In this document: one piece after another, positions 1-37,287 of the stretch | Numbering within the stretch: the first letter of the stretch is position 1 | Layout: each line of letters starts with the position of its first letter | Source: Actinomycetota bacterium | GTDB taxonomy: Bacteria > Actinomycetota > Acidimicrobiia > IMCC26256 > JAENVU01 | Assembly (NCBI GenBank): GCA_016870395.1 | Contig: VGBT01000024.1 | Span: 1-37,287, forward strand | Length of the DNA stretch: 37,287 bases | Reading direction: 5' to 3' | Made by a program: the position numbers and the translations under genes | Notes under the pieces: model-generated | Seen by the model: only the letters and a program-made list of their open reading frames with translations | Database searches by the model: none | What the model was told of the DNA's origin: nothing

Positions 1-77
1 CCGGCGAGCATTCGGTCTCGGGCCACGCTCCGACGATTGAGGCAGGATTTCCTCAAGCGTTCGCCCCGGTGCCATAG

Positions 78-557
78 GTAGGTTTCACGCCGATCCGGTT
101 CGTCGACGAGACCTACGTCAAAGTCGCCGGCAAGTGGCGGTACGTATACCGGGCGATTGATCAATACGGACAGATCATCGACGTGCTCGTCTCGGCCCGC
201 CGCGATCTCCGTGATGCGCGACGGTTCTTCGCCAGAGTGCTGCGCGCGCATGGTGAGCCGGTCGAAGTGGTAACTGATCGGGCGCCCGCGTCGCGGGCCG
301 CGATCGAGGGTCTCATGCTCGCGGCGTGTCACAACACCGACCAGTACGCGAACAACCGTGTTGAATGCGACCATGGTCGGCTCAAGGCTCGGCTCCGTCC
401 GATGCGCGGCCTGAAACGCGACCATTCGGCGCGGGTGATCATCCGCGGCCATGCGCTGATGCAGAACACCCGCCGCGGGCACTACGAACTCGGCATCGAC
501 GCGCGCTCGCACCGATGCATCGAAACCGCGTTCACCGAGCTCGCCGGCACGATCTGA
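78..557 (+). pseudogene. IS6-family DDE transposase, N-terminally truncated
   Basis: Reading in frame from base 78 gives a protein beginning VGFTPIRFVDETYVKVAG and ending FTELAGTI, clearly the catalytic part of an IS6-family transposase. All three acidic residues are present: the Asp of VDETYVKV, the Asp of VVTDRAP and the Glu of NRVECDHGRLK, as are the conserved RAIDQYGQIIDV and MRGLK stretches. The same frame has a TAG at 75-77 and no recognisable N-terminal helix-turn-helix before it. The first ATG/GTG start (GTG 183) lies after the first catalytic Asp. Intact family members are around 230 residues, so roughly the first third is missing or out of frame and the copy should be inactive. An assembly or sequencing error at base 75 is an alternative. 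Confidence 0.7.
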
Positions 558-604
558 ACCCTGAACAGGACAGGAGTTGGTTCGCCCGCGGCCCGACCGA
601 ATCA

Positions 605-617
605 ATGCAACAGCGCC
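605..617 (+). repeat. Putative right terminal inverted repeat of IS6-type element
   Basis: ATGCAACAGCGCC reads as GGCGCTGTTGCAT on the other strand and resembles IS6-family ends. It lies 48 bases past the transposase stop, where such an end is expected. The partner left repeat is not in the window. Confidence 0.5.
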
Positions 618-759
618 CACTCGACCCCTGTTCTTCTCGGCCTGGGTTCGAAACAGAGCTACTTGGCGGAGAGCATGCGAGAGCTTTCAAACCCTCCGGA
701 GGAGTTCGAGCGCCTTGTGGGTGGATAGCCCTTGTCCTGGCCGGGCCTGAGATCGGTGA

Positions 760-1665
760 TCACATGTAGAGCGGTTCGAACGCTCGTTGAAGCTGACGCA
801 CCAGGAGGTCGACGGGTGGCTGGTCACCACCGTCGAGGCGGCGTCCGAGGTGTCGAATCGTCAGGCACTTGGCGTAGTGGGAAACAGCGGGGATGAGGTC
901 TTCGTCCTGTCGGCCTTTCATCTGTGTGCTGACGGCGGTGAGGCCCATGCTGATCGCGAGCCCGACGTAGTCATCAATGGGGTGCACGAGACAGGTGTCG
1001 GCCCAGTCGATGACGCCGCTGAGCGCGCGGTCGTCGTCGAGGAGAATGTGTTCGCCTTTGAGGTCGGCATGCGACAGAACCGGTTCCCGATGAGGTAGCT
1101 GCGGATGGGTGTCGGCGGAGGTCATGAACTCCTCAACCGCCGGTGGCAGCAAGTCCGTTGCCTTCAGGACTGTTGATTGCCATCGCATGGCCTCGGTAAG
1201 CGCTTCCGCCGGTGTTCCCCGATCTTCAAGCCCGAACACTGACGTGTCGACCGTACTGATGTCGACGCTGTGGAGACGTTCGACGAACTCGACGAGTTGC
1301 AGTGCGACCGGGTCAGCTGCGCTCAACGCGATCTGCTCCAGCGGCGTCCCGTTGACCCAGGAGAAGACGGCGAAGTCGATACCGTCTGAGAGGCTGTTCG
1401 GCGCGTACAGGCACTCGGGTACTGCGATTCCAACGTGAGGCCGGACGGCTCCTAGAGCTGCTACTTCGCGCGCCAGGGGCCTCCTGGTGGCTCGGTCGGG
1501 TGCGACCTTGACGACGGCCTCGGTCCCGATCCGCCAGGTCGAGAACTCACCGCCCTCGGCCACAGCAACGATGGGAAGCTCAGCGAACTCAGAGCTGCTT
1601 TCTGTCGGACCGAGACCTTCCGTTATCAAACGGTGAGCAAGACACCCCAGCGCTGAGACAGTCAT
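760..1665 (-). CDS. Aminoglycoside phosphotransferase (APH)-family kinase
   Basis: The protein has 301 residues with an APH/choline-kinase fold. It has an N-terminal lobe with a nucleotide-binding Lys in TEAVVKVAPD, a catalytic loop LSHADLKGEHILLDDD (usual form HGDLxxxN, here H-A-D-L-K-G-E-H) and the metal-binding Asp of GVIDWADTCLVHPIDDY. The family phosphorylates small-molecule hydroxyls using ATP or GTP; the substrate cannot be told, and antibiotic resistance is only one possibility. I start at ATG 1665, because the longer open frame upstream runs through the tRNA-Ser gene. Base composition is visibly less GC-rich than dnaX and later genes, and an IS6 remnant lies downstream, which suggests acquisition by transfer. 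The Asn normally following the catalytic Asp is replaced by His in the GEH position, so activity should be tested rather than assumed. Confidence 0.75.
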   Translation of the reverse strand: MTVSALGCLAHRLITEGLGPTESSSEFAELPIVAVAEGGEFSTWRIGTEAVVKVAPDRATRRPLAREVAALGAVRPHVGIAVPECLYAPNSLSDGIDFAVFSWVNGTPLEQIALSAADPVALQLVEFVERLHSVDISTVDTSVFGLEDRGTPAEALTEAMRWQSTVLKATDLLPPAVEEFMTSADTHPQLPHREPVLSHADLKGEHILLDDDRALSGVIDWADTCLVHPIDDYVGLAISMGLTAVSTQMKGRQDEDLIPAVSHYAKCLTIRHLGRRLDGGDQPPVDLLVRQLQRAFEPLYM

Positions 1666-1704
1666 GAGACTCCACCTGAACTGGGCTGATGTGCATTCGC
1701 CGAG

Positions 1705-1789
1705 CGGAGGGAGTGGGATTCGAACCCACGGTGGGTTGCCCCACACACGCTTTCCAAGCGTGCCGATTCGGCCGCTCTCGCATCCCTCC
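1705..1789 (-). tRNA. tRNA-Ser (anticodon GGA)
   Basis: On the minus strand the acceptor stem GGAGGGA (1789-1783) pairs with TCCCTCC (1712-1706), and the discriminator is G1705. The anticodon stem CACGC/GCGTG encloses the loop TTGGAAA, giving anticodon GGA (1755-1753). The long variable arm (GTGGGGCAACCCAC) and the T arm with GTTCGAATC are typical of serine tRNAs. CCA is not encoded. It reads UCC/UCU codons. The 3' end faces the IS remnant and phosphotransferase gene, the orientation in which integrated elements commonly lie. Confidence 0.95.
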
Positions 1790-2021
1790 TCGCGGCCGCG
1801 CGCCGCCGGAGCAGGGGATCGTACCGGGCGCGACCAGGTTGCCCACGGCCGAAGCCGCGCCGCGTCCAGCGACGAAGATGGGCGCTGATACCCTGCGCCC
1901 GCGGACCGTGCTAGGCGGGGAGCCCGTGGTGCCCTGTACCCCAAATCCACGTATGGGGGGCTGAACTCCCGTCCGAGGCCCGAGCCGCCGTGGGGAAGGC
2001 GACTCGCGCGTCGACGTCGAG

Positions 2022-2118
2022 GGCCGGGTCCTGCGCAACGGGATCTCGTGAACCGAGTCAGGTCCGGAAGGAAGCAGCTCTCAGCGGGCCCTCCCGTGTG
2101 CCGTAGGGTCGCCTGGCC
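2022..2118 (+). ncRNA. ffs: Signal recognition particle RNA, small (4.5S) bacterial type
   Basis: The diagnostic apical core GTCAGGTCCGGAAGGAAGCA (2058-2077) is present, followed by GC as in the conserved SRP domain that binds Ffh. Flanking sequence folds back: CTGCGCAACGGGA (from 2031) against TCCCGTGTGCCGTAG (ending 2106), with GGCC at both outer ends (2022-2025, 2115-2118). The ends are set by this pairing and are good to a few bases. It guides membrane-protein ribosomes to the membrane with Ffh. The position just upstream of dnaX is the usual actinobacterial arrangement. Confidence 0.9.
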
Positions 2119-2217
2119 TGAGCCGGCCGCGAACGGCGCGCCTCATGGCGTCGGGTCGACGGCGGGTGCACGGTCCGCAACGGCGTGAGCGTCGCGCCCC
2201 GGCGGTAGGGTCGGGGC

Positions 2218-4101
2218 GTGGCGTTCCAGTCGTTGTATCGCAAGTACCGGCCGCAGCGCTTCGGCGAGCTGGTCGGCCAGGACCACGTCACCACGGCGCT
2301 GCGCAACGCCGTCCGAGAGGACCGGGTCGGCCACGCCTACCTGTTCTCCGGCCCCCGCGGCACCGGCAAGACCACCACCGCGCGCATCCTCGCCAAGGCC
2401 CTCAACTGCCTCGAGCTCGGCGCCGACGGCGAGCCGTGCGGCCAGTGCGCGAGCTGCGACGCGATCGCGCACGGCACGTTCAACGACCTGATCGAGCTGG
2501 ACGCCGCGTCCAACCGCGGTGTCGACGACGCCCGCGATCTCGTCGCGCGCATCAACCTCGGGCTCGGCGCGACCTCCAAGCGCAAGGTGTACCTCCTCGA
2601 CGAGGTGCACATGCTCACCAAGGAGGCGTCCAACACCCTGCTCAAGACGCTCGAGGAGCCGCCGGCGCACGTCGTGTTCGTGCTAGCGACTACCGAGGCC
2701 GACCGGGTGCTGCCCACGATCCGGTCGCGCACGCAGCACTTCGCCTTCACGCTGCACTCGATCGACGAGCTCGTCACGATCCTGTCCTCGGTGCTCGACG
2801 ACGAGGGTGTCGCGTCGGAACCGGATGCCCTGGCCGTGGTCGCCCGTCTGGCGAAGGGCTCGGCGCGTGACGCCCTGTCGATTCTCGACCAGGTCCTCGC
2901 GCAGGCTGACGGCGCGATCACCCTCGACCTCGTCGACCGAGCACTCGGTGGCTCGCCGTTCGACGCGCGCCTCGCGGTGCTCGACGCGATCGCCGCGGAA
3001 GACCCTGCGGGCGCGCTGGTCGGGGTCGCCGGCCTGCTCGACACCGGCCACGAGCCTCGCCGCGTCGCCGAAGACCTGTTGCGTTCGCTGCGCGACGCGT
3101 TCGTGCTCACCTCGGGTGGCGGCCGGGTGCCCGTGGAGGCGACGGTCGACGAGCAGGAGCGTCTCCGTGCGGTCGGCGACGCGCTCGGCACCGCGGCGGT
3201 GGTCCGGGCGCTCGAGACGCTCGGCCAGGCCGTGAACGACATGCGGGCCCGTGAGTCCACCGATCCGCGCCTCACCCTCGAGATCGCGCTCGTGCGGCTC
3301 GCCCGGCGCGACACCGGCGGACCGCTCCAGGTCCTTGCCGACCGGGTCGACCGGCTCGAGGCGCGGCTCGCGGGTGGCGAGCTCGTCGCCCCGGCACCAG
3401 GACCGGAGCCGTCCGCGCCCGCCTCGCGCCCGGAGGCCCCTGTCCCGGCCGCGGGAAGGAAGGCTGCGCTCGGCGCGTTTCGTACCCCCGAGCGTCCGAC
3501 CGCACCCGCCCCGGTTGAGCCTGTGACACCGGAGCCGGCACCCGCCGTGGCGGAGCCGCCGGAGGCCCCCGCCACTCCGCCGCCTGCCCCACCCGCGTCA
3601 GACACGAGTTCCGTACCGGACCTCGTGCTCGACGACGTGATCGTCGCGTGGGAGCGCGTGCTCGAGGCGGTGCCGCGTGCCGTGCGCAGCGCGGTGCAGG
3701 ACGCGCAGCCCCTGCGGGTCGACGGCAACGTCGTCACGTTCGGGGTTTCGAGGGCCCAGATGGAGATCGTGAAGCCGCGCTTCCAGAAGGAGGCCGACAC
3801 GATCCGCAACGCATTCATCGCCGAGCTGGGTGCGCCGCCCCGGTTCAAGTTCGCCGTCCACGAGTGGACCGATGGCGACGGGCCGCGAGCGCGGCGCGCG
3901 TCGCGTTCCACGCCGCCCGAGGCCGAGGCCACGCCGGAGCCCGAGGAGCCTCACGTCGACCTCGTGGACGAGGCCGTTGACCAGGCCGTCGATCCCGACG
4001 AGCTGGTCGACGCGCCGCCCGCCGCCGGAGCGACGGTAGATTCGGTCACCCGTCTCGCGACCACGTTCGGAGCGACCGTGGTCGAGGAGCACCCCCGGTA
4101 G
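2218..4101 (+). CDS. dnaX: DNA polymerase III subunit gamma/tau
   Basis: A 627-residue clamp-loader ATPase of the replisome. Visible features are the family N-terminus (FQSLYRKYRPQRFGELVGQ), Walker A GPRGTGKT (45-52), four zinc-binding cysteines (C64, C74, C77, C80), Walker B VYLLDEVH (124-131) and the SRT form of the SRC arginine-finger motif (about 170-172), a variant also found in other actinobacteria. A clamp-loader collar domain runs to about 370. A Pro/Ala-rich linker (about 395-470) then leads to a C-terminal domain (WERVLEAVP through RFKFAVHEW) that would contact the polymerase. The start is GTG 2218, since the conserved N-terminus begins there. It is first in a dnaX-ybaB-recR run, 99 bases after the SRP RNA. 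No slippery A-tract for producing gamma by frameshifting is apparent. Confidence 0.97.
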   Translation: MAFQSLYRKYRPQRFGELVGQDHVTTALRNAVREDRVGHAYLFSGPRGTGKTTTARILAKALNCLELGADGEPCGQCASCDAIAHGTFNDLIELDAASNRGVDDARDLVARINLGLGATSKRKVYLLDEVHMLTKEASNTLLKTLEEPPAHVVFVLATTEADRVLPTIRSRTQHFAFTLHSIDELVTILSSVLDDEGVASEPDALAVVARLAKGSARDALSILDQVLAQADGAITLDLVDRALGGSPFDARLAVLDAIAAEDPAGALVGVAGLLDTGHEPRRVAEDLLRSLRDAFVLTSGGGRVPVEATVDEQERLRAVGDALGTAAVVRALETLGQAVNDMRARESTDPRLTLEIALVRLARRDTGGPLQVLADRVDRLEARLAGGELVAPAPGPEPSAPASRPEAPVPAAGRKAALGAFRTPERPTAPAPVEPVTPEPAPAVAEPPEAPATPPPAPPASDTSSVPDLVLDDVIVAWERVLEAVPRAVRSAVQDAQPLRVDGNVVTFGVSRAQMEIVKPRFQKEADTIRNAFIAELGAPPRFKFAVHEWTDGDGPRARRASRSTPPEAEATPEPEEPHVDLVDEAVDQAVDPDELVDAPPAAGATVDSVTRLATTFGATVVEEHPR

Positions 4102-4137
4102 CCGGACCCGGCTGCACAGGACGACCAGGAGCCTCAC

Positions 4138-4467
4138 GTGGCCAAGCAGAAGCCGCAAGCAAACCCGATGATGCGGCAGGTCCAGAAGATGCAGGAGGAG
4201 ATGCTCGCCGCGCAGGCCGCGCTCGCGCAGGAGACGGTGGAGGCGGGCGCGGGCGGCGGGATGGTGAAGGCCGTCGTCACCGGTACCGGCGAGCTGCAGT
4301 CGATCTCCATCGCGCCGGAGGTCGTCGATCCCGACGACGTCGAGATGCTCGAGGACCTCGTGGTCGCTGCGGTCGTCGAGGCGATGCGCATGGGCCAGGA
4401 GCTGCAGTCGCAGCGGATGGGCGGCGTGACCGGCGGGCTCGACCTGTCGGCCTTCGGGCTCGGCTAG
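4138..4467 (+). CDS. YbaB/EbfC family nucleoid-associated protein
   Basis: A 109-residue small DNA-binding protein of the YbaB/EbfC family, which forms tweezer-like dimers on DNA. Typical features are the N-terminal helix MMRQVQKMQEEMLAAQAAL, a Gly-rich turn (GAGGGMVKAVVTGTGELQSISI) and the PEVVDPDDVEMLEDLVVAAV segment. The GTG start at 4138 is preceded by AGGAG (4127-4131) at 6 bases. It lies 36 bases after dnaX and 12 before recR. This three-gene order is widely conserved and links the protein to replication and repair, though its exact role in the family is unsettled. Confidence 0.95.
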   Translation: MAKQKPQANPMMRQVQKMQEEMLAAQAALAQETVEAGAGGGMVKAVVTGTGELQSISIAPEVVDPDDVEMLEDLVVAAVVEAMRMGQELQSQRMGGVTGGLDLSAFGLG

Positions 4468-4479
4468 AGCGCACGTCCT

Positions 4480-5088
4480 GTGGCGTCGCCCTACGAGGGA
4501 CCCGTCCAGCGGGTCATCGACGAGCTCGGTCGGCTCCCGGGCATCGGCCCGAAGTCGGCGCAGCGGATCGCGTACTACCTGCTCAAGATCCCGGCGGAGG
4601 ACGCACGCCGGCTCGCGGCGTCGATCGTGGAGGTGAAGGAGCGCATCTCGTGGTGCCGCCGCTGCTTCAACATCGCCGAGGGCGAGCTGTGCGGGTTCTG
4701 CCGCGACGAGCGCCGCGACCCGACGGTGCTCTGCGTGGTGGAGGAGCCGCGCGACATCGTCGCCATCGAGCGCACCCACGAGTTCTCCGGCCGGTACCAC
4801 GTGCTGCAGGGCACGATCTCGCCGATCGAGGGTATCGGGCCCGAACAGCTGCGGATCCGGGAGCTGCTCACCCGCGTCGGCGGCGACGGGGTGGTTGAGG
4901 TGATCCTCGCGACCAACCCCAACACCGACGGCGAGGTGACGGCGATGTACGTCGCCCGCGCGCTGAAGGACAGCGGCGTGCGCGTCACGCGGATCGCGAG
5001 CGGCCTCCCGGTGGGCGGCGACCTGGAGTACGCCGACGAGGTGACCCTCGGCCGAGCCCTCGAGGGCCGCCGAGTGGTCGACGCCTGA
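4480..5088 (+). CDS. recR: Recombination mediator protein RecR
   Basis: A 202-residue protein that acts with RecF/RecO in loading RecA at single-strand gaps. Domains in order: a helix-hairpin-helix ([14 protein letters not shown], about 17-30), a zinc motif with C59, C62, C71 and C74, a Toprim domain ([17 protein letters not shown] and following) and the C-terminal Walker-like [25 protein letters not shown]. Length matches the family (about 200). The start is GTG 4480, 12 bases after ybaB, indicating an operon with dnaX. The gene ends convergently with metX, with a nested hairpin in the gap. Confidence 0.97.
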
Positions 5089-5212
5089 CCCGCGCTGCTG
5101 ACTCCCGGCCGGTCTGCAGCGTCGGCCATTCGCACAGGCATGGGTCGCACCGCTGGCGCTTTGGGACCCAGACTCGCTCGGTGGCTCGACGCGGCGGCCC
5201 GGCCTGGCGTAG

Positions 5213-5256
5213 CTGTCGCGGGTATCTCACGCCATGGCGTGAAACAGGCGCGACAG
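5213..5256. terminator. Nested inverted repeat between recR and metX
   Basis: Outer arms CTGTCGCG (5213-5220) and CGCGACAG (5249-5256) enclose a symmetric 6/6 internal loop and the perfect 16-base palindrome TCACGCCATGGCGTGA (5227-5242). It lies between two convergent genes, so bidirectional termination is the simplest role. No long T-tract follows. Confidence 0.5.
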
Positions 5257-5306
5257 TTTCAGGAACAACGGCCGACTCCGCCCGCGCCCGGGCGGTCCCG
5301 CGCGCG

Positions 5307-6455
5307 TCAGGCGTCGGCGAGGGCGCGCGTGATCACCTTGCCCACGGCTTCGTGTTCGGTGAGGAAGCCGTCGTGGCCAGCGAGCGACTGGATCACCTCC
5401 ACGTCGGACGCGCGCGGGATGAGTGCCGCGAGCTCGTGCTGGAGCCGCAGCGGGTAGAGCCAGTCCGACGAGATGCCCGCGAGCCACACGTCGGCGCGGA
5501 CCCGCCCGAGTGCCGCGGCGACGCCGCCTCGTCCACGGCCGACGTCGTGATGGTTCATCGCCTGCGACAGCACGATGTAGGTGTTGGCGTCGAAGCGGTA
5601 CGACAGCTTCTCGCCGTGGTATTCGAGGTACGACTCGACCGCGTAGCGCCCGCCGTCGAGGGGCTGCTCGTCGCCCTCGTGCCCGCGCCCGAAGCGCTCG
5701 TCGAACTCGAGCTCGGACCGGTAGCTCACCTGCCCGATCCCGCGAGCCAGGGCCATGCCGCGCCACGGACCGTCGCCGGGCTCGGCGTCGTAGTAGTCGC
5801 CACCGCGAAAGCGCGGATCCGCGCGGATCGCCCGGACCTGCAGCGAGCACAGCGCGATCTCCTCCGCGGTCGCGGTCGCGCCGCAGGCGATCACCACCGC
5901 GCGTCTGACCCGTTCGGGGAACCCGACGGCCCACTCGAGCACCCGCTGTCCGCCCATCGACCCGCCGATCACCGCGGTCCACCGCGCGATCCCGAGCGTG
6001 TCGGCGAGGGATGCCTCCACCACCACCTGGTCGCGGATGGTGATGATCGGGAAGCGGGGGCCGTAGGGGCGGCCCGTCTCCGGGTCGTCCGAGGCCGGGC
6101 CGGTGCTGCCCTGGCAGCCGCCGAGCACGTTGGGGCACACCACGAAGAAGCGGTCGGTGTCGATCGGCTTGCCGGGCCCGACGACGTCGTCCCACCAGCC
6201 GATCTGACCGTGGCCCGGGCCGGCTGGCCCGTGCGCGTGGCTGTCACCGGTGAGGGCGTGCAGCACGAGGACGGCGTTGGACCCGTCGGGTGCGAGCGCT
6301 CCCCACGTCTCGTACGCGACGGTCACGTGCTCGAGCCGTCCGCCGGCCTCGAGCACATGGGGGCGTGCGTCGAACACGGACGTGAACTGGCGCCGTCCGG
6401 GATGGTCGCCCGGACGCCACGCGCCGGTCACGGGAATCGGGTCGGCGGGGGTCAT
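5307..6455 (-). CDS. metX: Homoserine O-acetyltransferase
   Basis: A 382-residue alpha/beta-hydrolase-fold enzyme that acylates homoserine for methionine synthesis. Motifs: the family signature LHALTGDSHAHG, CPNVLGGCQGSTGP, the nucleophile elbow GGSMGGQ with S166, the Asp region in GISSDWLYPL and the catalytic His in LAGHDGFLTEH. Length matches the MetX family (about 370-380). The start is ATG 6455, since the longer open frame overlaps metY and is not family-like. It sits 13 bases downstream of metY on the same strand, which implies one operon. Acetyl- versus succinyl-CoA use cannot be settled from these motifs; acetyl is assumed because of the linked MetY. Confidence 0.93.
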   Translation of the reverse strand: MTPADPIPVTGAWRPGDHPGRRQFTSVFDARPHVLEAGGRLEHVTVAYETWGALAPDGSNAVLVLHALTGDSHAHGPAGPGHGQIGWWDDVVGPGKPIDTDRFFVVCPNVLGGCQGSTGPASDDPETGRPYGPRFPIITIRDQVVVEASLADTLGIARWTAVIGGSMGGQRVLEWAVGFPERVRRAVVIACGATATAEEIALCSLQVRAIRADPRFRGGDYYDAEPGDGPWRGMALARGIGQVSYRSELEFDERFGRGHEGDEQPLDGGRYAVESYLEYHGEKLSYRFDANTYIVLSQAMNHHDVGRGRGGVAAALGRVRADVWLAGISSDWLYPLRLQHELAALIPRASDVEVIQSLAGHDGFLTEHEAVGKVITRALADA

Positions 6456-6468
6456 GGCCCCAGCCAGG

Positions 6469-7833
<1,365 letters not shown>

Positions 7834-7913
7834 TCAAGGCGGTTTTCTCGGGCTGCGCCCGGCGCGGGCCGGCTGGCGTGGGTGGCTGGGCACCGCAGTC
7901 CTAGGCTGGGTTC

Positions 7914-8336
7914 ATGCTCGCCGTCTCACCCCTCGTCCGCCACCCGGTCGCCGCACCGGTGCTCGCGGGCGGGCTGTTGATGGGCGGGTGCGTGACGCTC
8001 GCGCTGGTCGACCCCGCGGGTGGCCCGCCGGTGTGCCCGTTCAAGGCCGCCACCGGCCTGGACTGTCCCGGATGTGGCGGCACCCGCGCCGCGCACCAGC
8101 TGTTCACCGGTCACCTGGGTGCGGCGCTCGACTTCAACGTGCTCGCGGTGCTGGCGATGCCGTTCATTCTCTGGGGCCTGTTCACCTGGCTGACGCGGGT
8201 GTTCGGCGGTCCGGTGTGGCGTGGCATCTCGGTCTCGAACCGGTGGACCGCGGTCGCCGTAGTGGTGCTCCTCGCGTTCTGGGTGGTGCGCAACCTCGAC
8301 CCCACGCCGTTCGCGTGGCTCGGCACCGGTACCTGA
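7914..8336 (+). CDS. DUF2752 family membrane protein
   Basis: A 140-residue small inner-membrane protein. The DUF2752 hallmark is the Cys cluster CPFKAATGLDCPGCGGTRA (about 41-59), followed by AAHQLFTGHLGAALDFN. Three hydrophobic segments lie at about 11-31, 75-95 and 110-128. The function of the family is unknown; the CPGCGGTR motif could bind a metal or be redox-active, but I have no direct evidence. The start is ATG 7914. It is a single gene, divergent from metY and convergent with the DUF5684 gene, with a strong hairpin between them. Confidence 0.85.
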   Translation: MLAVSPLVRHPVAAPVLAGGLLMGGCVTLALVDPAGGPPVCPFKAATGLDCPGCGGTRAAHQLFTGHLGAALDFNVLAVLAMPFILWGLFTWLTRVFGGPVWRGISVSNRWTAVAVVVLLAFWVVRNLDPTPFAWLGTGT

Positions 8337-8359
8337 CACGGCCCGTTCTTGTGGACGCG

Positions 8360-8388
8360 ACGAGGCCCGGGCGATGCCCGGGCCTCGT
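8360..8388. terminator. Strong hairpin between convergent genes
   Basis: A 13-base perfect stem (ACGAGGCCCGGGC / GCCCGGGCCTCGT) with a 3-base loop GAT lies 23 bases after the DUF2752 stop and 23 before the end of the minus-strand gene. It is likely a bidirectional terminator; no T-tract follows. Confidence 0.65.
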
Positions 8389-8411
8389 GCGCTGTGGGTC
8401 GGGACGGTCCC

Positions 8412-8792
8412 CTAGAAGAGCGGGTCCTTCTCGAGCTGGTACTGCGAGCTGCCGAAGCCGAGGATTAGGAAGAAGATCGGCCACAGCAGGATCAGACCGA
8501 TCGTGAACCCGACGCCGTGTCCATAGGCCTTCGACATCTCGTTGGCCACGATGATCCACACAACGATGCCCACGCACGGGATCAGCATCAGGATGATCCA
8601 CCACAGCGGCCGCTTCACGATCTTCAGCATGACCAGGGTGTTCAGGATCGGGATGATCGACGTCCACCCCTTCTGCCCGGCCTTCGTGAAGGTCGTCCAC
8701 ATCCCCGCGATCGCGAGGACGATGAACGCGACGTAGAAGATGATGGCGATCGCCGCACCGGCGCCTCCGCCGCTTGACTCTGCTCCGAGCAT
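8412..8792 (-). CDS. DUF5684-like small membrane protein
   Basis: A 126-residue protein with about four membrane segments (about 12-33, 43-57, 63-84 and 95-112). The stretch KAGQKGWTSIIPILNTLVMLKIVKRPLWWIILMLIP followed by FVLANEM-like VWIIVANEMSKAYG is characteristic of the DUF5684 family. An N-terminal SSGGGAG tract precedes the first segment. The function is unknown. The start is ATG 8792. It lies downstream of, and on the same strand as, a second membrane-protein gene, but a hairpin at 8927-8956 separates them, so it probably has its own promoter in 8793-8926. Confidence 0.75.
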   Translation of the reverse strand: MLGAESSGGGAGAAIAIIFYVAFIVLAIAGMWTTFTKAGQKGWTSIIPILNTLVMLKIVKRPLWWIILMLIPCVGIVVWIIVANEMSKAYGHGVGFTIGLILLWPIFFLILGFGSSQYQLEKDPLF

Positions 8793-8926
8793 GTTGTGCT
8801 TCCCCTTCGGTCGAGCTCCGGGTTTTCCCGAGCGAGACCCCTATCGGCCGGTGCTCCGGCCGACTCGAGTCCGGATAAGCCTGCTCCCGTTGGCGCCGCG
8901 AAGCGCGGATGATCGGCACGGAACGC

Positions 8927-8956
8927 CGACGGCCCGGGCCGAAGCCCGGGCCGTCG
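8927..8956 (-). terminator. Hairpin downstream of the proline-rich membrane protein gene
   Basis: CGACGGCCCGGGC and GCCCGGGCCGTCG form a perfect 13-base stem with a 4-base loop CGAA, starting 21 bases past the stop of the minus-strand gene at 8978. Its core GCCCGGGC is shared with the hairpin at 8360-8388. Confidence 0.6.
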
Positions 8957-8977
8957 AGGATCTGAGGTGTCGCGTGG

Positions 8978-9688
8978 CTACGGCGCGATCGGGGCGACGG
9001 TCTCGCCGTTGATCGTGCGGTAGGCGTAGGCGATCGCGATCGCGGTGATCCCGTACGTGAACAGCAGACCCACCCCGCAGAGGATGGCGCCGACGAGGTT
9101 GATGCCGAAGAGCGCCAACCCGAACACGAACAGCTCGCCGAGCTTGCCCTTGGTCAGCTCCTGGGAGCGCTTCAGCGCGTCGGTGGGGCCGAGCGTCGGG
9201 TTCTCGACGATGAGATACCCGTAGAACATGAAGATGATCCCGACGATGATGCCCGGGACGATGCAGAGGATCAGTCCGATCCCGAACATGATCCCGAAGA
9301 GGATCGAAGCCACGATGTACGGGCCGAGCCCCTCGGTCTGGAACAGCATGTTCACTTCGGGCGTCTGACCCCGGACCACCGCCAGCGAGGCGCGGATCAG
9401 CCCCATCGCGAGGATCATCGAGACGATCCAGCCGATGATCATGAAGAGCAGCTGGACGAACGTGGATCTCGTGGCGCTCCCGATGAAGTTGACCGCGAAC
9501 TGGATCACCAAGATCACGACCGTGATCAGCAGCATCGGCGCGACGTTCTTCCAGTAGGCGTTCCAGCCGTAGCCGACCGCGTCGCCCACGGAGAACGGGG
9601 CACCCGCCCCCGCAGGCATCGGCGCGCCGGCCGGAGGCGGCGGGGGCGGAGGGGGCGGAGGGGGCGGAGGAGGAGGTGCCTGGGACAT
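8978..9688 (-). CDS. Membrane protein with N-terminal polyproline tract
   Basis: A 236-residue protein. The start MSQAPPPP (ATG 9688) has GGAGA upstream; a TTG 12 bases earlier is less likely. Residues 5-19 are an uninterrupted run of prolines, then a Gly/Ala/Pro linker. About five hydrophobic segments follow, with the charged motif ENPTLGPTDALKRSQELTKGKLGELF between them. That motif and the overall layout resemble DUF975-type or glycerophosphodiester-phosphodiesterase-associated membrane domains, but I do not assign a function. Polyproline N-termini in such actinobacterial proteins are usually cytosolic. It is a monocistronic gene on the minus strand, with a hairpin terminator behind it. Confidence 0.7.
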   Translation of the reverse strand: MSQAPPPPPPPPPPPPPPPAGAPMPAGAGAPFSVGDAVGYGWNAYWKNVAPMLLITVVILVIQFAVNFIGSATRSTFVQLLFMIIGWIVSMILAMGLIRASLAVVRGQTPEVNMLFQTEGLGPYIVASILFGIMFGIGLILCIVPGIIVGIIFMFYGYLIVENPTLGPTDALKRSQELTKGKLGELFVFGLALFGINLVGAILCGVGLLFTYGITAIAIAYAYRTINGETVAPIAP

Positions 9689-9768
9689 GGACGTCTCCAA
9701 TCGTCGAGTCGACAGCGCGCGACGTTAGCGGCGGATCCAGGACCTCGCGTCGATGCCCCCCACGTTCC

Positions 9769-9795
9769 GGCACCGGATCCGGGCAACCCGGTGCC
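9769..9795. terminator. Possible hairpin downstream of the thiolase gene
   Basis: GGCACCGG (9769-9776) and CCGGTGCC (9788-9795) can form an 8-base stem with an 11-base loop, about 130 bases beyond the thiolase stop. The region 9689-9925 otherwise holds only the upstream region of the polyproline gene and the repeat at 9860-9892. Weak candidate. Confidence 0.25.
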
Positions 9796-9859
9796 CGCTT
9801 CCGGCGCCGAAACCGGTCACGGTGGGGCGCAGAACGCGCGTCGAAACGCGGTCCAGGCG

Positions 9860-9892
9860 CTACAGCGTCTTGACGAGTGTGGCGTCGCCCTG
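9860..9892 (-). repeat. Degenerate copy of the thiolase gene 3' end
   Basis: Bases 9861-9893 match 9926-9958, the last 11 codons of the thiolase gene, at 28 of 33 positions, displaced by about 66 bases. On the minus strand the copy would read QGDATLVKTL then a stop TAG, against QGEAALVKTL and TAA in the gene. Similarity stops upstream of that. Confidence 0.6.
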
Positions 9893-9925
9893 ACGTCTCG
9901 ATGGGTCAGTGCGACGCCGACCCGG

Positions 9926-11110
9926 TTACAGCGTCTTCACCAGTGCGGCCTCGCCCTGGCCGCCGCCGCCGCAGAGGGCCGCGGCGCCGAGCCCGCCGCC
10001 GCGGCGGCGCAGCTCGTTGATCATCGTCAGCACGATGCGGGCTCCCGACATGCCGACCGGGTGGCCCAACGCGATCGCGCCGCCGTTCACGTTGACGATC
10101 TCGTCGGTGATGCCCAGGTCGCGCATGCTCGCCACCCCGACCGCGGCGAACGCCTCGTTGAGCTCGAACAGGTCGACGTCGGACACCGCCAGGCCGCTCT
10201 TGGCGAGCGCGGCCTTGATCGCGCCCGACGGCTGGTGCAGCAGCGACGGGTCGGGCCCGGCCACCATCCCGAAGCCCACCAGCTCCGCGATCGGTGTGCA
10301 CCCGAGCGCCTCGGCCTTCTCCCGGCTCATCACGATCAATGCCGCGGCGCCGTCGGAGATCTGCGACGCGTTGCCGGCCGTGATCGTGCCGTCCTTGGTG
10401 AACGCGGGGCGCAGGCCTGCGAGTGACTCGGTGGTCGTGCCGGGCCGGACGCCCTCGTCCTCCTCGACCAGCACCGGGTCGCCCTTGCGCTGCGGGACCG
10501 GCACGGCGACGATCTCCTCGGCGAGCTTGCCCTCCTTCATCGCCGCCGCGGCCCGCTCGTGGCTCTTGGCGGCCATCTCGTCCTGGGCCGCCCGGTCGAT
10601 CGTGCCGGCCGCGGCCGTGTACTTCTCGGTGCCCTCACCCATGTGCACGGCGTCGAACGAGCACCACAGACCGTCGTTGATCAGCGAGTCGAGCAGCTCG
10701 CCGTTGCCCATGCGGTAGCCGGAGCGCGCCTTTGCCAGCAGGTACGGCGCGTTGGTCATCGACTCCATGCCGCCCGCGACCACGATGTCGGCGTCGCCCG
10801 CCTGGATCATCTGGTCGGCGAGGTAGAGCGCGTTGACGCCCGAGAGGCAGACCTTGTTCACCGTGAGCGCGGGCACGCTCATCGGGATGCCGGCGCCGGC
10901 CGCCGCCTGGCGGGCCGTGATCTGACCCTGGCCGGCCTGGAGGACGTGACCCATGATCACGTAGTCGACCTGGTCGCCCGCCACGCCGGCACGGTCGAGC
11001 GCCGCCTTGATCGCGATGCCGCCGAGGTCCATCGCGCTGAACGACGCGAGCGCACCGGAGAGCTTGCCGATCGGCGTGCGGGCGGTGGAGACGATCACGG
11101 AACCGGGCAT
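9926..11110 (-). CDS. Acetyl-CoA C-acetyltransferase (thiolase)
   Basis: A 394-residue thiolase of the biosynthetic/acetoacetyl-CoA type. It has the acyl-accepting C88 (TVNKVCLSG), NEAFA, the HPVGMSGAR His motif (GGAIALGHP) and the C-terminal catalytic Cys in ALCGGGGQGEA. Length and the compact GHVLQAGQGQITARQAA loop fit PhaA-type enzymes. It condenses two acetyl-CoA or cleaves acetoacetyl-CoA. The start is ATG 11110. It is divergent from the crotonyl-CoA carboxylase/reductase gene across 180 bases, which suggests shared control and supply of acetoacetyl-CoA for the C4 route. A remnant copy of its last codons lies downstream. Confidence 0.93.
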   Translation of the reverse strand: MPGSVIVSTARTPIGKLSGALASFSAMDLGGIAIKAALDRAGVAGDQVDYVIMGHVLQAGQGQITARQAAAGAGIPMSVPALTVNKVCLSGVNALYLADQMIQAGDADIVVAGGMESMTNAPYLLAKARSGYRMGNGELLDSLINDGLWCSFDAVHMGEGTEKYTAAAGTIDRAAQDEMAAKSHERAAAAMKEGKLAEEIVAVPVPQRKGDPVLVEEDEGVRPGTTTESLAGLRPAFTKDGTITAGNASQISDGAAALIVMSREKAEALGCTPIAELVGFGMVAGPDPSLLHQPSGAIKAALAKSGLAVSDVDLFELNEAFAAVGVASMRDLGITDEIVNVNGGAIALGHPVGMSGARIVLTMINELRRRGGGLGAAALCGGGGQGEAALVKTL

Positions 11111-11290
11111 GGGGACCCCCGAAGGTGTGCGTGCGGTGTGGTTACCGGCTGGTCACTTGGGATGGTAGCGCCCGCCCCGGCACCCCCGTCCAGGCCGCCC
11201 CCGCCGATCTCGGCACGTACCGGCTCGCCATGCGGACCGGATCGTTCCGAGAATGCGGGGGCCGGGCGAGCGCCGCTACGGTCGGCGGCC

Positions 11291-12643
11291 ATGACGACCG
11301 AGATCGACGCCATCCGCACCGCGATCCTCCAGGGCGCACCTGCCGACGAGCTCGGCGCGCTGCCGCTTCCTGCCGGGGTACGGGGCGCGCTGGTGAAGGC
11401 CTCGGAGCAGGAGATGTTCGCCGGGATGGCCTCGGAGGACAAGGACCCGCGCACCTCCGTGCACGTGGAGGACTTCCCGCTGCCCGAGCTCGCCCCCGAC
11501 GAGGCGGTCGTCGCGGTGATGGCGAGCTCGATCAACTTCAACACCGTGTGGACGTCGATCTTCGAGCCGCTCCCCACGTTCGGCTTTCTCAAGCGCCTCG
11601 GCAAGGAGAGCGTGTGGGGCGCCCGGCACGACCAGCCGTTTCACGTGATGGGCTCCGACGCCGCCGGCGTGGTGCTGAGGGTCGGCTCGGCGGTGCGCAG
11701 CTGGAAGCCGGGCGACACGGTGACGGTCCACTGCAACTACCTCGACGACCAGGACCCGACCGCGCACGACGACTCGATGCTCGCGACCAACCAGCGCATC
11801 TGGGGCTTCGAGTCGAACTACGGCGGCCTCGCCGACCTGGCGATCGTGAAGGCGAACCAGATCATGCCGAAGCCCGCTCACCTCACGTGGGAGGAGGCGG
11901 CGGTCAACGCGCTGTGCAACTCCACGAGCTACCGCATGATCGTCAGCCCGAACGGCTCGCAGATGACCCAGGGTCAGTCGGTTCTGGTGTGGGGCGCGAC
12001 GGGCGGGATCGGCGCCTACGCGTGCCAGTACGTGCTGAACGGCGGCGGTACGCCGGTCGGGGTCGTGTCGAGCGAGTCCCGGGCGACGCTGCTGAACGAG
12101 ATGGGCGTCGAGTCGGTCATCGATCGGCGCGCCGAGGGCTACAAGTTCTGGAGGAGCGACACGGAGCAGGACCCGGCGGAGTGGCGGCGCCTCGGCAAGA
12201 AGATCCGGGAGCTGAACGGCGGCCGTGACGTCGACATCGTGTTCGAGCACCCCGGTCGCTCCACCTTGGGTGCGTCAGTGTTCGTGGCCAAGCGCGGCGG
12301 GATGATCATCACGTGCGCGGCGACGAGCGGTTTCATGATCGAGTACGACAACCGCTACCTCTGGATGAACCTCAAGACGCTGAAGGGGTGTCACTTCGCC
12401 AACTACCGCGAGGCGTGGGAGGCCAACCGGGCGGTGTGCGAGGGCAAGGTCCACCCGACGTTGTCGAAGGTGTACTCACTGGACCAGACGGGCGAGGCCG
12501 CGCTCGCAGTGCATCGCAACGAGGCCGAGGGCAAGGTCGGTGTGCTGTGCCTGGCGCCCGAGGAAGGCCTCGGCGTGACCGACCCCGAGATGCGCGAACG
12601 CCTGCTCCCCCAGATCACCCTGTTCCGCCGCCACGCCGGCTGA
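11291..12643 (+). CDS. ccr: Crotonyl-CoA carboxylase/reductase
   Basis: A 450-residue zinc-less MDR-family enzyme that reductively carboxylates crotonyl-CoA to ethylmalonyl-CoA with NADPH and CO2. Features specific to Ccr: SSINFNTVWTSIFEP, the active-site FESNYGG, EYDNRYLWMNLK and GCHFANYREAWEANR. The four residues known to hold CO2 in the Kitasatospora enzyme (Asn, Phe, Glu, His) have clear counterparts N82, F173, E174 and H368. The nucleotide fold is at GATGGIGAYACQ (235-246). Start ATG 11291 follows from the family length. It is the committing enzyme of the ethylmalonyl-CoA pathway and also supplies extender units to polyketide synthases. No PKS is seen, and an ethylmalonyl-CoA mutase homologue is encoded about 11 kb away. 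Confidence 0.96.
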   Translation: MTTEIDAIRTAILQGAPADELGALPLPAGVRGALVKASEQEMFAGMASEDKDPRTSVHVEDFPLPELAPDEAVVAVMASSINFNTVWTSIFEPLPTFGFLKRLGKESVWGARHDQPFHVMGSDAAGVVLRVGSAVRSWKPGDTVTVHCNYLDDQDPTAHDDSMLATNQRIWGFESNYGGLADLAIVKANQIMPKPAHLTWEEAAVNALCNSTSYRMIVSPNGSQMTQGQSVLVWGATGGIGAYACQYVLNGGGTPVGVVSSESRATLLNEMGVESVIDRRAEGYKFWRSDTEQDPAEWRRLGKKIRELNGGRDVDIVFEHPGRSTLGASVFVAKRGGMIITCAATSGFMIEYDNRYLWMNLKTLKGCHFANYREAWEANRAVCEGKVHPTLSKVYSLDQTGEAALAVHRNEAEGKVGVLCLAPEEGLGVTDPEMRERLLPQITLFRRHAG

Positions 12644-12686
12644 GGATGGCCCGGCAGTCGCTGGCGTCCGGCATTCGCTCGGACAG

Positions 12687-12703
12687 CGTTCCCTGCGGGA
12701 ACG
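12687..12703. terminator. Short hairpin between ccr and the propeller lipoprotein gene
   Basis: CGTTCCC-TGC-GGGAACG forms a 7-base stem with a 3-base loop inside the 102-base gap between convergent genes. A looser outer pairing (GCGTCCG 12664-12670 with CGGACGC 12719-12725) may extend it. Likely a terminator for one or both strands. Confidence 0.4.
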
Positions 12704-12745
12704 AACTCGCTCGGTGCTCGGACGCGAGCGCCTGCCTCGGCTCCG

Positions 12746-14014
12746 TCAGGCGGTCGGGGCGAAGGAGATCAGGCGACCGTCGGCGGTGCCCACGAAGAGG
12801 CGGCCGTTCGACACCGCGGGCGCCCCGGTGACCTGCGTCGCCAGGTCGTGCTCCCACAGCGGCACGCAGGTGGCCGCGCCGCAGCCCGCGGCTGCGAAGG
12901 CGCGCAGCAGCCCACTCGAGGTCGCCGTGTACACCACGCCTCCCGCGATGGCCGCCTGCATTCCAACGGTGGCGCCCGTGTCGGCCGACCACGACGGGTT
13001 GCAGGCTGCCCCTCCACAACCGCCTCGGGCGAACGCGACGAGCTTGCCGGCGGTGGGCACGAAGACATGCGTGTCGTCGACGGACGGTGGCGCGCTCGGG
13101 GCGTCGCTCGTGGGGAGGGGCCCGCTCCACATCGGACCCCCCGTCGACGCGTGGAACGCCCAGAGGTGGCCCGCGTCGCCGGCGAACAGCATCTCCCCGT
13201 CGTCGCTGAGGCTGGGGCGGGTCAACCCGGGGCCGAAGGTCTTGCTCCACGCCGGCGGGCAGACGCGGAACGTGGATCCGACGACCGGGTAGCCGCAGCC
13301 GGCCGGCTCGGTGAACGGGTACGCGTACAGGGTCGCACCGTCCGCGAAGTACCAGAGAGCGGGCCCGACGACGGGGCTCGTCGGCGAGGTGCTGCCGCTG
13401 CCGATGGTGATGACCGAGAGGTTGGCGCCCCAGCCCTGGCTCGGGTCGGCGCGGTTGGCGACGAAGTAGCCGGTGAGGCCGATGCCGGTGCCGAGGATCT
13501 CGCCGTACGTGCCGAAGAGACGGTGGTCCCGTGGCACGGTCACCTCGTTGGCGCTGCGCGCGGTGATGCCGAGGTCCGTGCCGCGCAGCGCGTCGTAGGT
13601 GTGGGTCCCCGAGCCGGGCGCGAAGTTGCGGTAGATGGAGACTGGCACGAAGACCGTGCCGTCCTCGAACGTCGGCGCGCCGGCGCTGACCGGCAGCTGG
13701 GCCGCGAGCCCCGCGTCGTAGAGCAACGTGCGCCAGCGCTCGGTACCGGTCGCCGGATCGATCGTCACCAGCTTGTGTCCGACCGACACGTGCACACCGG
13801 CCACCGAGACGACCGGGTCGCGCACGTACTTGTCGGTCTCCCACTCGGCCTGCCAGGTCCAGTCCGGCTCGAGGTTCGCGACGTTGGCGGGAGTGAGCCC
13901 GTGCTCGTTCGGGTTGTGGCCCGACCGCTCGGGTCCCGCGCCCGGTACGGTCCAGCAGCCGGCGAGCACCACGACCGAGGCGATCGCGACGAGGAGGGAG
14001 TGGCGGCTTCGTAT
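12746..14014 (-). CDS. PQQ-like beta-propeller lipoprotein (copy 2), probable ATA start
   Basis: A secreted lipoprotein of about 422 residues with repeated beta-propeller blades of the PQQ/BamB-like type (for example LVTIDPATGTERWRT, LWAFHASTGGPMWSG, LLRAFAAAGCG). No ATG, GTG or TTG in this frame gives a full signal peptide. The first usable GTG (13972) leaves only MVLAGC before the lipobox Cys. Reading from ATA 14014 gives a proper one: IRSRHSLLVAIASVVVLAGC, with GAGGA seven bases upstream. An in-frame TGA precedes this. I therefore place the start at ATA; a GTG 13972 start is the conservative alternative. Several blades carry paired cysteines (GCGGAACNPSW, GCGAATCVPLW). It lies 15 bases behind its paralogue, so the two are cotranscribed. 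The ligand and function are unknown. Confidence 0.75.
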   Translation of the reverse strand: MRSRHSLLVAIASVVVLAGCWTVPGAGPERSGHNPNEHGLTPANVANLEPDWTWQAEWETDKYVRDPVVSVAGVHVSVGHKLVTIDPATGTERWRTLLYDAGLAAQLPVSAGAPTFEDGTVFVPVSIYRNFAPGSGTHTYDALRGTDLGITARSANEVTVPRDHRLFGTYGEILGTGIGLTGYFVANRADPSQGWGANLSVITIGSGSTSPTSPVVGPALWYFADGATLYAYPFTEPAGCGYPVVGSTFRVCPPAWSKTFGPGLTRPSLSDDGEMLFAGDAGHLWAFHASTGGPMWSGPLPTSDAPSAPPSVDDTHVFVPTAGKLVAFARGGCGGAACNPSWSADTGATVGMQAAIAGGVVYTATSSGLLRAFAAAGCGAATCVPLWEHDLATQVTGAPAVSNGRLFVGTADGRLISFAPTA

Positions 14015-14029
14015 CGTCTGTTCCTCGCG

Positions 14030-15325
14030 TCAGGTCGGTGATGGGGGCGCGTACGTCCGGGTCGAGCCGTCCAAGGCAGCGACGAACACGCGGCCGTCGA
14101 CGACGGCGACGCCGGTGACGCCGTCGCCGAGCAGCGGGTCGCACCACAGCCGGGCGCACACCGACGAGCTGCAGCCGCGCGCCGGATAGGCGGCAATGGT
14201 TCCGCCGGCCGTCCCCACGTAGACGACGTCCCCGCCTATCGAGGGTCGGGCGCTCGCGGCCGAGCCGAGCTGCGCGGTCCACAGGGCGCTGCACGCCGGG
14301 GCGCCGCATCCGCCGGCCGGGAAGGCAGCAAGCGTCCCGTCAGCCCCGGCGGCGAAGATCGAGACGCCGTCGGAGGCGAGCGAGACGTCGGCCGCGTCGC
14401 TCACGACGGCGGTCCACGACGGCGTCCCGGTCGCGGCGTCGAGGACGTGGACGGTGCCGCGGCCGTTGACCACGGCGAGCGTCGAACCGAGCGCGATCGG
14501 GGGACCGACGAGGCCGACACCGAGGTCGCGGGTCCACGTCGCCGGACACAACGTTGCACACGCCGGCGAGAACGCGACGACCCGTGAGCTCTGCGTCGCG
14601 GTGACCAGCCCGCCCGCGACTTCCGCGGGCGCGCCGAACGCGACGGGCCACGTGGCCACGGGCGGTGGCGCGCCGCACCCGCTCACGGTCTCGTGGTGCT
14701 CCCAGATCACGGCGAGCGTCGCCGGGTCGAGCGCGCTGATGCCGCTCGTGATGTTGTACGACTGCTCCGTGAGCGGTCCGCCGTTGCAGTGCGGCACCTG
14801 GACCGACCCGAGGTAGTGCCAGGCGACGACGACCCGTCCGCCGGCGGCCAGCGCGTCCCTCGTCGTGCACGACGAGAAGCCGCTCGGGTAGCCGGTGAGG
14901 TCCTGGAAGCCCAGCGGCCGAGTGCCCAACGTGGCGCCGCGGTCAGCGTCGAGCGCCGTGAGCGAGCACGACCCGCCCGAGGTCGGGACCAGCAGCCGGT
15001 CGGCGACCAGCGTCGGAACCGCGTTGCCCCCCAACGCAACGGGTCCCCAGCGCAGCGCCTTGTCGGCTTCGGCGACCGCCGTCACCGAAGCCGTGTTGCG
15101 CAGGTACACGCTGCCCCGGCCCACTACAGGCTCGTGTGCCACGGCGGGGCCCGTCCGGCTCCACGCGACGGCGAGCCCCGCGACGTTCGCCGCCGTGATC
15201 GAGCGCTCGGCCCCGTTGAAGCCCTGGCGGCCGGAGCCTTGACCGGCCTGGGTCCAGCACCCCGTCGCCACGAGCGCGAGCAGCCCGGCGACGACGAGCG
15301 TCGCGCGCTGGCCTGCTCCGATCAT
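14030..15325 (-). CDS. PQQ-like beta-propeller lipoprotein (copy 1)
   Basis: A 431-residue lipoprotein. The signal peptide is MIGAGQRATLVVAGLLALVATGC, with lipobox VATGC. Mature sequence begins WTQAGQGSGRQGFNGAERSITAANVAGLAVAW, which parallels the second copy (WTVPGAGPERSGHNPNEHGLTPANVANLEPDW). Blade-like repeats include ALDADRGATLG, ALDPATLAVIWEH and VLDAATGTPSW. The second half has Cys-pair units GCGAPACSALW and GCSSSVCARLW, as in the neighbour, so the pair arose by tandem duplication. BamB itself belongs to outer-membrane assembly, which a monoderm lacks, so that role should not be transferred. The start is ATG 15325. It is divergent from the epimerase gene. Confidence 0.8.
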   Translation of the reverse strand: MIGAGQRATLVVAGLLALVATGCWTQAGQGSGRQGFNGAERSITAANVAGLAVAWSRTGPAVAHEPVVGRGSVYLRNTASVTAVAEADKALRWGPVALGGNAVPTLVADRLLVPTSGGSCSLTALDADRGATLGTRPLGFQDLTGYPSGFSSCTTRDALAAGGRVVVAWHYLGSVQVPHCNGGPLTEQSYNITSGISALDPATLAVIWEHHETVSGCGAPPPVATWPVAFGAPAEVAGGLVTATQSSRVVAFSPACATLCPATWTRDLGVGLVGPPIALGSTLAVVNGRGTVHVLDAATGTPSWTAVVSDAADVSLASDGVSIFAAGADGTLAAFPAGGCGAPACSALWTAQLGSAASARPSIGGDVVYVGTAGGTIAAYPARGCSSSVCARLWCDPLLGDGVTGVAVVDGRVFVAALDGSTRTYAPPSPT

Positions 15326-15406
15326 GGCGAGCCGTCCCCCGATGACGTCCCGGACACGGTAGCCACGGACGGCGGTCGGGGCAAGCGGCCCGGTAGCGTT
15401 CGGACC

Positions 15407-15808
15407 ATGGCCCTCACGGAGATCGACCACATCGCGATCGCGGTCCGAGACCTCGACGCCGCCATCGCCTACTACCGCGACACGTTCGGCTGCGAGGTCG
15501 CGCACCGGGAGGTCGTCGCGTCCGACGGCGTGGAGGAGGCCCTGCTCGCCGTGGCCGACTCCTACGTGCAGCTGCTGACCCCGACCTGGGACGACTCGCC
15601 GGTCGCCAAGTTCCTCGAGCGCAAGGGCGAGGGCCTGCACCACGTCGGCTACCGCGTCGACGACTGCGGCGCCGCACTCGCGCAGGTGAAGGCCCAGGGT
15701 CACCGGGTGATCGACGAGGCACCGCGGCCCGGGTCGCGCGGCACCACCGTCGCGTTCGTGCACCCCAAGACCGCGTTCGGCACGCTCATCGAGCTCGTCG
15801 AGGAGTAG
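15407..15808 (+). CDS. mce: Methylmalonyl-CoA epimerase
   Basis: A 133-residue glyoxalase/VOC-fold metalloenzyme that interconverts (2R)- and (2S)-methylmalonyl-CoA; related enzymes also act on ethylmalonyl-CoA. Two beta-alpha-beta-beta-beta modules are visible: DHIAIAVRDLDAAIAYYRDTFGC and HHVGYRVDDCGAALAQVKAQG. Metal ligands would be H8 (IDHIAIAV), the His in GLHHVGYRV and the C-terminal Glu in LIELVEE, with the active-site Glu in EEALLAV. Length is typical (about 130-150). The start ATG 15407 gives the conserved N-terminus. It is the first gene of a plus-strand run leading to an acyl-CoA carboxylase, which suits propionyl-CoA and ethylmalonyl-CoA metabolism. Confidence 0.93.
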   Translation: MALTEIDHIAIAVRDLDAAIAYYRDTFGCEVAHREVVASDGVEEALLAVADSYVQLLTPTWDDSPVAKFLERKGEGLHHVGYRVDDCGAALAQVKAQGHRVIDEAPRPGSRGTTVAFVHPKTAFGTLIELVEE

Positions 15809-15821
15809 GACGGCCGAACCG

Positions 15822-16664
15822 ATGGAGACGGGCCAGGTCGTCCTGGCAGACGGTCGCACGCTCGCGTACCAAGACGGCGAACCGGGTGGCGTCCCCGTCG
15901 TCCTCTTCCACGGCGCGCCCGGCTCTCGCACGTTCCGACCGCCCGAGCACCAGACGCGCGCCGCCGGTGTCCGGCTCGTCACCTTCGACCGTCCCGGCTA
16001 CGGCGGCTCCACAGCGCGAGAGGGCCGAACCGTGCTCGACGCCGTGCCCGACGTGGCTGCGTTGGCCGACGTGCTCCAAGTCGATCGATTCGTCGCGGTC
16101 GCGTGGTCCGGAGGTGGCCCGTTCGCCGTCGCCACCGCCTTCGCGCTCCCGGAGCGCGTGAGGCGCCTGGTGCTTGTGTCCGCGCCGGGACCGCTCGACG
16201 AGGTGCCGGGCGGCTGGGAGGCCCTGGGGGAGTACCGCCGCCCGACCGCCGAGATGGCGCGCGTCGACGCGGCTCGTTCCGTACGCTCGGTGACCCGGCA
16301 CATGGCGCCGTTCCTCGCGGAGCCCGTCGCGTTTCTCGGTGCCGGGCGCGGTCCCGACGGACTGGTGATGGCTGATCCCGCGCTGCGCTCGATGCTCGAG
16401 GCGCAGGTGCGGCTCGCGTTGTGCCAGGGCGCGTCCGGCATCGCGGCCGACCTCGTGGCGATGTGGCTCGACTGGGGGTTCCGCCTCTCCGACGTGCACG
16501 TGCCCACTGCCGTGTTCCACGGCGCGGCCGACCGGAGCAACGGCGAGGACGCACAGGTGTACGCGGCGCGGATCCCCGGTGCCACGCTCACGGTCTGGCC
16601 CGACGCCGGTCATCTCGGCCTGCTCGCCCACTGGCTTGAGGTGCTCGTCGCCGCGTCGGGCTGA
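15822..16664 (+). CDS. Alpha/beta hydrolase
   Basis: A 280-residue alpha/beta hydrolase. The oxyanion-hole motif VVLFHGAPGSR is at 26-36, followed by FDRPGYGGS. The nucleophile elbow is AWSGGG with S96, a non-standard A-x-S-x-G form of GxSxG. The acid is probably the Asp in FHGAADRSNGE and the base the His in PDAGHLGLL. The overall sequence resembles the broad group annotated as hydrolases of aromatic or lipid esters, but the substrate is not predictable. The gene starts 13 bases after the epimerase gene, so it is likely cotranscribed and may release free acid from a CoA ester or other thioester. That role is inference. Confidence 0.85.
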   Translation: METGQVVLADGRTLAYQDGEPGGVPVVLFHGAPGSRTFRPPEHQTRAAGVRLVTFDRPGYGGSTAREGRTVLDAVPDVAALADVLQVDRFVAVAWSGGGPFAVATAFALPERVRRLVLVSAPGPLDEVPGGWEALGEYRRPTAEMARVDAARSVRSVTRHMAPFLAEPVAFLGAGRGPDGLVMADPALRSMLEAQVRLALCQGASGIAADLVAMWLDWGFRLSDVHVPTAVFHGAADRSNGEDAQVYAARIPGATLTVWPDAGHLGLLAHWLEVLVAASG

Positions 16665-16720
16665 GGCCCGCACCTTGCTGGCCCGGAAGGGCCGCGGCGG
16701 CCTCCCGGTAGGGTGGGCCC

Positions 16721-18340
16721 ATGGCGATGGAAGAAGACGAGATCCAGGGCGAGGGCGGCGGCAGCGGCCCGCCGGTCGCACCCGTCCCCCACCCGATCGA
16801 GGAGCGCCTCGCCCAGCTCGCCTCGCTGCGGGAGGAGGCGCTGCACGCGGGCACCCCGGCGGCGGTCGCCCGCCAGCACGAACGGGGCAAGCTCACGGCC
16901 CGTGAGCGCATCGGCCTCCTGCTCGACCCCGGCTCGTTCGTGGAGCTCGACATGTTGGCCCGGCACCGGGCGCACGGCTTCGGCATCGAGAACACCCGCC
17001 CGCTCACCGACGGCGTCGTCACCGGATGGGGCGCCGTCGACGGCCGCAAGGTGTTCGTGTTCGCGCAGGACTTCACGCTCTTCGGGGGAGCGCTCGGCGA
17101 GGTGTTCGCCGAGAAGATCCACAAGGTGATGGACCTCGCCGAGTCGGTCGGTGCGCCGTTCGTCGGCCTGAACGACGGTGGGGGCGCCCGCATCCAGGAG
17201 GGCGTGGTCTCGCTCGCCGAGTACGGCGGCATCTTCTTCCGAAATGTCAAGGCGTCGGGGGTGATCCCGCAGATCAGCGTGATCCTCGGGCCCTGCGCGG
17301 GCGGCGCGGTGTACTCGCCGGCCATGACCGACTTCATCTTCATGGTGAAGGGCACCTCGCACATGTTCATCACCGGCCCCGATGTCGTGAAGACCGTCAC
17401 CGGCGAGGAGGTCACGCAGGAGGAGCTCGGCGGCGCGATGACGCACGCGTCCAGGTCGGGTGTGGCCACCTTCGTGTTCGACGACGAGCAGACCTGCCTC
17501 GAGCAGGTGCGCTACCTGCTCTCGTTCCTGCCGTCGAACAACCTCGAGGACCCGCCGTACTACGAGCCCGAAGACGACCCGAACCGTTGCTGTGACGGGA
17601 TCCTCGACCTGATCCCCGACGCGTCCAACAAGCCCTACGACATGAAGAAGGTGATCACCGAGATCGTCGACGACCACGACTTCTTCGAGGTGAACCCGTT
17701 CTGGGCGATGAACATCGTGTGCGGCTTCGGGCGTATCGACGGCCACGTGGTCGGCGTCGTCGGCAACCAACCCCAGGTCCTCGCCGGTTGCCTCGACATC
17801 GACGCGTCGGAGAAGGCGGCGCGCTTCGTGCGCACGTGCGACGCGTTCAACATCCCGCTGGTCACGTTCGTCGACGTCCCGGGGTTCCTGCCGGGCACCA
17901 ACCAGGAGTACGGCGGCATCATCCGCCACGGCGCCAAGCTGCTCTACGCGTACTGCGAGTCGACGGTCCCGCGCGTGCAGATCGTCACCCGCAAGGCCTA
18001 CGGCGGCGCGTACGTCGTCATGAACTCCAAGTCGATCGGCGCCGACCTCGCGTTCGCCTGGCCGTCGGCCGAGGTCGCGGTGATGGGCCCCGACGGTGCG
18101 GTCAACATCATCTTCCGCAAGGAGATCGAGGCAGCCGACGACGCAGTCTCGCGTCGCGTGGAGCTCATCGAGGAGTACACCGAGCGGTTCGCGAACCCGT
18201 ACAGCGCGGCCGAGCGCGGCTACGTCGACGACGTGATCGACCCGCGCGACACCCGGCGCGTGCTCGTGGAGGCACTCACCATGCTGCGGACCAAGAAGGA
18301 GAAGCTGCCGCAGCGCAAGCACGGGAACATGCCGTTGTGA
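16721..18340 (+). CDS. Acyl-CoA carboxylase beta subunit (carboxyltransferase)
   Basis: A 539-residue carboxyltransferase subunit, propionyl-CoA carboxylase type. It transfers carboxyl from carboxybiotin to an acyl-CoA. N- and C-terminal crotonase-fold halves are seen, with oxyanion regions at [12 protein letters not shown] and [12 protein letters not shown]. The segment [23 protein letters not shown] carries the substrate-choice region, and the C-terminus has [23 protein letters not shown]. Propionyl-CoA is the likeliest substrate given the nearby epimerase, but acetyl-CoA cannot be excluded. No biotinylated alpha subunit is in the window. The start is ATG 16721, with a second ATG two codons on. 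The stop overlaps the next gene's start, indicating coupling with the epsilon subunit. Confidence 0.93.
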
Positions 18341-18573
18341 GCGCTCGGCGACCCGTGCTGCGGGTGATCACCCCCTCGGCGACGCCCGAGGAGGTCGCCG
18401 CCATCGTTGCGGCGGTCGAGCTGGCTGTCGCCGCTCGTACGCGGGTGGTGCTGGCCGAGCCGGAGCCGGTGTCGACCTGGGTGTCGGCGTCGCGCCTCAC
18501 CGCGCGCCGGGCCGGGTTCAGCCGAGGCGACTGGCGTCTGTCGGGGCGGCTCGGTCGCCGCGCCCGGGCTTGA
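18337..18573 (+). CDS. Acyl-CoA carboxylase epsilon subunit
   Basis: A 78-residue protein starting at GTG 18337, overlapping the beta-subunit stop (GTGA). The N-terminal [25 protein letters not shown] matches the epsilon-subunit pattern of actinobacterial carboxylases (PxLRVxxGxPTxEExAAxxAxL). It ends in an Arg-rich stretch with [12 protein letters not shown], similar to the usual C-terminal W/R-containing tail. Epsilon subunits stimulate and assemble the alpha/beta carboxylase. It is short and diverged, so recognition rests on the N-terminal motif together with its position directly behind the beta subunit. The metallophosphoesterase gene follows 22 bases later. Confidence 0.8.
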
Positions 18574-18595
18574 GCGCGCGCCGGGGATCCTGATC

Positions 18596-19726
18596 GTGGC
18601 GGTGCGCGACGCCGAGATCGTGTCGGTCGGCACCGAGACGGTGGTGGTCACGTTCGTCACCGACGCCGACGAGCGAGTGACCACGCGGGTCGGCGGGCAG
18701 GAGACGGTGACCGAAGGGCCGGTCCACGTAGCCACCTTCGCCGACCTCGTCCCCGAAGTGGTGCACGAGGTCGAGGTGGAGGGCCATCGCGGCGACGACC
18801 CCCACCTCCCGCCTTCCGTGCGGACCCTGCCTGCCCCGGCCGGTCGTCTGCTCGCGCACTTCGCGACCGTCAACGACGTGCACTTCGGCGAGACGGAGTG
18901 CGGCGTGATCGAAGGGGTGATGGAGGAGGAGTTCGGACCGGTGCTGCGCGCGCTCCCGGGCGAGCCGCCGTACCCGCTCACGATGAACCTCGCCGCGATC
19001 GCGGAGATCGACTCGACGAACCCTCAGGGGGTCGTGGTGAAGGGCGACCTCACGTGTCGCGGCACCGAGGAGGAGTACGCCGCGTTCTGCGATGCCTACG
19101 GGGTCTTCGGTGCCCGCCTCCATCACGTGCGCGGCAACCACGACGCGATGCTCGACGCGACGATGGCGGTGAACGACGCGCCCTTTGCGATCGATGTGGG
19201 TGGTGTCACGCTGGCGGTGCTCGACACCGTGCTGCCCGGCAGCGAGCAGGGCCGTCTCGCCGGCGAGCAGGTGCACTGGCTCGACGATCTCGCGTCCACG
19301 GTCACCGGCCCGGTCATGGTGTTCGGTCATCACCACGTGTGGGACCTCGACGCCGAGACCCGCAGCACGAAGTACTTCGGCATCGCCCCCGACGACAGCG
19401 AGGCGCTCGCGGCCGTGGTCGCGCGTCGCGAGAACGTCGTCGGGTACTTCGCCGGGCACACGCACCGCCACCGGGTCCGCCGGTTCGACCGGGCGCGCGA
19501 CGTGCCGTTCGTCGAGGTCGGCTGCACGAAGGACTACCCCGGGGTGTGGGCCGAGTACCACGTGTACGAGGGCGGCTACACCCAGACCGTGCACCGCATC
19601 GGCACCCGCGTGCCTGCGCCCGCGGCGCTGGAGTGGACCGAGCGCACCCGGCCGATGTTCGCGGGGCTCTACCGCGACTACGCGCTCGGCTCACTCGCCG
19701 AGCGCTGCTTCACGCAGGCGTACTGA
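18596..19726 (+). CDS. Calcineurin-like metallophosphoesterase
   Basis: A 376-residue binuclear metallophosphoesterase. The five family motifs are present in order: D-x-H in VNDVHFGE, GD in VKGDLTCRG, GNHD in VRGNHDAML, the GHHH in VFGHHHVW and GHTH in FAGHTHRHR. About 90 residues before the first motif look like a beta-sandwich (GTETVVVTFVTDADE through VHEVEVEGHR), reminiscent of the N-terminal domain of purple acid phosphatases. No signal peptide is seen, so it is probably cytosolic. I start at GTG 18596, with GGGGA upstream; GTG 18602 is the alternative, since the open frame runs on through the epsilon gene. It lies in a run with CoA-metabolism genes. The substrate is unknown. Confidence 0.85.
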   Translation: MAVRDAEIVSVGTETVVVTFVTDADERVTTRVGGQETVTEGPVHVATFADLVPEVVHEVEVEGHRGDDPHLPPSVRTLPAPAGRLLAHFATVNDVHFGETECGVIEGVMEEEFGPVLRALPGEPPYPLTMNLAAIAEIDSTNPQGVVVKGDLTCRGTEEEYAAFCDAYGVFGARLHHVRGNHDAMLDATMAVNDAPFAIDVGGVTLAVLDTVLPGSEQGRLAGEQVHWLDDLASTVTGPVMVFGHHHVWDLDAETRSTKYFGIAPDDSEALAAVVARRENVVGYFAGHTHRHRVRRFDRARDVPFVEVGCTKDYPGVWAEYHVYEGGYTQTVHRIGTRVPAPAALEWTERTRPMFAGLYRDYALGSLAERCFTQAY

Positions 19727-19740
19727 CCGGACGGAACGGG

Positions 19741-20904
19741 ATGCAGGCACTCGAGGGGATCCGCGTCGTCGACATGGCGACGGTGCTCGCCGGACCCGGT
19801 GCCGCGCGCTACCTCGCCGACTTCGGCGCCGACGTCGTGAAGGTGGAGGCCCCGGCCGGCGACGGCACGCGGCGCATGGGCTGGAAGCCGCCGGAGGGCG
19901 GCGACGCCTACATGTGGCAGCTGATCGGCCGGAACAAGCGATCGATCGTGCTCGACCTCAAGACCGACGCCGGTCGCGACCGGATGCGACAGCTGGTGGC
20001 GGGTGCCGACGTACTGGTTGAGAACCTGCGTCCGGGCACCCTCGAGCGGCTGGGACTCGATCCGTCCGAGCTGTTGGCGGGCAACCCCGGACTGGTGGTG
20101 CTGCGGGTCAGCGGCTTCGGCCAGGATGGCCCGTACGCCGGCCGGCCCGGGTTCGCCACGATCGCCGAGGCCAGGAGCGGCTTCGCGTCGATGAACGGGG
20201 AGCCCGACGGCGGCCCCCTCCTCCCGCCGATCGCACTCACCGACGAGATCACCGCGCTCGCGGGCGCGTTCGCGGTGATGGTGGCGTTGCACCACCGCGA
20301 CCACACGGGCGAGGGGCAGGTGGTCGACGTCAACCTGCTCGAGACGATGATCCAGATGATGGGCGCGCTGCCGAGCGCCTACGCGCACCTCGGCTACGTG
20401 CAGCCCCGGCTCGGCAGCGGAATCCCGTACACGGTGCCGCGTGGCACGTACCGTTGTGCCGACGGCGCGTGGGTGGCGATCTCGACCTCGGCCGAGTCGG
20501 TGGCGGCACGGGTGATGGACCTCGTCGGCGTCGGCGACGACCCGCGCTTCGAGACCTTCGCCGGACGCATCGAGCATCGCGAGGAGCTCGACGCGGTGGT
20601 GGCATCGTGGGTGGGCACGCGCACGGAGGCGGAGGTGCTGGCCGCGTTCGAAGCGGCCCACGCCGCCGCCGCCCCCGTGTACACGATGGCCGACGTGTTC
20701 GCCGACCCGCACGTGGTGGCGCGGGGGACGTTCGTGGAGGTCGACGGCGTGCGGATGCAGGGCCTGATCGCGAGGTTGTCGCGCACGCCGGGGGAGCTGC
20801 GCCACCCGGGCCGCCCGCTCGGTGCCGACACCGATGCGGTGCTCGCCGAGCTCGACGACACCCTCCGGTCCGGGCGCGGAACGTCCCGAGAAGCGTCGGA
20901 GTAG
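19741..20904 (+). CDS. Class III CoA-transferase (CaiB/BaiF family)
   Basis: A 387-residue family III CoA-transferase. The N-terminus LEGIRVVDMATVLAGPGAARYLADFGADVVKVE is typical, followed by RNKRSIVLDLK, ADVLVENLRPGTLERLGL and FGQDGPYAGRPG. At the position where most members carry the catalytic Asp (usually GFDxxAQAxSG) the sequence is GFATIAEARSG, with A139 and a nearby E143. A subgroup of the family shares this kind of change, so transfer by a different carboxylate, or racemase-like or unrelated activity, is possible. The start is ATG 19741, 14 bases after the metallophosphoesterase gene, so it probably belongs to the same transcript. Donor and acceptor acids are unknown. Confidence 0.88.
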   Translation: MQALEGIRVVDMATVLAGPGAARYLADFGADVVKVEAPAGDGTRRMGWKPPEGGDAYMWQLIGRNKRSIVLDLKTDAGRDRMRQLVAGADVLVENLRPGTLERLGLDPSELLAGNPGLVVLRVSGFGQDGPYAGRPGFATIAEARSGFASMNGEPDGGPLLPPIALTDEITALAGAFAVMVALHHRDHTGEGQVVDVNLLETMIQMMGALPSAYAHLGYVQPRLGSGIPYTVPRGTYRCADGAWVAISTSAESVAARVMDLVGVGDDPRFETFAGRIEHREELDAVVASWVGTRTEAEVLAAFEAAHAAAAPVYTMADVFADPHVVARGTFVEVDGVRMQGLIARLSRTPGELRHPGRPLGADTDAVLAELDDTLRSGRGTSREASE

Positions 20905-21163
20905 AGAGCCGCTCACGCGGGCCCCAACGGCTCCTCGGGACGTCCTGGTCGACCATCTTCTCCCATCCGTGTCAGGTTTTCAACAGTGGGCTGTGGAAAA
21001 GGGTGGGGACGAGGGGCTCTCATCTGGGCACGACGGCTGGTGAATCCCGGATCTGGGTGATCTCGGGACCGTTGGGCCCGGCAGGTTCTTCCACAGGACC
21101 CCTGTCGGAACGGGGCTCGATGGGCTACGAATTGCCTTCATCGAACCCCCGGAGGGAAGCGCG

Positions 21164-22960
21164 ATGGTGCACTGGATCGGTAGCGACGAGCTGGGCGACC
21201 TGGTTCGGGGGCGCACGGTCGTGACCTGCTTCCGGGACACGGTTCGGCGCCGGCCCGACGCCGTGGCCCTGCGCTGGAAGGACGGCGAGGCCTGGAAGGA
21301 GTGGACCTGGTCCGACTATGCGGATCGGGTCTGCCGGCTCGCCGGGGCCCTCGGCGATCTCGGGGTGCGGCGTGGCGACCGGGTCGTGCTGATGATGCGC
21401 AACCGTCCCGAGTTCCACGTCGCCGACCTGGCCGTGCTCGGTTGCGGGGCGACGCCGATCTCGATCTACAACTCGTCGTCGGCCGAGCAGGTGCAGTACC
21501 TCGCGTCGCACTGCGAGGCGTCGGTCGCGATCGTCGAGGACGAGGGGTTCCTCGCCCGCTTCGCCGAGGTGCGGGATCAGCTCCCGAAGCTGCGAGAGCT
21601 CGTGATGATCGACGGGCGCGATGACGGCGCCCACGCCTGGGACGCCCTGCTCGCGCATGACCCCGTCGACCTCGACGTCGCGGCGAACGTCGCGCAGCCC
21701 GAGGATCTCGCCACGGTGATCTACACGTCGGGCACGACCGGTCCGCCCAAGGGCGTGATGCTCGACCACGAGAACGTGTGCTTCACCGTCGAGTGCCTGC
21801 GCCGGTGCCTCGAGGGCATGGAGACCGAAGGCCGGCGCATGGTCTCCTACCTGCCGATGGCGCATATCGCAGAGCGCATGACGTCGCACTACCAGGGCGT
21901 CACGCTCGGCTACGAGGTCTCCACCTGCCCCGATCCGGGGCTGATCGCGCAGTACCTGCCCCAGGTGCGTCCCGAGGTCTTCTTCGCGGTGCCGCGCGTA
22001 TGGGAGAAGATCCACGCTGGCGTGATGGCGATGGCCCTCGCCGACCCACAGCGCAAGGCCGACCTCGAGGCCGCGCTCGGCGTGGGGCTGAAGGTCTCCG
22101 ACTGCCGGACCCGCGGCGAGGAGCTCTCCCCCGACCTGGCCGCCGCGTGGGAGCAGGCCGATGCCGGCCTGAGCGCGGTGCGTGCCCTGCTCGGGCTCGA
22201 CGCGTGCGTCACGGCGATCAGCGGCGCGGCCCCGATCTCCGTCGACGTGTTCGACTTCTTCCGGGCGCTCGGGGTGCCCAGCTCGGAGATCTACGGGATG
22301 AGCGAGTCGTCGGGACCGATGACCTGGGAGCCGTTCCGGATCAAGGCGGGAACGGTGGGCACCCAGGTCCCGGGCTGCGAGGTGCGCCTCGCGGACGACG
22401 GCGAAGTGATCTGCCGGGGTGGCAACGTGTTCCGCGGGTACCTCAACGACCCCGAGAAGACGGCCGAAGCGTTGATCGACGGATGGCTGCACTCGGGCGA
22501 CATCGGGGTGCTCGACGCCGAGGGCTACCTCAAGATCGTCGACCGCAAGAAGGAGCTCATCATCACCGCCGGCGGCAAGAACATCTCGCCCGCGAACCTC
22601 GAGTCGGCGCTGAAGTCCCAGGAGCTGATCAGCCAGGCGTGCGTGATCGGCGACCAGCGCCCGTTCATCTCCGCGCTGGTGGTGCTCGATTCCGAGGTGG
22701 CTCCTGGGTGGGCGAAGCGGCACGGCATCGAGGCCGTCAGCCTTGCCGAGCTGGCCGATCACCCGGAGGTGCGGGCCGAGGTGGAGCGCGAGGTGCAGGC
22801 GGCGATGGCGCCGTTCAACAACGCGGAGCGGGTGAAGAAGGTGGAGATCCTCCACCGGGAGTGGATGCCCGACTCCGAGGAGCTCACGCCCACGATGAAG
22901 CTCAAGCGCCGCGGCATCCACGCCAAGTACGCCCGCGAGATCGAACGCATCTACGGCTGA
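21164..22960 (+). CDS. AMP-forming long-chain acyl-CoA synthetase
   Basis: A 598-residue adenylate-forming enzyme. The P-loop-like motif YTSGTTGPPKG is at 187-197. YGMSESSGPMTW, GWLHSGDIGVLDAEGYLKIVDRKKELIITAGGKNISP and a C-terminal Lys in TPTMKLKRRGI complete the family pattern. The length and the LPMAHIAERMTSHY and PRVWEKIHAGV segments match the FadD15-like long-chain fatty-acid:CoA ligases. It activates fatty acids to acyl-CoA using ATP. Start ATG 21164 has GGAGGG seven bases upstream. The 259-base gap before it shows no gene; it ends in a strong Shine-Dalgarno, and I see no clear promoter. A long nested hairpin follows. Confidence 0.94.
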   Translation: MVHWIGSDELGDLVRGRTVVTCFRDTVRRRPDAVALRWKDGEAWKEWTWSDYADRVCRLAGALGDLGVRRGDRVVLMMRNRPEFHVADLAVLGCGATPISIYNSSSAEQVQYLASHCEASVAIVEDEGFLARFAEVRDQLPKLRELVMIDGRDDGAHAWDALLAHDPVDLDVAANVAQPEDLATVIYTSGTTGPPKGVMLDHENVCFTVECLRRCLEGMETEGRRMVSYLPMAHIAERMTSHYQGVTLGYEVSTCPDPGLIAQYLPQVRPEVFFAVPRVWEKIHAGVMAMALADPQRKADLEAALGVGLKVSDCRTRGEELSPDLAAAWEQADAGLSAVRALLGLDACVTAISGAAPISVDVFDFFRALGVPSSEIYGMSESSGPMTWEPFRIKAGTVGTQVPGCEVRLADDGEVICRGGNVFRGYLNDPEKTAEALIDGWLHSGDIGVLDAEGYLKIVDRKKELIITAGGKNISPANLESALKSQELISQACVIGDQRPFISALVVLDSEVAPGWAKRHGIEAVSLAELADHPEVRAEVEREVQAAMAPFNNAERVKKVEILHREWMPDSEELTPTMKLKRRGIHAKYAREIERIYG

Positions 22961-22983
22961 CCCCGTCCCCACTCCACCCCTCG

Positions 22984-23041
22984 CCCGGATTGTGCGCTGA
23001 GGAGCGGATAGCGCTCCTCCTGCAACAATCCCGGGTGTTTT
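22984..23041. terminator. Nested hairpin with T-tract between convergent genes
   Basis: Outer arms CCCGGATTGT (22984-22993) and ACAATCCCGGG (23025-23035, one bulged C) enclose a symmetric 5/5 internal loop. Inside is an 8-base stem GAGGAGCG/CGCTCCTC (22999-23006, 23012-23019) with loop GATAG. TGTTTT follows on the plus strand, so it fits an intrinsic terminator for the acyl-CoA synthetase gene. Confidence 0.7.
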
Positions 23042-23062
23042 GGTGAGAGGTGGCCGGATGCC

Positions 23063-23836
23063 CTACTCGGCCTGGGCGATCTCGACGTGGTCGCGGCCGT
23101 TGGCGCGCGCGGTCTTCAGCGCGTGGCCGGCGCGCTGCACCAGCCTCGGGGCTTCGAGCGCGTGCGACGGGTAGCAGGCGATCCCTGCCGACACCGTCAG
23201 CGAGTCGCCGACCGGGCACGCGTGCAGCGTTCCCCGCACCCGCTCCGCGGCCCACACCGCACCGGCCTCGGCTGTGTCCTCAAGTACCGCGGCCGCCATC
23301 GTCTCTCCGATCCGGCACGCGGCGTCGCACTCACGCAACGTCCGGCGTATCACCTCGCCGAGCACGCCGATCGCCTGGCGCTTCGTCGACGCGTCGGCTC
23401 GACCCACGCCGTCGAGCTCGAAGACCACGACCGACACCGGTTGCAGCGCGCGACGCGCCGCCGCGACGCGCTGCTGCACGAGCACCGTGAAGAACTTCTG
23501 GTCGAGCAGCCCCGACTCCGGGTCGACCGCCAGCTCGGTCTGCGGCAGAGCGTCGTCGGACGCCGGGCCTGCGCGCCGGGTCGCCTCCTCGGCAAAGATC
23601 GCCGCCAGCGCGTCAAGCTCCCGGCGCAGGCGGGCGCGGTCGACGGTCGTTTCGTGCAGCGCCAGCTCAGCCACCCTCGCACGCGCTGCGATCGCGGTTG
23701 CCGCGACGGCGCCGAGGAATCCCAGGATCCCCGCGACGAGACCGATCTCGGGCGCGTCGAGGACGAGCGCGACGACTCCGGCCGCGAGTGACGCGAGGCC
23801 GGCGCCGATCGAGATCACGAGACAACGATCGGTCAC
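23063..23836 (-). CDS. Membrane-anchored protein with degenerate GGDEF domain
   Basis: A 257-residue protein. Two membrane segments (about 7-27 and 31-53) are followed by a helical linker (54-95, ELALHETTVDRARLRRELDALAAIF) and a GGDEF-type domain (about 105-255). The fold is recognisable from VDPESGLLDQKFF, VSVVVFELDGV, the R-x-G position in ACRIGETMAAAVLED, LTVSAGIACYP and ALKTARANGRDHV. The signature GGDEF itself reads GETMA (177-181), so the catalytic acidic pair is gone and cyclic-di-GMP synthesis is not expected. The start GTG 23836 overlaps the mutase stop (GTGA), so it is translationally coupled to the B12 mutase gene. A nucleotide-sensing or scaffold role is possible, but this is inference. 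Confidence 0.8.
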   Translation of the reverse strand: MTDRCLVISIGAGLASLAAGVVALVLDAPEIGLVAGILGFLGAVAATAIAARARVAELALHETTVDRARLRRELDALAAIFAEEATRRAGPASDDALPQTELAVDPESGLLDQKFFTVLVQQRVAAARRALQPVSVVVFELDGVGRADASTKRQAIGVLGEVIRRTLRECDAACRIGETMAAAVLEDTAEAGAVWAAERVRGTLHACPVGDSLTVSAGIACYPSHALEAPRLVQRAGHALKTARANGRDHVEIAQAE

Positions 23837-25839
23837 GAGGGCTCCATCGGCATGTCGGCGCCCGGAGTGGAGACCTTTGTGCGGGCCCCGCGCCGGTGGT
23901 CAATCGCCAGGTCGGCGAGGTCGCCCATGATCTGGGCGAGCCGGTAGTCCTTGGGCGTGTACACGCGGGCCACGCCGGCGGCGACCAGCGCGGCCTGGTC
24001 CGGTGCCGGGATGATCCCGCCCACCACGACCGGCGCGTCGACTCCGGCGTCGTGGAGGCGTCGGATGGTCTCGGGAACGAGCACGAGGTGCGAGCCCGAC
24101 AGGATCGACAGCCCGACCACGTCGACGTCCTCGTCACGCGCCGCGGCCGCGATCTGCTCGGGCGTGAGCCGGATCCCCTGGTACACGACCTCCATGCCGG
24201 CGTCGCGCGCCGCGACGGCGACCTGCTCGGCACCGTTCGAATGGCCGTCGAGGCCGGGCTTGCCCACGAGCATCCGCACCGGCCCGCCAAGCGCCTGCGA
24301 TGCTGCTCGTACGCGGTCGCGTACTGCGAGCATCTCGTCGTGCGCGCTCGTGGCGACGCCGCCGACACCGGTGGGCGCGCGGTACTCGCCGAACACGTCG
24401 CGCAGCGCGTCGGCCCACTCGCCGACGGTTCCTCCGGCCCTGGCGAGCTCGATGGATGCCTCCATGAGGTTCTCCGACGTCGCCGCGACCGCGCGCACCC
24501 GTTCCAACGCCCGCTCCACTGCCGCCGCGTCGCGCTGGGCCCGCCAGGCCTCCAGGTGCGCGAGCTGCTCGGCCTCGGCTGCCGGGTCGAGCTCGAGGAT
24601 GTGGCCGTCCTCGTCGCCGGTAAGCGGCGACGGCTCGGTCTCCGGGTAGCAGTTGACGCCCACGACCTTCGTGTCGCCCGATTCGATGCGCCGCACCCGT
24701 TCGGCGTTCGACTGCACGAGGCGACCCTTCACCTCGTCGATCATCGCGAACGCACCGCCGCCGTCGAGCACCCACTGGAGCTCGGCCCACGCCGCGTCGC
24801 AGAGCTCGTCGACCTTGGCCTCCACGACCTTCGAGCCGTCGAAGAGGTCGCCGTAGTCGAGCAGATCGGTCTCGTACGCGAGCACCTGCTGCATGCGCAG
24901 CGACCACTGCTGGTCCCACGGGCGCGGCAAGCCGAGTGCCTCGTTCCAACACGGCAGCTGGATCGCGCGCGCACGCGCGTCGCGCGACAGGGTGACACCG
25001 AGCATCTCGAGCACGATGCGCTGCACGTTGTTCTCGGGCTGCGCCTCGGTGAGCCCGAGCGAGTTCACCTGCACGCCGTAGCGGAACCGGCGCATCTTCT
25101 CGTCGGTCACGCCGTAGCGCTCGAGGCAGATGCGGTCCCAGAGGCGCGTGAACGCGCGCATCTTGCACATCTCCTCGACGAAGCGCGTGCTCACGTCGAC
25201 GAAGAACGAGATGCGCCCCACCACGTCAGGGAGCTCCTCCGCGCTCACCTGTCCGGAGTCGCGCACCGCGTCGAGCACTCCGACCGCGGTCGCGAGCCCG
25301 TACGCGAGCTCCTGCACCGCGGTGGCGCCGGCCTCTTGCAGGTGGTACGGGCACACGTTGATCGGGTTCCACCTCGAAATGTGGCGGACCGTGTAGGTGA
25401 TGAGGTCGACGGTGAGGCGCCTGCTCGCCTCAGGCCCGAAGATGAACGTGCCGCGCGACAGGTACTCCTTCACGATGTCGTTCTGGGTGGTGCCGGAGAG
25501 CAGCGTCCGGTCGACGCCCTGCTCGTCGGCGAGCGCCACGTACATCGCGAGCAGCCACATCGCGGTCGCGTTGATGGTCATCGACGTGTTCATGTCGCCG
25601 AGCGGGATGCCGTCGAAGAGGGCCCGCATCTCGCCGAGGTGCGGCACCGGGACTCCCACCTTGCCGACCTCGCCGCGGGCGAGCGGGTGGTCGGGGTCGT
25701 AGCCCGTCTGGGTCGGCAGGTCGAACGCGACCGAGAGGCCCGTCTGGCCCTTGGCCAGGTTCGACCGGTACAACTCGTTGGACGCCCGGGCCGAGGAGTG
25801 GCCCGAGTACGTTCGCATCATCCAGGGGCGATCCGTCAC
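23833..25839 (-). CDS. B12-dependent acyl-CoA mutase, ethylmalonyl-CoA mutase (MeaA) type
   Basis: A 668-residue adenosylcobalamin-dependent mutase. The N-terminal catalytic barrel starts near TYSGHSSARASNELYRSNLAKGQTGLSVAFDLPTQ and continues GYDPDH. The SVAFDLPTQTGYDPDH form is that of ethylmalonyl-CoA mutase/MeaA, not methylmalonyl-CoA mutase (AFDLATHRGYDSDH) or isobutyryl-CoA mutase. Further signs are MNTSMTINATAMWLLAMY, GTTQNDIVKEY and HLQEAGATAVQELAY. A linker leads to the B12-binding domain with DGHSNG (D531, H533), SILSGSH and VVVGGIIP. It would convert ethylmalonyl-CoA to methylsuccinyl-CoA. I prefer start GTG 25839 (GGGAG upstream) over GTG 25875, which lacks a ribosome site. It is second in an operon after 3-hydroxybutyryl-CoA dehydrogenase (46 bases). 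Confidence 0.9.
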   Translation of the reverse strand: MTDRPWMMRTYSGHSSARASNELYRSNLAKGQTGLSVAFDLPTQTGYDPDHPLARGEVGKVGVPVPHLGEMRALFDGIPLGDMNTSMTINATAMWLLAMYVALADEQGVDRTLLSGTTQNDIVKEYLSRGTFIFGPEASRRLTVDLITYTVRHISRWNPINVCPYHLQEAGATAVQELAYGLATAVGVLDAVRDSGQVSAEELPDVVGRISFFVDVSTRFVEEMCKMRAFTRLWDRICLERYGVTDEKMRRFRYGVQVNSLGLTEAQPENNVQRIVLEMLGVTLSRDARARAIQLPCWNEALGLPRPWDQQWSLRMQQVLAYETDLLDYGDLFDGSKVVEAKVDELCDAAWAELQWVLDGGGAFAMIDEVKGRLVQSNAERVRRIESGDTKVVGVNCYPETEPSPLTGDEDGHILELDPAAEAEQLAHLEAWRAQRDAAAVERALERVRAVAATSENLMEASIELARAGGTVGEWADALRDVFGEYRAPTGVGGVATSAHDEMLAVRDRVRAASQALGGPVRMLVGKPGLDGHSNGAEQVAVAARDAGMEVVYQGIRLTPEQIAAAARDEDVDVVGLSILSGSHLVLVPETIRRLHDAGVDAPVVVGGIIPAPDQAALVAAGVARVYTPKDYRLAQIMGDLADLAIDHRRGARTKVSTPGADMPMEPS

Positions 25840-25885
25840 CGGGCCATTCTCCCTGCCCGGAGTCCCGGATGTCACATGGAAAAGA

Positions 25886-26740
25886 CTACTTCTGGTAGTC
25901 GTAGAAGCCTGCGCCGCTCTTGCGGCCGAGGCGGTCGGCGCTCACCATGCGGCGCAGCAGGGGGGCCGGTGCGTAGTTGGGGTCCTTGAACTCCGTGTAG
26001 AGCGCCTCGAGGATCGCCAGGCTGGTGTCGAGGCCGACGAGGTCGAGCAGGGCGAGCGGGCCCATCGGGAAGTTGCACCCGCCCTGCATCGCGGCGTCGA
26101 TGTCGTCGCGGCTGGCGACTCCCGCGTCGTAGAGCCGCACCGCGTTGTTGAGGTACGGGAACAGCAGGGCGTTCACGATGAAGCCGGCCTGGTCGCGCAC
26201 CTCGACCGGGTTCTTGCCGCACATCTCGGCGAACCCGCGGGCGGTCGTCACGGTCGCGTCACCGGTGGTGATCGCTCGCACCACCTCGACGAGCGGCATC
26301 ATCGGCGCCGGGTTGAAGAAGTGGATCCCGCATACGAGCTCCGGGCGGGCGGTCTCCATCGCCATCTCCACCACAGGGAGCGTGGAGGTGTTGGTGGCGA
26401 GGATCGCAGTGTCCTTCACGATGCCGTCGAGCTCGTTGAAGAGGTGCTTCTTCGTCGCGAGGTCCTCGACGATCGACTCGAGCACGATGTCGCAGTCGGC
26501 GAGCTCGCCGAGATCAGAGACGGCGCGCACCCGTCCGAGCACCGCTTCGCGCTCTGCCTCCTCGAGCTTGCCCCGGCCGACCTGCTTGGCCAGCGACTTC
26601 TCGAGGCTCGCGACCATCGCGTCGGCTGTGTGCTGCTGGCGGCTGCGCAGCACCACCTCGATCCCGGCCTTGGCCGCGACCTCGGCGATGCCCGAGCCCA
26701 TGATCCCCGAGCCGACGACACCCAGGCGCTTGACGGTCAT
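25886..26740 (-). CDS. 3-hydroxybutyryl-CoA dehydrogenase
   Basis: A 284-residue single-domain 3-hydroxyacyl-CoA dehydrogenase of the Hbd/FadB2 type. The NAD-binding glycine motif is GVVGSGIMGSGIAEV (about 7-21), followed by LESIVEDLATKKHLF, the ATNTSTLPV loop, the catalytic His in GIHFFNPAPMMPLVEVV and a Glu/Asn-containing C-terminal domain (GFIVNALLFPYLNNAVRLYDAGVA). It interconverts acetoacetyl-CoA and 3-hydroxybutyryl-CoA. Start ATG 26740 has GGGGGA upstream. Being first in an operon with the ethylmalonyl-CoA mutase gene suggests it serves the C4 branch (acetoacetyl- to crotonyl- to ethylmalonyl-CoA). It is divergent from the S51-like gene across 123 bases. Confidence 0.94.
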   Translation of the reverse strand: MTVKRLGVVGSGIMGSGIAEVAAKAGIEVVLRSRQQHTADAMVASLEKSLAKQVGRGKLEEAEREAVLGRVRAVSDLGELADCDIVLESIVEDLATKKHLFNELDGIVKDTAILATNTSTLPVVEMAMETARPELVCGIHFFNPAPMMPLVEVVRAITTGDATVTTARGFAEMCGKNPVEVRDQAGFIVNALLFPYLNNAVRLYDAGVASRDDIDAAMQGGCNFPMGPLALLDLVGLDTSLAILEALYTEFKDPNYAPAPLLRRMVSADRLGRKSGAGFYDYQK

Positions 26741-26863
26741 CACGGTTCCCCCTGGTGCGTGGAAGGGCCTCGACGTTACCGGCCGGTAGGCGCGTGCCGC
26801 CATGCGGCAGCCCTGGGAGCAGGGCCGCCGGTGACGGCGTGCGGTGGTTAGTGTGCGGGCTCG

Positions 26864-27562
26864 ATGACCACCGAACACGTCCTTGGCACCATCGTGCTCC
26901 TCGGGGGCGACGAGTGGACCGCGGCGACCCGCGAGCTCGACGCGGCGCTGCTGGCGGCGAGCGGCTCGTCGGAGGTCGTGGTGCTTCCGACCCCGAAGGC
27001 CTTCGAGCACCCGGAGCGGGTCGGCCCGAGGGCGGAGGCGTACTTCTCCGGGCTGGGGGCGACGGTGCGCACCCTTCACGTGATCAGCCGACGCGACTCC
27101 GAGGCCGACGACGTGGTGTCGGCGGTCGAGGCCGCGCGGTTCGTGTACCTGCCCGACGGGTCGTCACTGCACCTTCGGCCCGTGCTGAAGGGCGGCCGGC
27201 TCGAGGAGGCGCTGCTCAGCGCGTTTCGGGCCGGCGCGGTGCTCGCGGCGTCGGGCGAGTCCGCGATGGTGATGTGCGACCCGATGGTCGACCGGCGCGG
27301 GGGCGCGTACACGGTGGGGCTCGGGATCGTTGAGGGTGTGGCCGTCGACCCGCACTACAACCGGCTCTCGCCCGAGTCGCGTGCCCGCCCGCACCAGCTG
27401 CTGCCGAAGGGCACGGTGCTCGTGGGCATCGACGACGGCACGGCGCTCGTGCGGGCGCCCGGCGGCGTCTGGAGCGTGCGCGGCACGGGCACGGTCACCG
27501 TGTTCGAGCAGGGCCGCGACGTCGCCTACCGCGACGGTGCCACCGGCCTCCCCCTCCCCTGA
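26864..27562 (+). CDS. Peptidase S51 (cyanophycinase/peptidase E)-like protein
   Basis: A 232-residue protein. The beginning GTIVLLGGDEW and the strand-turn VYLPDGSSLHLRP correspond to the S51 fold, a class-I glutamine-amidotransferase-like fold with a Ser nucleophile. The probable nucleophile is S133 in AASGESAMVMCDP, where most members have GTSAGA, so the elbow is modified. H164 in DPHYNRLSP is a candidate base. The rest (PKGTVLVGIDDGTALV, GTGTVTVFEQGRDVAYRDG) matches the C-terminal layout of cyanophycinase-like proteins. The family hydrolyses Asp-Xaa or cyanophycin dipeptides; which applies here is unknown. It starts at ATG 26864 and is monocistronic, ending at a nested hairpin. Confidence 0.75.
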   Translation: MTTEHVLGTIVLLGGDEWTAATRELDAALLAASGSSEVVVLPTPKAFEHPERVGPRAEAYFSGLGATVRTLHVISRRDSEADDVVSAVEAARFVYLPDGSSLHLRPVLKGGRLEEALLSAFRAGAVLAASGESAMVMCDPMVDRRGGAYTVGLGIVEGVAVDPHYNRLSPESRARPHQLLPKGTVLVGIDDGTALVRAPGGVWSVRGTGTVTVFEQGRDVAYRDGATGLPLP

Positions 27563-27583
27563 CGCAGGCCTCGCCCTCGGGGT

Positions 27584-27628
27584 TTTGGCGTCAGCAGACC
27601 GCGATTGTCGCGGTCGTGCGACGCCAAA
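27584..27628. terminator. Nested hairpin between S51-like and cyclophilin genes
   Basis: Outer arms TTTGGCGTC (27584-27592) and GACGCCAAA (27620-27628) enclose symmetric 4/4 internal loops and an inner 8-base stem GACCGCGA/TCGCGGTC (27597-27604, 27608-27615) with loop TTG. The genes are convergent, so it probably terminates both. There is a T-run on the minus strand side (TTTGG) but no long tract. Confidence 0.6.
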
Positions 27629-27640
27629 GGCCTGGGTGGG

Positions 27641-28342
27641 TCAGGTCTCGGTAATCGTGACCTTCTTGATCACGACCTGCTTGGTGGGCGTGCCGGCCGA
27701 CTCCACGGTGCCGAAGCCCTCGATCGCCTTGGCGACGTCCATGCCCTCGGTGACCTTGCCGAAGCGGGCGTAGTCGTTCGGCAGGGTCGCGCCCTGCGAC
27801 CCGGTGACGATGAAGAATTGTGAGCCCATCGTCCCCGGCGCCTCGGCCGCGGTCTTCGCCGCCGCGAGCGAGCCCTCCGGGTAGTTGTCGGTGGGGACCT
27901 CGCCCGTCACCGTGTAGCCCGGCCCTCCGGTACCGTCGCCCTTCGGGTCGCCACCCTGGATCATGAAGTCCTTGACGATGCGGTGGAAGTTGGTGCCGTC
28001 GTAGAAGCCGTCACGTGCGAGGCTGACGAAGTTGTTCGTCGCGACGGGCGCCGTCTTGGCGTCGAGCTCGGCCACGATCGTTCCTTCGCTGGTCTCGAAG
28101 GTCGCGGTGTAGGTCTTGGCCTGGTCGATCTTCATCGCCGGCGTGCTCGGCTTCTCGGCCTTCTTGTCGTCGTCGCCCGTCAGGAGCGCGAAGACGGCGT
28201 AGGCGCCGGCAACGATCGCCAACGCGACGACGAGGCCGATCACCGCCCGCTTCTGCTTGTCGCGCCGGATCAGCCGCTCGCGCTCCTCGCGCGCGCGATC
28301 CCGGTTCTCGCGCTGACGTTCCCGCTTGTTAGCCTTGGACAC
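27641..28342 (-). CDS. Membrane-anchored cyclophilin-type peptidyl-prolyl isomerase
   Basis: A 233-residue protein. An N-terminal basic, charged stretch (SKANKRERQRENRDRAREERERL) precedes one transmembrane segment (about 33-55), so the enzyme domain faces outside. The cyclophilin domain (about 78-231) shows NFVSLARDGFYDGTNFHRIVKDFMIQGGDP with the catalytic Arg of FHR, then GTMGSQFFIVTG and FGKVTEGMDVAKAIEG. It would speed proline isomerisation during folding of exported proteins. The start is ATG 28342. It lies downstream of the CocE-type hydrolase gene on the same strand, 49 bases apart, so cotranscription is possible. Confidence 0.93.
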   Translation of the reverse strand: MSKANKRERQRENRDRAREERERLIRRDKQKRAVIGLVVALAIVAGAYAVFALLTGDDDKKAEKPSTPAMKIDQAKTYTATFETSEGTIVAELDAKTAPVATNNFVSLARDGFYDGTNFHRIVKDFMIQGGDPKGDGTGGPGYTVTGEVPTDNYPEGSLAAAKTAAEAPGTMGSQFFIVTGSQGATLPNDYARFGKVTEGMDVAKAIEGFGTVESAGTPTKQVVIKKVTITET

Positions 28343-28391
28343 GGCTGCGGAGTTTAGGAGACGCCCGCCGGCGGCGGCCGACGGGTCGCGC

Positions 28392-30668
28392 TCACCCGGA
28401 GGAGGTCCGGCAGGGCTGGGCCCGCAACGACGGGCACGGCGCCGGCTCGGTGCCGAGGTCGGGCCCGTCGACGATCACCGGGAGCACGACGCGCGATGCC
28501 TTCGCCCCGCCCCGGCCGACCTGGAGCGTCACCTCGCCGTTCGTCTCGGGCGTCGCGAACGTCCACTCCGGCCGATCACCGCCCGGGGCCGTGAGCGTGA
28601 GCCGGATCCGGCTCCCGGCCCGGAACTGGTGGGCGAACGGGAAGATCGCGACGCGAGCGGGCACCATCGGGCCTTCGGGCATCGGTCGGGCCGCGTCCTC
28701 GGTGTCGGGGTGGAACGGGTTGAGCGGCGTCGAGCGTGACGGGTCGGTCGCCCGGTGGCTCAGGCGCAGCCAGCCGTTCTGCACGTAGCGCTCGGTGCCG
28801 TCGGGGCGGACCTCGCTGAGGGTGACCTGCACGTCGGCGTCGGTCGCGCTCGAGGCGATCCAGAGGTCGACGCTGCCGGTGCCGGCCATCGTGGTGGTGG
28901 CCTCGAGCGGCGCGCTGAGGTAGGCGAGCGAGGATCCCGCCTCGACCGGTGCCCACTCGTACGGGGGGTCCGCCGACCACACGTTCCCGGCGGTGAGGCT
29001 CGTCCGCGGCCGCGCCTCGGGGTTCGGCCGGTACTCGTCGGTGCCGCTTCGCGTCGGGCGCCGTCGCGTGAGACCCCCGTCGGCCTGGAACCAGAACGTG
29101 GTCGCCCGAGTCCCGGGGATCGGCCAGGCGGCGTGGCTGGTCTCGGCCGCGTTCACCGGCGCGCCGGGTTGCTCGCCGGGGGCGTTGCCCGTCTCCCACA
29201 GGATCCGCACGGGCGGCTCGGAGGCGAAGGCCTTCCGCGCCTTGCGGTGGCTCGTGTAGTCGGTGAAGCGGTCGGGCGGGATCGTGAGCCCGGAGACGCC
29301 GGTCACCGTCGCCCAGATGAGCGGCGCCGCGGTGCGGATCGTCTCGGGGAGCTTCGGCACCTGGTGGGCGACGTAGAGCTGGAGGAACTCGGTGGTCTCG
29401 AGGAGCACAGCCGGGTCGAGCGACTCGATGTGCACCCCGTTCTGGCCGACGGCGCGCACGAGCGTGTCCGGAGCGAACCGGTCGAGCATGTTCGCCCAGT
29501 GGCCGCCGGTCTGCTCGTCCTGCCATGCGCCCGCGAGGAACACTGGCGCCTTGATCCGGCCGACGAACTCGGCAGGTGCGAGCGACGCCCCACCTTGGGG
29601 GAAGTCGTAGCGGAACTCGTCGTCGAAGTCCGGGTAGTAGGGGTGCTCGCGGATCTGCTCGAGCAGGTCGACGTTCTGGCCTCGCAGGCCCATGTTCGCC
29701 GCGCAGGTGTCGTCGCCGCCGTCGATTTGGGCGCGCACCCACTTCGGGGGGTTCGGGTTCGGCCACTTGTTCTGTTCGAGCCGCTCGGTCGCCCAGTCGA
29801 GCGCGAAGCCGTCGTTGAAGATGCCGCCCGGGTAGAGCGTGCCGCGCCACGTGTCGTCGATCACCGACACGGGCGTGATGGCCGCAAGGTGGGGCGGGCG
29901 GGTGCGGGCCACGAACAGCTGGCTGATCCCGCCGTAGGAGATGCCGACCATGCCGACGCGCCCGTTCGACCAGGGCTGCGCGGCCACCGTCTCGATCGCG
30001 TCGTAGCCGTCGAGGGCCTGCAGGTTCTCGAAGAAGTTGAAGGCGCCGCCGGAGCAGCCCGTGCCGCGGATGTTGACGCCCACCCACGCGAAGCCCATCG
30101 GCGGCATGAGCAGGCGGTACTGGGGTTGGCCGGTGTCCGGGCTCGACGGGTCGTAGCCCGAGTACTCGACCACCGCGGGGTACGGGCCATCCTCCGGTAG
30201 CCCGGGGAGCACCACCTGCACGCTGAGGGTGGTGCCGTCGCGGGTGCGCAGGTAGCCGTACCCGGAGGTGGCGGACAGGTTCGCGGTCTCGAGGCGCTGG
30301 TTCGCGTAGAGCGAGCGGGACGGCGTTGCGTTCGCGGCGAGCACGTTGATCCCGTCGGCGCGCTCCACGCCCTCCGGAGTGGTGATAGTGACCGCATAGC
30401 CCGCACCGGCGGGGACGTTGCGGAACAGGTAGCCGCCGTTCTCGTCGATCGTCCCGTGCCACCCTTCGCGCTTGTCGCCGGGTCCGCGCAACCCAACGGC
30501 GGCACCCGCAGGCGCGCCGAGCACGCCGACCTGGTGGACGCTGCCGCGCACCTCGAACGACGCCGCTTCCGGGCGGGGCCGTCCGGCGGCCGCCGTGGTC
30601 GCGGGAGCCAGCGCCGCCACCGTCAGGCACGCGAGCAGGACCGCCCCGATCCGCAAACTTCTCGTCAC
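28392..30668 (-). CDS. Secreted CocE/NonD-family (S15) hydrolase
   Basis: A 758-residue exported enzyme. The signal peptide is [30 protein letters not shown] small beta domain (about 36-120, [11 protein letters not shown] through [14 protein letters not shown]) looks like a carboxypeptidase-regulatory or CNA-B-like fold. The alpha/beta hydrolase domain follows, with the nucleophile S244 in GISYGGISQ, an acid in [13 protein letters not shown] and a base in [13 protein letters not shown]. The final jelly-roll domain ([25 protein letters not shown] onward) is typical of X-Pro dipeptidyl-peptidase/CocE proteins. Substrates range over peptides and esters. I take GTG 30668 with GGGGG seven bases upstream; the frame stays open to 31340 across lysC, which I reject. 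It is divergent from lysC. Confidence 0.88.
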
Positions 30669-30876
30669 CTGGCGGCCCCCATGCTGGAAAAACCGCATTC
30701 TGGCAGAAGCCGTACGTCCGGCCGGGGCGGGCACTCGGGCCGTCGGCCGCGTCGTCGGCCGGCAAACGAGGCCGGTTCCGGGGCTCCGGGCGGGTACCCT
30801 CGATGGCTCGGAGCCTGCGCTGACAGGCGCATCCGTTCCCGACCCACCGGCCGCGCCCCGAGGTCCCCGCCACGCC

Positions 30877-32094
30877 ATGTTGATCGTCCAGAAGTACGGT
30901 GGCAGCTCCGTAGCGGACCCCGACCGCATCCGGGCCGTGGCCGAGCACATCGTGCGGGCCCACGCGCACGGCAACCAGGTCGTGGTGGTCGTCTCGGCGA
31001 TGGGCAAGACCACCGACGACCTCGTCCGCCTCGCGCACGACGTCTCCCAGCAACCCCACGGTCGCGAGCTCGACATGCTGCTCACCGCGGGCGAGCGGAT
31101 CTCGATGGCGCTGCTGTGCATGGCCATGATCGACATGGGCGTGCACGCGGTGAGCTTCACCGGGTCGCAGGCTGGGATCGTCACCGACACCGTGCACGGG
31201 AAGGCGAGGATCCTTGAGGTGAAGGGCGACCGCATCCGCGAGACGCTCGCGGCGGGAGGGGTGGCCGTCGTGGCCGGCTTCCAGGGGATCTCCACCGACA
31301 AGGCGATCACCACGCTCGGGCGCGGCGGGTCCGACACCACCGCGGTGGCGATCGCCGCCGCGCTCGGCGCCGAGGTGTGCGAGATCTACACCGACGTCTC
31401 CGGCGTGTTCACCGCCGACCCGCGCCTCGTCCCCGAAGCCCGCAAGCTCGCACGCGTGAGCTTCGACGAGATGCTCGAGATGGCAGCCACCGGCGGCCGC
31501 GTGCTCGCGCTCCGCTCCGTCGAGTTCGCCCGCAGCTACAACGTCCCCGTCCACGTCCGTTCGAGCTTCACCTGGGAGCCGGGCACGTGGGTGGTCGAGG
31601 AGGACCCCGCGATGGAACAGGCCGTCATCTCCGGTGTCACACACGACGAGTCCGACGCGAAGGTCACGATCGCCCAGGTGGCCGACCGTCCCGGTGTCGC
31701 CGCGGCGATGTTCCGTGCGCTCGCTGACGAGGCCGTCAACGTCGACATGATCGTGCAGAACGTCTCTACCGCCGGTCACACCGACATCTCGTTCACCGTG
31801 CCACGCGACGACCTGCGGCGCGCGCTCACCGTCGTGGAGAAGGTGGCCGCGGAGATCGAGGCCACCGGCGTCACCTACGACGAAGACGTCGCGCGCGTCA
31901 CGATCGTGGGCGCGGGCATGAAGACGAACCCGGGCATCGCCGCGAAGATGTTCGAGGTGCTCGCGGCCGAGGGCGTCAACATCGAGATGATCTCCACGTC
32001 GTCGATCCGGATCTCGTGCGTGATCCCGCAGTCCGACGTGGAGAAGGCGGTGCGCGCGCTGCACGCCGCGTTCGAGCTCGACCAGGTGGTGTGA
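30877..32094 (+). CDS. lysC: Aspartate kinase
   Basis: A 405-residue aspartokinase, the first enzyme of the aspartate family (lysine, threonine, methionine). The N-terminal kinase domain has [23 protein letters not shown] and [21 protein letters not shown]. Two C-terminal ACT domains follow ([26 protein letters not shown] and [25 protein letters not shown]), with the [14 protein letters not shown] effector motif, so feedback inhibition by lysine and/or threonine is expected. Length matches the LysC family. The start is ATG 30877, at the conserved N-terminus. It shares a 208-base divergent gap with the CocE-type gene. The stop overlaps a tiny ORF (TGATG) that leads into asd. Confidence 0.95.
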
Positions 32095-32180
32095 TGAGCG
32101 GAGCCAGGAGCCGCGGGCGCATGGGCCAACGCGGCGCGGGGCCCGAGCGGCCCGGCCCGCAGGGCCAGGAGCGGATGTGA
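32094..32180 (+). CDS. Tiny Arg/Gly-rich ORF fitted between lysC and asd
   Basis: A 28-codon ORF ([20 protein letters not shown]..., ending QERM). It begins at the ATG in the lysC stop (TGATG) and ends at the TGA in the asd start region (TGATG), so it overlaps both neighbours by one base. AGGAG for asd lies inside it. It could be a coupling leader that passes ribosomes from lysC to asd, or chance, since the spacer is GC-rich and short. There is no Shine-Dalgarno evidence beyond the lysC stop. Confidence 0.3.
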   Translation: MSGARSRGRMGQRGAGPERPGPQGQERM

Positions 32181-33214
32181 TGGGTGTGCAGGTGGGCGTG
32201 ATCGGCGCGACCGGGCTCGTCGGCCAGGAGATGTTGCGCATCCTCGAGGCGCGCTCGTTCCCCGTCGACCGGCTGCGGGCCTACGCCTCCGCACGCTCCG
32301 AAGGCCGTCCCCTTCCGTTCGCGGGCGGCGAGGTGACGTGCGAGGTGCTGCGCGACGGCTGCTTCGAAGGCCTCGATTTGGTGATCGTCGACGTCGACGA
32401 GCCGCTCGCGGTCGAGTGGGCACCGGTAGCCGCGGCCTCCGGTACACGGGTCGTCGACAACTCGGCCGCGTTCCGGATGGATCCCGAGGTGCCGCTGGTC
32501 GTTGCCGAGGTGAACCCCGAGGACCTGCGCGAGCTGCCCAAGGGCATCGCGTCGTGCCCGAACTGCACGACGATGGTGCTCGTCACCGCGCTCGCACCAC
32601 TGCACCGGGCGGCGGGGATCGAGCGGATGGTCATCTCCACCTACCAGTCGGTGTCGGGCAAGGGGAAGGCCGGGATCGAGGAGCTCGAGGGGCAGTGGGC
32701 CAAGCTCGACGGCGCGGCGGAGCAGCTGCGGCGGGCCGCGACGGTTCCGGGCCTGATTGTGGCCGGTGAGGTGTGGCCCAAGCCGATCGCCGGCAACCTG
32801 ATCCCGCTCGCCGGCTCGCTGCGAGACGCGGGCTACACGAGCGAGGAGTGGAAGCTCGTGCACGAGAGCAGGAAGATCCTCCACGACGAGGCGATGCGCG
32901 TCACCGCGACGTGCGTGCGCGTCCCGGTGTTCGTGGGCCACGCGATGACGGCGAACGTGGCGTTTCGCGAGCCGATGACGCGTGAGCGTGCGGCCGCGCT
33001 GCTCGCCGGTGCCCCGGGCGTGGAGCTGGTCGACGGCGGCGCCGGTGCCCCCACCGCACTGGAGGGCGCGGGGATCGACCCGGTGCTCGTCGGTCGGCTC
33101 CGCGAGGACCCCAGCCAGGCGAACACGCTCGACCTCTGGGTCACCGGCGACAACCTGCGCAAGGGAGCGGCCCTCAACGCGGTGCAGATGGCCGAGGTGC
33201 TGCTGCGGGCGTGA
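32180..33214 (+). CDS. asd: Aspartate-semialdehyde dehydrogenase
   Basis: A 344-residue enzyme that reduces aspartyl phosphate to aspartate semialdehyde with NADPH. The nucleotide-binding loop is VGVIGATGLVGQEM (5-18), the catalytic Cys is C129 in ASCPNCTTMVLV, and the substrate-binding STYQSVSGKGKAGIEEL and GHAMTANVAF motifs are present. The C-terminal LWVTGDNLRKGAALNAVQMAE is typical. Start choice: GTG 32177 is five bases after AGGAG and ATG 32180 is eight; I choose ATG 32180 for spacing and for the overlap with the small ORF. It forms an operon with lysC, feeding homoserine for the metXY enzymes. A short hairpin follows the stop. Confidence 0.96.
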   Translation: MGVQVGVIGATGLVGQEMLRILEARSFPVDRLRAYASARSEGRPLPFAGGEVTCEVLRDGCFEGLDLVIVDVDEPLAVEWAPVAAASGTRVVDNSAAFRMDPEVPLVVAEVNPEDLRELPKGIASCPNCTTMVLVTALAPLHRAAGIERMVISTYQSVSGKGKAGIEELEGQWAKLDGAAEQLRRAATVPGLIVAGEVWPKPIAGNLIPLAGSLRDAGYTSEEWKLVHESRKILHDEAMRVTATCVRVPVFVGHAMTANVAFREPMTRERAAALLAGAPGVELVDGGAGAPTALEGAGIDPVLVGRLREDPSQANTLDLWVTGDNLRKGAALNAVQMAEVLLRA

Positions 33215-33221
33215 CCGGGAT

Positions 33222-33244
33222 CCCGGCCACGTTGCGTGGCCGGG
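33222..33244 (+). terminator. Hairpin after asd
   Basis: CCCGGCCACG-TTG-CGTGGCCGGG is a perfect 10-base stem with a 3-base loop, 7 bases after the asd stop. It is followed by a mixed sequence rather than a T-tract. Probably ends the lysC-asd transcript. Confidence 0.65.
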
Positions 33245-33274
33245 CACGAGGTAGCATCTAGGCAGTTCGGCCCT

Positions 33275-33302
33275 CTGACCGGTGAGTTTTCCCGTGTATT
33301 AT
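33275..33302 (+). promoter_or_regulatory. Possible promoter upstream of the copper-radical oxidase gene
   Basis: TATTAT (33297-33302) is one base from the -10 consensus, and CTGACC (33275-33280) sits 16 bases upstream as a weak -35. The gap between asd and the oxidase gene is otherwise untranslated. Low confidence because such matches are common. Confidence 0.25.
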
Positions 33303-33370
33303 CCTTTGTCCCGGATCGTGACCACCTGGAGTGGCTAGATTTGCGGCCCCGGCTGGAGGGAGGCACCGGA

Positions 33371-35584
33371 GTGCGTCGAAGGTCGGGGGTGCTCGTCGCC
33401 ACCCTCGCGCTGGTGGGTGCCGCTCCTGTCGCCGTCTCCTCGGCCGCCGCGGCCGACGGTCAGGGCTCCTGGCAGGTGACCACCCAGCCGTCACCGGTTC
33501 GGGCCGCCCATGCCGCGCTGCTCAACAACGGCAAGGTCCTGCTCGTGGCGGGGTCGGGCAACAGTCGCGGAAGTTTCGACGCGGGCTCGTTCCGCACGAG
33601 CATCTGGGATCCCGCGACCGACACGTTCCAGACGGTCGGCACACCGTGGGACGCGTTCTGCTCCGGCCACGCGTTCCTGCCTGACGGCCGGCTTCTCGTG
33701 GCGGGAGGCAGCTCCGCGTATCCCGGACCCGCGACCAACAACTCCAACGCAGGTGTGAAGGACGCGTACCTGTTCGACCCGGCGACGAGCTCCTATCAGC
33801 GCGCCGCGGACCAGTCGCACGCTCGGTGGTACCCGACGCTCACCGAGCTCGGTGACGGCCGCATTTTCACCGTTGGCGGTCTCGACGAGGTCGGCTTGCT
33901 TACAAAGCACTGGCAGATCTTCGATGGCGACACCGGGAGGTGGACCGCGCCCACGCTGCCGCCCGACCAGTTCGCGATGATGCCGATGTACCCCGCGCTG
34001 CACCTCATGCGCGACGGGCGGCTCTTCTACTCGGGGGTCAACACGTTCGGCGGGAGCACCGCCGTCGCGCCGGCAGGGATTTGGGACGTCACCACCAACC
34101 GCTACCAGGTCGTTCCCGGCCTCACCGACGACGGGTTGCGCGACCAGGGCATGAGCGTGCTGCTGCCGCCGGCCCAGGACCAGAAGGTGATGGTCGTCGG
34201 GGGCGGGCACCAGGACTATCCGGCTCCCGCGGTGGCGTCGACGGCGATCGTCGACCTCACGCAGCCGAACCCGCAGTTCACCCCCGGCCCACCGATCGAC
34301 GCCGGGAAGATGTACGTGAGCGCCACGATCCTGCCCGACAAGACGGTGCTGCAGACCGGCGGTGCGTCCACCACGATCCACAACGGGACCAACCCGGTCT
34401 TCAGCACCCAGATCTACAACCCGAAGACCTCGACGTGGCGCAAGGTCGGCTCGCACAGCGTGCCCCGCGTCTACCACTCCTCCGCGCTGCTGCTCCCCGA
34501 TGGCCGGGTCGCGACTTTCGGTGGCAACCCGGTCGACAGCTTCGAGATGCGCATCGAGGTCTACACGCCGCCCTACCTCCAGACGGGCACCGCGCGGCCG
34601 ACGATCGCGAGCGCTTCGACGGAGATCCACTACGGCGCGACGTACTCGGTGGCCAGCACGCAGGCCGCGCCGATCGCCTCCGCGGTGCTCGTGCTGCCGG
34701 CCGCGGTCACCCACTCGAGCGACCCGAACCAGCGCCTGGTGGACCTCCCGTTCACCGCCACCGCCGGTGGGGTGTCGGTCTCGGTCCCGAACGAGCCGAA
34801 CCTGGCCCCGCCGGGCTGGTACATGATGTACCTCGTCGACGCGAACGGGGTTCCGTCCGTCGCGCACTGGGTGCACCTCACCGAAGGCTCGTACCCGTCC
34901 GGCGGCTACACCCTCGAGGGCTGGGGTGGGATGCACCCCTTCGCCACCGACGGCGTGGCCGCTCCGGCCGTCACCCAGGGTCCGTACTGGTACGGCTGGG
35001 ACATCGCGAGGGGCGCCGCGCTCCAGGCCGATCATCGCGGCGGCTACATCGCCGACGGCTGGGGTGGGGTGCACCCCTTCGCGACCGGTGGCGTGTCGCT
35101 GCCGTCTCGGGTGAAGGGCAATGCCTACTGGCCCGGCTGGGACATCGTTCGGGGGGTGGCGATGCTGCCGAACGGGACGGGCGGCTACGTCCTCGACGGC
35201 TGGGGCGGGCTGCATCCGTTCCGGGTGGGCGACGGCGCGGCACCTCCGGCGGTGCACGGCGCGCCGTACTGGAGCGGTTGGGACGTGGCCCGCGGCATCG
35301 CGATCCTGCCCGACGGCACGGGCGGATACGTGGTCGACGCTCTCGGCGCCGTACACCCCTTCAGCCTGGGCCACGGGCCGATGCCGCCGCCGGTGCCGCC
35401 GCCCTACCGGCCGTGGGCTGCCCCGGTGAGGGGGATCGCGGTGCAACAGAACGGCAGTGGCGGGATGGTTCTCGACGGGTGGGGCGGCAGGCATTCCTTT
35501 CCGATCGGGACCGGCGCACCCGTGTCCCCGTCCGGTGGGGCGAGCTGGGTGGGCTGGAGCATCGCTCGCGGTGTCACCCTCTAA
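33371..35584 (+). CDS. Secreted copper-radical oxidase (galactose/glyoxal oxidase family) with C-terminal repeats
   Basis: A 737-residue exported protein. Start GTG 33371 has GGGAGG seven bases before and gives a proper signal peptide (RRRSGVLVATLALVGAAPVAVSSAAAA); the longer frame from 33236 is rejected. A seven-bladed kelch-like domain (about 35-395) and an early-set domain (about 405-503) match galactose oxidase and glyoxal oxidase. All copper and radical positions seem present: C97 (FCSGHAF) and Y154 (RWYPTL) for the thioether pair, Y368 and H369 (RVYHSSALLLPDGR) and H448 (VTHSSDPNQR). Residues 511-737 hold five repeats, each starting like GGYVLDGWGGLHPF, at 511, 557, 604, 651 and 697. 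It probably oxidises an alcohol or aldehyde and yields hydrogen peroxide; the substrate is unknown. Confidence 0.88.
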   Translation: MRRRSGVLVATLALVGAAPVAVSSAAAADGQGSWQVTTQPSPVRAAHAALLNNGKVLLVAGSGNSRGSFDAGSFRTSIWDPATDTFQTVGTPWDAFCSGHAFLPDGRLLVAGGSSAYPGPATNNSNAGVKDAYLFDPATSSYQRAADQSHARWYPTLTELGDGRIFTVGGLDEVGLLTKHWQIFDGDTGRWTAPTLPPDQFAMMPMYPALHLMRDGRLFYSGVNTFGGSTAVAPAGIWDVTTNRYQVVPGLTDDGLRDQGMSVLLPPAQDQKVMVVGGGHQDYPAPAVASTAIVDLTQPNPQFTPGPPIDAGKMYVSATILPDKTVLQTGGASTTIHNGTNPVFSTQIYNPKTSTWRKVGSHSVPRVYHSSALLLPDGRVATFGGNPVDSFEMRIEVYTPPYLQTGTARPTIASASTEIHYGATYSVASTQAAPIASAVLVLPAAVTHSSDPNQRLVDLPFTATAGGVSVSVPNEPNLAPPGWYMMYLVDANGVPSVAHWVHLTEGSYPSGGYTLEGWGGMHPFATDGVAAPAVTQGPYWYGWDIARGAALQADHRGGYIADGWGGVHPFATGGVSLPSRVKGNAYWPGWDIVRGVAMLPNGTGGYVLDGWGGLHPFRVGDGAAPPAVHGAPYWSGWDVARGIAILPDGTGGYVVDALGAVHPFSLGHGPMPPPVPPPYRPWAAPVRGIAVQQNGSGGMVLDGWGGRHSFPIGTGAPVSPSGGASWVGWSIARGVTL

Positions 35585-35692
35585 GCTCGCTGAAGCGATG
35601 AGTCAGTCGCGGCTAGCCTGAGAGGGCGCGTCACCTGGGGCGTGGTGACCGCGGCGCCGATCGGCGTAGAGCGGACGAGTGGGGGAAGCCCG

Positions 35693-37258
35693 ATGGTCAC
35701 CGCGGTCGAGGACGTCGGGCGCGCCGTTCCCGCGCGCCGGTTGGTTGCGATCGCGGTTGCCGGCGCGCTGGCCGGGGCCGGCCTCCTGCACCTGGCGTTC
35801 GCGCCGGAGCACCTGGCGGAGCAGACCAGCCACGGCGTGTTCTTCCTCACGGTCGCCTGGGTGCAGCTGGCTGCCGCGGCGCTGATCGCGTTCGGACGCG
35901 CCCCGCGCTGGTCCCTGTTCGGGATCGCGGCGCTGAACGTCGCGGTGATCGTCGTGTGGGTCGTGTCGCGCACGGCGGGCATCGACGGCACGGTCGAGCA
36001 GGTCGGCTTCGCCGACGCGCTGGCGAGCGCGTTCGAGGTGATCGCGGTCGGCGGGTCCTTGTTGCTCGCGCTCGGCTGGGTCGGCCCGATGGTGAGCGAG
36101 TACGCGATGGGCGCCACGGTGGGGATGTCGCTCGCCGCGGTGATCGCGCTCGTCAGCGCGTCGCTCGTCCCGGCGCTCGGCGGTGGCCACAACCACGCGC
36201 ACGACGAGGCCGGTGGCCACGTCCACGGGGCGGATGCCGCGCACGAGCACTCCGACGCGGCCTCCGACGACGGCCACGCGCATGACGACAGCGCCAGCTC
36301 GACCACAGACGACGGGCACGGCTCCCATGACGACACCGAGGTGGCCGGCGCGACGGCGACCAACGAAAGCCACGGCCATTCGACGACCACCACCACGACG
36401 GCGGCGCACAACGACGACCACACGACGACGACCACCGCGCCCGGTCACGGCCACACCGACCCGGTCACCGGCGACGACTGGGCGACCACGCGCCGCAACG
36501 CGCTGTTCGGCGGCGTGTCACCGCAGCGGCTCGCCGCGGTGCAGGCCGACTCGCGCCAGTTCCTCGAGTCGAACCTCCGCGGCCGCTCCGCGCTGCTGAA
36601 GGGCCTCCCTGAGGCCGACCGCGAGGCCCGCGTCGACGTGTTCGCGCAGTGGCAGAGCGACAACGCGCTGAACGCGGAGCACGGTGACCACTCCGTCGGG
36701 AACCACACCGACGGGCCGGCCGCATGGATCCCGATGGGCCCGGCCGAGACGATCGCGCTCCAGGCCGAGCTGAAGGCCGCGGCCACCAACATCGCGAAGT
36801 ACCCGACCGCGGCCGACGCGATGAAGGGCGGCTACTTCCAGGTGACCCCGTGGGTGGCCGGGATCGGCGCTCACTACCTCAACGCGAGCTACATCGGGAA
36901 GTTCGAGCCCGAGCACCCGTCGATCCTGCTGTACAACGGCAACAAGCCGACGTCGGTGATCGTCGGCGTCTCGCATGCGGTGCTGAGCGCCACCGAGCCC
37001 GACGGCTTCTCCGGACCGAACGACAGCTGGCACCGGCACCCGTCGCTCTGCCTCCTCGGGGCGTTCGTCGTCGGCACCGACGCGACGCCCAAGGACATGT
37101 GCGACATGGTGGGCGCGACGAAGGGCAGCGGCTTCGGCACGGGTTCGAACTTCTACATGATGCACCTGTGGCAGGTCCCGGGCTGGGAGTCGTCGTGGGG
37201 CCTGTTCAGCAGCGAGAGCCCGGCGCTGAACTTCGCCACCACCGACGTCGGCACGTAG
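35693..37258 (+). CDS. Membrane protein with His-rich linker and unknown C-terminal domain
   Basis: A 521-residue protein I do not recognise as a whole. Four or five hydrophobic segments (about 18-36, 48-68, 75-93, 112-132, 138-160) are followed by a His/Asp/Thr-rich stretch (166-254) holding 17 histidines, many as HxH, that could bind metal. The C-terminal domain (about 262-521) contains GAHYLNASYIGKFEPEHP, LLYNGNKPTSVIVGVSHAVL, DSWHRHPSLCLLGAFVV and FYMMHLWQVPGWESSW, with well-spaced His and Cys. I would place it outside the cell, next to the linker. Start ATG 35693 has GGGGGA upstream; an ORF start at 35642 is less likely. It follows the copper-radical oxidase gene by 108 bases, so copper handling is a reasonable but untested idea. 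Confidence 0.8.
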   Translation: MVTAVEDVGRAVPARRLVAIAVAGALAGAGLLHLAFAPEHLAEQTSHGVFFLTVAWVQLAAAALIAFGRAPRWSLFGIAALNVAVIVVWVVSRTAGIDGTVEQVGFADALASAFEVIAVGGSLLLALGWVGPMVSEYAMGATVGMSLAAVIALVSASLVPALGGGHNHAHDEAGGHVHGADAAHEHSDAASDDGHAHDDSASSTTDDGHGSHDDTEVAGATATNESHGHSTTTTTTAAHNDDHTTTTTAPGHGHTDPVTGDDWATTRRNALFGGVSPQRLAAVQADSRQFLESNLRGRSALLKGLPEADREARVDVFAQWQSDNALNAEHGDHSVGNHTDGPAAWIPMGPAETIALQAELKAAATNIAKYPTAADAMKGGYFQVTPWVAGIGAHYLNASYIGKFEPEHPSILLYNGNKPTSVIVGVSHAVLSATEPDGFSGPNDSWHRHPSLCLLGAFVVGTDATPKDMCDMVGATKGSGFGTGSNFYMMHLWQVPGWESSWGLFSSESPALNFATTDVGT

Positions 37259-37287
37259 TCCCGTCCCGCTCTCGACGGGTCGCGGAT

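Follow-up and report, generated by a model that had tools for sequence, protein, structure and literature searches.

The closest described parallels to the gene analyzed here are genes that begin with codons other than ATG, GTG or TTG. The nearest precedent is S. aureus, for which AUA start codons are reported in infC, ccpN and citZ, and where reporters placed the non-canonical sites tested at ~10% of AUG in poor medium, a value that rose to as much as 30% for ccpN in rich medium (PMC13009471). Within the actinobacteria, sigR of Streptomyces is reported to have a GTC start that is repressed by IF3, and the same source gives the start codon of infC as ATT in E. coli and ATC in Streptomyces (PMC5472188). 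Related sources are a 64-codon study of E. coli, cited in PMC9094748 and PMC11497404, and PMC4648390, the topic of which is re-initiation in eukaryotes. The papers found for lipoproteins with an ATA start codon were, judged by titles and the openings of abstracts, not on point. The case described below belongs to this known phenomenon, either as a non-canonical start or as start-codon decay, and the instance itself is new.

The window, meaning the whole stretch of 37,287 nt that was analyzed, is contig 24 of a 2.98-Mb draft genome in 97 contigs. It carries two PQQ_2/BamB-like propeller lipoprotein genes, here called copy 1 and copy 2, that lie in tandem, head to tail, on the minus strand (Table 1). 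Both are in the same frame, with 15 nt between the TGA of copy 1 and the ATA that is the candidate start of copy 2. A preliminary description of this DNA had noted an in-frame TGA ahead of copy 2; it is present, and to that can be added that it terminates the paralogue lying upstream. The pair is bounded by a convergent zinc-type alcohol dehydrogenase frame and by a divergent glyoxalase-fold gene, which we take to be methylmalonyl-CoA epimerase-like. An alpha/beta hydrolase gene (window 15711-16664) adjoins the latter and had no match in the syntenic stretches of two other species of the genus (G001 and G002).

Table 1. Positions in the window of the two propeller genes, the start region of copy 2 and the neighboring genes used as syntenic anchors
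Feature	Position	Strand	Remarks
Copy 2, PQQ/BamB-like beta-propeller lipoprotein gene	12746..14014	-	ATA to stop, 422 codons + stop; PF13360 E 1.4e-16
Copy 1, paralogous propeller lipoprotein, ATG start (MIGAGQRATLVVAGLLALVATGC)	14030..15325	-	Upstream of copy 2
Candidate start codon ATA of copy 2	14012..14014	-	Aligns with ATG of two homologues
GAGGA, moderate Shine-Dalgarno	14022..14026	-	7 nt 5' of ATA; 4 nt contiguous match to own anti-SD
Predicted lipoprotein signal peptide of copy 2, IRSRHSLLVAIASVVVLAG	13958..14014	-	Lipobox Cys codon 13957-13955
TGA terminating copy 1, same frame as copy 2	14030..14032	-	
Glyoxalase-fold gene, divergent, syntenic anchor	15425..15757	+	Pfam match covers part only
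Zinc-type alcohol dehydrogenase frame, convergent, other syntenic anchor	10427..12643	+	

Read on the minus strand, the junction runs TGA (14032-14030) CGC GAG GAA CAG ACG ATA (14014-14012) CGA AGC CGC, and translation from the ATA through the lipobox gives RSRHSLLVAIASVVVLAGC-W (also written IRSRHSLLVAIASVVVLAGC-W). This sequence consists of a positive n-region (RSRH), a hydrophobic h-region (SLLVAIASVVV) and a lipobox (LAGC) that conforms to L-[AS]-[GA]-C, and so the earlier reading of an ATA followed by a normal lipoprotein signal is borne out. The absence of ATG, GTG and TTG between the in-frame TGA and the h-region, which had also been claimed, holds in all frames over the interval that starts 59 nt 5' and ends 41 nt 3' of the ATA. 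Outside it, the first canonical starts of any frame occur at -75/-60, within copy 1 and ahead of its TGA, and at +42/+45; the latter pair is the GTG GTG of VVLAGC, 4 and 5 codons ahead of the lipobox Cys and too late for a signal peptide. Since ORF callers that allow only ATG, GTG and TTG have nothing else to choose, three-start calling begins copy 2 at 13972 with VVLAGC and loses the signal peptide; callers limited in this way set the start beside the gene's own lipobox and thereby hide a lipoprotein. Other origins of the N-terminus were considered and rejected. A frameshift from another start was ruled out, as there is no canonical start in any frame within 59 nt 5' of the ATA. An ATC at signal codon 11 would leave no charged n-region and should be no better spaced from GAGGA, and the spacing should likewise be no better for the ACG directly 5' of the ATA.

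The candidate start is an exceptional codon in this genome. In a 437-kb sample made up of the window and 400 kb of the genome, ATA accounted for 19 of 89,046 codons (0.21 per 1000; 257 GC3-selected coding frames, with the first 60 codons of each dropped), and the ORF of copy 2 contains a single ATA, the one at the candidate start. The chance of finding ATA among 10 given codons is ~0.002, and the placement of this ATA is not random. A looser lipobox scan of the 437 kb returned eight signals. In seven of them a canonical start lies 5' of the h-region; copy 2 is the exception.

The infC gene served as an internal control for near-cognate initiation in the order. It was found at 27 places. All but the second of G019 were inspected (26), and two of these lacked the motif by pattern, leaving 24 (own genome, L067; others among L069-L093). 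In all 24 alignable genomes the codon at the expected start of infC is near-cognate: ATC in 16, including the host's own genome, ATA in six and ATT in two, often preceded by GGTGAT or GAGGTGAT. No canonical in-frame start lies within 40 codons in 13 of the 24, three of them with ATA; the infC of G021 is ambiguous, having a GTG and an ATG just upstream. Given that every one of these starts is ATC, ATA or ATT, in agreement with the infC starts published for E. coli and Streptomyces, the ribosomes of the order very probably accept AUA. This column of infC starts also provides a ready internal control for studies of non-canonical initiation in uncultured Acidimicrobiia.

The GAGGA that had been noted at seven bases from the ATA is present at that spacing, but its strength is limited. 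With the genome's own 16S tail, GGATCACCTCCTTT, it pairs contiguously over 4 nt, either as AGGA at a spacing of 7 or as GAGG at a spacing of 8. Because pairing of equal length occurs at 2,731 of 40,000 random positions (~7%), this Shine-Dalgarno appears acceptable, with a workable spacing, rather than strong. The DNA of the signal peptide (window 13979-14026) carries CTCCCTCCTC, which is complementary to the GAGGA 5' of the ATA. Sequestration of the Shine-Dalgarno by this element was dropped as an idea, the 71-nt fold being no stabler than shuffles (z +0.84). A scan for promoters and terminators returned no promoter-like and no terminator-like site, a kind of scan that is uninformative at so high a GC content.

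In all, 29 homologue rows were examined, among which an N-terminal lipobox was recognized by pattern in 13, namely copy 2 and 12 others. The other 16 rows were not counted, being fragments, other architectures or cases where the pattern missed the lipobox; the last was so for G006 (L012), in which an ATG is present by eye. In all 12 other lipobox homologues the Cys is preceded, at a distance of 18-25 codons, by an ATG or GTG (the frame of one of them, L042, begins at the edge of its stretch), and copy 2 has no canonical start. In the alignment, the ATA column coincides with the Met of L007 and L012, which has the same position with respect to the lipobox. An ATA start was found in none of the relatives, whose starts are ATG or GTG, and a relative with an upstream start in the same frame, a finding that would speak against the preliminary reading, was sought and none was found. 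The homologues also bear on whether a start is needed at all: with both ORFs in the same frame and a single TGA between them, read-through could in principle yield one fused polypeptide in which the signal of copy 2 is an internal membrane segment. We regard this as extremely improbable, as a shared frame is expected one time in three by chance, the homologues of copy 2 are separate genes, each with a start and a lipobox of its own, and a lipobox within a fusion would make little sense.

Closer relatives present a different picture, which the preliminary description overlooked: in them, the gene is broken or eroded. The site of copy 2 is kept in G001 and G002, in both cases without copy 1, and no counterpart of copy 1 was found beside the copy 2 homologues of G001, G002 and G005. 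The syntenic copy of G001 (L045 8720-9300) has an ATG start, but is a pseudogene with an in-frame TAA and with ~residues 98-331 (about 234) missing. In G002 (L068 9766-10103) the gene is reduced to a pair of remnants whose frames differ. A single other close copy is full-length, that of G005, a member of the same family (L044 5264-6511; 53% identical); there the signal sequence, which begins with ATG, is out of frame with the lipoprotein body, a break that may be a real lesion or an assembly error. Searches of 61, 58 and 395 genomes of the class (overlapping sets) returned no further close copies, and neither did a scan of the genome contigs, which gave one locus. As the sole syntenic copy with a start codon is a pseudogene, the notion of an ancestral ATG rests mainly on the more distant homologues. 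In addition, the signal of copy 1 is similar to that of G001 (ALVAT-C), and therefore the ATG of G001 could have its origin in a 5' end like that of copy 1. With these qualifications, of the two options in the preliminary description, that ATA is used or that an ATG was mutated, the second gains support from the ATG or GTG of the homologues and the ATG of the syntenic copy within the genus, and the first is plausible by analogy.

An ATA is one transition away from ATG, and a single wrong base in the consensus, or a mixture of strains, would account for everything if the true codon were ATG and the gene ordinary. The draft state of the genome, with its 97 contigs, and its probable assembly from a metagenome (a relative is a MAG) lend this some weight. 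Nevertheless, we consider such an error quite unlikely, as an error that hits precisely a start codon should be rare, the remainder of the ORF has no sign of error, and the congeners tolerate the gene in damaged form.

The body of copy 2 is intact. Its frame is open for 422 codons with a GC3 of 0.93 and contains no further disabling lesion, and the PF13360 (PQQ_2) profile scores 61.3 bits against a curated cut-off of 27.6. Across 397 codons aligned with the G005 homologue, there are 133, 121 and 208 differences at codon positions 1, 2 and 3, respectively, a pattern that argues for past constraint and cannot date the ATA. An AlphaFold2 model from eight sequences (pLDDT 83.6) is strand-rich and propeller-like, Foldseek matched it to BamB with an E of 2.2e-14, and the best neighbors among solved structures, BamB and tetrathionate hydrolase, share 12-16% identity with it. 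The product is accordingly modeled as a predicted surface lipoprotein propeller. The state of the body matters for the possibility that copy 2 lost its ATG by mutation, has no meaningful initiation at AUA and is a silent pseudogene set to decay. The G001 pseudogene, the G002 remnants, the frame break at the signal in G005 and the weak Shine-Dalgarno are all in keeping with silence, but 422 codons without another lesion and a GC3 that is still 0.93 are not what it would lead one to expect, AUA after a Shine-Dalgarno is reported to initiate measurably elsewhere (PMC13009471), and starts of this kind occur in the infC genes of the clade. On balance we regard complete silence as unlikely, and rank it first among the alternatives, ahead of a base error in the assembly, which in turn ranks ahead of a start selected for low expression.

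The explanation that we favor, and consider fairly probable from the sequences compared, is that an ancestral ATG became ATA in a dispensable duplicate that retains weak, possibly coupled initiation. Copy 2 would be a real and otherwise intact lipoprotein gene in which the change occurred by one transition, relatively recently. Ribosomes that end copy 1 would stop 15 nt upstream, with the GAGGA sitting between the stop and the ATA, and a minority of ribosomes would initiate on AUA with initiator tRNA (fMet), so that the protein would still be produced, exported and lipidated, but in amounts that are a fraction of those from an ATG. The change may have been tolerated because copy 2 is dispensable, as suggested by the eroding or broken state of the gene in the nearest relatives. 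The ATA start thus probably leaves copy 2 weakly translated and on the way to loss, as in those relatives. The case is a small natural test of the extent to which a bacterium tolerates a duplicate whose start codon has degraded.

The same arrangement could be read as a maintained regulatory start, with AUA selected to hold copy 2 low, either sensitive to IF3 or strictly coupled to copy 1, comparable to the GTC of Streptomyces sigR or to infC. The tandem genes in the same frame, 15 nt apart, the intact body of copy 2 and the actinobacterial precedent of an IF3-repressed non-canonical start (PMC5472188) are compatible with such a role. We hold it to be very doubtful, however, given that the ATA was found in no relative, that no equivalent of copy 1 turned up next to the G001, G002 and G005 copies, and that the congeners are losing the gene; decay is favored over a regulatory role because the gene is broken or eroded in the closest relatives. 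Equally improbable, in our judgment, is that the codon sets a dose, with copy 2 receiving its ribosomes solely from copy 1 and being throttled by IF3; were this true, a non-canonical codon would fix an unequal ratio between two surface propeller lipoproteins. Overall, the preliminary description reported a real observation, gave its position correctly and interpreted it correctly for the most part.

Compared with described proteins, copy 2 is like the BamB/PQQ-propeller lipoproteins (PF13360) in its lipobox and propeller, by both profile and fold. It differs from the solved structures of BamB type in sharing only 12-16% identity with them, and its host belongs to an actinobacterial lineage in which, to our knowledge, there is no BAM complex. 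The AUU, AUC and AUA starts of infC (IF3) are of the same near-cognate class as the ATA of copy 2, but they are conserved and autoregulatory, whereas the ATA is singular. Copy 2 shares an AUA in the start position with infC, ccpN and citZ of S. aureus, and the reported restriction of the citZ AUA to strains of one lineage is much like a lineage-specific change of an ATG; the S. aureus starts are documented by ribosome profiling and reporters (PMC13009471), whereas that of copy 2 is read from sequence, with a moderate Shine-Dalgarno. Finally, sigR of Streptomyces resembles copy 2 in being actinobacterial and in having a non-canonical start overlooked by start-codon prediction, but its start is reported as experimentally proven and required for correct SigR levels (PMC5472188), whereas the ATA of copy 2, a candidate start read from the DNA, is shared by no relative.

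Follow-up and report, generated by a model that had tools for sequence, protein, structure and literature searches.

A GlxA-like copper radical oxidase with a C-terminal repeat module, encoded beside a histidine-rich membrane protein in an uncultured lake Acidimicrobiia

A GlxA-like oxidase tethered to the cell wall, encoded next to a His-rich envelope metalloprotein that could be its copper supplier: this is the explanation toward which we lean slightly for two genes at the end of the 37,287-nucleotide window analyzed here, which is an entire contig (VGBT01000024.1) of a 2.98 Mb genome (97 contigs, 98.9% complete). Of the two, the oxidase is a GlxA-like enzyme with an unusual envelope module, and the C-terminal domain family of the His-rich protein is the less known part.

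In the mechanism that we propose, the oxidase would be secreted and, with copper and O2, would itself process its Cys97-Tyr154 cross-link; the mature enzyme would then reduce O2 to H2O2 as it oxidizes its substrate, a primary alcohol or a small aldehyde. A five-unit propeller would bind a wall polymer or envelope glycan of the producing cell itself, keeping the oxidase at the surface, and the His-rich protein would serve as an envelope metal buffer and perhaps as the copper source for the oxidase. An envelope-tied oxidase, if true, would be another way to bring the generation of H2O2 to the cell surface.

The contig stops 29 bp past the end of the His-rich gene, so that downstream neighbors are invisible in the source genome; the genes around the oxidase, read by eye, encode an aspartate kinase, an aspartate-semialdehyde dehydrogenase, an S15-type peptidase and the His-rich protein. 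For the His-rich gene, the ATG at 35693, preceded by GGGGGAAG, is a likelier start than 35642. A PHROGs search gave no match. The host is a lake bacterium, one of the uncultured lake Acidimicrobiia.

Table 1. Features of the oxidase gene and the His-rich gene, in window positions
Feature	Position	Strand	Basis or remark
CDS, 737 aa, copper radical oxidase, putatively secreted, with repeats at the C-terminus	33371..35584	+	start GTG 33371
Putative signal peptide at the N-terminus, residues 1-28 (RRR...AAA-ADG), judged Sec-like by eye	33371..33454	+	sequence reading
Kelch propeller and GO-like early-set domain, residues 29-502	33455..34876	+	Pfam; GlxA 4unm alignment
Cys97 (cross-link cysteine)	33659..33661	+	GlxA alignment; relatives' alignment
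Trp153-Tyr154, the GlxA W-Y pair (Tyr154 the cross-link tyrosine)	33827..33832	+	GlxA alignment; relatives' alignment
Tyr368-His369, copper ligands	34472..34477	+	GlxA alignment; relatives' alignment
His448, early-set domain copper ligand	34712..34714	+	GlxA alignment; relatives' alignment
Repeat unit 1, 46 aa, from residue 511	34901..35038	+	sequence
Repeat unit 2, 47 aa, from residue 557	35039..35179	+	sequence
Repeat unit 3, 47 aa, from residue 604	35180..35320	+	sequence
Repeat unit 4, 46 aa, from residue 651	35321..35458	+	sequence
Repeat unit 5, 41 aa, from residue 697; last strand begins next turn	35459..35581	+	sequence
CDS, 538 codons, His-rich membrane protein with C-terminal metal-site-like domain	35642..37258	+	ORF
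N-terminal domain with ~5 TM segments, conserved His50 and His57 (H-x6-H)	35729..36190	+	hydrophobicity; invariant columns
His-rich linker, residues 183-271, 17 His in 89 residues	36188..36454	+	residue count
C-terminal domain, residues 361-538, invariant His411, His464, His466, His508, Cys470, Cys487 and Asp461	36722..37255	+	alignment

The catalytic part of the oxidase

The oxidase matched the Pfam families Glyoxal_oxid_N (1.9e-13), Kelch_6 (4.8e-17) and GO-like_E_set (1.2e-25), and its top PDB matches were GlxA structures (4unm, 3e-108), followed by fungal galactose oxidase (7e-39). C97, W153-Y154, Y368-H369 and H448 align with the active-site residues of galactose oxidase and GlxA; the initial annotation had already read C97, Y154, Y368, H369 and H448 as a full set for copper and Cys-Tyr radical formation, and the GlxA alignment places all five as it had proposed. 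An alignment of 21 relatives, drawn from 100 related genomes, reads C-W-Y-Y-H-H at these six positions throughout. In one GlxA entry, 5lxz, the residue that corresponds to W153 is Ala. With the cross-link Cys-Tyr, two Tyr, two His and a kelch plus early-set fold, as seen in residues and Pfam matches, the protein has the features of the AA5 family and, judged by its sequence, is an AA5 copper radical oxidase of the GlxA/galactose-oxidase type; such an enzyme should oxidize primary alcohols or small aldehydes and make H2O2.

Streptomyces is the best-studied source of bacterial copper radical oxidases; GlxA there shapes the cell surface, and its gene adjoins cslA/cslZ in a glycan synthesis cluster. 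No cslA/cslZ-like gene was recognized by eye among the visible neighbors of the oxidase gene. With the GlxA of Streptomyces lividans/coelicolor the oxidase shares the Cys, Trp-Tyr, Tyr-His and His set, the kelch propeller and the early-set domain; it differs, however, in having the C-terminal repeat module and in lacking a segment of ~110 residues that GlxA has between residues 112 and 232 of its chain. Its match to the NCBIfam GlxA model (NF052501; E 1.4e-142) reached 476 bits, below the curated cut-off of 800 bits, and we therefore rejected it as a strict GlxA equivalog: given the missed cut-off and the absent segment, it is GlxA-like AA5 and not GlxA proper. Fold and active-site residues are also common to fungal galactose oxidase and the alcohol/aldehyde oxidases (AA5_2), although the extra domain of these fungal enzymes is N-terminal, whereas the repeat module is C-terminal. 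Since GlxA is reported to turn over glycolaldehyde but not galactose to any significant extent, and since its physiological substrate is unclear (PMC4736821), the substrate of the present oxidase is not predictable.

The repeat tail

The initial annotation had described five repeats of 46-47 residues with the signature GGYxxDGWGGxHPF. Both the signature and the number of units are borne out in the oxidase tail; the stated length fits units 1 to 4 (46, 47, 47 and 46 aa), but unit 5 has 41 aa. Pairwise identity among the units is 30-57%. A repeat-unit profile matched the tail at E ~1e-74 (a profile that contains four of these very units) and matched other proteins of the source genome at 2e-83 to 9e-67; of 100 related genomes, 16 contain the unit, and a single genome may have as many as 37 matches.

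Across the fusion proteins the module nearly always spans 200-235 aa, and this near-constant span is what a closed domain with some five blades would be expected to show. The AF2 model of the repeats was propeller-like at moderate confidence (pLDDT 67, pTM 0.73, from a two-sequence input that does not settle the blade number), and it compared well with solved propellers over more than 200 residues (VIA Z 14.3 to Pizza6 and 14.2 to the PknD propeller, 1rwl). These small beta-propellers consist of repeated beta blades of 40-47 residues, as the module probably does; by sequence, however, the module, probably of five blades, had no significant relation to any solved propeller. A beta-1,3-glucanase was considered as a relative and set aside (E 0.027, weak and not trusted), and we found no account of the module or of its fusion to an oxidase in the open-access literature. 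Tachylectin-2 is a five-bladed lectin propeller with blades of ~47 aa that binds GlcNAc/GalNAc; its likeness to the module is limited to the size and number of the units. As modeled, the five units would most likely form a small, closed beta-propeller.

The fusion of oxidase and repeats was found in G000, G001 and G002, all of one genus. The oxidases of G003 and G004, the nearest relatives within the same family, and of several others stop right after the catalytic domain, so that the fusion is seen in this genus only.

The histidine-rich membrane protein

The neighboring protein has about five hydrophobic segments in its first 180 residues, and the earlier count of 17 His in an 89-residue linker (183-271) of a membrane protein was exact. 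So, too, was the description of its C-terminal domain (~178 aa) as of unlisted type: it has no Pfam family, its profile found no match in the PDB, and against PDB folds the best scores (Foldseek E 2.7, VIA Z 3.2) amount to no match, which does not by itself prove a new fold. The predicted structure of the domain is nonetheless a confident one (AF2 pLDDT 92.8, pTM 0.89). Pfam and NCBIfam searches of the whole protein gave no match to a known family; a Sco or PCuAC chaperone was rejected on this result, and none was found among the C-domain members either.

Of 100 related genomes, 48 encode the C-domain, often in several copies; when named genomes were scanned, 80 loci came up, almost all in Acidimicrobiia or other Actinomycetota bins. 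Roughly half of the C-domain loci have the TM plus His-rich architecture; the rest are short, with one or no TM segment. Relatives of the TM domain were found in 42 of 159 genomes. In an alignment of 65 rows (the window protein and 64 relatives), His411, His464, His466, His508, Cys470 and Cys487, in window-protein numbering, are invariant in all 65, and the window protein carries the family pattern AH[YFW] ... [WFY]HxH ... LC ... C ... MxHxW. Most likely the protein is an envelope metalloprotein, whose membrane domain would be joined by a His-rich, metal-buffering linker to a His4/Cys2 domain outside the cytoplasm. The wide occurrence of the C-terminal domain (roughly half of the sampled related genomes), its confident model and its lack of a Pfam or PDB relative recommend it for a first structure determination and for identification of its metal.

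Pairing, metal and placement at the surface

The initial annotation was borne out in part, but its proposal that the two genes could form one surface copper oxidation system came out weakened. They are adjacent in G000 and G002, both genomes of the genus in which the flank is visible (in G001, left out of this count, the contig ends inside the oxidase), on the same strand and 57-108 bp apart. The pair has 72%/58% protein identity between G000 and G002, at a GC content of 71% versus 58%; in G002 genes for a response regulator and a sensor kinase come next. Against the proposal, the pair also ends a block of seven neighboring genes that is syntenic in G002, and among loci with a called C-domain gene and up to 10 kb of flank, 74 of 75 had no oxidase, the sole exception being a locus of the same genus. 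The expected co-occurrence of the two families across genomes failed to appear beyond chance within the order (11/14 vs 29/44, Fisher p=0.51); together with the 74 loci, this rules out a conserved pairing throughout the order.

The two genes may therefore be functionally unrelated, the one encoding a wall-anchored oxidase, the other an envelope metalloprotein of independent function, both within a conserved syntenic block of the genus, and we regard the chances of this as evenly balanced. The adjacency may be plain synteny, co-occurrence is at chance level, the oxidase stands at a single C-domain locus beyond which the C-domain genes lie mostly beside housekeeping genes (ClpP/trigger factor, Rieske/Rv3818-like and YchF being the commonest neighbors at 37 loci), and no copper family is among the 25 commonest neighbor families at those loci. 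Arguing for a link are the short same-strand spacing, the retention of the pair across a 13-point GC difference and 58-72% identity, and copper proteins close to relatives that have the TM domain only. A functional link between oxidase and His-rich protein is accordingly no more than a tentative suggestion on our part, and it is similarly doubtful, if conceivable, that the His-rich protein supplies or buffers copper for the oxidase in this genus.

Sco, ECuC and the DyP peroxidase DtpA are the copper-loading partners of GlxA in Streptomyces. The His-rich protein might have an analogous role, although it has no sequence tie to a known family. In favor of a shared copper system, SCO1, PCuAC and Dyp_perox were not detected in the 98.9%-complete source genome by searches whose positive controls worked. 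The absence of SCO1 is not diagnostic, because most genomes of the order lack it as well (over the cut-off in 13 of 58). Some TM-domain relatives that lack the C-domain have multicopper oxidases (G005, G010) or cupredoxins (G108, G117) nearby: four such neighborhoods, from three lineages, were seen at 11 loci against ~0.2-0.3 expected by chance, a rough estimate from the copper-gene counts of those genomes for a pattern spotted post hoc and to be read as a lead only. The metal of the His-rich protein may be copper.

Alternatively, the protein could handle another metal, as a zinc or nickel store whose linker is merely a metal sponge. His-rich linkers with HxH/HGHxH runs are frequent in zinc and nickel proteins, and copper genes are absent from the commonest C-domain neighbors; yet zinc and nickel transport families, association with which would have counted against a copper role, are likewise absent from these mostly housekeeping neighbors (37 loci), and the TM-only relatives lie near cupredoxin and multicopper oxidase genes. 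We consider a non-copper metal possible but rather unlikely. To see in the His-rich protein a member of a widespread, undescribed metalloprotein family that in this genus was recruited as a dedicated copper donor to, or partner of, the tethered oxidase, replacing the Sco/ECuC/DtpA route, would go a good deal further, and we think it distinctly improbable.

As for the tail, the initial annotation had suggested a surface polymer or the substrate as its ligand. In the source genome the same module is carried by Amidase_2, Glucosaminidase, GH5/39-like glycosidase, CAP and FG-GAP proteins, and in related genomes its partners, read by eye, are proteases, amidases, phosphatase-like and other secreted proteins. 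Extra binding modules are known on some fungal AA5 enzymes, and the occurrence of the repeats on a GH5/39-like glycosidase, proteases and other secreted proteins of differing substrates could be taken to mean that they target the oxidase to an external polysaccharide instead of anchoring it to the envelope. Several of the partners act on peptidoglycan, however, and the unrelated substrates of the partners argue that what they have in common is a location and not a substrate; we therefore think targeting to an external polysaccharide an improbable role for the tail. The surface part of the earlier suggestion fares better: since the module is common to wall enzymes of the genome, the most likely role of the tail is to hold the oxidase at the cell envelope, presumably by binding the wall, and the module offers a ready family for wall-binding tests.

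That the oxidase is catalytically dead despite its kept residues is highly implausible, the six active-site residues being identical in all aligned relatives and the available sequence from the three species of the genus showing no break in the coding frame.

Relatives of the His-rich protein

A divergent relative of the C-terminal domain, with the pattern HYxN ... WHxHxxLC ... PMxHVW ... CGPFAALEG, is found in many genomes (loci L204, L212, L222-L225, L228, L231 and L232) behind the same membrane (TM) domain and His-rich stretch, so the superfamily of this domain is wider than the set aligned here. Two TM-domain relatives lack the C-terminal domain and end instead in an extreme His-rich tail (31-33 histidines in about 320 residues); a cupin-like secreted protein adjoins both.

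Downstream genes in the sister species

In the sister species (G002) the His-rich gene is followed downstream, from 60 bp onward, by genes for a response regulator and a sensor kinase; the equivalent stretch of the window's own genome falls past the contig end. The G002 locus is also among several lake-metagenome bins encoding the Acidimicrobiia C-domain family whose public records are titled "Bifidobacterium breve" (L081, L090, L099, L115, L134), titles that look wrong.

Clusters of the repeat module

The oxidase's repeat module also occurs on four different secreted proteins of the window's genome within about 15 kb, among genes that resemble, as judged by eye, those for glycosyltransferases and for parts of polysaccharide export ABC transporters. 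In another genome of the class (G065), many matches to it are clustered on one contig, within a stretch of about 30 kb.

Locations of the features described
Feature	Location	Domains	Strand
Repeat-module cluster, window's genome	L073 (G000:C2:17822-32429)		
Repeat-module matches, G065	L205 (G065:C52:43000-62900)		
TM-domain relative, His-rich tail	L208:4511-5464		
TM-domain relative, His-rich tail	L209:1290-2264		
Divergent C-domain relative	L204:7631-8890		
Two-component pair, G002 contig C18	L081:10595-12618		
Response regulator, G002	L081	Response_reg, Trans_reg_C	same as His-rich gene
Sensor kinase, G002	L081	HAMP-HisKA-HATPase	same as His-rich gene
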